Source: Rhizomicrobium palustre
GTDB lineage: Bacteria > Pseudomonadota > Alphaproteobacteria > Micropepsales > Micropepsaceae
Assembly (NCBI RefSeq): GCF_011761565.1
Contig: NZ_JAASRM010000001.1
Span: 3,038,139-3,102,138 of the forward strand
DNA length: 64,000 nt
Direction: 5' to 3'
Part shown: piece by piece, positions 1 to 64,000 of the stretch
How the letters are laid out: every line of letters starts with the position of its first letter
Numbering within the stretch: position 1 is the first letter of the stretch
Program-made: the position numbers and the translations under genes
Notes under the pieces: model-generated
Told to the model about the DNA's origin: nothing
Databases searched by the model: none
The model's input: only the letters and a program-made list of their open reading frames with translations

Positions 1-527
1 TCGTCATGCGCGGTGCGGATCAACTCGCCGAGCCCTTGCTCGACTTCATCGGCCCGGGGAAGGCAGGCCTCCACCAGTTCCCGCCAGCCATCATAGCTGA
101 GGGCGTTCTTGCGCTTTAACGCGAAGCCTTTTCCGGCCTCGTGCAGCTTCGCGAGCGCCGCACCCGCCGCCGCGCAATGGGCGCCGTCCGGCTTTCGAAG
201 CGAGAGCCCGTTCAAGAAGGTAAAGAGCGCCGCCGTCCGCCCCGAAAGGCGCGAGGATTGCGCCCCTTCGAGACTTCGAACAGGCAGAGGACAGGCGATG
301 CCATTGGCCGAAAGATGCTCCAACAGCCCCAGGAAAAAGGGCAGGTCTTCCACCTTCACCCGCTTCTCGTAGAGCGTGAGAATGAAGCCGCCTTTGGTGG
401 TCTGGAGGAAATAGTTCGAGTTCTCCACGCCCTCGGCGATCCCCTTAAAGGTCAGGGGCGCGCCGATGTCGTATCCGGCGAGAAAACTCTCGAGTTCTTC
501 AAAAGAGACATCAGTGTAAACAGCCAT
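1..527 (-). CDS. thrB: Homoserine kinase, N-terminal part (runs off the window)
   Basis: Only the first 175 codons are visible; the frame is open through base 1. The ATG at 525-527 (reverse) starts MAVYTDVSFEELESFLAGYD, followed by FKGIAEGVENSNYFLQTT and FILTLYEKRV. These are hallmarks of the aminoglycoside-phosphotransferase-fold (type II) homoserine kinase of alphaproteobacteria. The enzyme phosphorylates L-homoserine with ATP in the cytoplasm, the first step from homoserine to threonine. The visible part covers the nucleotide-binding N-lobe and the hinge; the catalytic Asp lies beyond the edge. The gene is divergent from the lipoprotein/argS unit, with about 500 bp between. No frameshift is visible. 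Confidence 0.9.
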   Translation of the reverse strand, partial: MAVYTDVSFEELESFLAGYDIGAPLTFKGIAEGVENSNYFLQTTKGGFILTLYEKRVKVEDLPFFLGLLEHLSANGIACPLPVRSLEGAQSSRLSGRTAALFTFLNGLSLRKPDGAHCAAAGAALAKLHEAGKGFALKRKNALSYDGWRELVEACLPRADEVEQGLGELIRTAHD

Positions 528-1035
528 CCCCAATACCTTGCCAGGGAGTTCGGCGAGTTGAAAGTGTTTCCGTGTTGGAGGGCTGGTTACCTATTCCACC
601 TCCGTCATGGCCGGGCTCCGACCCGGCCATCCAGATGAAGGTGAAACCTGCCAATCCTTGGTAGGTTGTGCGCGTCGGCATGGATGGCCGGGTCGGAGCC
701 CGGCCATGACGGTTTAGGGTGGTGATGGATTCACCATCTCTCAGCTAATGAAATGCCGCCGGTTACAGATATTTCAGGCTGGCCCCAAAACGGCGGTTTT
801 TGCGACGCGATTGGCAAAACCTAAGGCCGATGCGGCTTTAGCGCGGGCCGCAGCGCTTGGCTTGCCGGGCGGCGTTGGGTAGAGTTCCGCCCTTCCTGCG
901 GCCAATCAACCGCAAGTCGCGTGGGGCTGCTGAAAGGCGCGCCGCCGGCAAACATGGGTCGCGCGGGAGGGAATCTCACTGTATACACGCCCGCGGCATC
1001 ACCTTTTTCGAGCCCCAACCCTTTTCGAGCAAACG
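528..1035. other. Divergent intergenic region, thrB to lipoprotein gene
   Basis: About 500 bp without a credible gene. It holds a pair of inverted REP-like units at 603-712. The remainder (713-1035) should carry the promoter of the lipoprotein/argS unit, but I see no strong -35/-10 pair. The short open frames here have no ribosome site or recognisable product. Confidence 0.5.
603..712. repeat. REP-like inverted repeat pair (family 1)
   Basis: A unit reading CGTCATGGCCGGGCTCCGAC into CCGGCCATCCA lies at 603-633, and its reverse complement lies at 681-712. Each unit is itself palindromic (ATGGCCGGG / CCCGGCCAT). The same unit recurs at 8457-8488, 26063-26130, 50918-51022 and 52808-52840, always between genes. 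Confidence 0.85.
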
Positions 1036-1605
1036 ATGAAAAGCACGAAGCTTGTTCGCCTCTTTACCGTTTCGGCCCTTGCTGTGGTCACGCTCTCGGG
1101 CTGTGAGACTTGGCAGAAGGCGGTCAATTACGTGCGCGCGGACAACCAGAATGTCTGCCCCGACGCCCAGATCCTGGCGAACACCTCGGTGATCCCGGTC
1201 TATGACCCGGCCAAGGGGGCTGACCCCTCCAATATCGTCTACACGATGCAGATGACCGGGATTAAGACGCGCTGCGATTATTCCAAGCGGGACAACACCA
1301 CCGACGTCAATCTGCGCATCGCCTATAAGGCGACCCGGGCGCCGGGTGGCGAGGCAGCGCATTTCAAGGCGCCGTACTACGTGGCGGTGACGACGGACGG
1401 CAATATCGTCGACAAGCAGGTTCACTGGCTGGAATTCGATTTCCCGCAGAGTGCCGCTGTCGTCACGGGCGAAGAATATATGGACAGCGTGGTGATCAAG
1501 GTCGCCCCGCAAAAACGCTCCTTTGAATATCACGTGCTGACGGGCTTTCAGCTCACCCAAGCCCAAATCGAATACAACAAAAAGATGGGACAATATCTGC
1601 CATGA
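1036..1605 (+). CDS. Predicted lipoprotein of unknown function
   Basis: 189 aa. The N-terminus MKSTKLVRLFTVSALAVVTL is a type II signal peptide followed by the lipobox LSGC with Cys23, so the mature protein should be lipid-anchored in the envelope. The rest has no motif I recognise; there is a beta-rich stretch and a Cys pair (NQNVCPDAQ and KTRCDYS). Its stop overlaps the argS start in an ATGA (1602-1605), so the two are probably translationally coupled. I have no functional assignment; the argS neighbour only suggests co-expression. Confidence 0.8.
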   Translation: MKSTKLVRLFTVSALAVVTLSGCETWQKAVNYVRADNQNVCPDAQILANTSVIPVYDPAKGADPSNIVYTMQMTGIKTRCDYSKRDNTTDVNLRIAYKATRAPGGEAAHFKAPYYVAVTTDGNIVDKQVHWLEFDFPQSAAVVTGEEYMDSVVIKVAPQKRSFEYHVLTGFQLTQAQIEYNKKMGQYLP

Positions 1606-3365
1606 CTTCGCTTTCCCGGGAGCTTTCGGCAATCGCGGGCCGCGCGTTTGCTGATGAGGGTCTTTCCGCGGAATTCGGCCTGGTCAAACCTTCCGACCGT
1701 CCCGATCTTTCCCAGTTTCAATGCAATGGTGCGCTGGCTGCTGCCAAGAAGGGCGGCGGAAATCCGCGCATGCTGGCGCAGAAGGTGGTTGATAAGCTGA
1801 AGGCGACCTCGATCTTCGCCAAGCTCGAGATTGCAGGCCCCGGCTTCATCAATATCGATCTCACCGACACCGCGCTCGATGCGCGCGCCGCCGCTATGTC
1901 GAAGGATGCCCGTCTGGGTGCGCCGGAGACCGGCATCGGCAAGACGATGGTGATCGATTACGGCGGCCCGAATGTCGCCAAGCCCATGCATGTCGGTCAT
2001 CTGCGTTCGGCGATCATCGGCGACAGTCTGAAACGGCTGTTCCGCGCCAATGGCTGGAAGGTCGTCGGCGACGTTCATCTCGGCGATTGGGGCCTGCAAA
2101 TGGGCCAGCTGATCTCCGAAGTGGCCTTGCGCGGTATCGCGCCGATCTATTTCGACGAGGCTTTCACCGGCCCTTATCCGGAAGAATCGCCCGTCACCAT
2201 GGATGATCTTGAGGTCCTCTATCCGGCAGCGTCAGCGGCCTGCAAAGCCGATGAAGCGCGGCTCGAACTGGCCCGCAAAGCCACCGCCGAATTGCAGGGC
2301 GGGCGTCCCGGTTATGTCGCGCTGTGGAAGCATTTCTTCGCGGTGTCCGAGAAGGGCCTCAAGCGCGAATATGCCAGCCTCGGCGTCGAGTTCGATCTTT
2401 GGAATGGCGAAGCCAGCGTCGATCCCATCATCCCGCCGATGGTCGAGGATTTGAAGGCGCGCGGTCTTGCGGAAGAAAGCCAAGGCGCGCTCGTCGTGCA
2501 GGTTGCCGAGCCCGGCGACAAAAAAGAAATGCCGCCGCTGATCCTTTTGAAGTCGGATGGCGCGGTACTCTACGGCACCACCGATCTGGCGACCATTGTC
2601 GATCGCGTGAAGGAGCTGGACCCGAACCTCATTCTCTATGTGGTCGATCAGCGCCAGCACGGCCATTTCGAGCAGGTTTTCCGCGCCGCCAAGAAGGCCG
2701 GTCTCGCGGGCAAGGCCGAGCTGGAACATGCCGGTTTCGGCACCATGAACGGCGCCGACGGCAAGCCCTTCAAGACCCGTGCGGGCGGGGTGATGAAGCT
2801 GTTCGATCTCATTGCCATGACCACCGAGGAGGCCAGGAAGCGTCTTACGGAAGCGGGCATCGGTGCCGATTATCCCGAAGCCGAGAAAGAAGACATCGCT
2901 CAGAAGGTGGGCGTGGCGGCGCTGAAATTCGCCGATCTCTCCAATTACCGCCTGACGGACTACATTTTCGACCTCGAGCGTTTCACCAAATTCGAGGGTA
3001 AGACCGGCCCGTATTTGCAGTACGCGGCGGTGCGCATCCGTTCGATCCTGCGCCGCGCGGCGGAAGAGGGGCTGATCGGTACCGCGCCGGTGATCCGCTC
3101 GCCGGAAGAGCGCGCGCTGATGTTGCAGATCCTGGCGCTTCCCGATGCGATGGAAGCCGCCGAGGAAAAGCGCGCCCCGAACATCCTCTGCGAGTATGTG
3201 TTCACGCTCGCCCAGGCCTTCAGCCGCTTTTACGCTGAACACCACGTCATGAGCGAGCATGACGAGGAAAAGCGCCTCTCGCGCCTCGGCCTTTGCGGCC
3301 TGACGCTGGAAACTCTGACCAAAGTCCTGGATTTGCTCGGGATCGAAGTTCCGGAGCGGATGTAA
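1602..3365 (+). CDS. argS: Arginyl-tRNA synthetase
   Basis: 587 aa, normal length for class I ArgRS. An N-terminal additional domain (about residues 1-110) is followed by the catalytic Rossmann fold with the HIGH signature as KPMHVGHLRSA (near residue 130). As in many ArgRS there is no canonical KMSK lysine motif; the region FKTRAGGVMKL occupies its place. The C-terminal anticodon-binding helical domain holds LSNYRLTDYIFDLERFTKFEG, YLQYAAVRIRS and ends LDLLGIEVPERM. It charges tRNA-Arg in the cytoplasm. The start is an ATG overlapping the lipoprotein stop by 4 bp. An inverted-repeat element follows the stop. Confidence 0.97.
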   Translation: MTSLSRELSAIAGRAFADEGLSAEFGLVKPSDRPDLSQFQCNGALAAAKKGGGNPRMLAQKVVDKLKATSIFAKLEIAGPGFINIDLTDTALDARAAAMSKDARLGAPETGIGKTMVIDYGGPNVAKPMHVGHLRSAIIGDSLKRLFRANGWKVVGDVHLGDWGLQMGQLISEVALRGIAPIYFDEAFTGPYPEESPVTMDDLEVLYPAASAACKADEARLELARKATAELQGGRPGYVALWKHFFAVSEKGLKREYASLGVEFDLWNGEASVDPIIPPMVEDLKARGLAEESQGALVVQVAEPGDKKEMPPLILLKSDGAVLYGTTDLATIVDRVKELDPNLILYVVDQRQHGHFEQVFRAAKKAGLAGKAELEHAGFGTMNGADGKPFKTRAGGVMKLFDLIAMTTEEARKRLTEAGIGADYPEAEKEDIAQKVGVAALKFADLSNYRLTDYIFDLERFTKFEGKTGPYLQYAAVRIRSILRRAAEEGLIGTAPVIRSPEERALMLQILALPDAMEAAEEKRAPNILCEYVFTLAQAFSRFYAEHHVMSEHDEEKRLSRLGLCGLTLETLTKVLDLLGIEVPERM

Positions 3366-3373
3366 GTCCTGTT

Positions 3374-3616
3374 TCCCTCTCCCCTTGAGGGAGAGGGCAC
3401 AAAATCTTGCACTTAGCCGAGTGCAAGATTGGCCGAGCCTATGCGATCCGAGGCTAAGTGCTAGATTTTGCGGGTGAGGGGTCACTATCGCGGCACTCAC
3501 CCCTCACCTGAAAAATCATCGGGGTTAGCGCCGCGCCTCTTTGTTCCTTTCGACCAGTCATGCGGCGCGCCCCTAACCCCGTGATTTTTCTTCCTCTCCC
3601 TCAAGGGGAGTGGGGA
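3374..3616. repeat. Long palindromic intergenic element (family 2)
   Basis: The outer arms read CCCTCTCCCCTTGAGGGAG (about 3375-3393) and CTCTCCCTCAAGGGGAG (about 3594-3610), about 200 bp apart. Nested inverted repeats lie inside (TTGCACTTAGCC..AGTGCAAG; GTGAGGGG..CCCCTCAC; GGGGTTAG..CTAACCCC). A comparable element sits at 9891-10030 and a lone arm near 24812-24832. It has no coding capacity and ends shortly before the glycine riboswitch. Confidence 0.75.
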
Positions 3617-3756
3617 ACTGGCGAAGGGTGGGGGATAACTTTCCTGCCGCAAAAACAATCACTGCCTTCTCGTTGACACTCCATCCCCCCCTCGTGATAC
3701 TTCCCCCCAACGCAAGGCCCCGCCGGGAGGCGCCGGTTTTGTGGTGAGCAAACGAT

Positions 3757-4010
3757 CCCTCGCGGGAGACGTTTTCCTTCTGCCAAGGCAGACAGTTCCA
3801 GCCCTCGCGTTCTGCGAAGGCCGACTTGTCGGGCCGAAGCCGAAGGCGAAGGCCGAAGGAGCAACCGCCCCGGAAACTCTCAGGCAAAAGGACCGCGAAG
3901 GGGATGAACTTCTGGAAAGCAGATGCGCGTTCAGCGTGTCTCACCGAAGGGGTAACCCCGATCCGCCAAGCGGTCAGGGGGAAATCTCTCAGGTCCAATG
4001 ACAGAGGGGC
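3757..4010 (+). promoter_or_regulatory. Tandem glycine riboswitch (two aptamers) upstream of gcvT
   Basis: Two adjacent copies of the glycine aptamer core are readable. The first (about 3757-3900) has GGCCGAAGGAGCAACCGCCC, then GGAAACTCTCAGGCAAAAGG, closed by a P1 helix TCGCGG (3760-3765) / CCGCGA (3893-3898). The second (about 3905-4010) has CACCGAAGGGGTAACCCCG, then GGGGGAAATCTCTCAGGTCC and ends ATGACAGAGGGG. These are the conserved sequences of the RF00504 family. The tandem form is classically an ON switch for glycine cleavage genes, and gcvT begins about 55 nt downstream. Confidence 0.95.
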
Positions 4011-4063
4011 GCGGATTCCGCGAGGACGCGGAAGGCGCTCATCTCAAACGTCATTGGGCCTTT

Positions 4064-5182
4064 ATGACCGACGCTGAAGCCTTACGCCGTACGCCGCTCT
4101 ATGCATTGCATGTGGAGCTTGGCGCCAAACTCGTCCCCTTCGCGGGCTATGAAATGCCGGTGCAGTATCCGGCTGGTATCCTGAAAGAGCATCTGCACAC
4201 CCGCGAGAAAGCCGGGCTGTTCGATGTCTCGCATATGGGCCAGGCCTTCCTGCATGGCGCCAATCCCGCCGCCGCGCTCGAGAAGCTGGCGCCGTCGGAT
4301 TTCATTGGCCTCAAAGAAGGTCAGCAGCGCTATGGCCTGCTCCTCAATGCTGAAGGGGGCATCAAGGACGACTTCATGGCCTCGCGGCTGGCAGGCGAGA
4401 GCGCGATGTATCTCGTCGTCAACGCCTCCATGAAGGACAGCGACTTCGCCCATATCTCCCGCGAGCTGGCGGGCGAGGTGGCGCTGGAACAGCGTCCCGA
4501 CCGTGCCCTTCTGGCCCTGCAAGGCCCGGCCGCGGGTGCGGTGCTGGAAAAGCTCTCGCCCGGCATCGACAGCCTGACCTTCATGCGCGTGCGCCGCGCC
4601 GTAGTGGCAGGTGTGGAGGCCATCGTCAGCCGCACCGGCTATACCGGCGAGGACGGCTTTGAAATCTCCGTCGGCGGCCAGGATGCCGAAAAGCTCGCCC
4701 GCGCGCTGCTCGCCGACCCGGATGTGATGCCGATCGGCCTCGGCGCCCGCGATTCCCTGCGCCTCGAAGCCGGTCTTTGCCTCTATGGCCATGACATCGA
4801 CGAAACCACCGATCCCGCCGAAGCCAATCTCGTCTGGGCCATCGGCAAGCGCCGCAAGACCGAAAAGGGCTTCCCGGCTGCCGACAAGATCATGGAGCGG
4901 GTTCTTAACGGCACCGCCCGCAAGCGCGTCGGTATCCGCCCCGAAGGCCGCGCCCCGGCGCGCGAGGGCACCGAGATCGCCGATAAGACCGGCCGTATCA
5001 TCGGCAAGATCACCTCGGGCGGCTTCGGCCCCAGCCTGAATGCCCCGGTCGCCATGGGCTATGTCGAGTCTGCCTTTGCTGCCGATGGCAGCGAGATCGA
5101 CCTCATCGTCCGCGGCAAACCCGTCCCGGCCAAAGTGGCCCCCATGCCTTTCGTCCCCAACCGCTACAAGCGAGGAGCCTGA
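4064..5182 (+). CDS. gcvT: Glycine cleavage system T protein (aminomethyltransferase)
   Basis: 372 aa from the ATG at 4064. It begins MTDAEALRRTPLYALHVELG, then FAGYEMPVQYPAGI and LFDVSHMGQ, the standard GcvT N-terminus. A longer frame from 3998 would start inside the riboswitch, so I reject it. Family motifs GYTGEDGFEI and LRLEAGLCLYGHDID are present, with the C-terminal barrel ending KVAPMPFVPNRYKRGA. The enzyme transfers the methylene group from aminomethyl-lipoyl GcvH to tetrahydrofolate, releasing ammonia. First gene of the gcvT-H-PA-PB operon; gcvH starts 3 bp after its stop. Expression should respond to glycine through the leader. Confidence 0.97.
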   Translation: MTDAEALRRTPLYALHVELGAKLVPFAGYEMPVQYPAGILKEHLHTREKAGLFDVSHMGQAFLHGANPAAALEKLAPSDFIGLKEGQQRYGLLLNAEGGIKDDFMASRLAGESAMYLVVNASMKDSDFAHISRELAGEVALEQRPDRALLALQGPAAGAVLEKLSPGIDSLTFMRVRRAVVAGVEAIVSRTGYTGEDGFEISVGGQDAEKLARALLADPDVMPIGLGARDSLRLEAGLCLYGHDIDETTDPAEANLVWAIGKRRKTEKGFPAADKIMERVLNGTARKRVGIRPEGRAPAREGTEIADKTGRIIGKITSGGFGPSLNAPVAMGYVESAFAADGSEIDLIVRGKPVPAKVAPMPFVPNRYKRGA

Positions 5183-5185
5183 CCC

Positions 5186-5560
5186 ATGTCGAAGACCTAT
5201 TACACGGACCAGCACGAATGGATCCGCGTCGAGGGTGATGAAGGCACCGTCGGCATCACCAGCCACGCCACCGAGCAGCTCGGTGACGTCGTGTTCGTGG
5301 AAGTCCCCTCTGTCGGCAAGACCGTCGCCAAGGGTGGCGAGGCCGCGGTGGTGGAAAGCGTCAAGGCGGCGAGCGAAGTCTATTCGCCGGTCTCCGGCAC
5401 CGTCACGGCGGGCAACAACGACCTCGCCGATGATCCGGCGCGCGTCAATGCCGATCCGGAAGGCGAGGGCTGGTTCTTCAAGCTGAAGCTCTCCAACCCG
5501 GCCGAGCTCGATGGGCTGATGACCGCCGAGCAGTATCTCGATTTCGCGAAGGACCACTAA
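5186..5560 (+). CDS. gcvH: Glycine cleavage system H protein (lipoyl carrier)
   Basis: 124 aa, usual length. The lipoylation site is [16 protein letters not shown] with the acceptor Lys at residue 60. [20 protein letters not shown] at the N-terminus and [16 protein letters not shown] near the C-terminus are typical. The lipoyl arm shuttles the aminomethyl intermediate from the P protein to GcvT and is reoxidised by dihydrolipoamide dehydrogenase, which is not in this window. It lies 3 bp after gcvT and 3 bp before gcvPA. Confidence 0.98.
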
Positions 5561-5563
5561 TAG

Positions 5564-6907
5564 ATGCGTTATCTGCCGCTGACTAAGGCCGACCGCGCCG
5601 CCATGCTCGAGACCATCGGGGTGGTGAGTGTGGACGCGCTTTTCAAGGATGTCCCCAAGGCCGCCGAGGTGCCGGTTTCGGCCTTCGATCTTCCGGATCA
5701 TCAGGGCGAGCTGGCCGTCGAGCGCAAGCTTGCCGCCATGGCCGCCAAGAGCACGGCGTCGGGTGCGGTGCCGTCCTTCCTGGGCGCGGGTGCCTATAAG
5801 CACCACGTCCCGGCAGCGGTGGATCACCTTATACAGCGCTCGGAATTCCTCACCTCCTACACGCCCTACCAGCCGGAAATCAGCCAGGGCACGTTGCAGG
5901 TGCTGTTCGAATTCCAAACCCAGGTCGCCATGCTGACCGGCATGGATGTCGCCAATGCCTCGCTCTATGACGGCTCCACCGGTACCGCGGAAGCGGTGCT
6001 GATGGCCCAGCGCGTCACCAAGCGGGGCAAGGCGATCCTCTCCGGTGGCCTGCATCCCCAATATGCCGAGACGGTCGAGACCGTCGCGAACCTGCATGGC
6101 AGCGTTCTGCGCGCGCCCGCCATTCCGGGTGCCGAAGAAGACCTCGCCAGCCTGGTCGATGATCAGACTGCTTGCGTCGTAGTCCAGACTCCGGACGTGT
6201 TCGGGCTGCTGCGGGGTCTTAAGAACATCGCCGAAGCGGTTCATTCTAAAGGTGCTTTGCTGATCGTCGTGGTCACTGAAGTGGTCAGCCTTGGGCTTCT
6301 TGAATCCCCCGGCGCGCAGGGCGCCGACATTGTGGTCTGCGAAGGTCAGTCGCTCGGCAATGGGCTGAATTTCGGCGGGCCCTATGTCGGTCTTTTCGCG
6401 ACCCGCGAGAAATATGTCCGCCAGATGCCGGGCCGGCTCTGTGGACAAACTGTGGATGCCGAAGGCCGCCGCGGTTTCGTCCTCACGCTTTCGACCCGCG
6501 AGCAGCACATTCGCCGCGATAAGGCGACGAGCAATATCTGTACGAATTCAGGGCTTTGCGCGCTGGCTTTCACAATTCACCTCAGCCTCTTGGGCGAGGG
6601 TGGCTTCACCCGTCTCGCCGCAATCAATCACCAGCGCGCCACCACCCTTGTGGATAAGTTGTTGACGGTTCCGGGGGTGTCACTGGTCACATCGACCTTC
6701 TTCAACGAGTTCACGCTGCGCCTGCCGAAGCCCGCCGCTGAGGTGGTCGAGGCGCTGGCGGCCAAGGGGATTCTGGCGGGCGTGCCCGCCTCGCGCCTTG
6801 CCCCCGCCGACCGCGATCAGCGCGATCTCTTGATCGTGGCCGCGACCGAAACCAACACCGACGAAGACATCGACGCGTTCGTGACTGCCCTGAAGGAGGT
6901 GCTGTGA
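5564..6907 (+). CDS. gcvPA: Glycine dehydrogenase (decarboxylating) subunit 1
   Basis: 447 aa. This is the split-type P protein, N-terminal half: [19 protein letters not shown], then [19 protein letters not shown] and [20 protein letters not shown]. The fold-type I aminotransferase-like domain contains [15 protein letters not shown]. It lacks the PLP lysine, which is on subunit 2. With GcvPB it forms the P protein that decarboxylates glycine and loads the methylamine on GcvH. The stop overlaps the gcvPB start (GTGA), giving tight coupling consistent with one-to-one assembly. Confidence 0.97.
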
Positions 6908-8451
6908 TGGCGATGAACTCTCAAGGCCGTCCCTCTCAGCCGGGCGCGGCGGAAGTTGCCAGCCTCGCCACCATCTCCGGTGACCGGGGTTTGGACCACG
7001 AAGAAAAGTTGATCTTCGAACTCGGACGTTCGGGCCAATGCGGCGTCGATCTGGAAGAGGTCACCGTCTCCGATGACCGCCTCGGCGGGCTTCGCCGCAA
7101 GGGCGCCATCGGCCTGCCGGGTCTCTCCGAGCCGGAGGTGGTCCGTCATTATGTGCGCCTGTCGCAGCAGAACTATTCCATCGATGCGGGGCTCTATCCG
7201 CTCGGCTCCTGCACCATGAAGCACAACCCCCGCCTCAACGAGAAGATGGCGCGGCTGCCCGGCTTCGGCGACCTGCATCCTCTGGCCCCGGCCTCGGCCA
7301 GCCAAGGTGCGCTGGAGCTGATCAGCGAACTCGCCAAATGGCTCACGACCCTGACCGGCATGCCGGCGGTCGCCATGTCGCCCAAGGCGGGCGCCCATGG
7401 TGAGCTCTGCGGTCTGCTCGCGATCCGCGCCGCTGTCGAAGCGCGTGGGGAGAAGCGCCTGCGCGTGCTGGTGCCGGAATCGGCCCATGGCACCAACCCC
7501 GCCACCGCCGCCTTCGCGGGCTTCACGGTGGAAGAGGTGAAGGCCACGCCGGAAGGCCGCGTCGACCTCGACGATCTCCGCATCAAGCTCGGTCCGGATG
7601 TGGCGGCCTTCATGCTGACCAACCCGAACACCTGCGGCCTCTTCGAGCGCGACATCATCACTATCGCAGAAATGGTGCATGACGCGGGCGGCTACTTCTA
7701 TTGCGACGGCGCCAATTACAACGCCATCGCGGGCCGCGTCCGTCCGGGCGACCTCGGCGTCGATGCCATGCACATCAACCTGCACAAGACCTTCTCCACC
7801 CCCCATGGCGGTGGCGGTCCGGGCGCGGGTCCGGTGGTCCTCTCCGAGCGTCTGGCGGCTTTCGCGCCGCTGCCGCTCCTGGTCGCCGATAAGGATGGGT
7901 TGCGCCTGATCGAGACCCGCGAGGGTCTGCCGGGAGGGGCCAAGCCCTTCGGCCGCATGAGTGCCTTCCACGGCCAGATGGGCATGTTCGTCCGTGCGCT
8001 CAGCTATATGCTCAGCCATGGCCGCGACGGCATCCGTCAGGCATCCGAAGACGCCGTGCTCTCGGCCAACTATGTGCTGGCGAGCCTGAAGGACGTGATG
8101 AGCGCCCCCTTCGAAGGCCCGTGCATGCATGAAGCCTTGTTCGACGACACATGGCTGAAGGACACCGGCGTCACCACCCTCGACTTTGCCAAGGCAATGA
8201 TCGACGAGGGCTACCATCCGATGACGATGTATTTCCCGCTCGTCGTCCATGGCGCCATGCTGATCGAGCCGACCGAGTCCGAATCCAAGGAAAGCGTCGA
8301 CAGCTTCATCCATGTCCTGAAGACCATGGCGCTGGAAGCCAAGGCCGGACAGACCGAGCGCTTTGACGGCGCCCCGCGTCTTGCCCCCCGCCGCCGCCTC
8401 GATGAAACGGCTGCCTCGAGGAAGCCCGTGCTGAAGTGGAAGGAAGGGTAA
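6904..8451 (+). CDS. gcvPB: Glycine dehydrogenase (decarboxylating) subunit 2
   Basis: 515 aa from GTG 6904 (ATG 6907 is the alternative start, one codon later). The PLP-binding Lys is in [20 protein letters not shown] (Lys295). Other P-protein motifs are [31 protein letters not shown] and [11 protein letters not shown]. This is the C-terminal, cofactor-bearing half of the split glycine decarboxylase. Last gene of the gcv operon; a REP-like unit and then a rho-independent terminator follow. Confidence 0.97.
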
Positions 8452-8456
8452 CCCTT

Positions 8457-8488
8457 CCGTCATGGCCGGGCTCGACCCGGCCATCCAT
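8457..8488. repeat. REP-like unit, single copy (family 1)
   Basis: CCGTCATGGCCGGGCTCGAC followed by CCGGCCATCCAT, between the gcvPB stop and the end of the convergent pentapeptide gene. It matches the units at 603-712 but lacks an inverted partner. Confidence 0.8.
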
Positions 8489-8490
8489 TT

Positions 8491-8922
8491 CTAATCACAC
8501 ATCGGAATAGAAAGACCCGCCGGAAGGCGGGTTTTTTTATCGCCGCACATGCCGCTCAGCTGCGCCTGGGTCAGCCCGCGCACATGGGTGAAATCAGTGC
8601 CGCGCGCCTGGGTGGCTGAGAAGACCGCGCCGGAAAAATCCGCCCCGTCGAGTTTGGACATGGAGATATTCGCGCCGGAAAGATCGGCCCCGGTAAACTT
8701 GGCGCCCCGGAAATTGGTCACGCTCATGCAGGCCATGACCAGCTTGGCACCCGAGAAATCGGCCCCCTCCAGATTGCCGCCTTTGACGCATTGGTTGGAA
8801 AGGTCCTGGCCCGCAAAGACGCAATGGGGGCATTTGAGGCCGGGCTTTACCTCGGGGCTTGCCGCCTGCGCCCCCAGGAAAAGGGCGAAAAAGGCGAGAA
8901 AAGCAAAGATAAGGCAAGGCAT
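8491..8922 (-). CDS. Secreted pentapeptide-repeat protein
   Basis: 143 aa from the ATG at 8920-8922. The start MPCLIFAFLAFFALFLGAQA is a signal peptide with cleavage near AQAAS. Two Cys follow (LKCPHCVF), then about nine pentapeptide units of A(D/N)LXX type (NLEGADFSGAKL, NFRGAKFTGADLSGANI, KLDGADFSGAVF), giving a short right-handed beta-helix. A 182-aa reading from 9039 adds a non-signal N-terminus and is rejected. The fold is known; the role is not. The extreme 3' end contains the terminator of the convergent gcv operon. Confidence 0.8.
   Translation of the reverse strand: MPCLIFAFLAFFALFLGAQAASPEVKPGLKCPHCVFAGQDLSNQCVKGGNLEGADFSGAKLVMACMSVTNFRGAKFTGADLSGANISMSKLDGADFSGAVFSATQARGTDFTHVRGLTQAQLSGMCGDKKTRLPAGLSIPMCD
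8516..8538 (+). terminator. Rho-independent terminator of the gcv operon
   Basis: Stem CCCGCC (8516-8521), loop GGAA, stem GGCGGG (8526-8531), then seven T (8532-8538). It sits 65 bp past the gcvPB stop, inside the coding 3' end of the convergent pentapeptide gene. Confidence 0.85.
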
Positions 8923-9111
8923 GGCTGTTCCGGAATGAGACGGGCAGGGGTGTCGTCGCAACCTGTATGCCAGACCCCGAAAGTCCCTGCGCAGAGCAGT
9001 GTCATTTTTTCTAACGGGATGTCGCTGGGGCGATGTCACAGATTTGTAATTGCCGCTTACAACTTCATGACGGAGGCGGCGGATTTCGCAGCAAAATCAA
9101 ACGCCGTTCGG

Positions 9112-9128
9112 CTGGCATGACGGTTGCT
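9112..9128 (+). promoter_or_regulatory. Sigma-54 type promoter (-24/-12) for the PEP-CTERM gene
   Basis: CTGGCATGACGGTTGCT matches the RpoN consensus YTGGCACGRNNNTTGCW at every defined position except the C after TGGCA. The -24 element is TGGCAT (9113-9118) and the -12 element TTGCT (9124-9128). Predicted transcription start is about 9139, leaving a leader of about 45 nt before the ATG at 9184. Confidence 0.65.
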
Positions 9129-9183
9129 AACCTTTTCAGCAGAATGGCGCCGAATAGCTCGTCGCCTCGTCTGGGAGAGCGGG

Positions 9184-9879
9184 ATGACCAAAAAACTTCT
9201 CAAAACAACGCTAGGGCTTATTTTCGCGGGCGCATTATCCGCGGGGGCAGCCTTCGCCAGCCCAACCTGCCTCAGCACCACCAATCTTGGGGATGGCGGT
9301 TCGGTCGCTGCCGCGTCGCTCACCTCGGGCTCTTGCCTAGTGGTGAACGATCTCACCTACGGCAACTTCCATATCGCCAACCTGCCGGTGGGAGCATCGA
9401 TCAGCTTCAACACCAACACGCTGGGTGGTCTCGACTATTACCAGATCTCCTTCGACGGCAAGTTCAAGGCGGGCAAGCCCGCAGCCAAGATCTATAGCTG
9501 GGATTATGAAGTCGCGATCACCGGCCCCACCGGAATTGGCGCGGGCTTCACCAGCATCGACGCCGATTTCACCCAGACGGTAGGCAAGTCCACCCGCACG
9601 CTCACGACCTCGCCGTTGGCGAGCGATGTGATCACGCAGGTGAAGAACGGGCCGAACCTGACCAACACGAGCATCAGCCACGCCGATTTCGGCCTCGGCC
9701 TGACCTCGCTCAAGATCAGCGAAATCTTGGCCGATCTGGGCACGGTGTCGTCGGTGACCTCCACGCTCACGGCCTTCATCCCGCCGCAGAATCCGCCTGA
9801 AGTGCCCGAGCCCTTCACCCTCGCGCTCCTCGGCGGCGGCCTTGCGGGGATGAGCCTGCTTCGGCGGAAGAAGAGGTAA
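9184..9879 (+). CDS. PEP-CTERM sorting domain protein
   Basis: 231 aa from ATG 9184, preceded by a GGGAGAG ribosome site. Signal peptide MTKKLLKTTLGLIFAGALSA with cleavage near AFA-SP. The C-terminus is a PEP-CTERM tag: VPEPFTLALLGGGLAGMSLL followed by RRKKR, the exosortase recognition signal. The body is a beta-rich extracellular domain with two Cys near the N-terminus (SPTCLSTTN, SGSCLVV). Such proteins are usually surface- or matrix-associated after exosortase processing; no exosortase gene is in the window. The upstream sigma-54 match fits known RpoN-dependent control of PEP-CTERM genes in other bacteria. Confidence 0.85.
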   Translation: MTKKLLKTTLGLIFAGALSAGAAFASPTCLSTTNLGDGGSVAAASLTSGSCLVVNDLTYGNFHIANLPVGASISFNTNTLGGLDYYQISFDGKFKAGKPAAKIYSWDYEVAITGPTGIGAGFTSIDADFTQTVGKSTRTLTTSPLASDVITQVKNGPNLTNTSISHADFGLGLTSLKISEILADLGTVSSVTSTLTAFIPPQNPPEVPEPFTLALLGGGLAGMSLLRRKKR

Positions 9880-9890
9880 CAGCCACTTTT

Positions 9891-10030
9891 ACCTCCCCCT
9901 TGCGGGGAGGTCGAAATGCGAAGCATTTCGGGTGGGGGGAAGCGGTTGAGGCACATCCCAGCTGCTTTCCCCCACCCGAAAAATCGTTCGCTGCGCGCCC
10001 AATTTTTCGACCTCCCCGCTAGGGGGAGGT
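9891..10030. repeat. Palindromic intergenic element (family 2)
   Basis: Arms ACCTCCCCCTTGCGGGGAGGT (9891-9911, itself a hairpin) and ACCTCCCCGCTAGGGGGAGGT (about 10010-10030) enclose a second inverted pair (CGGGTGGGGGAAGC / GCTTTCCCCCACCCG). Related in layout to the 3374-3616 element. It lies between the convergent PEP-CTERM and nrdJ genes. Confidence 0.75.
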
Positions 10031-10101
10031 GAAAGAGCCAAAACAAAAAGAGCCGGATTTCTCCGGCCCCTTTCGTCACTTCGCTCAGGAGAAGCGTCGT
10101 C

Positions 10102-13100
10102 TTAGCTGCAGCCGCTGGTCGAGCCGCAGGTGTTGCACTTCATGCACGTCCCGTTGCGCACCAGGGTGAAATTCCCGCAAGTGCCGCAAGCATCGCCTTC
10201 ATAGCCCTTCATGCGGGCTTCGGCGCGGCGCGCATGAATGTCTGATCCAGGCTTGCCCAAGGAGACCACCGGGGAGGCTTCGGCCACCGCCGCGATAGAG
10301 GCTTCCACGCTGGAGGCGATTTCCGAAAGATCGACCGTCGCCATCTCCACGAAATCCTCATGGTCGTGATCGTGGTCATGATCATGTTCGTGGTCATGTT
10401 CATGCGTGGCTTCCATCTTCACCGCGGCCGCGGCGGCACCGCCGCGCACCACGCCGAGGCGATGCACATTGGCGCGGACATAACCGGCCGAGGTGGTACG
10501 GCTGATGGCGGGCTGCGCCTTCTGGCCTTCCGCGACACCGCCGCCAAGGTCTTCATCATGATGCGGCGGCACATGGGCGAGGTCGTTGCGGCCGAGATAG
10601 GAAACCGCCAACTCGCGGAAGATGTAGTCGAGAACGCTGGTGGCGTTCTTGATGGAGTCGTTGCCGATCACCATGCCCGCCGGTTCGAAGCGGGTGAAGG
10701 TGAAGGCGTCGACGAATTCTTCCAGCGGCACGCCATATTGCAGGCCGATCGAGATCGCGATGGCGAAATTGTTCATCAGGCTGCGGAAAGCGGCGCCTTC
10801 CTTATGCATGTCGATGAAGATTTCGCCGGGACGGCCGTCTTCATATTCGCCGGTGCGCAGATAGACCTTGTGACCGCCGACGACGGCTTTCTGGGTATAG
10901 CCCTTGCGGCGGGCGGGCAGGGTCTCGCGTTCGCGGGCGCGGATGACCTTTTCCACCAGCTTCTCGACGATGCGCTCGGTCACCACCGTGGTGCGCTGGG
11001 CAACCGGGGCGGCGATCAAAGCTTCGCGCTTATCCTCTTCTTCCTCATCTTCGTCATCAAAGTCGAAGACCTGGCTGGCGAGCGGCTGCGAAAGCTTGGA
11101 GCCATCGCGATAAAGCGCATTGGCTTTCAGGCCCAGCTTCCAGGAGAGGAGATAGGCCTCGCCGCATTCGCGCACGCTGGCGCTGTTGGCCATGTTGATG
11201 GTCTTGGAGATGGCGCCCGAGATGAAGGGCTGCACCGCCGCCATCATGCGGATATGGGCTTCCACCGAGAGGAGGCGCTTGCCGATACGTCCGCAGGCAT
11301 TGGCGCAATCGAAGACGGGCAGGTGATCGGCCTTGAGATGCGGCGCGCCTTCCAGCGTCATCGCTCCGCAGACATGCAGATTGGCGGCATCGACATCGGC
11401 TTTGCCGAAGCCGAGCGTCTTCAGCATGTCGAAATCGGGGCTCGCCAGCACCTCTTCGGAGATCTTCAGCGTCTCGACGCAGAAGGCTTCGCCCAGCGTC
11501 CATTTGTTGAAGACGAAGCGGATGTCGAAGGCCGATTCCAGAGAGGCTTCGATCTTGGCGATCTCTTCCACGCCAAAGCCCTTGGCTTTCAGGGCTTCGT
11601 AGTTGAGGGCGCCGGTATAGCCGTCCAGCGTGCCATGGCCGACCGCATAGGCGACGATATCGTCGATCTGGCGCTGGTCATAGCCAAGCGTGCGCAGGGC
11701 TTCGGGAACGCAGCGGTTGATGATCTTGAAATAGCCGCCGCCCGCGAGCTTCTTGAACTTCACCAGCGCGAAATCAGGTTCGACGCCGGTGGTGTCGCAA
11801 TCCATCACCAAGCCGATGGTGCCGGTCGGCGCGATCACGCTCGCCTGCGCATTGCGGAAACCATAGCGCTCGCCGACCGTCAGGGCATCATCCCAAGACT
11901 GTTTGGCGGCGCGGATGAGCTCGTTCTGCTGAATGGCGGCAAGATCCAGCGGCACCGGATTGGTGGAGAGCTGTTCATAGCCTGTCACCTCGCCATAGGC
12001 GGCGCGGCGATGGTTGCGGATGACGCGCAGCATTTCGGTGGCATTGGCGCGGTATTCGGGGAAGGGCCCGATCTCGCTCGCCATCTGGGCGCTGGTCAAA
12101 TAGGAGGTGCCGGTCATCAGCGCGGTGATGGCGCCCGCAATGGCGCGGCCTTCGCGGCTGTCATAGGGGATACCGGCGCTCATCAGATAGCCGCCGATAT
12201 TGGCAAAGCCCAGACCCAGCGTGCGGTAGTCGTAAGAGCGCTGCGCGATCTCCTTGGAGGGGAACTGCGCCATCATCACCGAAATTTCGAGCACGATGGT
12301 CCAGAGCTTGACGGCATGCTGGAAGGCGGCGACGTCGAATACCTTGCGGCCGTTCTCTTCGGCGCGGAACATCATCAGGTTCAGCGAGGCGAGGTTGCAG
12401 GCCGTGTCGTCCAGGAACATGTATTCCGAGCACGGGTTGGAGGCGCGGATATCGCCGCCAGCCGGGCAGGTGTGCCAGTCATTGATGGTGGTGTGGAACT
12501 GAATCCCCGGATCGGCGCAGGCCCAGGCCGCGTTGGAAATCTTCTCCCACAGCTCGCGGGCGCGGATGGTCTTCACCACTTTGCCGTCGCGGCGGGCGGT
12601 CAGATACCACTCTTCGTCGTTCAAGACCGCGGAGAGGAATTCATCGGTGACGCGCACCGAATTGTTCGAGTTCTGGCCCGAGACCGAGAGATAGGCTTCC
12701 GAATCCCAATCGGTGTCATAGGTCTTGAAGTCGATATCCTTATAGCCCTGCTTGGCGAAGGAGATAACGCGCTCGATGTAATTGTCGGGGATCATCGCCT
12801 TGCGCGCGGCTTTGATCTCGCGGCGAAGGGCAGGGTTCTTTTTGGGATCGAAGCAATCATCGCCCGAGCCCTGGCAGTTCACCGCCGCCTTCATCACCGC
12901 TTTCAGATGCTTTTCGGCGAGCTTGGAACCGGCCACCATGGCGGCGACCTTCTGCTCTTCGATCACCTTCCATTCGATGAAGGCTTCGATATCGGGATGG
13001 TCGACATCTACGATCACCATCTTGGCGGCGCGCCGGGTGGTGCCGCCCGATTTGATGGCGCCCGCAGCGCGGTCACCGATCTTCAGGAAGCTCATCAGGC

Positions 13101-13830
13101 CGCTGGATTTGCCGCCGCCGGAAAGCTTTTCGTTTTCGCCGCGCACGGCAGAGAAGTTCGTGCCCGTGCCCGAGCCATATTTGAAGAGGCGCGCTTCACG
13201 GGTCCAAAGGTCCATGATGCCGCCATCGTTGACGAGATCGTCCTGGACCGACTGGATGAAGCAGGCATGGGGCTGCGGATGCTCATAAGCGGTGCGCGAG
13301 CGTTCCAGGCGGCCGGTGTTGGGGTTCACATAATAATGGCCCTGGCTGGGGCCATCGATGCCATAGGCCCAATGCAGGCCGGTGTTGAACCATTGCGGGC
13401 TGTTGGGGGCCGCCATCTGGGCGGCGAACATGTAGCAAAGCTCGTCGTAGAAGGCCTTGGCGTCGGCCTCATCGTCAAAGTAATTGCCCTTCCAGCCCCA
13501 ATAGGTCCAGGTGCCGGCCATGCGGTGGAAGACTTCCTTGGCCGAGGTTTCGCCGCGCGTCTCGCCGCTGTCCGGTGTCTGGCGCCACAGCCATTCCGGC
13601 ACGCCTTCTTCCGGCACGGGTTTCAGGGCGACGGGCACGCCCGCTTTGCGGAAATACTTCTGGGCCAAGACATCGGACGCCACCTGGCTCCAATGCTCAG
13701 GCACTTCGATATCGGTCTGACGGAAGACGATGGAGCCATCCGGGTTGCGGATTTCCGAGGTCGCCGTGCGGAAGGCGATGCCGTCGTAAGGGGAGTGGGC
13801 TTCTTTGGTGTAGTGACGATGAATACGCAT
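10102..13830 (-). CDS. nrdJ: Adenosylcobalamin-dependent (class II) ribonucleotide reductase
   Basis: 1242 aa from the ATG at 13828-13830, with AGGGG just upstream. A longer frame to 14097 runs into the regulatory region and is rejected. The N-terminal region has [20 protein letters not shown] and [15 protein letters not shown]; the barrel has [20 protein letters not shown] and [19 protein letters not shown]. The end is Cys-rich ([10 protein letters not shown].. [14 protein letters not shown]), the redox-active tail of large NrdJ. It makes deoxyribonucleotides with coenzyme B12 and no oxygen requirement. Odd point: a His/Asp/Glu tract ([17 protein letters not shown]) near residues 1141-1158. 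NrdR-box-like sites lie upstream; I found no B12 riboswitch. Confidence 0.96.
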
Positions 13831-14309
13831 GATCCCCTCGACATTCCGCGAAATGTGCCCGCCTCGAACGCTCCCGGCAGCAAAAAGGGGACAGCTTTCC
13901 CATCCGCGGGACTTCAGCTTGGTCAAACTGAGCCCCGGCGGGGAGATTTCGGTGTGTCCGCCAGATTTGGTGTCGCGAGCGGCGACGTGGGCCAAGTATT
14001 GAATGGGTCTTCCCGGACAGGCAAGGGATAAGTGGTAAACGCGGCTGTGGACACTATATCTGGTGGGACCGTCTGCCGCGAAAAAGCCGCGAGTCAAGCG
14101 GGTGTGCTAAATTGCGCAGAAAATATATTTGCATTCGGCTGCGCACAGGCACCGGTTACCCTGTTGGTGGGTTGTGGACAGTCGCCTAACTGACCGGCTT
14201 CTGTCATGGCTGTGTCGTCAATTTAGCGGCCTGATTTCGTCAGGCTTTGCTTGGCCCGGGCGGTGCGGGTCCCTATATTCCCCACGAATCCACGTCCCAT
14301 GAGTCGCTG
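13831..14309. other. Divergent regulatory region, nrdJ to NDUFA12
   Basis: About 480 bp between divergent genes. The nrdJ side has a leader of about 200 nt with no recognisable riboswitch core. Two AT-rich palindromic sites near 14051-14130 resemble NrdR boxes. The NDUFA12 side (14180-14309) has no clear promoter motif. Confidence 0.5.
14051..14135 (-). promoter_or_regulatory. Candidate NrdR boxes upstream of nrdJ
   Basis: ACACTATATCTGGTGG (14051-14066) closely resembles the NrdR box (about ACACWATATATWGTG). A weaker AT-rich site CAGAAAATATATTTGCA lies at 14117-14133. The centres are about 66 bp apart, roughly six helical turns; classical pairs are three turns apart. Position and sequence fit repression of nrdJ by NrdR. 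Confidence 0.5.
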
Positions 14310-14690
14310 ATGAAGTTCCTTTGGATGATCTTTTCCTGGTGGCACGGCGCCACCATCGGCACGCTCCTCAACACCTGGTTCCGCGGCGTGGCCGTGGGGG
14401 CAGATGGTTTTGGCAACCGCTATTACCAATCCAAGGACGGCAAGCGCCGTTGGGTCATTTATAAGCACACGGTGGAAGGCTCCTTCGTGCCGCCGGAATG
14501 GCACATCTGGCTGCATCACACCGTCGATGAACCGCCCGCGGCGGATCTTAAAAAGAAATCATGGGAGAAGGACTATTTGCCGAATTTGAGCGGCACCGCA
14601 GGAGCGTATCATCCCCGCGGTAGTTTGGCCGCCGAGGGCGTGCGTCAGTCCGCGACCGGCGATTATGAAGCCTGGAGTCCCAATGCGTAA
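14310..14690 (+). CDS. NDUFA12-family NADH:ubiquinone oxidoreductase accessory subunit
   Basis: 126 aa from ATG 14310 (MKFLWMIFSWWHGATIGTLL). The family core is readable: GADGFGNRYYQSKD, RRWVIYKHTVEGSFVPPEWH, WLHHTVDEPP and the C-terminal YLPNLSGTAGAYHPRGSL. This is the bacterial homologue of mitochondrial B17.2/NDUFA12, a supernumerary complex I subunit found in alphaproteobacteria. The short hydrophobic N-terminus fits a membrane-proximal location. An upstream start at 14247 lacks family sequence. It begins a co-directional run with mlaD and a DUF2155 gene. Confidence 0.93.
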   Translation: MKFLWMIFSWWHGATIGTLLNTWFRGVAVGADGFGNRYYQSKDGKRRWVIYKHTVEGSFVPPEWHIWLHHTVDEPPAADLKKKSWEKDYLPNLSGTAGAYHPRGSLAAEGVRQSATGDYEAWSPNA

Positions 14691-14701
14691 CGAGCCCTCC
14701 T

Positions 14702-15187
14702 ATGCATAACGAAACTGTCGAGACTTTGATTGGCGCCGTGGTGATCGTCATCGCGGTGGTGTTTGTGATCTTCACCTATCAGACCACCGGCTCGGCCCGC
14801 ATGGACGGCTACGAGCTGACGGCAAAGATGGTCCGTGTGGATGGTTTGGCGGCGGGCACCGATGTGCGGCTCGGCGGGGTCAAGGTCGGCACGATTAAGG
14901 CTCTGACGCTCAATCCCGACTACATGATCACCATCCATATGGACATCAACGGCAATGTGAAGGTGCCGGACGACTCCTCGCTGGTGGTGACCTCTTCGGG
15001 CCTGCTTTCGGGCTCTTACCTGTCGATCCAGCCGGGCGGCTCCGACAAGATGCTGGCCGCGGGCGGGCAGATCAAGAACACTCAGGGCGCCATCGACATG
15101 ATGGGCCTGCTGAATAAGTTCGTGAATTCCAGCTCGGGCAGCAGCTCTGGCAATTCCAGTGCCGCACCCGCGCCAAGCCAGCCGTAA
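14702..15187 (+). CDS. mlaD: MlaD-family phospholipid transport protein (MCE domain)
   Basis: 161 aa. One N-terminal transmembrane segment (LIGAVVIVIAVVFVIFTYQT, about residues 7-26) anchors a periplasmic MCE domain: GYELTAKMVRVDGLAAGTDV, RLGGVKVGTIKALTL and SGLLSGSYLSIQPGG. The tail is Ser/Gly-rich. MlaD hexamers on the MlaFE transporter pass phospholipids between the membranes to keep outer-membrane asymmetry. The other mla genes are not here; mlaD is instead in the NDUFA12-DUF2155 neighbourhood, 11 bp after NDUFA12 and 4 bp before the next gene. Confidence 0.92.
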   Translation: MHNETVETLIGAVVIVIAVVFVIFTYQTTGSARMDGYELTAKMVRVDGLAAGTDVRLGGVKVGTIKALTLNPDYMITIHMDINGNVKVPDDSSLVVTSSGLLSGSYLSIQPGGSDKMLAAGGQIKNTQGAIDMMGLLNKFVNSSSGSSSGNSSAAPAPSQP

Positions 15188-15191
15188 CGCC

Positions 15192-15785
15192 ATGAAAAAG
15201 ACCGTGGCCCTCGTTCTTGCCTCTGTTGCCCTGGCAGGCGTTGCTGCCGCCTTGGCCCAGAACGATCCTCAGCCCGGTCAAGCTGTTTCGCCGCCCGCCG
15301 CGGCGCCGTCAGCCGATACTCCCGCGCCGCTGCCGACAGAAGCGGTGGCGCCGCCCACCACGCCGGTGGGCCCGCCGCCCAACGCGGTGCTGGAACTGCG
15401 CGCCCTCGACAAGATGACCGGCAAGGCTTCGGTCATTAACGCGCCGCTGAATAAGCCGGTGAAATTCGCCACCCTCACGATTACGGCGCGCACCTGCTAT
15501 TCCACCCCGCCGAGCGAAACGCCAGAAACCAGCGCCTTCCTGCAGATCGATGACGACCGGCCGGATCAATCCCACCGCCGCGCCTTTTCGGGCTGGATGT
15601 ACGCGTCTTCGCCGGGCCTCAATGCCCTGCAGCACCCGCTCTACGATGTGTGGGTGATCAGCTGCATGACCAAGTCGCCGGGCCAGCTCCCGTCGGTGGT
15701 CGCCTCCGCACCGGTCAAGGCGGTGTCGCCCAATGCGGGCGCCAATGAAGCCATGCCCACATTGCCTGAAGATGCCGGCCAGTAA
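15192..15785 (+). CDS. DUF2155 family secreted protein
   Basis: 197 aa from ATG 15192. Signal peptide [20 protein letters not shown], then a Pro/Ala-rich linker (residues about 25-65). The conserved domain follows: [60 protein letters not shown] and DVWVISC. The two Cys may form a disulfide. The family is widespread in alphaproteobacteria and has no established function. The last 145 bp overlap the 3' end of the convergent aat frame; the DUF2155 tail there is low-complexity. Confidence 0.85.
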
Positions 15786-16387
15786 GATTTCGGCCAGATC
15801 GCTGGTGTCGCCAGCGCGGTGTTGAGCAGCGCCAGATAGCGCGCGCGCGGAATTTCGATGGCGCCGAGGCTCGCCAGATGCGGAGTAATGAACTGGGTGT
15901 CGAGCAGGGCGAAGCCGCCAGCCCTCAGCCGCGCCACGAGATGGACGAGGGCGACCTTCGAAGAATCCGTGACGAAGCTGAACATGCTCTCACCGAAAAA
16001 CGCGCCGCCAAGTTTCACGCCATAAAGGCCGCCGACGAGTTCGCCATCAAGCCGTGTCTCCACCGAATGGGCATGACCTGAGGCGTACAGCGCGGTGTAG
16101 AGTTCCAGGATCTCATCATTGATCCAGGTTTCCTCGCGCCCCTCTTTAGGCGTGGCGCAAGCCTCCATCACTTTGCGGAATTCCGTATCCACCGTGACCG
16201 TGAACCGGTCCGAGCGGATGGTGCGGGCGAGCCGCTTGGAAACATGTAAGCCGTCGAGCGGGAAGATCCCGCGCATATCCGGCGATATCCAGAACAGGGA
16301 GGGATCGTCCCGGCTTTCCGCCATCGGGAATAGCCCCTCGGCATAGGCGCGGAGCACGATCTCTGGCGTGATTTTCGGCGCGTGCAT
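15641..16387 (-). CDS. aat: Leucyl/phenylalanyl-tRNA--protein transferase
   Basis: 248 aa from the ATG at 16385-16387 ([20 protein letters not shown]). Family motifs: [51 protein letters not shown] and [20 protein letters not shown]. It adds Leu or Phe to proteins with N-terminal Lys or Arg, making them N-degrons for ClpS/ClpAP. A longer frame to 16573 has no family sequence. The conserved part ends near [14 protein letters not shown]; about 50 further residues are read antisense to DUF2155. This is an unusual convergent overlap, perhaps from loss of the original stop. Confidence 0.93.
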
Positions 16388-16433
16388 CACGCCATCATAG
16401 CCGAGGGCCCCCGCAGATGTCAGCGGCGCTCCT

Positions 16434-17024
16434 TCAAATGCGCGATAGCATCCTGGTCTTACGCAGCAGCACGCGGCCGCCGAGGCGGGTGAGGGCGCGC
16501 GCGGCCAGGAAACTTCCGACCGCGCACAGAAGGCTGATCGGCATGATCCAATAGCCGAGCAACTCATGGCCAACCGGGGACTTGTCTAGGATCGCGAAGG
16601 CGAACATATGCGGGCCCACCCAAAATCCGGTCTGTTCCGGCAGGATGGGTTTGGCCACCACCACCGCCGCGAAGCCGATCGACAGCAGGAATAAGAAGAG
16701 CGCGGCAAATCCAAGCGCGGCAGCGGCAAGGCTGCGTCCGGCGCGCTCCAGGATGGTCACCAGCAATATGCTATGGGTCGAGTGTACCACCGCCTGTTCC
16801 AGCCGCGCCTGATCAAGATAGGCGGCGGCGAGTTCCAAGGGATCGCCAAGACTTTCCAGCGCTTCGTCGGCGGGGGCGCCGGTCTGGGCGCTGCGATCCT
16901 CGATATGGCTTTTGATCTCGGCGAGAATGGCGCTGCGCTCTTCGGATGGAACGCTCGTAAGCGCCCGCGAGAGGGTGGCGATATAGGCTTTCACCTTATC
17001 ATTTGTGAGAGCGAGTTCAGTCAT
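16434..17024 (-). CDS. HAAS/DUF1700-type membrane protein
   Basis: 196 aa. The N-terminal cytoplasmic domain (about residues 1-75; [46 protein letters not shown]) is the HAAS domain that accompanies PadR regulators. Two to three membrane segments follow ([48 protein letters not shown]). The start overlaps the padR stop (ATGA), giving a two-gene unit. HAAS proteins are thought to work with PadR-type repressors, perhaps as sensors, but the signal is unknown. Confidence 0.8.
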
Positions 17025-17356
17025 GGGGTGTTCTCCACCACACCGGTCATGGCGGTGCGGAATGCGATCCAGGCCTCTTTCATGGCGGCGATGGTTTTCT
17101 CGCCCTCAGCGGTGAGGCTGTAATATTTGCGCGGATGGGCGGCGTCGTCTGTGACCCAGCGGGCCATCAGCTTGCCGTCCTTTTCCAACCGGTTGAGGAG
17201 GGGATAAAGCGCCCCGTCGGCGACGATGTCGCCTTGCCGGTTGGCTTCGGTCAGGATTTGCAGGCCGTAGCATTCGCCGCGCGCCACCACGGACAAAACC
17301 ACCAATTCGGCGGCGCCTTTGCGAAGTTGCGAGAGCCAGGGTGCGATGTCGATCAT
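17021..17356 (-). CDS. PadR family transcriptional regulator
   Basis: 111 aa, the short (single winged-helix) PadR class. WLSQLRKGAAELVVLSVVAR, ECYGLQILTEANRQ, DGALYPLLNRLEKDGKL and HPRKYYSLTAEGE are the conserved helix and wing sequences. It is probably a dimeric repressor. It is co-transcribed with the HAAS membrane gene. A perfect 5-bp inverted repeat lies 24-36 bp upstream of the start and is a likely autoregulatory operator. No ligand can be inferred. Confidence 0.92.
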   Translation of the reverse strand: MIDIAPWLSQLRKGAAELVVLSVVARGECYGLQILTEANRQGDIVADGALYPLLNRLEKDGKLMARWVTDDAAHPRKYYSLTAEGEKTIAAMKEAWIAFRTAMTGVVENTP

Positions 17357-17379
17357 GGGAACAATCTATCGCACGATGT

Positions 17380-17392
17380 CTTGCTATGCAAG
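17380..17392 (-). promoter_or_regulatory. Palindrome in the padR promoter (candidate operator)
   Basis: CTTGC-TAT-GCAAG is a perfect inverted repeat in an AT-rich stretch (GATATAATGTTATG follows on the + strand) that could hold the -10. Its core TTGCTATGCAA differs by one base from TTGCTATACAA, the centre of the long palindrome at 51062-51088. Confidence 0.55.
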
Positions 17393-17455
17393 ATATAATG
17401 TTATGATGTTTTGCGGAGGCGGGCTGTGCCTCCGGCATGGCTTAGAAAGAGGCGG

Positions 17456-18727
17456 CTAATTCCGGCGGTTATCCGGGAACACGACTTCGATGGACGGATC
17501 GCCTTCCGGCGCTTCCCTGCCGGCGTTGCGCTTGGCGATGGTCACGGCATAGGCGAAGACGATCGCTGCCCCGGCGGCTGCGACCAAGAGAACATGCGGC
17601 GTGCTCAGATCCACTAAGAACCGGGCCGCGACCGCACCCAAAGCACCTGCCATGGCGATGGGGGCCACAGCGAGCTTGATCCGCTCGCCCAAGCCGTTCA
17701 CGGCGAGGGCGAGGATGCTCGGCCAAGCGGGGCCTGCGAAGAAGCACATTGCAAGGCTGGCGACAGCCGCCGCCCCAGGGCCAAAAATCGCGCCCGTTAG
17801 CGCGGCCAGCACGCTGCACGCCGCGAAGATCTCCAAGACGCGCTCCGGGCTCATCGCCCACATCAAGCCAGTGGCGCAGAGCCGCCCTAAGCCGAAAAGC
17901 ACAAGACAGAAGACAAAGACCTCGGAGAGTTCACCGTGCGATAATTCCTCGAAGGCCAAGGCAAAGCTCTTATCCGCGGCTTTCCAGGCGAGCGCCATAG
18001 AGAGGATATTGGCGAATTGGGCCGCCATCGCGAAGCCATAGAGCGGGTTGCGCAGAAGGTCGCTGAACTCGGTGCCGATCGAGGTGGGGCGGCGATAGCT
18101 TTTCCGCGCGACCGGAAAGCGCGCATGTTCCACCGCGCCGCTCAAGACCAGAACGCTCACCCCCAAAAGAATATAAGGATGGGCGATGGAATAGCGTGCC
18201 GCCTCTTTGGGCAGGGCAAGATCGGAGTCGATCAGCCAGCGCGCGGTGAAAATGCCCACCAGCGAGCCGATGGGATAAGCTGCTTGGGCCAGATTGAGCC
18301 GCCGCACAGCGGTCCGGCTGCTGCCCAGCTCCATCACCATGGGATTGACCGAAATCTCCAGCATGATCCAGCCATAGGCCAGAAGCATCGTGGCGAAGAG
18401 GAAGAAGTCGAAGCCTTGAGTCTCGGCGGCGGGATAAAAGGTGAAGGCGCCGATGCAGATGCAGCCAAGCCCGATCAGGATCGTCGGCTTGAAGCCAAAG
18501 GCGCGGGCGGTCAGGGCGGCCGGAATGGCACCCAGGATATAGACGATCTGATAGGCGCTGTCGGTGAGCGGGCGGCGCAGGCCGGTCAAGGCGAAGACCT
18601 GCGCGAATTGCGGCATCAGGGTTTCATAGAAACGATGGCCAACGCCCCACAAGGTCACCAGGACCATCATGAGCGCGAAGGCGGCCCATTGACGGCGGTC
18701 AGGAAGGGTATGGTTTGGATCGCCCAC
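17456..18727 (-). CDS. MFS transporter, fucose-permease (FHS)-like, copy 1
   Basis: 423 aa, GTG start with an AGGGGA ribosome site. Twelve hydrophobic segments; TLWGVGHRFYETLMPQFAQ is the FHS-type first helix and LGAIPAALTARAFGFKPTIL the loop 2-3 motif. AYGWIMLEISVNPMVMELG and AVRRLNLAQAAYPIGSLVGI are family signatures shared with copies 2 and 3. It is an inner-membrane secondary transporter, probably for a sugar or related small solute by proton symport; the substrate cannot be read. Third and last gene of a three-paralogue run (transcribed right to left), 24 bp from copy 2. Confidence 0.85.
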   Translation of the reverse strand: MGDPNHTLPDRRQWAAFALMMVLVTLWGVGHRFYETLMPQFAQVFALTGLRRPLTDSAYQIVYILGAIPAALTARAFGFKPTILIGLGCICIGAFTFYPAAETQGFDFFLFATMLLAYGWIMLEISVNPMVMELGSSRTAVRRLNLAQAAYPIGSLVGIFTARWLIDSDLALPKEAARYSIAHPYILLGVSVLVLSGAVEHARFPVARKSYRRPTSIGTEFSDLLRNPLYGFAMAAQFANILSMALAWKAADKSFALAFEELSHGELSEVFVFCLVLFGLGRLCATGLMWAMSPERVLEIFAACSVLAALTGAIFGPGAAAVASLAMCFFAGPAWPSILALAVNGLGERIKLAVAPIAMAGALGAVAARFLVDLSTPHVLLVAAAGAAIVFAYAVTIAKRNAGREAPEGDPSIEVVFPDNRRN

Positions 18728-18751
18728 CCAGGTCCCCTGTCAGGAAATAAC

Positions 18752-19981
18752 CTAGCGTTGTTTGATTAGCGAATTACCCTTCGTGCGGCAAGCATAGAGC
18801 GCGAAAAGAGCCATAAACAGGCTCGCGGCGGCGACCACGGCGAAGTTAAGACGCATCGTGTCCCCTAAAAGGAAGTGGAGGGGCCGCAAGACCAAGCCGC
18901 CCAGCGCGCCACCTGTGGCCACCAGACCGGTGATGGTTTTCATCTCCACCCCGCGTCCTTCGAGCGCCATGCCCAAAATGGTGGGCCAAGTGATGGAGAG
19001 TAAAAAGCTTAAGGCGAAGCCCGCCACACCTTGCGCTGTACCTTGGCTGAGTGCGGCGAGGACTGCGGCGAGGACGGCCAGCGCCATAAAGCCGCCGAGC
19101 ACGCGGGTGGGGCGCAGTTTCCACATCAGGGCGGTGCCGGCGAAACGTCCCAGCGCGAAGAGGATCATGCTGGCCATGAAGCTATGGGTGGCGAACCAGC
19201 AATCCTGCGGCAGGATGTAGCCAAAGCGCATGGGCGAGGACCACAAGGCGCCCATACCAATCACACTGGCGGCTTCAGCCAGGATGGCGAAAAGGATGAG
19301 CTTGTTCTTCAGAAGGCGCGCCGCTTCGGTGAAGATTGCGGCATAGCCCGGGGCACGTTCGCGCGCCACGGCGGGAAATTCGTTTTCCTCGATCAGAAAT
19401 GCGCCGATCAGCACGAAGCCGCCGACCACGATATAGGGATGGGCGATAGCAAGATGAGCGCCTGCTTGGGGCAGCACGATGCCTTGGCGGGTGATCCAGT
19501 TGCTCGCGAAAATTCCGATGATGGCGCCGAGGGGATAAAGGCACTGCGCCAGATTCAAGCGGAAGACGCCCCGCTCGGGACTGCCAAAGGCGACAAACAA
19601 TGGATTGGCTGCGGTCTCGAGCGCGACCCAGCCGATCGCGGTGGTGAGTACGGCAGCGAGGAGCAAGGAAAAGGCTTTGGTTTCGGCTGCGGGATAAAAG
19701 GTGAAGGCCCCGGCCGCGACACAGCCCATGCCCAAAAGGATCGCCGCTTTATAGCCGAAACGCCGCGCGTAAATGGCCGCCGGAATGGCGCCTATAAGAT
19801 AGACGAAGCTGTAAATACTCTCGGCCGCCATGCGCTGCAGAGGCGAAAGCTGCAGCACCCCCACGAACAGCGGCATCATCCCATCATATAGCCGGTGCCC
19901 CACGCCCCAAACCGCCACCAGACTGGCGGTTAAGAGAAAGGCGATGACATACCGCTTGGGGGCTGCCGCGATTCCGGACAC
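18752..19981 (-). CDS. MFS transporter, FHS-like, copy 2
   Basis: 409 aa, GTG start, no strong ribosome site. Signatures parallel the neighbours: AVWGVGHRLYDGMMPLFVGV, YLIGAIPAAIYARRFGYKAA, GWVALETAANPLFVAFGSPE and VFRLNLAQCLYPLGAIIGIF. Twelve predicted membrane helices. Middle gene of the tandem. Paralogy to copies 1 and 3 is obvious, but the sequences have diverged well beyond recent duplication, so the three probably have different substrates or form an old expansion. Confidence 0.85.
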   Translation of the reverse strand: MSGIAAAPKRYVIAFLLTASLVAVWGVGHRLYDGMMPLFVGVLQLSPLQRMAAESIYSFVYLIGAIPAAIYARRFGYKAAILLGMGCVAAGAFTFYPAAETKAFSLLLAAVLTTAIGWVALETAANPLFVAFGSPERGVFRLNLAQCLYPLGAIIGIFASNWITRQGIVLPQAGAHLAIAHPYIVVGGFVLIGAFLIEENEFPAVARERAPGYAAIFTEAARLLKNKLILFAILAEAASVIGMGALWSSPMRFGYILPQDCWFATHSFMASMILFALGRFAGTALMWKLRPTRVLGGFMALAVLAAVLAALSQGTAQGVAGFALSFLLSITWPTILGMALEGRGVEMKTITGLVATGGALGGLVLRPLHFLLGDTMRLNFAVVAAASLFMALFALYACRTKGNSLIKQR

Positions 19982-20037
19982 GGGAAAATGCTCGGATGTT
20001 ACGTAGGGAAGCTTACCTGTCCCGCTTTAAGGAAACG

Positions 20038-21294
20038 CTACTGTGGGCGTAGTCGTCTCTGGCGGAGGTGTTTGGCTGTGCTGCAGCTTAATGCAAAGCG
20101 GGTGATCACCACACTACACAGCGCCATCAGCACCAGCCGCAGGCCATCTGGCACCGCGACAGGCGATTCATAGGTCCATCCCAGAGCGATGCCGCCCGCA
20201 GCTCCGGCTGTGCTCAAAAGGCCGCCTGCGATTTTCATGCGGCTGCCTTGGCCCGCAAGGGTGAGACCAATCACGGTGGGCCAGCAGATCGCCAGAGGCA
20301 AATTGAGGAAGAGCACCAGAACGGCGCGGGTCGATCCGCTACACAGGCTCGCGGCGATCACCAGCGGGGTTGCTACCACCATGGCGAAAGCGAGCAGGTT
20401 GGCCGGGCGATAGCGGAACATCAAAAGGCAGCCGCCAATCCGCCCCGCGCCGTAGAGAAGCATCGAAATGAGCAGGCCGTTGCTGCCGAAATGGCCGACG
20501 TTGGTGACGCCCAGCGCCGTGGCGCCCTCCGATGCGAAGCCCGTGATGCTTCCGAGCATGAAGATGCAGCAAGCCTGGGCGGTAAGGGCGCGTTGAAAGC
20601 CGGGGTTGGCGAGCAGGCTTTTGATTTCGCCACTGATGCCTTTGAAGCTTTGGCAGCGCGCGCTCGCCGCAACCGGAAAGCTGATTTCCTCCACGGCGAA
20701 GGCCAAAATAAATCCAACCCCGCCCACCAGAATATAGGGATGGGCGATGGCCATGGCGTCTCCCGCATGGGGCAGGGTGAGGTGCCAGCTTTGAATCCAA
20801 TACCCCGCGCCAATACCGATGATCGCCCCCAAGGGATAAAAGCACTGCATCAGGTTGAGGCGCCGGACCGCGGTTTTCTCCGGCCCCATTTCCAGAATGA
20901 GCGGGTTGGTCGCGTTTTCGAGCACCACCCAGCCCGCCAAGAGAAAACTCACCGCCATGGCATAGGTGTTGAAAGAGGCCATCTCAGCAGCGGGATAAAG
21001 GGTGAAGCTGCCGGCCATCAGGCAGCCCAGGCTTAAGAGAATGGCGGCCTTATAGCCGAATTGCCTGGCATAGATTGCGGCGGGGACAGGCAGGAAAAAA
21101 TAAAAGAGATCGAAGATGTTCGCGATGACATCCCCGCGCCAGCCGTTCAGCGAAAAGTGGTCTTTGAATTCGGGGGTAAGTGAACTGAATAGATAATGAC
21201 CGCATCCCCACAGAAAGGTGAGGCAGAGCATCAGCGCGAAGGCGCCTCGGTGCTGAGCACGATTTGGCTCCGCGTGGTGCACAAAAAACCCCAT
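20038..21294 (-). CDS. MFS transporter, FHS-like, copy 3
   Basis: 418 aa from ATG 21294. First helix LTFLWGCGHYLFSSLTPEF, loop motif VPAAIYARQFGYKAAILLSL, then GWVVLENATNPLILEMGPEK and VRRLNLMQCFYPLGAIIGIG. Twelve helices expected. First gene of the three-transporter run; 56 bp separate it from copy 2. It lies downstream of the accC terminator with its own 120-bp leader, so it probably has its own promoter. A LacI-operator-like sequence (GTATGTAAACGCTATAC, 21321-21337) is in that leader, but the match is weak. Confidence 0.85.
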   Translation of the reverse strand: MGFFVHHAEPNRAQHRGAFALMLCLTFLWGCGHYLFSSLTPEFKDHFSLNGWRGDVIANIFDLFYFFLPVPAAIYARQFGYKAAILLSLGCLMAGSFTLYPAAEMASFNTYAMAVSFLLAGWVVLENATNPLILEMGPEKTAVRRLNLMQCFYPLGAIIGIGAGYWIQSWHLTLPHAGDAMAIAHPYILVGGVGFILAFAVEEISFPVAASARCQSFKGISGEIKSLLANPGFQRALTAQACCIFMLGSITGFASEGATALGVTNVGHFGSNGLLISMLLYGAGRIGGCLLMFRYRPANLLAFAMVVATPLVIAASLCSGSTRAVLVLFLNLPLAICWPTVIGLTLAGQGSRMKIAGGLLSTAGAAGGIALGWTYESPVAVPDGLRLVLMALCSVVITRFALSCSTAKHLRQRRLRPQ

Positions 21295-21400
21295 CAATAA
21301 GCGGGGGCATCATCGTCTACGTATGTAAACGCTATACTAATGATCCGTACACGGCGATCAAAGAGTCACAGCAACTACAAGTAAACAAACCGTGCAAAAA

Positions 21401-21428
21401 GCCGAAAAGGCGGGGATTAACCCGCCTT
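21401..21428 (-). terminator. Rho-independent terminator after accC
   Basis: On the reverse strand AAGGCGGG, then the TAA stop region, then CCCGCCTT followed by TTCGGCTTTTT. The stem spans 21407-21415 and 21421-21428 and includes the accC stop codon in the loop. It separates the fatty-acid genes from the transporter run. Confidence 0.8.
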
Positions 21429-22766
21429 CTTCTTCGCCAGATATTTTTCCAGCCAATGAATGTTGTAGTCGCCGTTGATGATGTCCGGCTCTTTGAGCAA
21501 GGCCTGGAAGAGGGGAATGGTGGTTTCGATCCCATCCACCACCAGCTCGTCGAGCGAGCGGCGCAGGCGCATCAGGCATTCGTTGCGGTTACGGCCATGC
21601 ACGATCAGCTTGCCCGTCAGGCTGTCGTAATAGGGCGGGATTTTGTAGCCCGCATAGATATGGCTGTCGAAGCGCACGCCCAAGCCGCCCGGCATATGGA
21701 ACTGTTTGATGGTTCCGGGTGAGGGCTGGAAGGTGAAGGGATTTTCTGCATTGATGCGGCACTCGATGGCATGGCCCGAGAAGGTGATGTCTTCCTGGTT
21801 GATGCCAAGCGGGGAGCCCGCCGCGATGCGAATTTGTTCGCGCACCAAATCGATACCAGTGATGGCTTCCGAAACCGGATGCTCCACCTGCAGGCGGGTG
21901 TTCATTTCGATGAAATAGAACTTGCCGTCCTCATAGAGGAACTCGATCGTGCCCGCGCCGAGATAACCGAGCTTTTCAAGGGCGCGGGTAACGACGCCGC
22001 CGATCTCGTCGCGCTGGCTGTCATTGAGGGCCGGGCTGCCGGCTTCTTCCCACACCTTCTGGTGACGGCGCTGCAGAGAACAGTCACGCACACCGAGATG
22101 GACGACCTTGCCGAAGCTGTCGCCGATGACCTGCACTTCGATATGGCGCGGGGTCTGGAGATACTTCTCCATATAAACCGCGTCATTGCCGAAAGCAGCC
22201 TTGGCTTCGGATTTGGCGGTGGAGAGCGCAAAGGAGAGTTCATCGCGGTTCAGCGCCACTTTCATGCCGCGTCCGCCGCCGCCCGCCGTCGCCTTGATCA
22301 GCACGGGAAAGCCCATGCCCTCAGCGATCTCGATGGCGTGTTCTTCGTTTTCGATCGCGCCTTCCGAACCTGGCACGGTCGGAATACCCACCTCTTTCAC
22401 CGTCTGTTTGGCGGTGATCTTGTCGCCCATGATGCGGATATGCTCCGGCTTCGGGCCGATGAAGGTGAGGTTATGCTCGCCAACGATTTCCGCGAAACGG
22501 GCATTCTCGGAGAGAAAGCCATAGCCGGGATGGATGGCTTGCGCGCCGGTGATTTCCGCCGCCGCAATCAGCGCCGGGATATTGAGATAAGACTGCGCCG
22601 TCGCGGGCGGACCGATACAGACGCTTTCATCGGCCAGACGCACATGCATGGCGTCGGCATCAGCCGTGGAATGGACTGCCACAGTGGCAATGCCCATTTC
22701 CTTACAGGCCCGGTGAATACGAAGCGCGATCTCGCCGCGATTGGCGATGAGGATTTTTTCAAACAT
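21417..22766 (-). CDS. accC: Acetyl-CoA carboxylase, biotin carboxylase subunit
   Basis: 449 aa, standard length. ATP-grasp enzyme: [33 protein letters not shown] (glycine-rich loop), [18 protein letters not shown], and the catalytic stretch [20 protein letters not shown]. It carboxylates biotin on AccB using bicarbonate and ATP, the first half of malonyl-CoA synthesis for fatty acids. It follows accB directly (stop and start share base 22766) and is followed by a terminator. Malonyl-CoA is also the extender for the type III PKS at 30 kb, but nothing links their regulation. Confidence 0.98.
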
Positions 22767-23272
22767 TATGCAAGGACGACCAGGGTCTGACCGAATTCGA
22801 CCGGTTCACCGTTGGCGACGCAGACTTCGGTGATGGTCCCGGATTTGGGGGATTGGATCGGGTTCATGGTCTTCATGGCTTCCACGATCATCAGCGTGTC
22901 GCCTTCCTTGACCTTGTCACCCACCTTGACGAAAGGCGGCTTGCCCGGCTCGGGCGCCACATAGACGGTACCGACCATGGGGGAGGGCACAGCGCCAGCG
23001 GGCGGGCCTTTGGGCTTGGCCGCTTCAGCGGGGGCGGCAGCGGCAGGGGCCGCGGCCACGGGGGCAGCCGCCGGGGCGGCCATATAGGAGCCGACCACCT
23101 GGCGCGCCACGCGCAAACGCGAGCCGCCCTGTTCGACTTCGATTTCTGTCAGCCCGGTCTCGGTGAGCAATTCGGCAAGTTCACGGATCACGGAAGAATC
23201 AATGCTGGGCATACTTTTCCCCTTCCCGAGCGGGAGGCGCCCCCCGATGGACTTAACATCCTTCATATTCAT
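22766..23272 (-). CDS. accB: Biotin carboxyl carrier protein of acetyl-CoA carboxylase
   Basis: 168 aa if read from the ATG at 23272, which overlaps the aroQ stop as ATGA. The alternative ATG at 23212 ([20 protein letters not shown], 148 aa) has a strong GGAAGGGG ribosome site and fits the family N-terminus better, so the start is uncertain. An Ala/Pro-rich linker (residues about 65-95) leads to the biotinyl domain with [10 protein letters not shown] (acceptor Lys). It carries carboxybiotin from AccC to the transferase. Confidence 0.95.
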
Positions 23273-23733
23273 ATGGCGGCCTCTTCGATCAGGGACGCAA
23301 CGGCGTCCACGGCAAGCAGATAACTATTGGCACCGAACCCGACGATCACACCCGATGCGACGGGAGAGATATAGGAGTGATGGCGAAATTCCTCACGCGC
23401 AAAGGTATTCGATAGATGTACCTCGACGATGGGGCAGGAAAGAGCCCTTAAAGCGTCGTGGATGGCAATCGACGTATGCGTGTAGGCACCGGCATTGATG
23501 ATGATGCCGGCCGCAGCCTCCCGCGCCTCATGAATCCATTCGACCAGCTCGCCTTCATGGTTGGACTGGCTGAAAACCACGTCATAGCCATGGCTTTGGG
23601 CCCGCGCGGCGGTCATATCGCCGATATCGGACAAAGTGGTGCGGCCATATACGTCCGGCTCTCTCGTCCCCAAGAGGTTGAGATTGGGCCCATTGAGGAC
23701 ATATATCGCCTTGGCCCTGGACTTCTTGGCCAC
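23269..23733 (-). CDS. aroQ: 3-Dehydroquinate dehydratase, type II
   Basis: 154 aa from GTG 23733 ([20 protein letters not shown]), with GGAG upstream. An ATG at 23799 would add a basic tail unlike the family. Catalytic motifs: [16 protein letters not shown] (active-site Tyr), [32 protein letters not shown] and [18 protein letters not shown] (His). It makes 3-dehydroshikimate in aromatic amino acid synthesis; the type II enzyme is a dodecamer. The aroQ-accB-accC order is common in alphaproteobacteria. The gene is divergent from thiSG, with about 80 bp between starts. Confidence 0.95.
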
Positions 23734-23814
23734 GAAAATGGCTCCGTTACGAGTTCGGATTCGCCTTATAATCGCCAATCGGGGCGGCGCAAACACCAAT
23801 CAGGATCAGGCGTT

Positions 23815-24804
23815 ATGGCTGTTACAGTGACGATTAACGGAGAAGCCCGCGAACTGAACGGTCCGGTCAGCGTGGCAGCTCTGCTAACAGATATGGGACT
23901 CGACCCCGCCAAAATTGCGGTCGAACGCAATTTGGAAGTGGTTCCCAAGTCCCAATACCACGAAATCACGGTGAATGGGGGAGATCGCCTCGAAATCGTG
24001 CATTTCATCGGCGGCGGCGATGACGCCCGCCCTGTGGATAAACCGTTGATAATTGCCGGGCGGACCTTCAAGTCGCGCCTTATTATCGGGACAGGGAAGT
24101 ACAAGACCTATGCCCAGAACGCCGCGGCGCTGAAAGCCTCGGGCGCCGAGATGGTGACGGTGGCCGTGCGTCGGGTGAATCTGACGGATAATTCATCTGA
24201 GAAGCTGGTCGATTTCATCGATCCCAAGGAATACGTCTACCTGCCCAACACGGCGGGCTGCTTCACGGCGGAGGACGCCATGCGCACCCTTCGCCTGGCG
24301 CGCGAGGCGGGCGGCTGGACTCTGGTGAAGCTGGAGGTCCTGGGGGACAAGAAGACCCTTTACCCCAACATGATCGAAACCCTGCGCGCCACCGAACTCC
24401 TCATCAAAGAGGGTTTCCAGGTGATGGTCTATTGCAGCGACGATCCTTTGATGGCCAAGCGCCTTGAGGAACTCGGCGCCTGCGCGATCATGCCTTTGGC
24501 CGCGCCCATCGGGTCGGGCCTCGGGGTGCAGAACCCTGTCGGCATACGGATGATTATTGAAGAGGCGAAGGTGCCGGTGATCGTCGATGCCGGTGTCGGC
24601 ACGGCCTCGGATGCGGCGATTGCCATGGAGCTGGGCTGCGACGGCGTTCTGATGAACACCGCCATCGCCGAAGCCAAGGACCCGGTGCTGATGGCTGCCG
24701 CGATGCGCCATGCGGTGGAAGCGGGGCGCCTTGCGTATCTCGCCGGCCGCATGCCCAAAAAGCGCTACGCCGATCCCTCGAGCCCGATTGCGGGGTTGAT
24801 TTAG
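23815..24804 (+). CDS. thiSG: Fused sulfur carrier ThiS / thiazole synthase ThiG
   Basis: 329 aa from ATG 23815. Residues 1-68 are a complete ThiS ([20 protein letters not shown] ... IVHFIGGG). After a seven-residue linker, ThiG starts at about 76 ([20 protein letters not shown]) with the Schiff-base Lys172 in LVKLEVLGD and the phosphate-binding ends [12 protein letters not shown] and [14 protein letters not shown]. ThiG joins deoxyxylulose phosphate, dehydroglycine and ThiS-thiocarboxylate into the thiazole of thiamine. In a fusion the ThiS diglycine is internal, so a free C-terminus needs cleavage or an altered mechanism. The frame runs through without a stop, so this is a true in-frame fusion. 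Confidence 0.93.
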
Positions 24805-24836
24805 CCTCCAACCCTCCCTCAAGGGGAGGGTGGAAC

Positions 24837-24980
24837 CTACTTCATCAGCGCCTTGATCTCGTCCTCGGTGATCTCACCGGCATGGACTTTGCCGTTGATG
24901 ATGAACATCGGCGTGCCGCTGAACTGGGCCTCGCGGGCGAGGCGGGCGCTGGTGGCCATATCTGCCTCTACATGTCAGCC
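24837..24980 (-). pseudogene. Partial duplicate of the dsbA 3' end
   Basis: The reverse strand encodes ATSARLAREAQFSGTPMFII and then NGKVHAGEITEDEIKALMK with a TAG stop at 24837-24839. This is almost the C-terminus of the intact dsbA at 26140-26883 (which ends in KS). By eye the DNA is about 94 percent identical over about 115 bp. Upstream the frame soon meets a stop (TGA near 24980), so no thioredoxin-fold core or CxxC is present. It marks the left flank of a short insertion. Confidence 0.85.
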
Positions 24981-25017
24981 GGTGGTCTCGTTGTTGGACG
25001 ATTCATTCGCGTTATAT

Positions 25018-25926
25018 CTAGGCGCGCTTATCGTCAGGGATTTTATTGATCCTTTTCATGTAATTGCCTCGTGGGGCTATCCGGGCTTTTCCAGAATTGA
25101 AGCAGTAATCTCCAGAGAATTCGAAGCAAACTTGAGTTCTCCAATTGACTTTGAAAACATCTTTGGAAAACACGGTAACTCGACAAAATATGCAGGATTG
25201 CTCTTCGCGCAAAGCCGAGATTAGTTGCTCTGTCATGACAACTGGGGGGAACACTTCTGGGAAGGTGTCATAAAATCCGTTGGGATGGATCGTAATTCGT
25301 GGAAACTGACCTTCCGGGATTTTCTCCTCATCCTCCCATTCCCAATTGAGTTGGCGCACAACAACACAGGAGGCAATGGCGACATCGATCGCTGGGCTTT
25401 GCCCATGGTTTGTGGCTCTTACGTGAAACTTAATTGGTCTACCGGGAGCGATGTCCCCAGATATTACGTCAAATCCCAAGTAGGCTCGGACTTGGGCGCG
25501 ACCGACGTCACGAGCGACTTTGATAGATTTCTCAGCCGCGTTGGAGGCTCTCTTGGCTTCATCAGCAGCATCGCGACTCGCATCGGCTGCGCGCTTCGTG
25601 TGATAAAGCGTGAAGCCGACAAGTATCACACCAGCCGCCGTGATGAACATTTCGAGCGTTGCAACAATTGCTATCCACGGCGTCCACGCAGCTACCCTTT
25701 CTTGGGCTTCGACGTTGCGTCGTTCATAGTCGGATGGTGGCTTGCGGGCTTCTGCTTCAAGTGCTCCGGCTATCCGCTTTAGGTCCGGTGCTAGAGATGA
25801 TGGAGACGTTTGGGTTGCGTTATTAGCTGGCGGTTTTTGGGGGGAGATTGATGCAGCTTTTCCTTCTGCAGAGCTGTGCAAGATCAGCAAGACTGCCGTA
25901 ACGATTAGCAAATAGTACCGCAACAT
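25018..25926 (-). CDS. Hypothetical membrane protein in the accessory insert
   Basis: 302 aa. A signal-like N-terminus (MLRYYLLIVTAVLLILHSSA), a Pro/Ser-rich stretch, then one transmembrane segment (IAIVATLEMFITAAGVILVG, about residues 85-110). An Ala/Asp/Lys-rich coiled coil follows (KRAADASRDAADEAKRASNA). The C-terminal beta-rich domain starts AQVRAYLGFDVISGDIAPGR. I recognise this general layout from unassigned proteins in many proteobacteria, with no known role. Base composition is clearly more AT-rich than the neighbours. Duplicated scraps of dsbA and thiG flank it, so it was probably acquired. Confidence 0.6.
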   Translation of the reverse strand: MLRYYLLIVTAVLLILHSSAEGKAASISPQKPPANNATQTSPSSLAPDLKRIAGALEAEARKPPSDYERRNVEAQERVAAWTPWIAIVATLEMFITAAGVILVGFTLYHTKRAADASRDAADEAKRASNAAEKSIKVARDVGRAQVRAYLGFDVISGDIAPGRPIKFHVRATNHGQSPAIDVAIASCVVVRQLNWEWEDEEKIPEGQFPRITIHPNGFYDTFPEVFPPVVMTEQLISALREEQSCIFCRVTVFSKDVFKVNWRTQVCFEFSGDYCFNSGKARIAPRGNYMKRINKIPDDKRA

Positions 25927-26033
25927 GAACAGCCCGCCGTGAGTCCCCCGTAGGCGATCGTACGGCGGTTGTGTCCCCCTGTCTTTTCAATTTTTTCTCG
26001 CCTGCGGTATTCTCTCCGCTGAGACGCATAATG

Positions 26034-26054
26034 CCAATCGCCGGGTTGATTTGA
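26034..26054 (+). pseudogene. Remnant of a second thiG 3' end
   Basis: CCA ATC GCC GGG TTG ATT TGA encodes PIAGLI-stop, the same six C-terminal residues as thiSG (CCG ATT GCG GGG TTG ATT TAG at 24784-24804), with mostly synonymous differences. It marks the right flank of the insert. It is short, so the assignment rests on its pairing with the dsbA fragment on the left. Confidence 0.5.
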
Positions 26055-26062
26055 TCACATCC

Positions 26063-26130
26063 CGTCATGGCCGGCCTCAGAGCCGGCCATCCAGGCGGTA
26101 TGGATGGCCGGGTCAAGCCCGGCCATGACG
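26063..26130. repeat. REP-like inverted repeat pair (family 1)
   Basis: Units CCGTCATGGCCGGCCTCAGA..CCGGCCATCCA (26062-26093) and TGGATGGCCGGGTCAAGCCC..GGCCATGACG (26101-26130) face each other across 7 bp, just after the dsbA stop region. Confidence 0.85.
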
Positions 26131-26139
26131 TTTGACGAA

Positions 26140-26883
26140 TTACGACTTCATCAGCGCCTTGATTTCGTCCTCAGTAATTTCACCGGCGTGGACTTTGCCG
26201 TTGATGATGAACATCGGCGTGCCGCTGAATTGGGCCTCGCGGGCGAGGCGGGCGCTTGCCAGCATGGCCTTGTCGGTTTCGGGCGCGGTGAGATCCGCGG
26301 AAAGCTTCATCACATCGATGCCGACATCGCGTGCCGCTTTCAAGAGTACCTCTTGATCGACCGCCTGTTTGCCTTCGCTCATCAGCGCGAAATGCAGCGC
26401 CAGCGCCTTGTCGCCTTGCTTTCGTGCCGCCACCGCGGCGCGCGCGGCCATCTGCGATTGGGCGCCGAAAATTGGAAACTCGATGAAGGAAAAGCGCGTG
26501 TCGTGCTTATGCGCCTCGTAGAACTTCTTCACCGCCGCCGAGGTGTTGCGGCAATGGCCGCAATTATAGTCATAGAACTCAACAAAGGTGTTCTTGGCAT
26601 TGGCCGGGCCGGTGACATAACCGACGGCGGGATCGAGCAGCGCCTTCTGTCCGATCTTGTCGACCGCCTTTTGTGTGGCGAGGGCTTCCTCGGCGGCGGC
26701 ATCGGCTTCCGCCTTGGCCTGCATTTCATAGATCAGCTTGGGATTGGCGAGCAGGAACGAGCGCAGCCGCGCATCCGAGGCCACCGGCACCAGATGAAAG
26801 GCGAGGGCGCCGCCCATGATTGCAATCGCCGCCACCGCGCCTACGGCACCGCCCAGCGCCGCCGATTTCCAACCCTGCTGCAT
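26140..26883 (-). CDS. DsbA-family thiol:disulfide protein (Com1-like)
   Basis: 247 aa. An N-terminal membrane anchor or uncleaved signal (GGAVGAVAAIAIMGGALAFH) is followed by a helical lead-in (YEMQAKAEADAAAEEALATQ), then the thioredoxin fold with the redox site DYNCGHCRNTS (CGHC) and the cis-Pro loop QFSGTPMFIINGKV. It is likely a periplasmic oxidase or isomerase of the Com1/DsbA type seen in alphaproteobacteria. It lies 15 bp after the M48 peptidase gene on the same strand, suggesting a joint envelope-quality-control unit. Its 3' end has a degenerate duplicate at 24837-24980. Confidence 0.9.
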   Translation of the reverse strand: MQQGWKSAALGGAVGAVAAIAIMGGALAFHLVPVASDARLRSFLLANPKLIYEMQAKAEADAAAEEALATQKAVDKIGQKALLDPAVGYVTGPANAKNTFVEFYDYNCGHCRNTSAAVKKFYEAHKHDTRFSFIEFPIFGAQSQMAARAAVAARKQGDKALALHFALMSEGKQAVDQEVLLKAARDVGIDVMKLSADLTAPETDKAMLASARLAREAQFSGTPMFIINGKVHAGEITEDEIKALMKS

Positions 26884-26898
26884 GATATTGTCCTGTCT

Positions 26899-28290
26899 TT
26901 AATTCCGGCGCAGTTGGGATTGCGCGATGGCGAGAATGTCGTTGGCCCGTTCCCAATCGGGCGTGCCGTTCTGTAGTTTCTGGCGCGCACGCAGCGCAAA
27001 CACCGCCGCTTTGCGAATGTCGCCGACGCTGTAATAGCGCTCCGAGGTGGAGAGGTCCGCCATCGCGGTGTTTCCGAGATCGCTATAGGCCTGCGCCAGC
27101 TCATACCAGGCGAAGGGATTGTCGGTATCCTGCTGCACGGCGATCTTGAGATTGGCGACGGCTTTTTCTTCCATCGCCTTCTGGCCTGTCGCGATTTGCG
27201 CAGCCGCCAGCGCCACGCGCAGCTCCGGCGCATCCGGCAAAAGGTCGACACTCTTCTGATAGGGCACGACGCCTTTCATCGGCTGGCTCATCGAGACGTA
27301 GATCTGGCCGAGAACCTCATAGAAGTACGGATTTTTCGGCTCGTCTTTGATCAGGCTGTTGGTCTCGGAGAGGGCCTTGGGCAGGTCGGGCGAGCGCATA
27401 TAGACAATGGCGCGGGCATAGCGGGCCTGCGGTGAGGTGTTCGTCACCGGATAGCGGTACATCACATCCTGAACCGGCAGGGTGTAGCCGATCAGCTTAG
27501 CCTTCACCATTTCATAGGCGTGTACGGCTTGCGGGGAATCCGGCACATCGCGATAGGGCGAGGCTTCCGCGATCAGGCGCAAATTCGTCACGCGGTCGCG
27601 GCTCGCCGGATGCGAGGTGGCGAACTGCTCGGGGTTTTTCACCATCATGGCTTCTTCATTGGCCATGCGCTCGAAGACATTGACCATGCCCATGCCGGAG
27701 AGGTGGATGGCACGCAGATATTTCTGGCCCATCTGGTCGGCAGTGGCTTCTTGGGCGCGCGAGAAGGCGAAGAACTGCGCCGCCGCCACGCTCTGACCCA
27801 TGCCCATCAGCACCATGCCCGCCTGGCCTGCACCCGCAATCGCCGCACCAATGCCGAGCAGCATCGAGAGCAGCATGGGGATTTCGGCTTTCGCCATGGC
27901 TTCGGAGCCGCGGGTGAGGTGACCGCCCGCCATATGCCCGGTTTCATGCGCGAAGACGCCGATCATCTCGTTCGGCGTTTTGAGGTTAATGAAGAGACCG
28001 GTGTTCACGAAAATGTTTTGCCCCTCGGCCACGAAGGCGTTCAGCGAAGGGTCATTCACGAGATACATCTTCACCGCTTGCGGATCGATACCTGCGACTT
28101 TCAGGATCGGCTCCTCGTAAGAGCGGATAAGGCGTTCAGTTTCGGTATCCTGTACCAAGCTGATGCCCTGGGCCGCGGCGGGGCCAAAAACGGCCCATGC
28201 GGCGCCGAAAAAGCCCGCGCAGAAGGACAGAAGGCGTCCCGACACAAGTCTGCGGCTTTTCCGGTCGTTCAGAGGGTTGCAAATCGTCAA
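26899..28290 (-). CDS. M48 family metalloprotease with TPR region
   Basis: 463 aa from TTG 28290, which has AGGAG upstream and gives a signal peptide (RLLSFCAGFFGAAWAVFGPA, AAAQG). The only ATG, at 28392, would leave 16 bp before the divergent gene, so I prefer TTG. The zinc site is FAHETGHMAGGHL (HExxH near residue 112), followed by the third ligand region ATADQMGQKYLRA. The C-terminal half has tetratricopeptide-like repeats (ARYARAIVYMRSPDLPKALS, NPYFYEVLGQIYVSMSQPMK). This layout matches BepA-type periplasmic proteases that help outer-membrane protein assembly. Confidence 0.88.
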   Translation of the reverse strand: MTICNPLNDRKSRRLVSGRLLSFCAGFFGAAWAVFGPAAAQGISLVQDTETERLIRSYEEPILKVAGIDPQAVKMYLVNDPSLNAFVAEGQNIFVNTGLFINLKTPNEMIGVFAHETGHMAGGHLTRGSEAMAKAEIPMLLSMLLGIGAAIAGAGQAGMVLMGMGQSVAAAQFFAFSRAQEATADQMGQKYLRAIHLSGMGMVNVFERMANEEAMMVKNPEQFATSHPASRDRVTNLRLIAEASPYRDVPDSPQAVHAYEMVKAKLIGYTLPVQDVMYRYPVTNTSPQARYARAIVYMRSPDLPKALSETNSLIKDEPKNPYFYEVLGQIYVSMSQPMKGVVPYQKSVDLLPDAPELRVALAAAQIATGQKAMEEKAVANLKIAVQQDTDNPFAWYELAQAYSDLGNTAMADLSTSERYYSVGDIRKAAVFALRARQKLQNGTPDWERANDILAIAQSQLRRN

Positions 28291-28408
28291 AGCTTGGACT
28301 CTCCTCTTCCCCCAAACGGTTCGGGCGACGGTAGGTATAGGCGCTGTTTGCGTCAACGGCGCGCGGCCCACAAGTGTATTCGGATTCAGCAAGGATTACG
28401 GCCAGTTC

Positions 28409-29785
28409 ATGATTTACGCGCGCGCATTAGCCGGGGTTGCCGGCCTTGTTCTTCTGGCCGGCTGCTCGGTCGATCTCGGCTCCGTGGGCGACACGGTGGG
28501 GCTCGGCTCCAAGGCACAGCCGCAGGGCCTGGCGGTGGGCGATGAGCCTTTTGCGGTGCGCGTGGGGGCGGCGACCCTGGCTCAGGGCGGTTCGGCGGCG
28601 GATGCGGCCTCGGCGATGTATTTTGCGCTCTCCGTCACCTATCCCGTGGCGGCTGGGCTCGGCGGCGGCGGCATTTGCATCGTTCATGATCCGGCCAAGA
28701 ACGAAACCGTGGAATATGATTTTCAACCGCGCGATGCGGCTTCGGGTGGGGCCTATGCAGTGCCGGGCGCTGTGCGCGGCATGGCGCTGATGCAGGGGCA
28801 ATACGGCAATCTGCCATGGCAGAAGGTGGTCTCACCTGCCGAAGGCTATGCACGGGCTGGTTTTCCGGTCTCCAAAGCCTTGGCCGACAGGCTTGCTTCC
28901 ACGGTGGATGTGATCCGGCTCGATGCCGGGCTTTCGGCGGCGTTCCTGGATGAATCCGGCAAGCCCATACCGGTTGGCACGATGGTGACCAATCCCGACC
29001 TTGCGAACACTTTGGCCGCGATCCGGGAAGCCGGGCCTGATGGTTTTTACGCGGGCGCGGTGGGCCAGAAGATTTCCGCTTATGCGGCAAGTGAGGGCGG
29101 GGCGATCACCGCCGCCGATCTCGCCTCGGCCAAGGCGCAGGTGACGACACCGCGCGTCAGCCAAATGGGTTCGCAATATATCTATCTGCCGTCGCAAAAG
29201 ACTGGCGCGGGGGCTTTCGCGGGCGCCGTTGTGGATCATCTTGCACGCGCCACGCAGACCGATATCGGCGGCAAGGATCTGCAAGCTTCCGTTGTCTATG
29301 CCACCCAGCAAGCCCTGAAGGATTACAAAGTCTCCGATCTGCCCAAAGATTTGGGCGCCACCGGCTTTGCCGCGATGGATAACAAGGGGCAGGCGGTGGC
29401 CTGCGCGGTGACCATGAACGGGCCGTTCGGCTCGGGCCATACGGCGCGCGGCACCGGCGTGACTCTGGCCAAAGCACCGTCCTCCGGCGCGGCGGGGCTG
29501 GCTTCGGCCTTCCTGACCCCTGTCATCGCTGCTCCGCGTACGGATGAACCGGCGGTTCTCGCGGGTGCAGGTGCGGGCGGTCCCAATGGTACGGCCGCGA
29601 TTGCCTATGCGCTGGCGCGCATTACTGCGGGCGATGAAATCCTCACCCGCAAGGATCTGCGCACCACCGGTGTTGCCCCTTACGACACGGTGAACGCGCT
29701 GGTCTGCTCGGGCTCGACCTGCGTGGCTTTGCCTGATCCGGCCGCCAGCGGCCTCGGCGCCGCAGTGCCGACACGCAAGAAGTAA
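28409..29785 (+). CDS. Gamma-glutamyltransferase-family lipoprotein
   Basis: 458 aa from ATG 28409. The lipobox is LLAGCSVDLG, so it is probably a lipoprotein. GGT-fold motifs are present: ATLAQGGSAADAASAMYFAL, YPVAAGLGGGGICIVHDP, GTMVTNPDLANTLAAI and VACAVTMNGPFGSG. It is shorter than the usual 550-580 aa. The region that starts the small subunit reads LGATGFAAMD where classical enzymes have a TTHYSVVD-type stretch: the nucleophile Thr position aligns with Ala317 and the next residue is Thr318. Autoprocessing and transferase activity are therefore uncertain. The gene is divergent from the M48 gene. Confidence 0.7.
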   Translation: MIYARALAGVAGLVLLAGCSVDLGSVGDTVGLGSKAQPQGLAVGDEPFAVRVGAATLAQGGSAADAASAMYFALSVTYPVAAGLGGGGICIVHDPAKNETVEYDFQPRDAASGGAYAVPGAVRGMALMQGQYGNLPWQKVVSPAEGYARAGFPVSKALADRLASTVDVIRLDAGLSAAFLDESGKPIPVGTMVTNPDLANTLAAIREAGPDGFYAGAVGQKISAYAASEGGAITAADLASAKAQVTTPRVSQMGSQYIYLPSQKTGAGAFAGAVVDHLARATQTDIGGKDLQASVVYATQQALKDYKVSDLPKDLGATGFAAMDNKGQAVACAVTMNGPFGSGHTARGTGVTLAKAPSSGAAGLASAFLTPVIAAPRTDEPAVLAGAGAGGPNGTAAIAYALARITAGDEILTRKDLRTTGVAPYDTVNALVCSGSTCVALPDPAASGLGAAVPTRKK

Positions 29786-29884
29786 GGGGGTATTCGCGCG
29801 GGAGTGGGTTGCCTTGGCGGCAGCGCTTCCCGCGCGGCATCATTTACCCTCCAGAATTTACTCTCAGGCATAAGTTTATTGGGT

Positions 29885-29910
29885 GGAATTAAAACGCATC
29901 GTCGCGCGTT
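29885..29910 (+). promoter_or_regulatory. Candidate EcfG-type general stress promoter for the PKS operon
   Basis: GGAAT (29885-29889), a 17-bp spacer, then CGTT (29907-29910). The alphaproteobacterial sigma-EcfG consensus is GGAAC, N16-17, CGTT. Only the last base of the -35 differs. Predicted start about 29917, leaving a leader of about 50 nt before the ATG at 29968. Confidence 0.5.
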
Positions 29911-29967
29911 ATACCGTAGCTTTTGACAGATGCGTCATGGAGGCGAGCCCTCCCACCCGAGGATTGT

Positions 29968-31002
29968 ATGCAAGTTCGCCTATCCGCACTGGCAACCGCC
30001 GTGCCGCCTTTTGTGCTTGAGCAGCGCGATGTTGCTGGCAGCGTTGAAGCGCTCCTGGGCAGTCACGAAAACATCCGCCGCCTTTTACCCGTGTTCGAGA
30101 ACGCCGGGATCGACCGTCGCTATTGCGCTGTTTCCTTCGACTGGTTCGCCAAGAGCCATGGCTGGCAAGACCGCAACGCCATGTTTGTGCGCAGCGCGGT
30201 GGCGTTGCTGGAAGAGGTGTCGTCAAAGCTTCTTGCCTCTGCCGGGCTTCAGCCGCGCGACATAGATGCCATCGTCACGGTATCGACCAGCGGTATCGCC
30301 ACCCCAAGTCTTGATGCGCTGCTCATCGAACAGCTCAGCTTGCGCAGAGACGTGAAGCGGCTGCCTATTTTCGGTCTCGGATGTGCGGGCGGTGTGATCG
30401 GGTTGTCGCGCGCCGCCGATATCGCAAAGGCGATGCCGGGCAGCAACGTGCTTTTTCTCGTCGTCGAACTCTGCACCCTGAATTTTCGAAAAGAAGATTT
30501 GTCCAAGAGCAATATCGTGGCGACGGCCCTGTTCGGGGATGGCGCGGCGGGCGCGTTGCTCTCAACAGAGGCTCAAGGCCCCGTACTTGGCCCCAGTGGC
30601 GAGCATACCTGGCCCCATTCTCTCGATGTGATGGGGTGGGAGGTCGAAGATCAAGGCCTCAAGGCGATCTTCTCCACCAGCATTCCTGCTTTGATCGAAC
30701 GGGATATGCGCGCCATTACCGATACGTTTCTCGCCGATCACCAGCTCTCGCGTCGCGATATCGCGCTTTACGCAAGCCATCCCGGCGGCGCCAAGGTGCT
30801 TGATGCGCTGGAGCATGCTTTCGAGATCGAGACCCTGAGCGATAGTCGCGCGGTTCTCAGCGCATACGGCAACATGTCGGCGGTCACCGCGCTCTTTGTT
30901 CTGGCCCGCATGAACTGGCGCAAACCGGACGGGCGTATCCTCTTGAGCGCGATGGGGCCGGGCTTCACCGCGGCATTCCAGCTTCTCGGGGGGCCATCAT
31001 GA
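29968..31002 (+). CDS. Type III polyketide synthase (alkylpyrone/alkylresorcinol type)
   Basis: 344 aa from ATG 29968 with a GAGG ribosome site; an in-frame GTG/ATG upstream lacks family sequence. The thiolase-fold catalytic triad is complete: Cys139 in FGLGCAGGVIGLSRA, His271 in YASHPGGAKVLDALE and Asn302 in YGNMSAVTALF. STSGIATPSLDALLIEQL and LFGDGAAGALL are also conserved. It should condense a fatty acyl-CoA starter with malonyl-CoA into a pyrone or resorcinol. The next two genes overlap by 4 bp each, so this is a compact biosynthetic operon; partner identities favour an O-methylated, exported lipid-like product. Confidence 0.92.
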   Translation: MQVRLSALATAVPPFVLEQRDVAGSVEALLGSHENIRRLLPVFENAGIDRRYCAVSFDWFAKSHGWQDRNAMFVRSAVALLEEVSSKLLASAGLQPRDIDAIVTVSTSGIATPSLDALLIEQLSLRRDVKRLPIFGLGCAGGVIGLSRAADIAKAMPGSNVLFLVVELCTLNFRKEDLSKSNIVATALFGDGAAGALLSTEAQGPVLGPSGEHTWPHSLDVMGWEVEDQGLKAIFSTSIPALIERDMRAITDTFLADHQLSRRDIALYASHPGGAKVLDALEHAFEIETLSDSRAVLSAYGNMSAVTALFVLARMNWRKPDGRILLSAMGPGFTAAFQLLGGPS

Positions 31003-31493
31003 CGATTGCTATCGCTATCATCGCTGCGGTCGCGCTGCAACGGCTGTTGGAACTCGTCTGGGCGCAGCGCAACACCGCGCGGCTGCGCGCGCGTGGTGCC
31101 ACAGAGGTGGGGGCAAGCCATTACCCGCTCATAGTGCTGCTGCATGCGGCCTGGCTGGTCTCGATCCTGATTTTTCTGCCGTTGCCGGTCGCAATCTCCG
31201 CGGTGCCATTGGCTGCGTTTTTAGGGTTGCAGCTTTGCCGGGTCTGGGTGCTTTTCACCTTGGGGCCTTATTTCACCACCCGCATCATCTCTCTGCCTGG
31301 GGCGCCTTTGGTGCGAAAGGGCCCTTATCGCTACATCCGCCATCCCAATTACGCCGTGGTGATTGGTGAAATTCTCACGCTTCCACTGGTCTTCGGCGAG
31401 GTGAAGGTTGCCATCGTCTTCTCGCTGTTGAATGCGGCGATATTGACGTGGCGCATTCGCGTGGAAGATGCAGCCCTGGCAGCACGCCGATGA
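30999..31493 (+). CDS. Isoprenylcysteine carboxyl methyltransferase-family protein
   Basis: 164 aa, ATGA overlap with the PKS stop. An integral membrane protein with four or so helices (MTIAIAIIAAVALQRLLELV, LIVLLHAAWLVSILIFLPLP). The C-terminal SAM-binding signature is LVRKGPYRYIRHPNYAVVIG followed by EILTLPLVFGE. In type III PKS operons of Bacillus (bpsB) and Streptomyces (srsB), proteins of this family O-methylate alkylpyrones or alkylresorcinols, which is the likely role here. Protein prenyl-cysteine is not a plausible substrate in this setting. Confidence 0.88.
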   Translation: MTIAIAIIAAVALQRLLELVWAQRNTARLRARGATEVGASHYPLIVLLHAAWLVSILIFLPLPVAISAVPLAAFLGLQLCRVWVLFTLGPYFTTRIISLPGAPLVRKGPYRYIRHPNYAVVIGEILTLPLVFGEVKVAIVFSLLNAAILTWRIRVEDAALAARR

Positions 31494-33016
31494 GCGATAC
31501 GGTGAAAAGCTGGATCGGCTTTATCGCCATGTGTGTGGGGATGTTCATGGCCATCCTGGATATTCAGGTAGTCGCGACCTCGCTGCCGCAATTGGGCGCC
31601 GCCCTCAACCTTCGTGAAAACGATCTGAGCTGGGTGCAGACCGCGTATCTCATCCCAGAGATCATCGCCATCCCGCTCACCGGCGTTCTGACGCGCGCCA
31701 TCGGCTTGCGCTGGCTTTTCACAGCCTCGACCTTGCTCTTTGTGATCGCCAGCCTTGGCTGCGCGCTGAGCGGTGGCTTTGCTACCTTGATCTTCTTTCG
31801 CGCGCTGCAAGGCTTTTCCGGCGGCGCTTTGATCCCGGCGGTGTTCACCTCGGTCTTCTCGATTTTTCCGCGTAAGGCGCAGCCCGCTGCGACCATCGTG
31901 GCGGGCAGCTTCGCCATGATCGCGCCGTCGCTTGGGCCAGCCTTGGGCGGCTACCTCACCGAGGCGTATAACTGGCACGCGATCTTTCTGATCAATATTC
32001 CGCCGGGGCTTTTGGTCTGTGCGGTGGTGGCTTTTCTGTTGCGCTCGCCCCGCAGCGGCCTCAGTGAATTGACCAGGGTTGATTATCTCTCGGTGATTTT
32101 TACCTCGTCTTTTCTCGTCGCCCTGATGCTTCTGCTCAAGGATGCGCCCAAGCAATCCTGGTCCGGTGCGGAGATTTGGGCGTTGGAGGCGATTTGCCTT
32201 CTCACGCTTATCGCCACCATCCGGCAGTGTTTGCGCCACCACCAGCCTTTCTTGCACTTGCGAAAATTTTCCGACCGCGCCTTTGCTACCGGGGCGATCC
32301 TCAGCTTTGTCACCGGCCTCGGTCTTTACGGCGCCACCTATCTCTTGCCGGTGTTTCTCGGCTATGTGCGCCATCACGATCCTTTGGAGATCGGCAAGAT
32401 CGTGATTGTGGCGGGGCTGGCGCAGCTTATTACCACCCCGGCGGCGGCGGTGCTCGAACTGCGCGTCTCTGCCAAATGGATTGCGCTGTTAGGCTTCGCG
32501 CTCTTCGGGGCGGGCTTTCTCGCCAATGGCTTCATGACGCCAGAGACCGATTTCGATGGTCTTTTCTGGCCGCAGGTGCTGCGTGGTGCGGCGGTGATGC
32601 TGTGCATTTTGCCGGCGACACGCTATGCCCTGGACAATTGGGAGGAGGCCGAGCTTTCCGACGCCAGCGCCTTGTTCAATCTCTTGCGCAATATGGGCGG
32701 GGCGGTCGGCATCGCCTTGGTGGATACGGTGTTGCAGCAGCGCACACCCGTTCACGTCCAGCACATCGTGACCGCGCTGCAAGCGGGCGATCGCGCCACG
32801 GCGGAATTTGTTGGCTTGCCGCTCAGCCGGTTTCATGGCGAGCCACTCGGCCCCATTGATGAGCTGACCAAATCCCTCATCCAGCCTATGGTGGAGCGGG
32901 CCGCGGCGACGCTGGCATTCAACGAAGCCTGGCTGATGGTCGGGGCGGTATTCGCTGTAACCCTCTTCATCTTCTTTTGGGCGCCGGGCACCGCACCGCT
33001 ATCGCGCAAGGCATAA
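31490..33016 (+). CDS. MFS transporter, DHA2 (14-helix) drug-efflux type
   Basis: 508 aa from ATG 31490, ATGA overlap with the methyltransferase. An EmrB/QacA-like antiporter: FMAILDIQVVATSLPQLGAA (motif D1), IGLRWLFTASTLLFV, FRALQGFSGGALIPAVFTSV, and motif C GSFAMIAPSLGPALGGYLTE. Fourteen hydrophobic segments are expected. As third gene of the operon it is the probable exporter of the methylated polyketide, or a resistance pump against it. It is followed by the convergent ompW terminator hairpin. Confidence 0.9.
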   Translation: MSDTVKSWIGFIAMCVGMFMAILDIQVVATSLPQLGAALNLRENDLSWVQTAYLIPEIIAIPLTGVLTRAIGLRWLFTASTLLFVIASLGCALSGGFATLIFFRALQGFSGGALIPAVFTSVFSIFPRKAQPAATIVAGSFAMIAPSLGPALGGYLTEAYNWHAIFLINIPPGLLVCAVVAFLLRSPRSGLSELTRVDYLSVIFTSSFLVALMLLLKDAPKQSWSGAEIWALEAICLLTLIATIRQCLRHHQPFLHLRKFSDRAFATGAILSFVTGLGLYGATYLLPVFLGYVRHHDPLEIGKIVIVAGLAQLITTPAAAVLELRVSAKWIALLGFALFGAGFLANGFMTPETDFDGLFWPQVLRGAAVMLCILPATRYALDNWEEAELSDASALFNLLRNMGGAVGIALVDTVLQQRTPVHVQHIVTALQAGDRATAEFVGLPLSRFHGEPLGPIDELTKSLIQPMVERAAATLAFNEAWLMVGAVFAVTLFIFFWAPGTAPLSRKA

Positions 33017-33049
33017 AAAGAGCCCGGTGCGGAGGGGCGCACCGGGCTC
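33015..33049 (-). terminator. Rho-independent terminator of ompW
   Basis: Stem GAGCCCGGTGC (33020-33030) / GCACCGGGCTC (33039-33049). The T-run lies on the reverse strand (AAAAA at 33015-33019 on +), 25 bp past the ompW stop. The hairpin may also slow the convergent PKS operon transcript. Confidence 0.85.
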
Positions 33050-33074
33050 GGTACCGGATCGTTGGCTCCGGATA

Positions 33075-33695
33075 TTAGAACTTGATGCCGACGCCTGTGC
33101 CGATCAGCCAGGGATTGATGTCCACTTTCGCCGTCACCGGCGCGCCCGAGAACGAGGCATTGGTGGAGAGCCACAGCTTCTTGACGTCGAAATTCCAGAC
33201 ATAGCGGCCATCTTCCGTGAGCGGAACATCGGTGCCGAATTGCAGCGCGAAGCCCCAATTGTCGGTCGTGCGCAGCTTGCCGAGCGGGCCGTTCGAGCGA
33301 TCATAGAAGATCGTCATGTTGGGGCCGGCGCCGACATAGGGTTCGAAGAAGCCGATCTTGTCGAAGTGATACTGCACCGTCACCGTCGGCGGCAGCAGGT
33401 AGACGGTGGCGAGCTTGCCAGCGGCGTTGTGATAGATGCTGTGTTTGGTGGTCCCGGCGATTACTTCCACGGCCCAATGCTTGGTGAAGTAATAGGAGAT
33501 ATCGGCCTCGGGGATGACGCTGTCGGTGATGCTGAGCTTGCCGCCGATATTCACGTTCGAGCCGACATCCGGCTGCACCGTCACGGCGCGCAAACGTACT
33601 TCCCAAGTCCCGGCTTCAGTGGCGGAGGCGGGCGCGCTCGCCAGCATCAGAGCGGTGACGGAAACGCTGGCCAGAGCAGCAAACACAGAACGCAT
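33075..33695 (-). CDS. OmpW-family outer membrane protein
   Basis: 206 aa from the ATG at 33693-33695, with AGAGGAA upstream. Signal peptide MRSVFAALASVSVTALMLAS with cleavage near ASA-TE. The eight-strand OmpW barrel is recognisable: GTWEVRLRAVTVQPDVGSNV, DISYYFTKHWAVEVIAGTTK, LPPTVTVQYHFDKIGFFEPY and the C-terminal PWLIGTGVGIKF ending in Phe, the BAM signal. OmpW proteins form small hydrophobic channels. The longer frame to 33833 has no signal at its start. Confidence 0.92.
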   Translation of the reverse strand: MRSVFAALASVSVTALMLASAPASATEAGTWEVRLRAVTVQPDVGSNVNIGGKLSITDSVIPEADISYYFTKHWAVEVIAGTTKHSIYHNAAGKLATVYLLPPTVTVQYHFDKIGFFEPYVGAGPNMTIFYDRSNGPLGKLRTTDNWGFALQFGTDVPLTEDGRYVWNFDVKKLWLSTNASFSGAPVTAKVDINPWLIGTGVGIKF

Positions 33696-33985
33696 AGGGC
33701 TTCCTCTCATTTGTCCAATTCTTGGAAGCGCAGGGAATAACCCCGGAGATAGAATTACAATTAGATCGTTTCTAAGCGCGAATACCCGAGTTAGGAGAGA
33801 AGTGCTCCGGTTTTGCGGGGCAGGGTGGCGCAATCCCCTGATAAATTTGTGGTTTCCGTTATGGAAAAACCAATTACTTTACTAAGTCTTTGATTTGCTT
33901 GCGCCGTTAGGTCGCAGATTTGCGCTCCCCGCAACAGGCGTGAGACGCGGGCTTGGCCGCTGTCATTTTTGGCTTCAAAGCCGAA

Positions 33986-34969
33986 TCATTTATCGCGGAT
34001 GGTGAGGTAGACCAGCGTCTGGTTCGCCAGCACATGGGCGATTTCGCCGAAGGTCGCCGGTCCCGGCATGGGGATGAACTGGTCGCCCTCCAGCTTGCCA
34101 TGGACATAGTTGAGAACGCAGTTGCAGGAGAAGGCGGGCGCGAGCGAAAGCTTTTTCGCTGCCGCGATCAGGGCGAGGCGGTAGTCGGGCATGGGCTGCG
34201 CTTGGTGATAGACCCGCCCCTTCATCACCGGGGCATAGAAGAGCGCCTTGCGGGTTTCATGGTTGAGCGCGTGGAAGGCGGTGTTGATCACCATACCCGC
34301 CTTTTCGCTGATCAGCGGCAGAGTGAGATCGAGTTTCTTACGCATGGCATAATCGTAGAAGTCTTCCGGCGTGCCATTGATCATGCAGCGCCCGGCCGAG
34401 AAGCTCGATTCCTGGAAGACGATCTCATCGCCAAAGCCCGGCTCGAAGACATTGATGGTGCCGATTACCGCCACTCTGGATGGTGGCAGGCTGGCGCGCA
34501 GGGTGACGATCGCACTGTCGCTGACGACCCCAGTCGGGCCCTCGAACACTTTGGGCGTGACCTTGCCGATCTCGTCGAGATGCACGCCGGAGACCCAGCC
34601 CGCCACCGCGGTTTCAAAGATGCCCGGAATGCTGGAGGCGGTCAGCCCATAGGTGGTGTGGATGTCGCTCAGCCCCGGCACGATCACAAGGGTGAAGCCG
34701 TTGGAGGGGGCTTCGGTGGCGATGGCGGGGATATGGCCGATATCGATCAGCCTTGTGCTCACATCGGTGATCTCGCGCGGCAGAACCGTAACAAAGACGC
34801 GATCGCGTTCGACGACGCCGCCTTCATGGGTGAGAAAATAGGGGATGGTGCCGCCGATCCAATTGCCGCGCTGCAGCCGTCGCAAGGCCGCTTCTTCACC
34901 AGCGATATGCAAGGCCAAGCCCTGCGCGATGAGGCTGTTGGCTTCTTCGACAGGTACGAGCTGGTTCAC
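33986..34969 (-). CDS. Conserved protein of unknown function
   Basis: 327 aa with a GTG start. It has no signal peptide or membrane segment. It begins NQLVPVEEANSLIAQGLALH and has distinctive stretches HIAGEEAALRRLQRGNWIGG, ERDRVFVTVLPREITDVSTR, VPGLSDIHTTYGLTASS and a Cys-containing end region APAFSCNCVLNYVHGKLEG. I do not recognise a catalytic motif, and from memory alone I cannot place the family. It stands alone, between ompW and rne. The long forward frame across it is an antisense shadow. Confidence 0.75.
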   Translation of the reverse strand: MNQLVPVEEANSLIAQGLALHIAGEEAALRRLQRGNWIGGTIPYFLTHEGGVVERDRVFVTVLPREITDVSTRLIDIGHIPAIATEAPSNGFTLVIVPGLSDIHTTYGLTASSIPGIFETAVAGWVSGVHLDEIGKVTPKVFEGPTGVVSDSAIVTLRASLPPSRVAVIGTINVFEPGFGDEIVFQESSFSAGRCMINGTPEDFYDYAMRKKLDLTLPLISEKAGMVINTAFHALNHETRKALFYAPVMKGRVYHQAQPMPDYRLALIAAAKKLSLAPAFSCNCVLNYVHGKLEGDQFIPMPGPATFGEIAHVLANQTLVYLTIRDK

Positions 34970-35081
34970 AGGGGCCCCGATCCCTTAATCCGCGCGCAGT
35001 TTTCGGTCGTTTGGACCAAATTTATCGTACAAAACTATGCCCCTTCGGCGCCCCTCGCAAGAAAGATCGTCAGTAGATGCG

Positions 35082-35109
35082 ACAAACCCGGCGTGAAAGC
35101 CGGGTTTGT
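35082..35109 (-). terminator. Hairpin after rne (likely terminator)
   Basis: ACAAACCCGGC (35082-35092), six-base loop, GCCGGGTTTGT (35099-35109): a perfect 11-bp stem 40 bp past the rne stop. The T-run on the reverse strand is part of the stem (GGGTTTGT), so it is not a textbook terminator. Confidence 0.6.
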
Positions 35110-35149
35110 GCAATCATTTATTTGGAATGCGTATTATTCGGAGTGGATA

Positions 35150-38065
35150 CTATTCCGCCCGAAAAGTCCGCTGCCACCAGCCTTTTTTGGGCGGCTGCGG
35201 CGGTTCATTGGATTGGGGCGCGGATTCTTGCGCGGGCGCAGCTTCTGGCTTCTGCGAAACAGACTCACTCTGATTAGACGAGTCTTGCTCCGCCGTGTCG
35301 GCCTTCACCGGCTCAGTTTGAGCAGGCTCAGCTTTAACAGGCTCAGCTTTAACAGGCTCTGGCTTCACAGGTTCAGAGGCAGGCGTAACGGGCTCCACCG
35401 GTGTGGTGTCGACCTCTTCATGCATCAGCGACCAGACCGGCTTGGAGGCGGCATTCGGCGCCGCTTCGATGGCGGGGCGCACCGGCTCGTCGCGGGGCGT
35501 GGTGTCGATCTCATCGACATTGCCGAAACGGTCTTCAAAGAAAGACTTGGCAGGGGCGGGCGCTGCAACGGCTGCGGCCGGAATCTCGGGCGCAACGGCG
35601 TCGCCAGAAATGGCTGCGTCGGCATCCTGAGCTTCGCCTTCGCCAGCTTCGGCGCGCGTCTCATCGTTGAAATCGCGATCACGGCCACCACGGCGGCCAC
35701 GGCGGCGGCGGCGGCGACGGCGCCGTCCTCCCTCACCATTTTCGCCTTCAGCCTGCGGCGCACCGCCAGCTTCCTGGCCTTCGAGCGCGGGTTGATCCTC
35801 GCCATCCTCATCGCCGTCGTCGCCTTCGCTTTCGCTCTGGGCGGCCTGCGGCTGCGTATTCTGGCCATTTTCTGCGCTGCGCGGCTCGCGATCATCGCGG
35901 TCGCGGCCACGCCCGCCACGGCGGCGGCGACGACGACGACGACGGCCATTCTCGCCATCGCCATCACGGCCTTCGCTATCGCGCCCTTCGCGGCTCTCGC
36001 TCTGTTCGAATTCCGCCGGATCGCTGCCCGCTTCGACAGCGGCTTCCATCTCGGCTTCTTCCACAAACTCTTCCGGTTCGGGCTCGGGCGGCGGGGCCAT
36101 ATCGGCAAGCCGCGGACGGGCGGTGGAGGGATCGCGCTGGCCAAAGCGATCGATTTCGAAATCGCCAGCTTTCAAGCCTTCACGCGGCTCGAAATTGATC
36201 ACCACATCGTATTCGGTTTCCAGACGCGCCAGCTCTGCGCGCTTCTGGTTCAGGGTATAGAAGCCGACATCCTGGGCGACATGGACAACCATGCCCTCGC
36301 AGCGCTGCTTCTGGGCCTCTTCTTCCAGGCCGCGCAGCACGCGCAAAGCGGTGGATTCCACCGAACGCACGATGCCTTGGCCGCCGCAATGGGGGCAGGG
36401 GACGGTCGAACCCGCGATCACACCGGCGCGCAGGCGCTGGCGGGACATTTCCAAAAGGCCGAACTGGCTGATCTTGCCGATCTGAATGCGTGCGCGGTCA
36501 TTCTTCACCGCATTATGGAGACGCTTTTCGACCGCGCGATCGTTGCGGTTGTCTTCCATATCGATGAAGTCGATGACGATCAGACCCGCAAGGTCGCGCA
36601 GACGGAGCTGGCGGCCGATTTCGTCGGCAGCTTCCAGGTTGGTCTTGGTCGCGGTGTCTTCGATATTATGTTCGCGCGTGGCGCGGCCCGAGTTCACGTC
36701 GATGGCGACGAGAGCTTCGGTCTGATTGATGACGATATAACCGCCCGATTTCAGCGTCACGGTGGTGGAGAACATCGCATCGAGCTGGGCTTCGATGTGA
36801 TGGCGCTGGAAGAGAGGAACCGGCTCGCGATAAGGCTTCACATTCTTGGCATGGCTGGGCATCAGCATGCGCATGAAGTCTTTGGCGTTGCGGTAGCCTT
36901 CCTCGCCTTCGACCACGACCTCGGTCACGTCCTTGTTGTAAAGGTCGCGGATGGCCCGCTTGATGAGATCGCCTTCCTCATAGACGCAGGAAGGGGCGTT
37001 GGACTGCAGCGTGATCTCACGGATCGTGTCCCAAAGGCGGAGCAGATATTCGTAGTCGCGCTTGATCTCGAGCTTGGTGCGGTTTTCACCCGCGGTGCGG
37101 ATGATCAGGCCCATGCCTTCCGGCAGATCGAGGGCCTGCGCGGCCGCCTTCAAGCGCTTGCGGTCATTGGCATTGGTGATCTTGCGAGAGATGCCGCCAC
37201 CGCGCGGAGTATTGGGCATCAGCACGCAATAACGGCCGGCCAGCGACAGATAGGTGGTCAGGGCGGCGCCTTTGTTGCCGCGCTCTTCCTTCACCACCTG
37301 CACCAGGATGATCTGGCGGCGCTTGATGACTTCTTGGATCTTGTAGTGACGGCGGCGCATCCAGCGCTGGCTCGGGCGCTTGGCGTCCAAAGCTTCGGCG
37401 CGCGGGGTCTTCTCTTCGCCTTCCGGCACGATTTCGGCTTCCACGGCCTCGGCGGCGTCTTCGCCGTTTTCGCTTGCCGCAGCTTCGGCGGTTTCGCTGG
37501 CGGGGGCGTCCTCGTCCGCGCCCTCGCTGGCCGCAGCCTCAGCCGGGGCGTCTTCGGAAGGCTCGCTGGAATCGTGTTCGGACTCTTCGACGATTTCCAC
37601 CACCGCGCGTTCGGCGGGCGGCTCGTTGTCGAGCTCTTCGCCGTTTTCGCTCTCGGCGGTTTCTTCCTCGTCTTCTTCCTCTTCTTCGTCGTCGTCGTCG
37701 GAGGAGGCGTCTTCGCTACCGGCCGGCTTCGCCTTGATCTCGAAGGATTCGATATCGTCTTCCTGGCGCTCGCGCGCTTCGGCTTCCTGATCGGCGAGCA
37801 GGGCGAGGCGGTCGGCGACCGGGATCTGATAGTAGTCGGGGTGGATTTCCGAGAAGGCAAGGAAACCCTGGCGATTTCCGCCATATTCCACGAAGGCAGC
37901 CTGCAACGAGGGCTCTACGCGGGTGACTTTGGCGAGGTAGATATTGCCTTTGAGGGGCCGCTTGGAGGCCGCTTCGAAATCGAATTCTTCAACCTGCTGT
38001 CCGTCCAGGACGACAACGCGTGTCTCCTCCGGGTGGCTGGAATCGATCAACATCCGTTTGGGCAT
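35150..38065 (-). CDS. rne: Ribonuclease E
   Basis: 971 aa. The N-terminal catalytic half has MPKRMLIDSSHPEETRVVVL, an S1 domain (GNIYLAKVTRVEPSLQAAFV) interrupted by a long acidic insert (about residues 108-208, runs of D/E), DNase I-like motifs VAIDVNSGRATRE and LIVIDFIDMEDNRNDRAVEK (the two metal-binding Asp), and the Zn-link VPCPHCGGQG. The C-terminal half is disordered: Arg-rich RNA-binding stretches, acidic linkers and KAEPVKAEP-type repeats, with a short basic end. It cleaves single-stranded RNA in mRNA decay and rRNA/tRNA processing and scaffolds the degradosome. The divergent region to amiC allows a long 5' leader, usual for autoregulated rne. Confidence 0.97.
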   Translation of the reverse strand: MPKRMLIDSSHPEETRVVVLDGQQVEEFDFEAASKRPLKGNIYLAKVTRVEPSLQAAFVEYGGNRQGFLAFSEIHPDYYQIPVADRLALLADQEAEARERQEDDIESFEIKAKPAGSEDASSDDDDEEEEEDEEETAESENGEELDNEPPAERAVVEIVEESEHDSSEPSEDAPAEAAASEGADEDAPASETAEAAASENGEDAAEAVEAEIVPEGEEKTPRAEALDAKRPSQRWMRRRHYKIQEVIKRRQIILVQVVKEERGNKGAALTTYLSLAGRYCVLMPNTPRGGGISRKITNANDRKRLKAAAQALDLPEGMGLIIRTAGENRTKLEIKRDYEYLLRLWDTIREITLQSNAPSCVYEEGDLIKRAIRDLYNKDVTEVVVEGEEGYRNAKDFMRMLMPSHAKNVKPYREPVPLFQRHHIEAQLDAMFSTTVTLKSGGYIVINQTEALVAIDVNSGRATREHNIEDTATKTNLEAADEIGRQLRLRDLAGLIVIDFIDMEDNRNDRAVEKRLHNAVKNDRARIQIGKISQFGLLEMSRQRLRAGVIAGSTVPCPHCGGQGIVRSVESTALRVLRGLEEEAQKQRCEGMVVHVAQDVGFYTLNQKRAELARLETEYDVVINFEPREGLKAGDFEIDRFGQRDPSTARPRLADMAPPPEPEPEEFVEEAEMEAAVEAGSDPAEFEQSESREGRDSEGRDGDGENGRRRRRRRRRGGRGRDRDDREPRSAENGQNTQPQAAQSESEGDDGDEDGEDQPALEGQEAGGAPQAEGENGEGGRRRRRRRRRGRRGGRDRDFNDETRAEAGEGEAQDADAAISGDAVAPEIPAAAVAAPAPAKSFFEDRFGNVDEIDTTPRDEPVRPAIEAAPNAASKPVWSLMHEEVDTTPVEPVTPASEPVKPEPVKAEPVKAEPAQTEPVKADTAEQDSSNQSESVSQKPEAAPAQESAPQSNEPPQPPKKGWWQRTFRAE

Positions 38066-38488
38066 AGAATTCTCCGGGCGGCGCGCTAGGGACGGCCGGA
38101 CGCAGCAGGGCGTCGGCTACCGGCATGGGCCACCATGTTTGGGTAAGTGTTTGCGACCTGCGCGCACCCCGCCGCGGCAGTGCCACGGTCTTTTCGTTAA
38201 GGGTACGGTCCAAGTCGTTCATCTGTTCACATGTACTCGCGAGGCGGCGTCAGCCGCTCAGCTCTCTCGCTGCTCCTTGGCCGTTAAGGCCAATCCGATT
38301 GGCGTCCTCCTCGGACAGCCCCGCCACACTCTGAAGAGCGCGGCACCGACGCAGCATGAAGCAGTTGTAGGTAACCTGCCGGGCTCCGGCAAGTCTCGTC
38401 CCGCCCCCCCGTATCAAATTCCTGATGTGCTAACGAAGCGTAAATGGTTTACATCCAGCTTTCGCGAGCAAAGACCAAAGGCGCAGGC
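38066..38488. other. Divergent region rne / amiC
   Basis: About 420 bp without a supported gene. It should contain both promoters and the rne leader. Several short inverted repeats occur (GCCGTTAAGGC; CGAGGCGGCGTCAGCCGCTC), but I see no known RNA family. The amiC side is AT-richer near 38420-38440 (CTAACGAAGCGTAAATGG). Confidence 0.4.
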
Positions 38489-39835
38489 ATGGGGGGCGTG
38501 AGGAAAATTATCCTGTTGTCCACCATCGGCCTGGTCCTGACGGCCGGGGCGGGGCTGGCGCTGTTCACCTTAAGCGCCGCCCGTGGCCAGGATACCCCCC
38601 AGACGGTGGACGACGTCATCAATAAGGTGCTGCGCGAGCGGGCTCAGGCGCCCGCCCCCGATTCCGCGAAACCACCCGCGGCCCGCGAAGCCGTGGTGAT
38701 GGGCGCGCGCATCGGTGAGCATCAGGACCGCACACGCTTTGTGGTGGAACTCTCCGAACCCATCCCGATGCGGACCTTCACCCTCAATAATCCCAACCGG
38801 GTGGTGATCGATATGCCCTCGGTGCGCTGGCATTTGGAGGGGCCGCCTAAGCCGACCGGCAATGGGGCGGTGCGCTCTTATAGGTATGGCACCTTCCGCC
38901 CTGGCAATGCGCGTTTCGTGATTGACCTGAACGGCCCCGTCAATGTGGCCGAGCCGATGGTCCTGCCGCCCCAGAATGGCAGCGGCTATCGCGTGGTGTT
39001 CGATCTTTTCCCGGTGACACAGGCGAAATTCGATGCCAATGCGGGCTGGCCCGCGGATTTGAAAGCACGCGAACAGGCGGTGCAGATGGCGGCGCTACCC
39101 AAATCGCCGCCCGTACCGCAAACCCGCATCAAGAAAGCGATCATCATCGATGCCGGTCATGGCGGACCGGATTCCGGCACCATCGGTCATGATGGCACCA
39201 TGGAAAAGGATGTCGTTCTCGCCGTGGCGATGAAGCTGCGCGCCACGCTTCTGACCCGTGGCTATACCGTCTACACCACACGCGACAGCGATGTGATCGT
39301 GCCGCTCACTCAGCGCGCGCGCATCGGGCGGGCCTATAAGGCCGATCTCTTCATCTCGATCCATGCCGACTCCAACCCCGACCCCAATGTCTCGGGCCTG
39401 TCGGTCTACACCCTTTCGGAAAAAGGCTCGGATAGGGAAGCGGCCGCGTTGGCACAAAAGGAAAACGCCGCCGACGCGATCAATGGCGTCGATCTCTCGG
39501 GCGATAACTCCGCCGTGGCGCCGATCCTGATCGATCTCGCCCAGCGCGACACCATGAACAAATCTTCACATTTCGCCGAGGGCGCGCTGGCGGAATTGGG
39601 CGCTGTCACCGACATTTTGCCGCGTCAACCGCATCGCTCCGCTGCTTTCGTGGTGCTGAAATCCCCCGATATGCCCTCGGTGCTGATTGAGCTCGGATAT
39701 TTGTCGAACAGCCATGATGCCGCCCAGATGCAATTGGAGTCTTGGCGCGCTAGAGTTGCCCGGGCCATCGCCGCTGCGGTGGACCGCCAATTTGCACCGC
39801 CGTTGGAAGCGGGGGCCAGTTCGCCCACGCCCTAA
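38489..39835 (+). CDS. amiC: N-acetylmuramoyl-L-alanine amidase (AMIN + Amidase_3)
   Basis: 448 aa from ATG 38489; an ATG at 38444 would add 15 residues before the signal. Export signal RKIILLSTIGLVLTAGAGLA. The AMIN domain (residues about 60-180; HQDRTRFVVELSEPIPMRTF, VVIDMPSVRW) targets septal peptidoglycan or TonB-region walls. The zinc amidase domain follows: AIIIDAGHGGPDSGTIGHDG, LFISIHADSNPDPN and SPDMPSVLIELGYLSN (His/Glu ligands). It cuts the amide bond between MurNAc and the stem peptide during daughter-cell separation. The PBP1A gene starts 38 bp later. Confidence 0.95.
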   Translation: MGGVRKIILLSTIGLVLTAGAGLALFTLSAARGQDTPQTVDDVINKVLRERAQAPAPDSAKPPAAREAVVMGARIGEHQDRTRFVVELSEPIPMRTFTLNNPNRVVIDMPSVRWHLEGPPKPTGNGAVRSYRYGTFRPGNARFVIDLNGPVNVAEPMVLPPQNGSGYRVVFDLFPVTQAKFDANAGWPADLKAREQAVQMAALPKSPPVPQTRIKKAIIIDAGHGGPDSGTIGHDGTMEKDVVLAVAMKLRATLLTRGYTVYTTRDSDVIVPLTQRARIGRAYKADLFISIHADSNPDPNVSGLSVYTLSEKGSDREAAALAQKENAADAINGVDLSGDNSAVAPILIDLAQRDTMNKSSHFAEGALAELGAVTDILPRQPHRSAAFVVLKSPDMPSVLIELGYLSNSHDAAQMQLESWRARVARAIAAAVDRQFAPPLEAGASSPTP

Positions 39836-39873
39836 CGCTTCGCCGCAGACGAGTAGAGTTCGCAAAGCTTCCC

Positions 39874-42555
39874 ATGAGCGACACGCAAGACGAATTTCCC
39901 CAGCGCCGATCAAGCCAACAGCCGCGCCAGCCTGGACGGGCCACGGCGCGGCCGGAAGAGCCGTGGGATCTGCCGCCGCCGGATGGTTTTGGCGCGCGCC
40001 ATGCTGAGGGCGGCGAGGGCGAAGAGTTCGATTTCAGCGCTTATGACGAAGCTCCTCCGCCGCCAAAAAAAGGTGGCCGGGGCGGTAATGGCGGTGGCGG
40101 CGGTAAAGGTTTTAAGAAGCCCTGGCTGCATAAGCTCGCGATCTATGCCGCGCTTGGTGCGGGCGTCTTTATCGGCGTCATCGTGCTCAGCGTCATGGGC
40201 TGGATCTGGTGGGTCACGCGCGATCTTCCCAGCGTCAAGGATTTGCAGAATTACACCCCGCCGGTGACGACCCGCGTCTATGCCGGTGACGGCACGCTTT
40301 TGGGCGAATATGCCCGCGAGCGGCGCGTGTTCGTGCCTATCGCCTTTGTGCCGAAGCTGGTGATCAACGCCTTCACCTCGGCGGAAGACCGCAATTTCTA
40401 CAGCCATCCGGGTATTGATCCGTCGGGCATGCTGCGCGCCGCGATCAAGGACATCGGCAAGGTCATGGTCGGTCAGCGCCCGCATGGCGCCTCCACCATC
40501 ACCCAGCAGGTGGCGCGTACCTTCAAGCTCAATGCCGATGTGAAGATGGCGCGTAAGTTTCGCGAAATCTTCCTCGCCATGCGGCTGGAGTCGACCTACT
40601 CGAAGGACAAGATCCTCGAGCTCTATCTGAACCAGATCAATCTCGGCCAGAACTCCTATGGTGTCGGCGCTGCGGCGCTGAATTATTTCGGCAAGTCTTT
40701 AGGTGATCTCACCATCTCCGAAGCCGCCTTCCTTGCCGCTTTGCCGAAGGCCCCCAGCCATTACGATCCGCGCTTTCACCCTGAAGCGGCCCGCGACCGC
40801 CGCAACTGGGTGATCGGCCAGATGGAAGAGAATGGCTATATCACCCATGAGCAGGCCGAAGCCGCCAAGGCGGAGCCGCTCAATGCGAGCAATCGCCCGC
40901 TCGGCAGCCAGACGCAAGACGCCAACTACTTCGTCGAAGAAGTCCGCCGCCAGCTTTACACCCGCTATGGCGGCAACCAGCTTTACGACAACGGCCTGCA
41001 AGTGCGCGCCTCGCTCGACACGCGGTTGCAGAACTACGCTGTGAACGCGCTACGTATGGGCTTGGTGCGCTATGACCGCCGCCATGGCTGGCGCGGCGCG
41101 ACCAAGACTCTCGATGTCTCCGGCGATTGGAAGACAGCGCTCAAAGGCCTCGGCAATCATTCGGGTATCGAGACCTGGGACACCGCGGTGGTGCTCGGCT
41201 ATCGCGCCGATAAATCCGTCCGCATCGGGCTTGTGAGTGGACAGGAAGCCTCCATCCCGTTCAAGGAGCTGGCTTGGGCGCGCCCAGAGCTGAAGAACGC
41301 CGAAGTCGGCGCGTCACCGGCCAAACCGCAAGATGCGCTCAAGATCGGTGATGTGATCTATGTCGAGCCGGTCGATAGCCATGGCAATTTTGGCCTGCGC
41401 CAAGTGCCGGAGGTGAATGGCGGTATTGTCGCGCTCGATCCGCATACGGGGCGCGTGCTCGCGCTCTCGGGCGGCTTCTCGTATGAATCCAGCCAATATG
41501 ACCGCGCCATGCAGGCGCTGCGTCAGCCGGGGTCGACCTTCAAGCCCTTCGTCTATGCCGCCGCGCTCGACAACGGCTTCACCCCCGTCGCCAAAGTGCT
41601 GGATGCGCCCTTCTGCATGCAGCAGGGGCCGGGCATGCCAATGTGGTGTCCGGAAAACTTCGAGAAGCACTTCATCGGCCTGGCCACGCTGCGCCGCGGT
41701 ATTGTGCTCTCCAAAAACCTGATGACCGTGCGTCTCGCGCAAGCCGTCGGCATGGACAAGATCACGCCCATCGCCGAGCGCTTCGGGGTCTATAACAAGC
41801 TCGATCCCTTACTCGCCAATGCGCTGGGGTCCACCGGCACGACGCTTCTTCGCATGACCACCGGCTTTGCCGAGTTCGTCAATGGCGGCAAGAAGATCAC
41901 GCCCTCGCTGGTCGATCAGATTCAGGATCGCGACGGCAAGACCATCTGGCGTCACGACGATCGCAAATGCGAGGGCTGCAACAGCCCCGACTGGAACAAT
42001 CAGGCCGAGCCGCTTCTGGAAGACAAGCGCGAGCAGATCATGGACCCGCGCACGGCCTATCAGATCGTCTCCATGCTGCAAGGCGTGGTGCAATACGGCA
42101 CGGGCGCGAGTGTTTCGGTCATCGGCAAGCCGATCGCGGGCAAGACCGGTACCTCGAACGATAGCCGCGATGTCTGGTTCATCGGCTTCTCCCCTGATCT
42201 GGCGGCAGGTGTGTATGTCGGCTTTGACAATCCGCGCACGCTGGGGCAGCGCGAGCAGGGCGCCACGGTGGCGGCTCCGATCTTCCGCGACTTCATGAAG
42301 GGCGCGCTGGAAACCAAACCCGCCACGCCCTTCCGCGTGCCGCCGGGCATCGAGCTTATTCCGGTGGACCGCTTGACCGGCAATCTCGTGCCCGCGGGCA
42401 CGCCGGGCTCTATCCAGGAAGCCTTCAAGGCTGGCACCGCGCCGGGTGAGCCGGGCGCCGCGCCGACCATGGTGATCGGTGGCGATCAGCCCGCCACCAC
42501 CGCCACGCAAGGCCAAGCCCCCGGTGTGGAGCAGGGAACAGGCGGGCTCTACTAA
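39874..42555 (+). CDS. mrcA: Penicillin-binding protein 1A (bifunctional transglycosylase/transpeptidase)
   Basis: 893 aa. A Pro/Gly-rich cytoplasmic tail (1-85), one membrane helix (about 88-115), then the GT51 domain with the catalytic Glu in FTSAEDRNFYSHPGIDPSG and HGASTITQQVARTFKL. An inserted OB-like region precedes the transpeptidase domain with QPGSTFKPF (Ser554, Lys557), the SKN motif (VLSKNLMTV) and GKTGTSNDSRDVWFIGFS. Cys residues CMQQGPGMPMWCPEN and RKCEGCNSP may form disulfides. The ADPF-type tail is a disordered Pro/Ala/Gly stretch. It polymerises and crosslinks peptidoglycan, functionally matched with the upstream amidase. Confidence 0.97.
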   Translation: MSDTQDEFPQRRSSQQPRQPGRATARPEEPWDLPPPDGFGARHAEGGEGEEFDFSAYDEAPPPPKKGGRGGNGGGGGKGFKKPWLHKLAIYAALGAGVFIGVIVLSVMGWIWWVTRDLPSVKDLQNYTPPVTTRVYAGDGTLLGEYARERRVFVPIAFVPKLVINAFTSAEDRNFYSHPGIDPSGMLRAAIKDIGKVMVGQRPHGASTITQQVARTFKLNADVKMARKFREIFLAMRLESTYSKDKILELYLNQINLGQNSYGVGAAALNYFGKSLGDLTISEAAFLAALPKAPSHYDPRFHPEAARDRRNWVIGQMEENGYITHEQAEAAKAEPLNASNRPLGSQTQDANYFVEEVRRQLYTRYGGNQLYDNGLQVRASLDTRLQNYAVNALRMGLVRYDRRHGWRGATKTLDVSGDWKTALKGLGNHSGIETWDTAVVLGYRADKSVRIGLVSGQEASIPFKELAWARPELKNAEVGASPAKPQDALKIGDVIYVEPVDSHGNFGLRQVPEVNGGIVALDPHTGRVLALSGGFSYESSQYDRAMQALRQPGSTFKPFVYAAALDNGFTPVAKVLDAPFCMQQGPGMPMWCPENFEKHFIGLATLRRGIVLSKNLMTVRLAQAVGMDKITPIAERFGVYNKLDPLLANALGSTGTTLLRMTTGFAEFVNGGKKITPSLVDQIQDRDGKTIWRHDDRKCEGCNSPDWNNQAEPLLEDKREQIMDPRTAYQIVSMLQGVVQYGTGASVSVIGKPIAGKTGTSNDSRDVWFIGFSPDLAAGVYVGFDNPRTLGQREQGATVAAPIFRDFMKGALETKPATPFRVPPGIELIPVDRLTGNLVPAGTPGSIQEAFKAGTAPGEPGAAPTMVIGGDQPATTATQGQAPGVEQGTGGLY

Positions 42556-42581
42556 GCTTTTGACTCCGGACCGGAGCCGAT

Positions 42582-44411
42582 ATGAGCCTTGATGATTGCG
42601 ACAGCGCGAAGAAGCCTTCTGGAGCGGGGCTTCTTCGCCGCGTCTTCAGGATATTTGCTACGCGCCGTCTGTTTCGCGCCAGCGAGCTTGCGCAGATTTT
42701 CCTCTGTGCCGTGCTGGGCGCGGTTGTGGGGGTGGTGATCTATCTCTTGCGCGAAGCGGTAGTGAATTTTCACCGTCTGAGTTTCGATCTGCCCGCGGGC
42801 GCGCTCCTCAGCACCGGCCAGCATGTCTCCGAATTCCGCTTGATGCTGGTGCCGCTTCTGGGCGGCTTGGCGCTCGGATTTTTCCGTCATGCAGCGCGGC
42901 GGCGCTCCGCCGAGATCATCGATCCCATCGAAGCCAATGCGCTTTATGGCGGGCGCATGTCCTTTCGCGATTCCATCCGTCTCGCGCTCACCACCATGCT
43001 GTCCAACGCTTCGGGCGCCTCACTCGGCATGGAGGCGGGCTATACCCAGCTTGGTGCTGGTTTCTATTCCATGGTCGGGCGCAAGTTCCGCCTGCGCCGT
43101 GCCGATTTGCGCGTCTTCGTCACCGCGGGAGCTGGGGCTGCGATTTCTGCTGCCTTCAATGCACCGCTGGCAGGGGCGTTTTATGGCTTCGAGCTGATCC
43201 AAGGCGGCTACACCACACGCGCGCTGGCGCAAGTGGCGGTGGCTTGCATTTGCTCGGTGCTGGTCGCCCAAGCCTTGAGCCCGGAAGGGGTGCTGTTTGT
43301 GGTGCCGCAAGGCGCTGCGCTCACCCCGCTCAGCTATTATCTCTTCGCCGGAATGGGCTTTTTGGCGGCGGGGATCGCGGTGCTCGCCATGCGCAGCGTC
43401 ACCTGGACGGAGAAGGCCCTGCGCGCGCTTCCCGAATGGACGCGCCCGGCCATTGGCGGCTTTGCGGTGTCGTTGATTGCTTTAGCCTATCCCCAAGTGC
43501 TCGGCAGCGGGCACGGCGCCATTCAATTCCACTTCGACAGCACCATGCCCTGGCTGTTTCTGGCGGCGCTGCTCTTTGCCAAACTTTTTGCCTCCGCCAT
43601 TTCGGTCGGTTCGGGTTTCCGCGGCGGGCTCTTCAGCTCGTCCTTGTTTCTCGGCGCCTTGTTCGGTGCGCTGTTCGTGCAGATCGCAGGATTGATCTAT
43701 GCGCCGCTTTTGGCTGAGCGTTCCGCTTTCATGTTGGCGGGCATGGGGGCGGTTGCGGCAGGCATTATTGGCGCGCCTTTGACCATGGTCTTTCTCACCT
43801 TGGAAGCCACTGGCGATTTTGCGCTCACGGCGGGCGTGCTGCTCTCAGTGATCATCTCGGCCACCATTGTGCGCCTGTCTTTCGGCTATTCCTTTTCCAC
43901 CTGGCGCTTCCATCAGCGCGGTCTCGCCATCCGCAGTGCCCATGATGTGGGCTGGATATCCGAGCTTTCCGTCGGACGGTTGATGCGTTCCGATCCCAAA
44001 GTGGTAACGGCGGATACCTCGCTCAGGGCGTTACGCGAGCTTTTTCCGCCGGGCAGTACCAAGCGCCTCTATGTCATCGACAAGGCGGGCCATTACGCCG
44101 GGCGCATCGATATCCTGGAAGCGCATGATCCTTCCATCGACGATGCCTTGCCGGGGTTGGTGGCCGGTGATCTTGCGATGGACAATAAGCTCTATCTTTT
44201 GCCGGGGTTGAATTTGCGCGATGCGCTGATCCGATTTGAAGATAGCCAGAGCGACAGCCTGCCGGTGCTGGCCTCCGAGACAGATTTGCGTCCCATCGGA
44301 TATCTCACTGAAGCCTATGCCTTGAAGCGCTACACTCAGGAGTTGGAACGCATCAGAGGCGAAGAAACCGGCAGTGATCTATATTCTCTCGGCCAGACCT
44401 CGCAGGGGTAA
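42582..44411 (+). CDS. ClC-family chloride channel/antiporter with CBS domains
   Basis: 609 aa. About ten to twelve membrane helices (residues 35-450) carry the ClC signatures in modified form: ASLGMEAGYTQLGAGFYSMV, where the gating Glu of the usual GREGP motif is kept but GREGP itself is not; GSGHGAIQFHFDS; and GSGFRGGLFSSSLFLGALFG. A cytoplasmic pair of CBS domains follows (RLMRSDPKVVTADTSLRALR; SDSLPVLASETDLRPIGYLT). It moves Cl- or other anions, probably with H+ exchange. Its last codons (LERIRGEETGSDLYSLGQ) are partly duplicated at 45281-45345, showing that a local duplication started in this gene. Confidence 0.9.
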   Translation: MSLDDCDSAKKPSGAGLLRRVFRIFATRRLFRASELAQIFLCAVLGAVVGVVIYLLREAVVNFHRLSFDLPAGALLSTGQHVSEFRLMLVPLLGGLALGFFRHAARRRSAEIIDPIEANALYGGRMSFRDSIRLALTTMLSNASGASLGMEAGYTQLGAGFYSMVGRKFRLRRADLRVFVTAGAGAAISAAFNAPLAGAFYGFELIQGGYTTRALAQVAVACICSVLVAQALSPEGVLFVVPQGAALTPLSYYLFAGMGFLAAGIAVLAMRSVTWTEKALRALPEWTRPAIGGFAVSLIALAYPQVLGSGHGAIQFHFDSTMPWLFLAALLFAKLFASAISVGSGFRGGLFSSSLFLGALFGALFVQIAGLIYAPLLAERSAFMLAGMGAVAAGIIGAPLTMVFLTLEATGDFALTAGVLLSVIISATIVRLSFGYSFSTWRFHQRGLAIRSAHDVGWISELSVGRLMRSDPKVVTADTSLRALRELFPPGSTKRLYVIDKAGHYAGRIDILEAHDPSIDDALPGLVAGDLAMDNKLYLLPGLNLRDALIRFEDSQSDSLPVLASETDLRPIGYLTEAYALKRYTQELERIRGEETGSDLYSLGQTSQG

Positions 44412-44512
44412 TGCGGAAATTGCACATGCACCGTTTGGCTCTAGTCTTGGTGTAAGGCGGCGTTAATCCGGCTCGCTTATTTTGCGCTGCAGCAACGCCG
44501 GGCGTCATTTTC

Positions 44513-44842
44513 ATGCGCAATGGTCTTTATCGCTCCTGGTTCAAAGGGCCCTTTGCTCAAGGCTGTTCCGCGATCATTCTTCTGGATGGAAGAGCCATCG
44601 CAAGCGATCCCGGCCACAGCTATATCGGCGATTTCACAGATGTCGGCGGGCATTTTCATGCCGAGGTGAAGGCGAAGCGGCACACCCGCCTGAAACTCCC
44701 CGCCGCCATGGCCGATCTCGACGCGTTCACAATCATCTGCGACGGCCCCTCCGCGCAAGAGACTGCCACGCTCACCTGTGTTGTGCCAGAAGCGCCCGGC
44801 AACGAGGTGGAAATCAAGCTGATGTGGGTGAGTGAGATCTGA
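44513..44842 (+). CDS. GrlR-family small protein, copy A
   Basis: 109 aa. MRNGLYRSWFKGP, GCSAIILLDGRAIASD, SYIGDFTDVGGHFHAEVKAK and RHTRLKLP follow the GrlR fold pattern (MRDGLYRVxF.., GxxVVLxDGxxxGGD, YxGxY, RHxxG), a small beta-barrel related to lipocalins. GrlR in enteropathogenic E. coli inhibits the LEE activator GrlA, but most family members lie outside secretion loci and have no known role. No GrlA or type III secretion gene is here. It is 2 bp upstream of copy B, so both are likely one transcript. Near-identical to copy A' at 45452. Confidence 0.7.
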   Translation: MRNGLYRSWFKGPFAQGCSAIILLDGRAIASDPGHSYIGDFTDVGGHFHAEVKAKRHTRLKLPAAMADLDAFTIICDGPSAQETATLTCVVPEAPGNEVEIKLMWVSEI

Positions 44843-44844
44843 TC

Positions 44845-45174
44845 ATGCGCGATGGTTTCTATCGGCTGCAATATGAAACGGGTGCGGTCACCGGCAGTGG
44901 GGTGATGGCTTTTCACGAAGGTGTTTTGTCCGGCTGCAGCCCTTATTATTTCATGCACGGCACCTTCAAGAAAAAGGGCAATAGCCTCGAAGGTATCATC
45001 GAGTTCGAGCGGCACACCGAGCGGCCAAATCAGGATCCTTCTGTGCCGCGCGAATTCACGATCCGCATTTCAGGACTTTGCGGCGCCAATTACGGCCAGT
45101 TCGTGTTTTCGAGCCCCGATGGGCCGCATCTCAAAGGCAGTGCCAAATTCACTTGGCTCGGCGCGTATCAATAG
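44845..45174 (+). CDS. GrlR-family small protein, copy B
   Basis: 109 aa. MRDGFYRLQYETGAVTGSGV, MAFHEGVLSGCSPYYFMHGT and FKKKGNSLEGIIEFERHTER fit the GrlR pattern more closely than copy A does. It is a soluble cytoplasmic beta-rich protein of unknown role. It is paired with copy A, 2 bp apart. A heavily decayed copy lies at 45781-45903, after copy A', so an A-B pair was duplicated and the second B was lost. Confidence 0.7.
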   Translation: MRDGFYRLQYETGAVTGSGVMAFHEGVLSGCSPYYFMHGTFKKKGNSLEGIIEFERHTERPNQDPSVPREFTIRISGLCGANYGQFVFSSPDGPHLKGSAKFTWLGAYQ

Positions 45175-45280
45175 AGAGCCAGCGTTTCGCGCATTGATGC
45201 GTGCTTGTTGTGCTGTAGCGCTTGAGGCTTCGGCGCGACGGTTGCGGTGAATACGCATTTTCCAACCAGCAACACGAGTG

Positions 45281-45345
45281 GCAGAGCTTGAACGCATCGA
45301 AAGCGAAGAGATCGGCGACGATCTTTGTTCGCTCGATAAATTCGC
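45281..45345 (+). pseudogene. Duplicated scrap of the ClC gene 3' end
   Basis: The reading LERIESEEIGDDLCSLDK corresponds to LERIRGEETGSDLYSLGQ at the ClC C-terminus (44340-44400). DNA identity is roughly three quarters by eye. It is followed, as in the original, by about 100 bp and then a copy-A type gene. It is the left end of the duplicated block. Confidence 0.75.
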
Positions 45346-45451
45346 GCGAGAATACTCGGGGAAACTGCTCATGTGTCTGTAGAAAATATGTAAGGGGCCG
45401 TTAATTCCCCCTACCTATTTTGCAATTTAGTAAGTGTCGGAGATGTTGGTC

Positions 45452-45781
45452 ATGCGTGACGGTCTTTACCGTTCCTGGTTCAAAGGTCCCTTTGCTCAAG
45501 GTTCTTCCGCGATCATTCTTCTGGACGGCAAAGCGGCCTCCAGCGATCCCGGCCATAGCTACATAGGCAGTTTCACAGATGTCGATGGGCATCTTCATGC
45601 CGAGGTGCAAGCCAAGCGGCACACAGGCCTGAGATTTCCTGGGGCTGTCGCCGATCTCGATGAGTTCACCATCATCTGTGACGGGCCATCCACGCAGGAA
45701 AGCGCCACCCTCAAAGGTTTTATCCCGGAAGTTCCCGGCGTCGCGCTCGAAATCAGGCTGAGCTGGGTCGACGAGGTCTGA
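45452..45781 (+). CDS. GrlR-family small protein, copy A'
   Basis: 109 aa from ATG 45452 (MRDGLYRSWFKGPFAQGSSA); an upstream ATG at 45434 adds six residues. SYIGSFTDVDGHLHAEVQAK and RHTGLRFPGAVADLDEFTII are close to copy A at 44513, and the core is largely identical. It is intact with no stop, so it has been kept while its neighbour decayed. Its stop (TGA 45779-45781) abuts the remnant of copy B'. Function unknown. Confidence 0.65.
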   Translation: MRDGLYRSWFKGPFAQGSSAIILLDGKAASSDPGHSYIGSFTDVDGHLHAEVQAKRHTGLRFPGAVADLDEFTIICDGPSTQESATLKGFIPEVPGVALEIRLSWVDEV

Positions 45782-45903
45782 TGCGATAGTTTTTATCGTT
45801 TGACGGGCCGGCAGCCGCGTTTTGGGGATGCTCGGGCTGCACGCCCCCCCATTTCTGCATGGCACTGCAAGAAGAAGGGCTCGCTCGGCGAGTACCAATA
45901 AGC
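45781..45903 (+). pseudogene. Decayed GrlR copy B'
   Basis: ATGCGATAGTTTTTATCG parallels ATGCGCGATGGTTTCTATCG at the start of copy B, but with a deletion giving an early stop. Later segments GGGATGCTCGGGCTGCA, TTTCTGCATGGCACTGCAAG and AAGAAGGGCTCGCTCGGCGA still match copy B segments (GTCCGGCTGCAGC.., TTTCATGCACGGCACCTTC, AAAAAGGGCAATAGCCTCG) with gaps. No open frame survives. Confidence 0.65.
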
Positions 45904-45964
45904 CCTTGTTCCCTCCCAATCCGTGGAGGATGATGTTCCCGGAGCGGCCTTCTTGGGGACTATC

Positions 45965-46948
45965 ATGGCGTTGCGATCGAGGATCGGCGCATTACTCATA
46001 TGCGTCGTGGCGCTTGGTGGATGTAGCACCACGGTCGCGGTGAAAGCGCGCTTTCCTGCCAACAACGCGCAAGCCGCAGAGCTCAAACGCGTGGCAGTGG
46101 CTGGGTTCGGCGGCCCAGAAGGTGATTATTTCGCCTATGCGCTGGAAGCCATGCTGAGCAATGCCGAATTCGATGGGCGGCGCTATTTCTCCCTGGTGGG
46201 CAGTGGCGCGCGCGATGTGCCGCCGGATCGTGCGGTGGAGTTCGGACGCAGGGTAGGGGCCGAGGGTGTCTATTCGGGCATGCTGCGCGAGGCCGATTTC
46301 GAAGATTATCCCTATGAAGAACGCACCAGCCGCTGTGTGGAGAAAAACGCGGAAGGCAAATGCGTGCGCAAGGAAGTTTTGGTCAAGCCCTGCGTGCGCC
46401 GCGAATTCAACATGGATGTGGTTGTCTCGCTTGCCGAAGTGCGCACGGGCGAGGTTGTCTATTCTGCCCGCAAATCCGGCGATACCTCTGCCTCTTGGTG
46501 CAGAGGTGATATTCAGCCCTATAGCGATAGCGATATGATGGATGGCGTGCTCAACCGCATCCTCGCCGAAATCCGCCCTGACATCGCACCGTATAACAAG
46601 GTGCTGCAAGCCACGGTGATCGAGAAAACCGATGGGCTGTCGGAAGGTGATGCGGCGCGCTTCAAGGCGGCGGTGAAGCTTGCCGATAACGGCAATATTG
46701 GGGATGCCTGCCGCCAATGGGATGAGCTGAAGGCGGCAAACCCCAATCATCCGGGCGCGGTCTATAATGTCGGGGTCTGCGCTGAGGCCAATGGCGATTT
46801 CGATGGCGCCCTCGCATTGTATGAACAGGCGAGCCGACTTTCGCTCAAGCCCGATAGCGACATCGCCGAATCCATCGCCCGTGCCAAAAATCTGATCGCC
46901 GCACGCCAGGAGCTGCGCCGTCTGAAAGCCAAAGGCAAACGCGGCTGA
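45965..46948 (+). CDS. Lipoprotein with TPR-like C-terminus
   Basis: 327 aa from ATG 45965. Lipobox VALGGCSTTV near residue 20. The middle domain (about residues 35-190; RVAVAGFGGPEGDYFAYALE, RRVGAEGVYSGML) resembles the nucleotide-free periplasmic domains of CsgG/TolB-like lipoproteins only in outline. It carries a Cys-rich stretch (RCVEKNAEGKCVRKEVL.. KPCVRREF). The C-terminal 90 residues are two tetratricopeptide-like units (AAVKLADNGNIGDACRQWDE, GVCAEANGDFDGALALYEQA). No specific function is known to me. It begins after the GrlR duplication scar. Confidence 0.7.
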   Translation: MALRSRIGALLICVVALGGCSTTVAVKARFPANNAQAAELKRVAVAGFGGPEGDYFAYALEAMLSNAEFDGRRYFSLVGSGARDVPPDRAVEFGRRVGAEGVYSGMLREADFEDYPYEERTSRCVEKNAEGKCVRKEVLVKPCVRREFNMDVVVSLAEVRTGEVVYSARKSGDTSASWCRGDIQPYSDSDMMDGVLNRILAEIRPDIAPYNKVLQATVIEKTDGLSEGDAARFKAAVKLADNGNIGDACRQWDELKAANPNHPGAVYNVGVCAEANGDFDGALALYEQASRLSLKPDSDIAESIARAKNLIAARQELRRLKAKGKRG

Positions 46949-47271
46949 CGCAAGCCGCTATCGCGTTTCGGTGCGCGCGCGCCCGTGCTTGGCGTCGATC
47001 TCTTTCAGAAGAAACTTCGCCCGTTTACAACTGGGCGAGCAGCGGCCTTCCGTCTCCAAGCGGCAGGGTGCCAGCCCTTCGGCTTGCGGGTAACGCGTCA
47101 GATCGGCGGCAAGACAGCGGGACATGGGATGGTAGAAAATAGGTCGCGAGTGCGCCTTATTACACCCATCACCTCCTCGTACCTACAACTTTCAAGAGGG
47201 TTTTCACGGCGGGTTAAGGGTCCAGGTCGATATTGGGCCAAAATTAGACAGCGCTTTCGGGGGGCACCGCC
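46949..47271. other. Intergenic region before the fourth FHS transporter
   Basis: About 320 bp. The only candidate gene is the 55-codon reverse frame at 46958-47125. The promoter of the transporter should lie in 47130-47265; ATTATTACACCC-type AT-rich sequence is present, but no clear -35/-10 pair. Confidence 0.4.
46958..47125 (-). CDS. Possible small Cys-rich protein (uncertain)
   Basis: A 55-aa frame from the ATG at 47123-47125: MSRCLAADLTRYPQAEGLAP, CRLETEGRCSPSCKR, then a Lys/Glu helix. Four Cys (4, 21, 29, 33) could bind a metal. There is no clear ribosome site and I recognise no family. It fills an otherwise empty region and has plausible composition, but may be chance. Confidence 0.25.
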   Translation of the reverse strand: MSRCLAADLTRYPQAEGLAPCRLETEGRCSPSCKRAKFLLKEIDAKHGRARTETR

Positions 47272-48525
47272 ATGCTGAAGTCGATCAGCACCCGTCAATT
47301 GATGATTGCCTATGCCGCTATTGCCGGGCTGTTTGTTTTGGCGGGGGTGGGGTTCTGGAATGACATTCTGCTCTTTCCCAAGCTCGCGAAGTTTTTCGGT
47401 ATCGATCTTTCTCATGCCTTGTGGATACAGACGCTCTATTCGCTGGGCTATGTGCTCGCCGCGCTGCCCTCGGCGCTGTTTCACAGGAAATACGGCTACA
47501 AGATCGGCATGATCTTCGCGCTCAGCGTGGTGTCGATTGGTCCATTCCTGATTTTTCCGGCCATCGTGCAGCATAGCGCGATCTTTTTCTTTCTGGCTGT
47601 GGCGCTGCTCGGCGTGGGCTGGTCGGCGCTTGAAACCAGCCTCAATCCGCTCGCGGTGGAAATGGCACAGCCGCGCGTTGCGGTGCGGCTGATCAATTTC
47701 CTGCAGGCCTTTTTCACGGTTGGCCTGATGGTCGGCTTTATCGCCTGCCGCTGGGTCTATGCCCCGGATCTGCATCTGTCCTTCGACATCTTGGTCGAAA
47801 CGGCGGCGCGTCCCTATGTGGTGGTAGGATTGGCAGTGCTGCTCGTGGCCTTTATGGCCGAGCGTGTGGAGCTTCCTGCGCGTTGCGGCATCCGCGAGGG
47901 CGGTATCGCCGATGTAGGGCAGGAGATGCGCGATCTTTTGGCGTGTCCTCAGGTCAAACATGGCATGGCGGCGATTTTCGCCTGCATCGCTCTGCAATCG
48001 ACGCTGCAAGGCGCAACCTACCAATATGTCATGCAGCAATATCCGGACTACAGCGATGCCATCGCGCAGAACATAGTGTTCACCGGCTTGGCTGTGTTCG
48101 GTATCGGGCGCTTTGGCGGGGTGGCGCTGATGGGGCGGATCGATCCCAACCTGCTTCTGAAATGGGGGGTTGCCGCTTGCGCGGTGTTGACCCTTGGCGC
48201 CGTGCTGATCGGCGGTACGTTCGGTCTTGTTTGTGTCATCGCCACCAATCTGTTCCTCGGCATCGGCTATCCGACCGTGCTGGGGACCGTGCTCAGAGAC
48301 CGGCATGAGAGTCCCAATATCGCTGCCGGCCTGCTTGTGACGGCGTCGGGCCTGGCCGGGTTGATCGTTCCCTTGGCGATGAATTTCCTCATCGTCTCCG
48401 CGAATGTGCGTGTCGCCATTCTCTTGGCGCTGCCCTGCTTCCCGCTTCTTTATTTCTATCTGCTCCAGCAGATGCGGATGGTGAGCCCGCAACTTGCGGG
48501 TAAGGGCACTGCAGCTTCTAGTTAA
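47272..48525 (+). CDS. MFS transporter, FHS-like, copy 4
   Basis: 417 aa. The first helix GLFVLAGVGFWNDILLFPKL and the loop AALPSALFHRKYGYKIGMIF follow the FHS pattern, with GWSALETSLNPLAVEMAQPR and AVRLINFLQAFFTVGLMVGF matching the signatures of the 17-21 kb tandem. Twelve helices. It lies 130 bp before a TonB-dependent receptor on the same strand, which suggests paired outer/inner-membrane uptake of one substrate. The first helix differs enough from copies 1-3 (WND instead of GHR) that it is a separate branch. Confidence 0.85.
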   Translation: MLKSISTRQLMIAYAAIAGLFVLAGVGFWNDILLFPKLAKFFGIDLSHALWIQTLYSLGYVLAALPSALFHRKYGYKIGMIFALSVVSIGPFLIFPAIVQHSAIFFFLAVALLGVGWSALETSLNPLAVEMAQPRVAVRLINFLQAFFTVGLMVGFIACRWVYAPDLHLSFDILVETAARPYVVVGLAVLLVAFMAERVELPARCGIREGGIADVGQEMRDLLACPQVKHGMAAIFACIALQSTLQGATYQYVMQQYPDYSDAIAQNIVFTGLAVFGIGRFGGVALMGRIDPNLLLKWGVAACAVLTLGAVLIGGTFGLVCVIATNLFLGIGYPTVLGTVLRDRHESPNIAAGLLVTASGLAGLIVPLAMNFLIVSANVRVAILLALPCFPLLYFYLLQQMRMVSPQLAGKGTAASS

Positions 48526-48656
48526 AATTAAACTTCCGCGAGAAGTTGATACTGACACGCACTAGCGCATTTTGTCGCACCAGTGATAATGAGAGTTGGT
48601 CGCGAAAACGTATCCCCCTATGGTCGCCTCCGTTTTGACCTTGGGGAATTTCGATC

Positions 48657-50750
48657 GTGCTTCTGACTGCCACTTCCATGATTGCCTTGCTTGCCGCCGC
48701 CGATGTTGATGGTGGCGCTGTAGCGCCGCTTCCGGCCTCGAGCATCGACACGTCCGCCCGTGAGCTTGTGACGGTGAAAGGGGAGCGGCAGTCGGGCTAT
48801 TTGCCGACCACCTCCAGCTCGGCCAAGATCGATGCGCCGCTGCGCGATATTCCCCAGTCCATTGCCGTCATCAGCGAGGATGTGCTGCGCGATCAGCGCG
48901 CGCTGTCGATCCAGGATGCGGTCAAGAACGTGCCGGGTGTCGGCCTCAGCTCAGGTGACGGCCAGCGCGATCAGGTCTTCATCCGTGGCTTCACAGCGAT
49001 CGGCGATCAGTATGTCGATGGCTTCCGTGATGACGGTCTTTATTTCCGCGATCTTTCCAATGTCGAAACCCTGGAAGTGGTGAAGGGCCCCGCTGCGGTG
49101 CTTTATGGCCGCGGTTCCTCGGGCGGCATCATCAACCGCGTCACCAAGAAGCCGGACCGCGACATCACCGCCTTCACCGTCACCGGCGGTTCGTTCGATG
49201 ATAAGCGCGGCGAGATCGATCTTGGCCGCAGCGATCTTGGCTATGGCGTGGGCTTCCGTGTTACCGGCGCCTGGGAGGATAGCGACAGCTTCCGCGATCA
49301 GCAGTTCCTGCACCGCGTCGCGATTTCGCCCTCGCTGATGCTTGGGCGGGGCAGCGACACCACGCTGCTGCTGCAAGCCGATTACTTGCGCGACCGCCGC
49401 CTTACCGATTTCGGCATTCCCGCCATCAATGGCCGCCCGGTGGATGTGCCGCGCAACCGCTACTACGGCGCCGCCAATGCCAAACAGGCCGATGTCAGCC
49501 AGGCCGAAGTTCTGTCGCAGACTGCGGTGGTCGAGCATCGCTTCAGTGACAGCCTCAGCCTGCGCAATGGCTTTCGCCATTACAACTATTCGCTCAATCG
49601 CCATAATACGAACTCCACCGCGGTGAACACGGCGGCGCAGACCGTCTCGCTCTCCCATGGCGGTGTGCTGCGCGATGAGGATGGCTGGTCGAACCAGCTC
49701 GAACTCACCCAGAAGCTTGAGCTGCTCGGCACCCATCACAGCCTGCTTTATGGCTGGGAGCAGTCCAACCAGGGCAAGGATGCGGTAACGCTGAAATCCA
49801 CCGTCGTGGCGGTGACGAATATCTTCAACCCCGTGCTGCCGGTGATCGATAACGCGAATTTCACCGCCGCCAGCGCCAGCAATACCAATCGCTTCACCAC
49901 CACCGGCCTTTATGTGCAGGACCTCGTGGACATTGGCTATGGCATCAAGGCGATGGTCGGTGTGCGCCATGATGATTTCCACCAGAAGACCACGCAGCGC
50001 ATCGCGGGCCAGCCGAATCTCGCACGCACCGACTCCAATTGGAGCCCGCGCGCGGGCCTTGTCTATCAGCCCGATACGATGCAGTCCTATTATCTCTCCT
50101 GGAGCCGCAGTTATCAGCCTTCCGGCGAGACCTTCGCGCTTGCGGCGACCAATGCCGATCTCGCGCCGGAAAAGACCGAGAACAAGGAATTCGGCGCGAA
50201 ATATTCGCTGCTCGACAATCGTCTGTCGATCCAGGCGGCGGCTTATGATTTGCGCCGCACCAATATCAAAGGCACCGATCCCATTACGCAGAAGGTGATC
50301 CCGGTCGGCGTGCAGCGCACACAAGGCGTGGAAATTTCCGCGGCGCTGGATCTGCCCAATGATTTCCGTGCCATGCTTGGCTATTCCTATATGGACGGGA
50401 AGGTGACGCAATCGGCGACGCCGAGCTTCGTCGGCAAGCGCGCCACGCTGACGCCCGAGCACAGCTTCAATGCCTTCCTGACCAAGACGCTTTTCACCGA
50501 TTACGGCATCGGTGCAGGCCTCAACTATGTGGGCGATCGCTGGGCTGATCCGGCCAACACCACCATCCTGCCGAGCTATGTTACCATGGATGCGATGGGC
50601 TGGGCCGATTTCGGCGTGATGCGGCTGCAGGTGAACCTCTATAACCTCACCAATGAAGGTTACATCGTTTCGGGCCACGGCACCTCGGCGCTGCTCAACG
50701 TCCCCGGCGCACCGCGCAGCGTTCTCGTGACCGCGCGGGTGAAATTGTAA
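48657..50750 (+). CDS. TonB-dependent siderophore receptor
   Basis: 697 aa from GTG 48657; ATG 48675 is the alternative. Short signal region (MIALLAAADVDGG), then the plug: LRDIPQSIAVISEDVLRDQR, ALSIQDAVKNVPGVGLSSGD, FIRGFTAIGDQYVDGFRDDG and VVKGPAAVLYGRGSSGGIIN. The barrel ends NVPGAPRSVLVTARVKL with an aromatic-free Leu terminus. The plug motifs place it among catecholate/ferrichrome-type receptors (TonB-siderophore subclass). It imports ferric chelates with TonB energy; the ligand cannot be read. A partial Fur-box-like GATAATGAGA lies at 48585. The adjacent MFS may carry the substrate inward. Confidence 0.9.
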   Translation: MLLTATSMIALLAAADVDGGAVAPLPASSIDTSARELVTVKGERQSGYLPTTSSSAKIDAPLRDIPQSIAVISEDVLRDQRALSIQDAVKNVPGVGLSSGDGQRDQVFIRGFTAIGDQYVDGFRDDGLYFRDLSNVETLEVVKGPAAVLYGRGSSGGIINRVTKKPDRDITAFTVTGGSFDDKRGEIDLGRSDLGYGVGFRVTGAWEDSDSFRDQQFLHRVAISPSLMLGRGSDTTLLLQADYLRDRRLTDFGIPAINGRPVDVPRNRYYGAANAKQADVSQAEVLSQTAVVEHRFSDSLSLRNGFRHYNYSLNRHNTNSTAVNTAAQTVSLSHGGVLRDEDGWSNQLELTQKLELLGTHHSLLYGWEQSNQGKDAVTLKSTVVAVTNIFNPVLPVIDNANFTAASASNTNRFTTTGLYVQDLVDIGYGIKAMVGVRHDDFHQKTTQRIAGQPNLARTDSNWSPRAGLVYQPDTMQSYYLSWSRSYQPSGETFALAATNADLAPEKTENKEFGAKYSLLDNRLSIQAAAYDLRRTNIKGTDPITQKVIPVGVQRTQGVEISAALDLPNDFRAMLGYSYMDGKVTQSATPSFVGKRATLTPEHSFNAFLTKTLFTDYGIGAGLNYVGDRWADPANTTILPSYVTMDAMGWADFGVMRLQVNLYNLTNEGYIVSGHGTSALLNVPGAPRSVLVTARVKL

Positions 50751-50917
50751 CCGCCATCAAAGCCGGGCCGTCATCCTGCGTTTACCGAAGGAGGCCCGGT
50801 CATGCTCACCAAAGGGAGGTACCCTTGTCCTGTCTTTGCAGCCTTTATGCCTGTCCTTTGTATAAGCACATCGTCGAGCTGCAGAACGTGCGTCGCGCAT
50901 CGATGTCTCCCCCACCT

Positions 50918-51022
50918 CGTCATGGCCGGGCTCCGACCCGGCCATCCAAGTTGTCACCGCGACCTATGGATTTCGGGGCAAACTGACCGCTGGATGGCCG
51001 GGTCGGAGCCCGGCCATGACGG
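50918..51022. repeat. REP-like inverted repeat pair (family 1)
   Basis: CGTCATGGCCGGGCTCCGAC.. at 50918-50948 and its reverse complement at 50991-51022. The arm sequence is the same as at 603-712, with different spacer DNA. Confidence 0.85.
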
Positions 51023-51061
51023 AGAGGTAAGTCCAATTCTCGCACCTTTCTTGAATCCGTC

Positions 51062-51088
51062 TTAATTGTTTGCTATACAAACAATTAA
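51062..51088 (+). promoter_or_regulatory. Perfect 11-bp palindrome upstream of PEP-CTERM gene 2
   Basis: TTAATTGTTTG, five-base spacer CTATA, CAAACAATTAA. It ends 39 bp before the ATG and overlaps the expected promoter. Such symmetry fits a dimeric repressor site. The centre TTGCTATACAA is nearly the padR palindrome core at 17381-17391. Confidence 0.7.
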
Positions 51089-51127
51089 TGCTGCAACGGA
51101 TCGCGCGTCAGGCGCGGGGAGGGCGCG

Positions 51128-51697
51128 ATGTTGAAACGCTTGCTTTTTTGCGCCGGTCTGATCCTGGTGCTAAGTACTTCCGCTGAGGCATCGATCCTTA
51201 ACTTCTATCTCTGGGGTCCGGGCGCAGCGTCGTCGTCTTTCTTCGCCACCATGCCCAGCGACTTCACCCCGGTGGATATCGCCGCGGATGGCTCGTCTTT
51301 CGCGGTGGACGACGTGACCTATATACGGGGCGGCTTTTTCCCCTGTCCCTGCACCGGCAGGCTGACCTTCTACACGCCAAAGCATCATGGCGGGGTGGAG
51401 ATTTCCGGCGGCGGCACAACCCCTGCCCATTACGAGACGGCGCAGCTTTTCTCCGGCCCGATCACGCATCCGGTGATCGATCTTGGCACCTATGACGGCG
51501 TCTTTATCGCGCCGGACAATTTCTACAGCGGCGGCCCGGCCACCATTGTCATCACCGAGACGCCCGATCCCGCCGTGCCCGAACCCGCCACAGGCGCGAT
51601 GCTGCTCGCAGGGGCGCTGCTGCTTTTTGCCTCCCGCCGTAAACTGAACCGCGCGCGCATTTCGGATAACGTGCAGAGCGGCTTGAGCATCGCCTAA
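51128..51697 (+). CDS. PEP-CTERM protein with C-terminal extension
   Basis: 189 aa, GGGAGGG ribosome site. Signal peptide MLKRLLFCAGLILVLSTSAE. The tag VPEPATGAMLLAGALLLFAS with RRK is a PEP-CTERM signal, but 14 further residues (LNRARISDNVQSGLSIA) follow the basic cluster, where most members stop. The body has FFPCPCTGRLTFYT (CPC) and beta-rich sequence. It is predicted to be secreted and processed by an exosortase encoded elsewhere. The strong palindrome just upstream suggests repressor control, unlike the sigma-54 arrangement of the first PEP-CTERM gene. Confidence 0.8.
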   Translation: MLKRLLFCAGLILVLSTSAEASILNFYLWGPGAASSSFFATMPSDFTPVDIAADGSSFAVDDVTYIRGGFFPCPCTGRLTFYTPKHHGGVEISGGGTTPAHYETAQLFSGPITHPVIDLGTYDGVFIAPDNFYSGGPATIVITETPDPAVPEPATGAMLLAGALLLFASRRKLNRARISDNVQSGLSIA

Positions 51698-51733
51698 ACC
51701 GCGAGCTGTGTTCTGCTGGCTTCGCGCCCGCCT

Positions 51734-51768
51734 CTTTGGTATTCAGGCGTCCTGCCTTGATACCAAAG
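51734..51768 (+). promoter_or_regulatory. Hairpin sequestering the entericidin ribosome site
   Basis: CTTTGGTATTCAGGC (51734-51748), loop GTCCT, GCCTTGATACCAAAG (51754-51768): a 15-bp stem with one imperfect step. The right arm ends AAAG, part of the AAAGGA ribosome site of the next gene, so the stem could block translation. Confidence 0.55.
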
Positions 51769-51778
51769 GAAGTTCGTT

Positions 51779-51934
51779 ATGCGTCAGCGCGTGAAGATGT
51801 TTGCTCTCGTTGTTTTTGCCCTCGCAGGCGCGTCGCTGGTGCTGGCTGGCTGTCACACCATCGCTGGCGCCGGTGAAGACCTTTCCAAGGCCGGCAAGGC
51901 CATCGAAAAGACCGCCAGCAAACACGCGCCGTAA
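51779..51934 (+). CDS. Entericidin-family small lipoprotein
   Basis: 51 aa, below usual gene-calling length. MRQRVKMFALVVFALAGASL, lipobox VLAGCHTIAGAGEDL (Cys25), then KAGKAIEKTASKHAP. The GAG(E/K)D-x-KAGKAIE pattern after the lipobox is typical of EcnA/EcnB entericidins, small lipoproteins first described as a toxin/antidote pair and now seen widely as stress-induced envelope peptides. AAGGAAG lies 5 bp upstream, at the base of a strong hairpin. No second entericidin gene is beside it. Confidence 0.85.
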   Translation: MRQRVKMFALVVFALAGASLVLAGCHTIAGAGEDLSKAGKAIEKTASKHAP

Positions 51935-51970
51935 TATCGGAAGTGGGGTGGGGCGCATCGCTCCCCAAAC

Positions 51971-52031
51971 CCGTCATCCCGGACGCGCCACGAGGGTCTC
52001 ATCGTCTGGCATTAGGCGCGATCCGGGAGCC
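51971..52031. repeat. Dispersed repeat (family 3), copy 1
   Basis: CCGTCATCCCGGACGCGCCA.. TCTCATCGTCTGGCATTAGG.. CGCGATCCGGGAGCC. It shares most bases with 52611-52666 and contains inverted CCCGGACGCG / CGCGATCCGGG ends. Confidence 0.75.
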
Positions 52032-52068
52032 ACGGCGAAACCTGGCGCGGCTTCAGCGACGACGAAAC

Positions 52069-52419
52069 TTACGCCGCGCCCGGTTCTTGCCAGTGGGGAT
52101 AGGTCACATAAGCCGTGAGCGCGCCTTCATCATGGGCGCGAATGGTAACGGTGTCGCCTTTGGGCATATAGACGATCTCGCCAGGTCCGGCCGTTACATG
52201 CACATCGCCGCTCGACACCGACAGCCGCCCTTCAAGAACAAGCATCACGTCGTGGACGGCCAGCTTTTCATTCAGGCCCTGGTTGGGACCGTAACGGCCA
52301 TAGCCGATCGTGATGGGTCCGCCATGCCGCTGGTCGACCAAGTTGGCCGCGAACACGTCGTCATCCTGCCCGGGCGAGCGCTCGAATGAGGCGTCGGCCA
52401 TGGAGAGTTTCCGGATCAT
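52069..52419 (-). CDS. Cupin-domain protein
   Basis: 116 aa from the ATG at 52417-52419. The conserved cupin motif 1 region reads LNEKLAVHDVMLVLEGRLSV and motif 2 AGPGEIVYMPKGDTVTI, as in ethanolamine-utilisation-type (EutQ-like) small cupins. One of the usual His ligands appears in AVHDV; the others are not obvious. A short N-terminal extension precedes the barrel. The reaction is unknown. The gene sits alone among repeats. Confidence 0.75.
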   Translation of the reverse strand: MIRKLSMADASFERSPGQDDDVFAANLVDQRHGGPITIGYGRYGPNQGLNEKLAVHDVMLVLEGRLSVSSGDVHVTAGPGEIVYMPKGDTVTIRAHDEGALTAYVTYPHWQEPGAA

Positions 52420-52610
52420 CTGTAAGTCCTGCTGGGTTGCCGTCCTTAACCCGTTCGGCTGGACCGATGTTCCAAGATGCACTGCCGCAGATCGTGCATT
52501 CGCTTTTGGAACAAGAATACGGTGACAGGAACCCTATTTCCCGGCTTGGGAGGCAAGGTGCTCCTGTCACCACGTCCCAGTCACCACTACCCCGTCACCA
52601 CTTCTCCACC

Positions 52611-52666
52611 TGTCATCCCAGACGCGCCAAGACGGTCTCATCGTCTGGCACAAGCCGCGATACTCC
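52611..52666. repeat. Dispersed repeat (family 3), copy 2
   Basis: TGTCATCCCAGACGCGCCAA.. GGTCTCATCGTCTGGCACAA.. GCCGCGATACTCC. It matches 51971-52031 along most of its length. Confidence 0.75.
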
Positions 52667-52759
52667 TTCCTTTTCTGCCCCACAAAGTGGGGGAAGTGCT
52701 TGACGATGCAGGGCAGCGTCAGGCGAAGGGGGCACGCCAAGATGCCTGTCGCCAAAAAG

Positions 52760-52794
52760 TTTCACGCGGAGACGCAGAGCCGCAGAGAGAGCGT
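52760..52794. repeat. Repeat family 4, copy 1
   Basis: TTTCACGCGGAGACGCAGAGC.. The reverse complement of this phrase, CTCCGCGTCTCCGCGTGAAA, occurs at about 55308-55327. Confidence 0.55.
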
Positions 52795-52807
52795 GCCACA
52801 TCCTATA

Positions 52808-52840
52808 CCGTCATGGCCGGGCACCGACCCGGCCATCCAT
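52808..52840. repeat. REP-like unit, single (family 1)
   Basis: CCGTCATGGCCGGGCACCGAC.. CCGGCCATCCAT; one substitution from the 603-633 unit and no inverted partner. Confidence 0.8.
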
Positions 52841-52984
52841 CTCTGCGTCTTGCAAACCCTCGTCATGCTGAGGTGCGAGCCGCGCAATCGCATTTGAGAT
52901 GTGTACGGATGATTTCGGCGACGAGCTTCGCGCCGCAGCCTTAGCTAAGGCTGAAGCAATTTCAGCGGTGGTTCGCGAGTGACT

Positions 52985-54232
52985 TTACTCTGAGCTAGCT
53001 TGGCTTCTTCGGCCCGATCGGCGGTGAAAATTATGGCTGCTACGATATTCTTCTGCTGACTTGAAAAGCGGGGGGACGGGATACTTTTGGCCCGAATACA
53101 AAGGGACGTCTGCTGCAAATGCACGAGGATTTCGATTGCTTGCGGAAGCTAACTGAAACCCGAAGGTGATGTTTGAACCGGTCTCCCAATTTTTGCGCGC
53201 TGTTACAATCCACTCGTTCAATCGAGTCATTGATTGAGACGTGATATATCCGCCTTTGAGGACGTTACGGAGTGTCGTAAGAATTCCCACCTCACCTTCG
53301 CTACTTTCGACAAAGTTTCGAACAACAGCTCTAATAGTTTGTTCGCTTTCGTGTGTGGGGTAATAAAGGGCCGGCCTGAGCCGCACCTTGGTGAAAACAC
53401 TCTGCCATGATGATTCAAAGAATGTCTCGGAGAGCCTCGCGCGCAAGACGTGATAGATGATGGCGTTAAGAAAGAGAAACATTCCTCCAATTGTCGCGGG
53501 GCGGCGTCCTTCGAGCGTGTCGCGAACTGTAGTTGCGCCATATGATTGCGTGCGCTGTGAAAGAAGGACGTACTGAATGGGAATTTCAGAGAGGGTCTGG
53601 ATTCTGTCTATATGTGGCAGGGAATAGCGCCACGTTGGCGAAGTTTGGGCGTCGAGATACGGACGTGTCTTTACAAAGTCGCGATAGCTATTTGGGATTT
53701 GGCTCCCTGGAATGAAACGCTCACCCTCAAGGCATTTTTCAAGTGCACGTGCAAAGTCATCTGCACGCGGAAAGTCAACGCCGCAACTTCGTAACCATGA
53801 GGGAACTCCCGATAGGTAGACCAATTGGCGTTTCGATGTCGCAATGATTTCCTCTTCGGATATTCGTGTTTTATCCGCAGCATCCAAAAATGATAGTGGT
53901 GAAGCTAGTTGAAGCAAGAACTGCAACTCAGGTATCAATTTAAGGCTCGGGTGAAAGCCTGGTGGCCACTTAGCGTCTGTTGTGGTTGCTCCCTCAAATT
54001 TAGCTTTTACGAGAGTGGTTCGCGAAAAGTCGCAATTTGTCAAGTTCGCAAATGAAAAATCAAACCCGGATAGATTAGCGTTGCCAAAGTTGAGACCAGA
54101 CAGGTCTGTGTGGCGGAAATCGCATTTGGGGTCGAGATCGAGAAGTTTGACTATTTCATTAAATTCGCTTGGCCCGTTTAGGGGGTCGATCAGTCTAGCA
54201 ACTCTATTTAGGTCAATTCGGATCGCTTCCAT
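52985..54232 (-). CDS. Unknown protein with N-terminal pentapeptide repeats
   Basis: 415 aa, AT-rich compared with neighbours. Residues about 37-90 carry pentapeptide repeats (CDFRHTDLSGLNFGNANLSG, FDFSFANLTNCDFSR, LVKAKFEGA). The remaining 300 residues, from SLKLIPELQFLLQLASPLSF on, are soluble, partly helical and have no motif I can name; SQSMTRLNEWIVTARKNWET is one amphipathic stretch, and the end is Arg/Ser-rich. It overlaps the upstream gene by 20 bp, so the two were probably transferred together. Pentapeptide modules are often found beside defence or toxin domains, but that is not evidence of function here. Confidence 0.65.
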   Translation of the reverse strand: MEAIRIDLNRVARLIDPLNGPSEFNEIVKLLDLDPKCDFRHTDLSGLNFGNANLSGFDFSFANLTNCDFSRTTLVKAKFEGATTTDAKWPPGFHPSLKLIPELQFLLQLASPLSFLDAADKTRISEEEIIATSKRQLVYLSGVPSWLRSCGVDFPRADDFARALEKCLEGERFIPGSQIPNSYRDFVKTRPYLDAQTSPTWRYSLPHIDRIQTLSEIPIQYVLLSQRTQSYGATTVRDTLEGRRPATIGGMFLFLNAIIYHVLRARLSETFFESSWQSVFTKVRLRPALYYPTHESEQTIRAVVRNFVESSEGEVGILTTLRNVLKGGYITSQSMTRLNEWIVTARKNWETGSNITFGFQLASASNRNPRAFAADVPLYSGQKYPVPPLFKSAEEYRSSHNFHRRSGRRSQASSE

Positions 54233-54971
54233 GGTTGCGTTGCCCCTTCAACCGGCTTTCACTTATGTGTATTTCGTCCTTAGTTTGCTTGATTGATTTG
54301 GCGACGAATATCTCTATGCATCTTTGTTTTAGTGGAGAGAGGCGAGCAAAAACTCCCTTACTGCTATCATACACCTTTGAAATCTTCACATCAGCTGCGT
54401 AGCAAAAGAGGCTTACATCAATAGAGAAATTGTCTTCGTCGACCATCACGGTACAGAGGTTCTCATCCCCTAGATATTTTCCAGAGAGAGCTTTCTGTTC
54501 GGACTGTTCCGAAACGTTCCAGATTGTGTCAGGTAAAGCAATAACGGGATCCAAGACTTCAGTCGCCGTTATTTCCTCTGAGGTTTTGCCATTAATACTT
54601 GCGCCAGCTGTTGCTGTGGGTTCGGAGCTAATCTCAATTTTTGCTCCAGCACTTTTCTGACTGCTTGAAATGTAAGTTTGTTTTGCTGTTCGTCGTTTGC
54701 CTTTGTCGGCATCGGCATATCTAGAACCGCGAACAATCGTGCAGTTCCTGAGATCAAGCTTCAGGTATGCTTGGCTGAGCCGTATTTCGAATGAAACAGA
54801 TGCATTTGAAATTTTTGCTACACCGAATCTCAGTTCGACATTGATGGCGAACCCTTTTGAAGTCAGCGTTTGCGATGGGACGTCGCATAAGAGCTCTGCC
54901 AATCGTGCAAATTTATTCGTGTCTGCAAATTCCACTTCCATAGGCTTTTGCGCCACAAACATCGCCCCCAT
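54213..54971 (-). CDS. Unknown protein, first gene of the two-gene island
   Basis: 252 aa from ATG 54971; ATG 54962 (MFVAQKPMEVEFADTNKFA) is an alternative start. A beta-rich N-terminal third (ELRFGVAKISNASVSFEIRL), then a Lys/Ser-rich stretch (KRRTAKQTYISSSQKSAGAK) and a helical end (LSPLKQRCIEIFVAKSIKQT). No signal peptide or membrane helix, so it is likely cytoplasmic. I recognise no family. It overlaps the next gene by 20 bp, so the products are likely made in step. Composition is clearly AT-richer than the flanking core, a sign of recent transfer. Confidence 0.6.
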   Translation of the reverse strand: MGAMFVAQKPMEVEFADTNKFARLAELLCDVPSQTLTSKGFAINVELRFGVAKISNASVSFEIRLSQAYLKLDLRNCTIVRGSRYADADKGKRRTAKQTYISSSQKSAGAKIEISSEPTATAGASINGKTSEEITATEVLDPVIALPDTIWNVSEQSEQKALSGKYLGDENLCTVMVDEDNFSIDVSLFCYAADVKISKVYDSSKGVFARLSPLKQRCIEIFVAKSIKQTKDEIHISESRLKGQRNHGSDPN

Positions 54972-55805
54972 GATGTTCGACTGCAGAAATTATACATTGG
55001 GAGAATTTGTGGCAACAGTATTGGCCGGGGAGAGTAAATGGATGTAGTGCTAGCAATTCGCATGTAATTTAAGGCGCTGAACTCCCCGCCTTTCCCCTCT
55101 TTAAGTCTCCCCACCTCTTGTCGATGCGACCTCGGCTTCCCATCTTTAGGGATGGTCGCTGTTTGAAAATTGAAGGCGAGAATGATCCGCGGTTTGAGGC
55201 GGTCATTGGATCAGCACGAGGAAGGAGGGTACTCCCCCCTCTGAAAACGCTCAGCACAATTATATTGCCGAAGCTCGGCTGTCGGCGTTTGGCGCGACCG
55301 CTCCGCGTCTCCGCGTCTCCGCGTGAAACTTCCTTTTGAGGGCGATACCTCGTACGGCGGCCCCCCTTCGACCGCTTCGTGGCGTTCGCACGCTGTCGCT
55401 ACTCACTCCCCCGAAAGGCGGGGGGGCAGAAAAGAAGAGGGGTGTGCCCGAACCGGGGCCGAAATGAAGGGCAGTCTGAAGGCGAGGGCAGCGAAAGGCG
55501 GCAGAGGGGTACTCCCCCCTCCCTAATCTCCCATAACAATTATATTGCTGAAGCACCGTGCGCCTGGGCGCTGTCCGAGGGCCGTCCGGCAGCCGCCGGG
55601 GACGCTTCCGGGCCGCTCCTAATACGGCGAAAATCCTGCCGCCCCAGGCGGTTACCCCCGAAATCCCCGATTTGTTTTCAGCTTTTCACGCCCCGTTTGC
55701 ATCGGCGCGGCCAAGACCCTATATCCCGTCCCCCACGCGCGCCTTTGGAAGTGGGAACCGGTTTTCCGCATCCCGGGCGCGCCAAAGACATCAAGCGGAC
55801 CAGAT
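54972..55805. other. Long non-coding stretch before prfB, with repeats
   Basis: About 830 bp with no supported gene. It holds a direct repeat (55226-55274 and 55506-55554), a family 4 copy (55292-55330) and GC-rich purine/pyrimidine runs. Its last 60 bp should contain the prfB promoter. Confidence 0.6.
55226..55554. repeat. Direct repeat of about 49 bp, 280 bp apart
   Basis: Copy 1 (55226-55274): AGGGTACTCCCCCCTC.. CACAATTATATTGCCGAAGC. Copy 2 (55506-55554): GGGGTACTCCCCCCTC.. AACAATTATATTGCTGAAGC. The ends are almost identical and the middle differs. Each copy begins with a small palindrome (GGGTACTCCC). Confidence 0.7.
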
Positions 55806-56937
55806 ATGCGCCCGGAAATTGAACGGCAAATCGACGAAATCCAGCAGGCGATCGCCCTGCTGAGGAGGCATCTTTAACTGGGATCAAGCGATCCGCCGCC
55901 TCGATGAATTGAACGCCAAAGCCGAAGACGCCGCCATCTGGAACGACCCCCAGGCCGCCCAGAAGCTGATGCGCGAGCGCCAGAAGCTGGACGAGTCCTT
56001 GGGCTCGGTGAAAAAGCTCGAAGCCGAGCTCTCCGACGCGGTCGGGCTGATCGAGATGGCCGAGGCCGAGGGCGATGCCGACATGATCGCCGATGGCGAG
56101 GCGCAAGTGGGCGACATCGCCCGCCGGGCCGAGCGCCAGCGTCTGGAGTCCATGCTTTCGGGCGAGGCGGACGGCAACGACACCTATCTCGAAATCCATG
56201 CGGGCGCGGGCGGCACCGAAAGCCAGGATTGGGCCGAGATGCTCTTGCGCATGTACACCCGCTGGGCGGAGCGCAAAGGCTTCAAGCTCGAATGGCTGGA
56301 AGAGAGCGAAGGCGAAGGCGCGGGCATCAAATCGGCGACGCTCTTGGTCAAGGGCCGCAACGCCTATGGCTGGCTGAAGACCGAAGCCGGCGTGCACCGC
56401 CTGGTGCGCATCTCGCCTTATGATTCCAACGCGCGCCGCCACACCTCGTTTTCCTCGGTGACGGTCTATCCGGTGATCGATCAGACCATCGAGATCGACA
56501 TTCCCGAAAAAGAAGTGCGCATCGACGTCTATCGTGCCTCGGGCGCGGGCGGCCAGCACGTCAACAAGACCGAGTCTGCGGTGCGCATCACGCATTTGCC
56601 GACCGGGATTGCGGTGTCGTGCCAGACCGAGCGTTCACAGCATCAGAACCGCGCCAATTGCTGGGAGATGCTGCGCTCGCGACTCTATGAGATCGAGCTC
56701 AAGAAGAAGCAGGACGAGACCGGCGCCTTTGTCGGTGAGAAGTCCGAGATCGGCTGGGGTCACCAGATCCGCTCTTATGTGCTGCAGCCCTATCAGCTGG
56801 TGAAGGATTTGCGCACCGGCGTCGAAAGCCGCACGCCGTCGGATGTGCTGGATGGCGATCTTGATCCCTTCATGGCCGCAGCCCTGGCGCAAGCCATCGG
56901 CGGCAAGAAGGGCGAGAAGATCGAGGATCTGGAATAG
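55806..56937 (+). CDS. prfB: Peptide chain release factor 2, made by programmed +1 frameshift
   Basis: 376 aa after a +1 shift. The first 23 codons (55806-55874: [23 protein letters not shown]) end at CTT, TAA. Skipping T55875 continues as [20 protein letters not shown] through to 56937, which aligns with the E. coli RF2 join (LRGYL / DYDAKKERLEEVNAE). Domains: N-terminal coiled region, tripeptide region as [15 protein letters not shown] (SPY where many RF2 have SPF), and the catalytic [14 protein letters not shown] (GGQ). RF2 releases peptides at UGA and UAA. A reading from an internal start near 55909 would lack the N-terminus and is rejected. A terminator follows 50 bp after the stop. Confidence 0.93.
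55863..55878 (+). promoter_or_regulatory. prfB programmed frameshift signal with UAA
   Basis: AGGAGG (55863-55868), CAT, CTT, TAA, C. The internal Shine-Dalgarno, the three-base spacer and the slippery CTT match the E. coli layout (AGGGGG TAT CTT TGA C). The stop is UAA instead of the nearly universal UGA, and UAA is read by both RF1 and RF2. Confidence 0.9.
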
Positions 56938-56986
56938 GGCGGGCAGGATAGGGGCGGCTTTGGCCGCTCCGCCGCCAATACCAAAA

Positions 56987-57020
56987 GCCCCGCTCGGCGG
57001 TGACCGGGCGGGGCGTTTTG
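56987..57020 (+). terminator. Rho-independent terminator after prfB
   Basis: Stem GCCCCGC (56987-56993) / GCGGGGC (57008-57014), then GTTTTGTTT. It is 50 bp past the prfB stop and just before the end of the convergent bactofilin gene. Confidence 0.8.
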
Positions 57021-57030
57021 TTTGAAAGAC

Positions 57031-57561
57031 TTACGGCTTCAGCGGCGTGAATGTGGCCGCGGGCGCGTTGGTGGCCGGGCGTGTCAGGCTCGATGTCGGT
57101 GCCTGCGGCGCCGGGGCCACGGCGGGGGCGGCTGGCTTGCCGAAATCATCGCCGAGCGGATTGTCGGCGTGGCGGCAATTGCCCTCGAAGAAGGCGCCGG
57201 TCTCGACCGCGAAAGCCTCGTGCAGGATGTTGCCCTGAACATGGCAGGTCGAGGCGAGCAGCACCTTGCGGGCGCGGATCGAGCCTTCGATGCGGCCGCG
57301 CACGGTCACTTCCTCTGCCATGACATCGCCTTGGATAAAGGCCTTCTCGCCGATGACGAGCGTGGCGCTCTGCACATCGCCTTCCACGCGCCCGTCGATC
57401 TGCACATCGCCGCTGGACTTCAGCGTGCCGGTGACGACGAGATCGGAACTGATGATGGACGGCGCGGAGTTGCGCGGCTTGCGCAGCGCGGCCTGATTGT
57501 TCTGCATGGGCGGCGGAGGAGCCGATGCCATGGTCTTGTCTTCCTTCTTGCTAGAGAACAT
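57031..57561 (-). CDS. Bactofilin (polymer-forming cytoskeletal protein)
   Basis: 176 aa. The DUF583 beta-helix core (residues about 38-130) has IISSDLVVTGTLKSSGDVQI, DGRVEGDVQSATLVIGEKAF, IQGDVMAEEVTVRGRIEGSI and LASTCHVQGNILHEAFAVET. Disordered Pro/Ala tails lie on both sides. Bactofilins polymerise without nucleotides into membrane-linked filaments that place cell-wall enzymes. The start overlaps the end of the upstream M23 peptidase gene by 11 bp. This is the well-known bactofilin/LmdC-type pairing in which the peptidase is the client. Confidence 0.93.
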   Translation of the reverse strand: MFSSKKEDKTMASAPPPPMQNNQAALRKPRNSAPSIISSDLVVTGTLKSSGDVQIDGRVEGDVQSATLVIGEKAFIQGDVMAEEVTVRGRIEGSIRARKVLLASTCHVQGNILHEAFAVETGAFFEGNCRHADNPLGDDFGKPAAPAVAPAPQAPTSSLTRPATNAPAATFTPLKP

Positions 57562-58993
57562 GTCGCCCTGCCTCGATGAAATTTCTCGGGTTCCTCACCA
57601 CATCATCGTACCAGATCTCATAATGGACATGAGGACCGGTACTACGCCCCGTCGACCCGAGTTTACCGACTGGTGCACCTTCCCCAACCCTGGCACCTAC
57701 ATGCACCAGGATTGATGAAAGATGTGCGTACCTCGTGTGAATGCCGTAACCGTGGTTGATCTCGACCATCTTGCCGTAGCCGCCGCGTACATCGGCCCAC
57801 ACAACAGTACCGGGCGCGGTGGCATGCACCGTCGAACCGGTCGGTCCCGCAAAATCAACGCCGGGATGGAAAGCGTAACGGCCAGTGAAGGGGTCAACGC
57901 GCGCGCCAAACCCGCTGGTCCGCTCAAAAGAGGGACCTGAGACGGGTGTGGTCAGCGGCACATGCTTCATGCCGGCCAGAAGTTCACTCATTTCTTCCAG
58001 CACCGCCGAGGCTTTCAGATAGGCGTCCTGAAAGGCCTGATCGGAGATGCCCTCCAACTGCACGGAGGAGAGCGGAATTTCGGGCCCGCCAACGCCGCCT
58101 TGGGCAGATGCCACGCGCTGGGCGAATTGGTCGGGATTGATGCCGGTCTGTTTCAGCACGCCGCGGATATCGCGCACGCCTTGTTCAGCCTCGCCTTGGG
58201 TGCGCGCCATCAGGACGGTCTGGCCGACCGATAGGCGCTTCACGCGCTCGGTCTGGGCCGCAAGCTGGCGCAGCACGGGGTGGCGTGCAATCACCTCAGG
58301 CGCGATGTCATTTGGCCTCTGGCGGTGGAAGAGGCCGGTGATGCGACCGACCGCGCCGCCGAAATCCAAAAGGCTTGCATGGGTCGGCTTGGCGCCGCGC
58401 GGCTGCGGCTTGACCGGCTTGGGATCGACCGTGATGTCCGAGCTGCCAGACGCGGGCGCCACTGCTTGTCCGGCACGCGGCGCGGATTGGATCGCTGAAG
58501 GCGGCGCGCCCACATCCAAGCCTTCTTCGATCGGACCGGCGCTATCGGCATTGGCCGAGGCCGAGACGGTGTTCTGCCGGTTCACCACCGCATCCACTTG
58601 GCGCTTATGGTCGAGCACCTGAAGGATCGCGTTCTGTTTGGCGGCAAGTTCGTCGGCAGCAGATTTGAACCGGTCGTCAGCCGTGACGAGGGCGGTGTTC
58701 ACTTCGTCATAGGCGAGCTGTAGATCGGCGATGCGCGCTTCATAAGCGGCTTGCTGCTGCTGTTGGCGATGATCTTTGGCGGCGATGATTCGATCCTTGA
58801 AGATCACATTCACGGTGGCGAAAGCCACCCAGCCCAGGAAGATCAAGGTGAGGCCAGCGACAGTGCCTTGGAAAACAGAGCTCAGGGTGAAGAACTGCAC
58901 CCGCCCATCACTGCGGATATAGAGCTGGCGCTCTGGAAATGTCTCGTGAAGCCACGTCCAGACGCGCTCGGCGAGCGTCTCCGCCATACTCAT
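57551..58993 (-). CDS. M23 (LytM) peptidase partner of bactofilin
   Basis: 480 aa from the ATG at 58991-58993, with AGGGGAAG upstream. A cytoplasmic N-terminus, one membrane helix (VAGLTLIFLGWVAFATVNVI, about residues 45-65), a coiled coil (QQQQQAAYEARIADLQLAYD), a long linker and the LytM domain with SGFGARVDPFTGRYAFHPGV, DFAGPTGSTVHATAPGTVVW and GPHVHYEIWYD (His/Asp/His zinc site). It is a periplasmic peptidoglycan endopeptidase that shapes the cell. The longer frame to 59200 adds no family sequence. It shares an operon with the bactofilin gene. Confidence 0.92.
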   Translation of the reverse strand: MSMAETLAERVWTWLHETFPERQLYIRSDGRVQFFTLSSVFQGTVAGLTLIFLGWVAFATVNVIFKDRIIAAKDHRQQQQQAAYEARIADLQLAYDEVNTALVTADDRFKSAADELAAKQNAILQVLDHKRQVDAVVNRQNTVSASANADSAGPIEEGLDVGAPPSAIQSAPRAGQAVAPASGSSDITVDPKPVKPQPRGAKPTHASLLDFGGAVGRITGLFHRQRPNDIAPEVIARHPVLRQLAAQTERVKRLSVGQTVLMARTQGEAEQGVRDIRGVLKQTGINPDQFAQRVASAQGGVGGPEIPLSSVQLEGISDQAFQDAYLKASAVLEEMSELLAGMKHVPLTTPVSGPSFERTSGFGARVDPFTGRYAFHPGVDFAGPTGSTVHATAPGTVVWADVRGGYGKMVEINHGYGIHTRYAHLSSILVHVGARVGEGAPVGKLGSTGRSTGPHVHYEIWYDDVVRNPRNFIEAGRHVL

Positions 58994-59136
58994 ACTTCCC
59001 CTTTGCGCGTCGTTTTCTGCGCTTACCCCTAGGGGCGGCATATCACCGTTTCCAGGGCGTTTGTTCAAGCGATTAGCCCAGAAAAACGCGGGCGAGGTTA
59101 ATCCTGATCGGAATGTTTTCCGAGAGTTTGTTGGCC

Positions 59137-59601
59137 TCAAAGGGCTTTTGCCGCATCCAGAACGGCCTCCGCATGGCCGTCCACCTTCACTTTGCGCCAA
59201 ATTGCCTGGATTTTTCCGGCCTGGTCGATCAGGAAGGTCGCGCGTTCCACCCCCATGGATTTGCGGCCATACAAGGTTTTCTCGACCCAGACGCCATAAG
59301 CCTGGGCGATTTCGGTTTCAGGATCAGATGCGAGCGTGAGCTTTAACTTGTGTTTGCTTTTGAAGCGATCATGGCTCTCCTTGCTATCCTTGGAGATGCC
59401 AATGACTGTGACCCCAAGCTCTTGGAATTTCTTGGACAACGCCGAAAAGGCGATAGCCTCCTTGGTGCAACCAGGCGTATTATCCTTGGGATAAAAGTAA
59501 AGGACTACCGGCGCGCCCTTCAGGGACGCCAAGGAGACCTCGCCGCCAGTGTCGGCTGCGAGCTTGAAGGACGGGGCTTTATCACCGAGCTTGAGGTCCA
59601 T
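59137..59601 (-). CDS. bcp: Thiol peroxidase Bcp, 1-Cys type
   Basis: 154 aa from the ATG at 59599-59601 (MDLKLGDKAPSFKLAADTGG). Peroxidatic Cys45 is in YPKDNTPGCTKEAIAF. In two-Cys Bcp a second Cys lies five residues on; here residue 50 is Ile, so it is a 1-Cys enzyme needing an external thiol. ASDPETEIAQAYGVWVEK and GVERATFLIDQAGKIQAIW complete the family pattern. It reduces hydrogen and organic peroxides in the cytoplasm. The gene is divergent from the AsmA-like gene, with about 140 bp between starts. Confidence 0.93.
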   Translation of the reverse strand: MDLKLGDKAPSFKLAADTGGEVSLASLKGAPVVLYFYPKDNTPGCTKEAIAFSALSKKFQELGVTVIGISKDSKESHDRFKSKHKLKLTLASDPETEIAQAYGVWVEKTLYGRKSMGVERATFLIDQAGKIQAIWRKVKVDGHAEAVLDAAKAL

Positions 59602-59738
59602 TCCTAATCCAGAAGTTAGGTTGTCCGTAGGGCCTGAGGCTGTATACGCGATAGCGGTAGGCGCGAATTTGCGCAATACCCGTCATGGTTTCTGGCGTCC
59701 GCGCGCCACAAAAATGGTGGCAGACGGAAAAGGCATTG

Positions 59739-62700
59739 ATGAATCCGGTTGGTTTTCTCAGGCGCTCGATCAAGGCGCATCATTTCAGCCGGGCGGCGAT
59801 GGTAGCAGGCGGGATCGCCGCGGCCCTGGTACTGTTTGTGCTGGGCGCCGTTATCCGGCTGCTGATCGGGCCCGTATCGCTCGGACCTTTCGCCGGATCG
59901 CTTTCGGCTGCCATAGACCGGGCCGTGCCGGGGATCACCGTTAAATACGATCAAGCCGCTGTGGAATGGGAGCGGGATGAGGGGCGCATTACCCTGGCGA
60001 TCCTGGGCACGCGGGTGCTCGATCACGAGGGGCGCATCATCGCCCAAGCTCCCAAGGCCGATATCGATGTTGCCGCCAGTCCGCTTATGCAAGGCAGGGT
60101 AGAGGTCAAGAGGATCAGCCTTGTTGGCGTGCAGCTCACCTTGGTTCGTGCCGCCGATAGCTCGCTTCATCTGGGGGTTGGCAAGGATCGGCAGGATGAA
60201 GACATCCTGAAGCGTCTGTCCGATACGCTGAAAAACAGCGACGGGCCGTCCACGCTGGAAAGTTTTGCCATTAAGCGGGCGCGGCTCGCATTCTATGACG
60301 AAACCAGCAAATTATTCGTCGTGGCCCCCCGTGCCGATTTCCGGCTAGCCAAAGACAAGCGCAGCCAAGGTCTCGCCGCAGTGGTCGATGCCGGCGTAGA
60401 GATTTCCGGTTTTCCTGCCCATTTGCATGGAGAGGTCAATCTTCCGGCCAATAACGGACCGGTTACCGGAAAGGTCGCCTTGCAGGGCCTGTCGGTGCAT
60501 GCCTTGGCGATGAATAGCCCGGCCTTTGCCGCGGTGAAGGATACCGCCCTGACGGTTGATCTCGAGGCCAAGTTCATCAAGCAGGGCGCTGCACTGACCT
60601 CGCTGGACTTTTCTCTGGCGGGCAAGGGCTCGCTTCTGGTGCCGCAGCTTGCAAATGGCCGTGTCAAAGTCTCGAAGCTGGATGCCAAGGGCCATTACGA
60701 CGGCAAATCCAATCGGGTCGTGCTCGATCGCGCGCTTCTGGTGGCCGATAAGATCAAGGCGGAACTTAAAGGGCGATTAGGGCTTCGGTACGATACATCC
60801 GGCGCGCTGTCAGTCCTGGATGGTGAGCTGAAAATGAACCGCCTCGGCATCGCTTGGCCTGGTGTTTTTGCATCCCCCGTGCAGTTTGAGCAGGTCGATG
60901 TGAAGGCTAGCTGGCTGCGACCGGAGAAGAAGTTCGTCCTTGAGAAGCTCGCGGTTGGCGGGGCGCCATTTGCCTTATCGGCCTCTGGCCATGTGCAATT
61001 TGCGCAAGATCAATCCCCCGCGGTCGAGATCAAGGGCAGCATTGCTGCAATGAGTGTGCATGATCTCGTGCGCTATTGGCCGGTGGTAGCTGCGCCTGGC
61101 GGGCGTGACTGGGCCGCGAGCAATATGACCAAAGGGCGGATAGGGCCGCTGGTTTTCGAACTCCATTTTGCGCCGGGGATGCTTGATCAGCCCGCGCTTC
61201 CGGCCGATGCCGTGCTGGTGCGTGCGCAAGTCAGCGATGCCGAGGCAACCTACATACAAGGCCTTACGCCACTCACCAATCTCAGCGGCACGCTGATTAT
61301 CACGGGCACCTCTTTCACAGCGGATATCGCGGCTGGACGTATCGGCAATCTCGTTGCCGGGCACTCCAAATTCGTCATTCCTGATTTCAACGTCTCTGAA
61401 GAAGTCGGCGTCGTGGATGCGCATCTGCAAGGGCCTATGGCCGATGTGCTGGCGTTGTCTGACATGGGAAAGCTGCGCTATCCGACGCGCTTTGGCATCA
61501 ACATCGCCAGTGCCAAGGGGGATGCGGCGCTCGACCTCAATTTCCGCATCCCGCTTCTGAAAAGCGTGTCAACCGATCAGATCAGCATCGGCATCAAGGC
61601 GAATGTGAATGGCTTCGGATTGGCCTTGGGGCCGCGCCTGACCATCACCGATGGCGCCGTGCTGTTTCAGATCGACAATAACAAGCTGCGCGCAACAGGC
61701 AGCGCAGGCATCGGCGGTTCGGCGAGTAAGCTCACTCTGGATTGGACCGAAGAGTTTCAAGAAAAACCCGTCACGACCAAGATCAACATCAAAGGGGCGG
61801 TTGACGACATCGCCCGCGCAGCTCTGGGCCTCAATACCAAGGATTATCTGAAAGGGCAGATGGGTGTTTCCGGTTCGCTGACTGGCCATCGCGGCGCCTT
61901 GACTCAAGCCAGTCTAGCCCTTGACCTCACGCCCACTCTGGTCAGCCTGGACCTCATCGCCGTCAATAAACCCGCTGGCTTCCCGATGAACGCGCGTCTG
62001 GCGATGACCTTCGGGCCGGGCAGCATCCCTGACACTCAAGTTGTGCGGGTCACCGGGCCTGCCACCACCATCGCCGCGACACTGCGTTTTGACACGAGCG
62101 GTAAGCTCGTCAATTTGCAGGCGCCGACGGTACACATTGCCCAAAACGATTTCGCGCTCCAGGTGGCGCGAGGGGTTTATGGCATCGATGTTCAGCTACG
62201 TGGGCATTCTCTTGATGGTTCGCGCATCGGTGCGCAAAGCGGTGGCTCCGACGAGGCGAAGTTTGAAGAGCCTTTCCATGTCAACGCGAAATTGGATCGC
62301 ATTGTCCTGCGCGAAGGCGTTTCGCTCGCCAATACCGCACTGGATGTTTCGGGCGTTGCCGATCGTCCGGCGACCATGAATCTCTCATCCTCCTTGTCCG
62401 GTAAGTCGCCCCTGACCATGACTATCGGCCCGACCGATAGTGGCCGCCGCCTTGTTATGTCCACGGGGGATATGGGGCTCTTGTTGAAGGGCGTGTTCGG
62501 CTTCACCTCAATGCAGGGCGGCAAGCTTGATGTGAATGCGAATTTCAACGGCCGGGTGGATCAGCCAGGCCCTGCCGATGCTGCCGACTTCCAGGGCAAG
62601 GCTGTGTTGAAGGATTTCCGCGTTCTCAATCAGCCCTTTCTGGCGCGCCTGTTCTCTGCGGGATCGCTGATGGGCCTCGCCAATCTGATGCAAGGCCAGG

Positions 62701-63116
62701 GCATTGCGGTGGATTCGCTGGAAGTGCCGTTCTCCTCCAAGAATGGCGTGATCTCGGTGCGCGATGTGCGTGCCTCGGGTCCGGCTATCGGTGCGACAGC
62801 AGAGGGTTATGTCGACCGGCCCAAAAGCGTGATCGCGATCAAAGGCTCGCTGGTGCCGCTGTTCGGGATCAACAGCGTGCTTGGCAATATCCCGATCCTG
62901 GGCACGCTCGTGACCTCGAAAGAGGGGGAGGGTATTATCGGGATGACCTATAGCGTGTCGGGAAATTCGGGCGAGCCGAGCGTCAGCGTCAATCCGCTCT
63001 CGGCGCTTGCGCCAGGCATCCTCCGGCGCATTTTCGAAGGGCGCATTCCCAACGCCTCGCAGGCGCCGTCGAACGCCGTGCCGCCTCCGCCGTCCCCAAA
63101 GCCAAACAAGCAGTAA
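59739..63116 (+). CDS. Large AsmA/YhdP-like periplasmic protein (DUF3971)
   Basis: 1125 aa from ATG 59739; ATG 59685 is possible. One N-terminal membrane anchor (AAMVAGGIAAALVLFVLGAV) and then a very long beta-rich periplasmic region. RISLVGVQLTLVRAADSSLH is in the DUF3971-type N-terminal part. The C-terminal AsmA_2 region includes GVFGFTSMQGGKLDVNANFN, DFQGKAVLKDFRVLNQPFLA, RLFSAGSLMGLANLMQGQGI and SVLGNIPILGTLVTSKEGEG. AsmA-like proteins are thought to form hydrophobic bridges that carry phospholipid to the outer membrane, possibly complementing MlaD here. The end is Pro-rich. Confidence 0.88.
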   Translation: MNPVGFLRRSIKAHHFSRAAMVAGGIAAALVLFVLGAVIRLLIGPVSLGPFAGSLSAAIDRAVPGITVKYDQAAVEWERDEGRITLAILGTRVLDHEGRIIAQAPKADIDVAASPLMQGRVEVKRISLVGVQLTLVRAADSSLHLGVGKDRQDEDILKRLSDTLKNSDGPSTLESFAIKRARLAFYDETSKLFVVAPRADFRLAKDKRSQGLAAVVDAGVEISGFPAHLHGEVNLPANNGPVTGKVALQGLSVHALAMNSPAFAAVKDTALTVDLEAKFIKQGAALTSLDFSLAGKGSLLVPQLANGRVKVSKLDAKGHYDGKSNRVVLDRALLVADKIKAELKGRLGLRYDTSGALSVLDGELKMNRLGIAWPGVFASPVQFEQVDVKASWLRPEKKFVLEKLAVGGAPFALSASGHVQFAQDQSPAVEIKGSIAAMSVHDLVRYWPVVAAPGGRDWAASNMTKGRIGPLVFELHFAPGMLDQPALPADAVLVRAQVSDAEATYIQGLTPLTNLSGTLIITGTSFTADIAAGRIGNLVAGHSKFVIPDFNVSEEVGVVDAHLQGPMADVLALSDMGKLRYPTRFGINIASAKGDAALDLNFRIPLLKSVSTDQISIGIKANVNGFGLALGPRLTITDGAVLFQIDNNKLRATGSAGIGGSASKLTLDWTEEFQEKPVTTKINIKGAVDDIARAALGLNTKDYLKGQMGVSGSLTGHRGALTQASLALDLTPTLVSLDLIAVNKPAGFPMNARLAMTFGPGSIPDTQVVRVTGPATTIAATLRFDTSGKLVNLQAPTVHIAQNDFALQVARGVYGIDVQLRGHSLDGSRIGAQSGGSDEAKFEEPFHVNAKLDRIVLREGVSLANTALDVSGVADRPATMNLSSSLSGKSPLTMTIGPTDSGRRLVMSTGDMGLLLKGVFGFTSMQGGKLDVNANFNGRVDQPGPADAADFQGKAVLKDFRVLNQPFLARLFSAGSLMGLANLMQGQGIAVDSLEVPFSSKNGVISVRDVRASGPAIGATAEGYVDRPKSVIAIKGSLVPLFGINSVLGNIPILGTLVTSKEGEGIIGMTYSVSGNSGEPSVSVNPLSALAPGILRRIFEGRIPNASQAPSNAVPPPPSPKPNKQ

Positions 63117-63137
63117 CACTGACCCGAATAGGCCTTC

Positions 63138-63689
63138 TTAGCGGGATTTTTCGAGGATGTTGGTGGGCAGACCGTCGATGCTGGTCTGGTTTTTCTGTTC
63201 CCAATAACGGCGGATTCCGTCGTCGCCTTTGCCGCGCGCCCAATCGTTCAATTGTTCACGCTCGGAGGAATAGTCGAAAAAGGGCACCGACATTCCGCAT
63301 GACGTCTGCACCATCTCGATCGTGACATCGAAGATCTGCCGTGCCCCGGGCAGAGGCGGAAAGTGTGCGATGAGTTCTTTCCATTGCTGATCGCCTTTAT
63401 GCACGGCCTTGGCGATACCGAATATCCGCAGGATGACGGGTTTACCCTCGAAGGCGCAGAACATAATGGTCATGCGCGGGTTCACCTGAACATGGGCGGA
63501 TGTCTCATTACCGCTGCCGGTGACGTTCAGCCAAAGGACGCGGTTCGGGGATAGCACAGCGAAGCTGTCCATCCCTTTAGGCGAAAGACTGACACGGCCC
63601 GTTTCTGCCGCTGTCGCAACGAAGAAAATCTTCTGCCGCGCGATGAAATCGCGGTGCTCTTCGCTCAATGCGCCAAATTTCTTGCCCAT
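63138..63689 (-). CDS. Pyridoxamine 5'-phosphate oxidase-family protein
   Basis: 183 aa. A flavin-binding split-barrel: ARQKIFFVATAAETGRVSLS, KGMDSFAVLSPNRVLWLNVT, GSGNETSAHVQVNPRMTIMF and CAFEGKPVILRIFGIAKAVH. This belongs to the general-stress/PNPOx-like group, not true PdxH: the end DWARGKGDDGIRRYWEQKN is the group's typical C-terminus. It likely binds FMN or F420-like cofactors. Substrate unknown. It stands alone on the reverse strand, convergent with the AsmA-like gene (21 bp apart). Confidence 0.85.
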   Translation of the reverse strand: MGKKFGALSEEHRDFIARQKIFFVATAAETGRVSLSPKGMDSFAVLSPNRVLWLNVTGSGNETSAHVQVNPRMTIMFCAFEGKPVILRIFGIAKAVHKGDQQWKELIAHFPPLPGARQIFDVTIEMVQTSCGMSVPFFDYSSEREQLNDWARGKGDDGIRRYWEQKNQTSIDGLPTNILEKSR

Positions 63690-63741
63690 AGGCGGCTCCT
63701 TTTGCCTCCATCAGCATCTCACATGCCACGGGCGAGGCCAT

Positions 63742-63774
63742 AAAAATATGGCCGGAGCTTAGCGCCCCGGCCAT
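63742..63774 (-). terminator. Rho-independent terminator of tyrS
   Basis: Stem ATGGCCGG (63748-63755) / CCGGCCAT (63767-63774), with the T-run on the reverse strand (63742-63747: AAAAAT on +). It is 25 bp past the tyrS stop. Confidence 0.85.
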
Positions 63775-63799
63775 TCGAAAATTGCATGGAATGAAGTAA

Positions 63800-64000
63800 T
63801 CAGACCGGCTTGACCAGAATGTGCTTCTTCTTGCCGACCGAAAGCTTCAGCACGCCTTGATCGGTGAGATCGGAAAGGCTCACCGTCGCGCGCACATCTT
63901 TCACCGCCGCATCATTGATCTTGAGCCCGCCGCCTTCGATGAAACGGCGCGCTTCGCTGGCAGAGGAGGTCAGGCCAGCCTGATGGGCAAGGGCCGTCAC
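63800..64000 (-). CDS. tyrS: Tyrosyl-tRNA synthetase, C-terminal part (runs off the window)
   Basis: The last 66 codons of a gene that begins beyond base 64000; the Met at the visible edge is internal, not the start. HQAGLTSSASEARRFIEGGG, LKINDAAVKDVRATVSLSD and the final VGKKKHILVKPV are the S4-like RNA-binding C-terminal domain of bacterial TyrRS. The full protein charges tRNA-Tyr. The catalytic HIGH and KMSKS motifs are outside the window. A clear terminator follows. Confidence 0.9.
   Translation of the reverse strand: MTALAHQAGLTSSASEARRFIEGGGLKINDAAVKDVRATVSLSDLTDQGVLKLSVGKKKHILVKPV

Follow-up and report, generated by a model that had tools for sequence, protein, structure and literature searches.

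The window analyzed in this study is a stretch of 64,000 nucleotides from the genome of Rhizomicrobium palustre, and the locus of interest comprises three genes on its plus strand. The first gene (29968..31002) encodes a type III polyketide synthase (PKS) of 344 amino acids; its ATG lies behind a GAGGA sequence, and both the N and C Chal_sti_synt domains (PF00195/PF02797) exceed the Pfam cut-off. The second gene (30999..31493) encodes an ICMT-family membrane methyltransferase of 164 amino acids, which contains an RHPNY stretch and matches PF04140 at 97 bits, the cut-off being 24. The third gene (31490..33016) encodes a DHA2 (EmrB-type) MFS exporter of 508 amino acids, which scores 354 bits against TIGR00711 (DHA2/EmrB; NCBIfam cut-off 230) and 146 bits, above the Pfam cut-off, against MFS_1. 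A simple hydropathy scan counts 13 transmembrane helices in this protein, and 14 are expected in the DHA2 family. Both junctions, PKS/ICMT and ICMT/MFS, are 4-bp overlaps (ATGA), and the gene positions support the view that the three genes would be transcribed as one unit.

A gamma-glutamyltranspeptidase-like gene lies upstream of the operon, and ompW, which is convergent with the exporter gene, lies downstream. The upstream gap harbors a strong GC hairpin without a T-run (29786..29850, plus strand; −38.6 kcal/mol, z −4.0). The downstream gap, where the exporter gene and ompW converge, contains a 12-pair hairpin (33020..33049, no strand assigned; −28.9 kcal/mol, z −4.2), with a T-run on its minus side only. 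The region contains 5 terminator-like sites, compared with 5.0 in shuffled sequences.

The PKS-ICMT pair and its product

The catalytic residues Cys139, His271 and Asn302 of the PKS are invariant in all 48 rows of our alignment, in which the window PKS was entered twice and one further pair of rows is identical. An earlier note, made from the letters of the DNA, had described a PKS with a complete Cys-His-Asn triad, followed by an ICMT-family methyltransferase and a DHA2-type exporter, each overlapping the next by 4 bp; the alignment, the domain scores and the ORF coordinates bear out this description. The best relative of the window PKS in the PDB is the alpha-pyrone synthase PKS11 of M. tuberculosis (4jao; E 5.8e-54), in which the catalytic Cys occupies the same position, although at 187 bits this closest solved relative is a distant one. 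The methylated-lipid reading of the same note is thus supported by homology.

The association of the two enzymes is not restricted to the window. An ICMT gene adjoins the PKS gene in 23 of the 23 loci examined from outside the genus (L122-L144), and the PKS/ICMT overlap is 4 bp in 35 of the 54 same-strand loci examined. In a class sample of 385 genomes, where the best five PKS candidates and the best three exporter candidates were scored per genome and all counts are lower bounds, at least 72 genomes have a PKS match. PKS and ICMT form a common alphaproteobacterial pair. To our knowledge, the products of such pairs and their destination are mostly unknown.

SrsB, the methyltransferase of the srs operon, is ICMT-type. 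Instead of a pyrone, the window PKS might mainly give rise to an alkylresorcinol, or to a resorcylic acid that receives a methyl group as in the SrsB reaction. According to the title of a work cited in PMC5916927, SrsB of S. griseus methylates an alkylresorcylic acid, and whether a pyrone or a resorcinol results is not readable from the sequence of the PKS. However, the closest solved structure is that of a pyrone synthase, and the genes that flank the operon do not include an SrsC-type flavoprotein gene. We therefore consider a resorcinol-type main product to be rather unlikely and retain the alkyl-alpha-pyrone as the expected product.

The candidate promoter and the general stress response

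The motif GGAAT-N17-CGTT pointed out in the earlier note does lie upstream of the operon, at 29885..29910 on the plus strand, 57 bp before the ATG of the PKS gene, and represents a weak candidate for an EcfG-like promoter. According to PMC6599016, EcfG sites cluster 0-100 bp before genes, and a GGAAA site, a variant other than GGAAC, appears in its table of EcfG-regulated genes. The −10 box CGTT fits both the 16-18 spacing and this zone of approximately 100 bp; the −35 box is GGAAT, without the AAC of GGAAC. In S. granuli, this AAC is near-invariant, being mismatched in only 3 of 79 EcfG promoters (PMC7083833). A sigma-70 promoter scan of 29700-33200 found no promoter.

That the operon produces a lipid of the EcfG-controlled general stress response was the proposal of the earlier note, which had named the lack of an EcfG regulon as the finding that would count against it. 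The genome does encode an EcfG-NepR-PhyR module and an HWE/HisKA_2 kinase; NepR and PhyR were assigned by Pfam, and the sigma factor was called EcfG from its position beside nepR. The site itself is less favorable to the proposal. GGAAT-N16..18-CGTT occurs at 83 sites in the 4.26-Mb genome, compared with 59 for the pattern read backwards; therefore, the motif alone is not rare. The GGAAC motif is rarer than its backwards-read control (44 vs. 136 sites), and because composition was thought to bias that control, we used the placement of the sites instead. In this genome, 16 of 30 GGAAC-N16/17-CGTT sites are in promoter position, whereas only 2 of 20 GGAAT-N17-CGTT sites are (Fisher p 0.002). Moreover, conservation of the site does not extend to most of the relatives' operons: among 23 PKS loci, only four, the window included, have a match of at least 8/9 within 200 bp upstream, and for three of these four, 5-12% of shuffles match equally well. 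The exception is a PKS from the other clade of the genus (G026), which is preceded by a perfect GGAAC-N16-CGTT that none of 200 shuffles reach. With a −35 box other than GGAAC and a site that is seldom promoter-placed or conserved, control of this operon by EcfG appears unlikely.

Related operons with an AlkB gene

In nine genomes of the same genus and in one further MAG, a fourth gene, which encodes an AlkB-type alkane hydroxylase, is located between the ICMT and exporter genes. The matches listed cover 39 same-genus genomes; AlkB occurs in 9 of them, and all nine copies sit in this operon. The sister-cluster protein matches the AlkB alkane 1-monooxygenase 8f6t (see also 8sbb) at 189 bits and retains the histidine motifs HExxH, HxxxHH, HYG and RHSxHH. 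However, NYIEHYG of 8f6t is replaced by NYxAHYG, and LQRHS by MGRHS, in 10 of 10 cluster copies; NYxAHYG is also present in 2 of 20 unlinked AlkB copies. Judged by sequence, the cluster AlkB is a distinct subfamily that is found, within the genus, only in this operon. Rubredoxin is the usual partner of AlkB, and because none was found in seven of the nine AlkB-bearing genomes, the activity of the enzyme is uncertain. Among the titles and abstract openings of the PMC papers that our searches on type III PKS and alkane hydroxylases listed, we found no report of AlkB inside a type III PKS operon.

AlkB has no counterpart inside the window, no AlkB match was found in the window's own single-contig genome, and the ICMT and exporter genes of the window overlap directly. 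Relative to the four-gene cassette of the genus (PKS-ICMT-AlkB-DHA2), the window operon is the form that lacks AlkB. Its lineage may have lost AlkB or may never have had it: the PKS tree places the window PKS outside the remaining 15 rows of its clade (98/96), whereas the exporter tree groups the window exporter with those of the AlkB-bearing loci L001 and L002 (96/95).

In four of the AlkB-bearing genomes (G022, G028, G029 and G061), genes for LuxR, LuxI, PhyH and LuxR immediately precede the operon and have its orientation. The AlkB-bearing and LuxI/LuxR-linked forms lie outside the window and were missed by the earlier note. With part of the genus carrying the cassette in a LuxI/LuxR locus, the exported lipid could serve in signaling instead of as a membrane or protective lipid, and PMC5686519 reports that an alkylpyrone of the bpsA-bpsB operon acts as a signal with an effect on the colony morphology of several Bacillus species. 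However, the Lux linkage is limited to 4 of the 15 loci of the window's PKS clade, all from one subclade; no LuxI or LuxR gene adjoins the window operon, and the LuxI gene of its genome is approximately 2 Mb distant. A signaling role is accordingly quite improbable.

The exporter and its association with the PKS

The earlier note considered the added DHA2 exporter to be less usual, and the wider sample agrees. No exporter was found after the ICMT gene in any of the 23 out-of-genus loci (approximately 1 kb of DNA each, less in L134); therefore, an exporter is not linked to most PKS-ICMT pairs. The three-gene order nevertheless recurs in genome mining: families f1 and f39 have it with all three genes on one strand, and the Hyphomicrobiales MAG L007 has it as well. 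The PKS and exporter genes are divergent neighbors in family f66, and they are unlinked in f56 (G092 and G385) and in f60 (G096, near a contig end). A search of 37 genomes for the exporter subfamily yielded 14 loci. Of these, 11 are PKS-linked, two have a gene for a FabF-like ketosynthase as a neighbor, and the remaining one is at a contig end. We prefer this proportion to the 21 of 24 subfamily members that are PKS-linked in the exporter tree because most rows of the tree were drawn from PKS loci.

The subfamily cut of 480 bits was set after a gap between 394 and 489 bits had been seen. In the class sample, at least 11 genomes have an exporter at or above this cut, and 11 of 11 also have the PKS, compared with at least 72 of 385 overall; the co-occurrence involves five families and has a P value of 5e-9 before allowing for shared ancestry. 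In addition, both PKS clades of the genus have this exporter subfamily. The exporter apparently is dedicated to the PKS-ICMT pair, as far as gene content and order can tell, and its co-occurrence with the PKS points to at least partial release of the lipid from the cell. That it is an ordinary drug pump placed here by chance is very unlikely: DHA2 relatives are abundant (five matches in the window genome, E up to 1e-30), most PKS-ICMT pairs have no adjoining exporter, and where class genomes match the exporter only at lower scores, the PKS occurs at approximately the overall rate (9 of 41, by hand count), but this subfamily tracks the PKS across five families, adjoins it in three, and is common to both clades of the genus.

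Proposed pathway

Most likely, the genes of this locus would make and export an O-methylated alkylpyrone (or alkylresorcinol). In the scheme that we favor and consider reasonably probable, an alkyl-alpha-pyrone is made, methylated and pumped outward by the AlkB-less form of a four-gene cassette. The PKS would condense malonyl-type extenders onto a long-chain acyl-CoA, giving an alkyl-alpha-pyrone or, with lower probability, an alkylresorcinol. In the membrane, the ICMT-family enzyme would methylate the ring hydroxyl of this product, and the DHA2 pump would move the methylated lipid outward. In the four-gene form, AlkB may hydroxylate the alkyl chain before export. We know of no product for any operon with the PKS-ICMT-DHA2 order.

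A more far-reaching proposal, doubtful in its full extent, is that the cassette is an undescribed one in which O-methylation of the PKS product is joined by hydroxylation of its alkyl chain, through a dedicated AlkB of a distinct subfamily that takes electrons from a source other than rubredoxin, and by export through a dedicated DHA2 pump. The window operon would be a reduced form of it, and in one subclade the cassette would belong to a LuxI/LuxR locus and the lipid would be density-controlled or a signaling molecule. An AlkB recruited only to this operon would shift an enzyme of hydrocarbon degradation into lipid biosynthesis, and because some sister genomes have AlkB and others lack it, its role can be tested directly by comparing their lipids.

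Comparison with known systems

BpsB is ICMT-type, and srsABC of Streptomyces griseus consists of a type III PKS, an O-methyltransferase and a stand-alone hydroxylase, SrsC, which is a flavoprotein. The window shares with srsABC the PKS and the O-methyltransferase, but no flavoprotein hydroxylase adjoins its operon; the sister clusters share the stand-alone hydroxylase, although theirs is AlkB, a di-iron membrane enzyme. As in bpsAB-type pairs, an ICMT-family gene directly follows the PKS in the window. The bpsA-bpsB operon of Bacillus likewise pairs a PKS with a methyltransferase gene and yields aliphatic products, namely pyrones and minor resorcinols (PMC5686519). The text of that paper does not use the word transporter, whereas the window operon includes an overlapping DHA2 gene, and AlkB is present in its relatives. 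A cyanobacterial survey gives srsC as the only other stand-alone hydroxylase known in a type III PKS cluster (PMC8086630). The cyanobacterial clusters of that survey include MFS, RND and ABC transporters, the first as in the window; however, those clusters are either type I/III hybrids or associated with cytochrome b5, whereas the window has the order PKS-ICMT-DHA2.

Results

The operon in the window begins with a type III polyketide synthase (PKS) gene at 29968-31002, which is followed on the same (+) strand by an ICMT-family methyltransferase gene (ICMT) at 30999-31493 and by the gene of a DHA2 MFS protein, the exporter, at 31490-33016. As the earlier note had described, each gene overlaps the next, with ATGA at both junctions, and the Cys-His-Asn triad of the PKS is complete: catalytic Cys139, His271 and Asn302 are unvarying in all 48 rows of the alignment. 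The upstream neighbor is a gamma-glutamyltranspeptidase-like gene on the + strand that ends at 29785, and ompW lies convergently 3′ of the exporter. Because strong hairpins occur at both ends (29786-29850 and 33020-33049), the three genes constitute one unit by position. The window operon is real and compact.

The pairing of PKS with an ICMT gene just after it is widespread in alphaproteobacteria. PKS matches at E up to 1e-60 occur in 72 of 385 class genomes, and ICMT adjoins PKS in all 23 out-of-genus loci compared (L122-L144, among the best 30 PKS matches), one of which, L143, has an in-frame stop in its PKS gene. The 4-bp PKS/ICMT overlap recurs at 35 of 54 loci, with only ATG and GTG starts counted. 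The window genome also contains a second, intact type III PKS of the other PKS clade (G000:C1:155156-156169; L040:6818-8206); only a degenerate ICMT remnant follows it, and no exporter was found after it in this locus.

The exporter had been regarded as less usual, and this is borne out: none follows ICMT in the 23 out-of-genus loci within approximately 1 kb of DNA (less in L134), and it is therefore an addition to PKS-ICMT. A search of 37 genomes yielded 14 loci of the exporter subfamily, 11 of them PKS-linked; two others, in G014 and G009, stand beside a beta-ketoacyl synthase gene, and the last, in G017, is at a contig end. These two unlinked copies (L145:5334-8172 and L146:1857-4594) lie just 3′ of the synthase gene, which is FabF-like. 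In the class sample, PKS is present in 11/11 genomes whose exporter scores at least 480 bits against that of the window, versus 9/41 (a hand count) of those with only weaker matches; the hypergeometric P of 5e-9 for the 11/11 co-occurrence is inflated by relatedness, with five families represented (f1, f39, f56, f60 and f66). PKS, ICMT and the exporter run in this order on one strand in f1 and f39, the exporter is divergent from the pair in f66 (G221), and it is unlinked to PKS both in f56 (G092, G385) and in f60 (G096, where it lies close to the end of a contig). In the G221 locus L190, a putative SARP/BTAD-type regulator, read by eye, lies between the divergent units. Within the genus, PKS falls into two diverged clades that both carry the exporter, and the association of the exporter with PKS is not random. 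In G003, the exporter gene of a PKS-ICMT-exporter operon (L041:3184-4817) is split across two reading frames.

In sister genomes, the operon has a fourth gene. Nine same-genus genomes (G011, G013, G014, G022, G028, G029, G035, G061 and G354) and one further MAG (L002) carry a gene of approximately 327-355 codons between ICMT and the exporter (loci L044-L050, L153, L001 and L002; the PKS sequence of L001 is that of G354). Its product has the Pfam FA_desaturase domain in 3/3 copies tested; among solved structures, the G011 copy is closest to the alkane 1-monooxygenases 8f6t and 8sbb, of the AlkB type. Across the 39 same-genus genomes listed by searches at thresholds of 1e-3 and 1e-40, AlkB occurs in nine, inside the PKS operon every time; none was found in the single-contig window genome. 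All ten cluster copies fall on a single branch (89/90) and, together with the AlkB of G096, stand apart from the rest (100/100). The signature motifs of the cluster copies are altered, with NYxAHYG in place of NYxEHYG and MGRHS in place of LQRHS in 10/10; NYxAHYG also appears in 2/20 unlinked AlkB copies. Rubredoxin, the usual AlkB partner, was detected in 2/9 AlkB-bearing and 0/7 other same-genus genomes. G096, a genome of another family, has the AlkB closest to the cluster copies (100/100), and near relatives of PKS-ICMT, AlkB and the exporter lie there on three different contigs (L149, L152 and L188).

Four of these genomes (G022, G028, G029 and G061), a subclade in the PKS tree (98/88), have LuxR, LuxI, PhyH dioxygenase and LuxR genes directly 5′ of the operon on the same strand (L047:2597-5804, L153:8203-12163, also L046 and L049; Pfam was run on G022 and G061), and three of the four have an additional LuxI. 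The window's PKS clade comprises 15 loci, and no such genes were found near the remaining 11, the window included, the upstream DNA being short in some. PF00765 occurs in 10/20 same-genus genomes, and the window genome's own LuxI is approximately 2 Mb from the PKS operon. A LuxR-LuxI pair far from PKS in this genome (L216:595-2879; G000:C1, approximately 1041 kb) has as its neighbor a gene encoding a RovC-type DNA-binding domain. In G013 and G035, a GNAT-family acetyltransferase gene of approximately 415 aa is just 5′ of PKS (L044:7331-8572 and L045:3771-5033).

Discussion

The earlier note proposed a stress-type promoter under EcfG. The motif GGAAT-N17-CGTT is indeed present 5′ of PKS at 29885-29910, and the genome has a nepR-phyR-ecfG module: nepR, phyR, an ECF sigma factor gene, taken as ecfG from its position beside nepR, and an HWE/HisKA_2 kinase gene lie side by side, with GGAAC-N17-CGTT approximately 65 bp 5′ of phyR. 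However, under a home-made codon model, GGAAC-N16/17-CGTT sites are promoter-placed (intergenic, at most 200 bp before a same-strand gene) in 16/30 cases (of 44 in the genome), versus 2/20 for GGAAT-N17-CGTT (of 22 besides that of the window; Fisher p 0.002, the GGAAC set mixing two spacings and the GGAAT set having one). Moreover, few relatives share the motif. Strict GGAA[CT]-N14..20-CGTT matches occur near the PKS start at 4/37 loci, namely the window, G026, L001 (spacer of 20) and L062 (inside the reading frame), and best matches of at least 8/9 positions within 200 bp at 4/23 loci (the window, G013, G019 and a perfect one in G026), with distances rough at the 6/23 that lacked a detected ATG or GTG start. 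In S. granuli, the AAC of the −35 box is mismatched in only 3/79 promoters (PMC7083833), and for S. melonis at least one regulated gene is listed with GGAAA (PMC6599016). EcfG control is possible but not favored, and the stress link is weak.

The operon probably makes and exports a methylated pyrone- or resorcinol-type lipid. We favor a methylated alkylpyrone because the best solved relative of the PKS is PKS11 of M. tuberculosis, because Bacillus bpsA-bpsB yields triketide pyrones with small amounts of tetraketide resorcinols (PMC5686519), and because an Acetobacteraceae survey assigns pyrone or resorcinol synthesis to the type III PKSs in the acidophilic group of that family (PMC8776678); a resorcinol is the main alternative.

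The AlkB-bearing sister clusters, some with LuxI/LuxR, are the more surprising result. According to a cyanobacterial survey, srsC is the sole other stand-alone hydroxylase known in a type III PKS cluster (PMC8086630).
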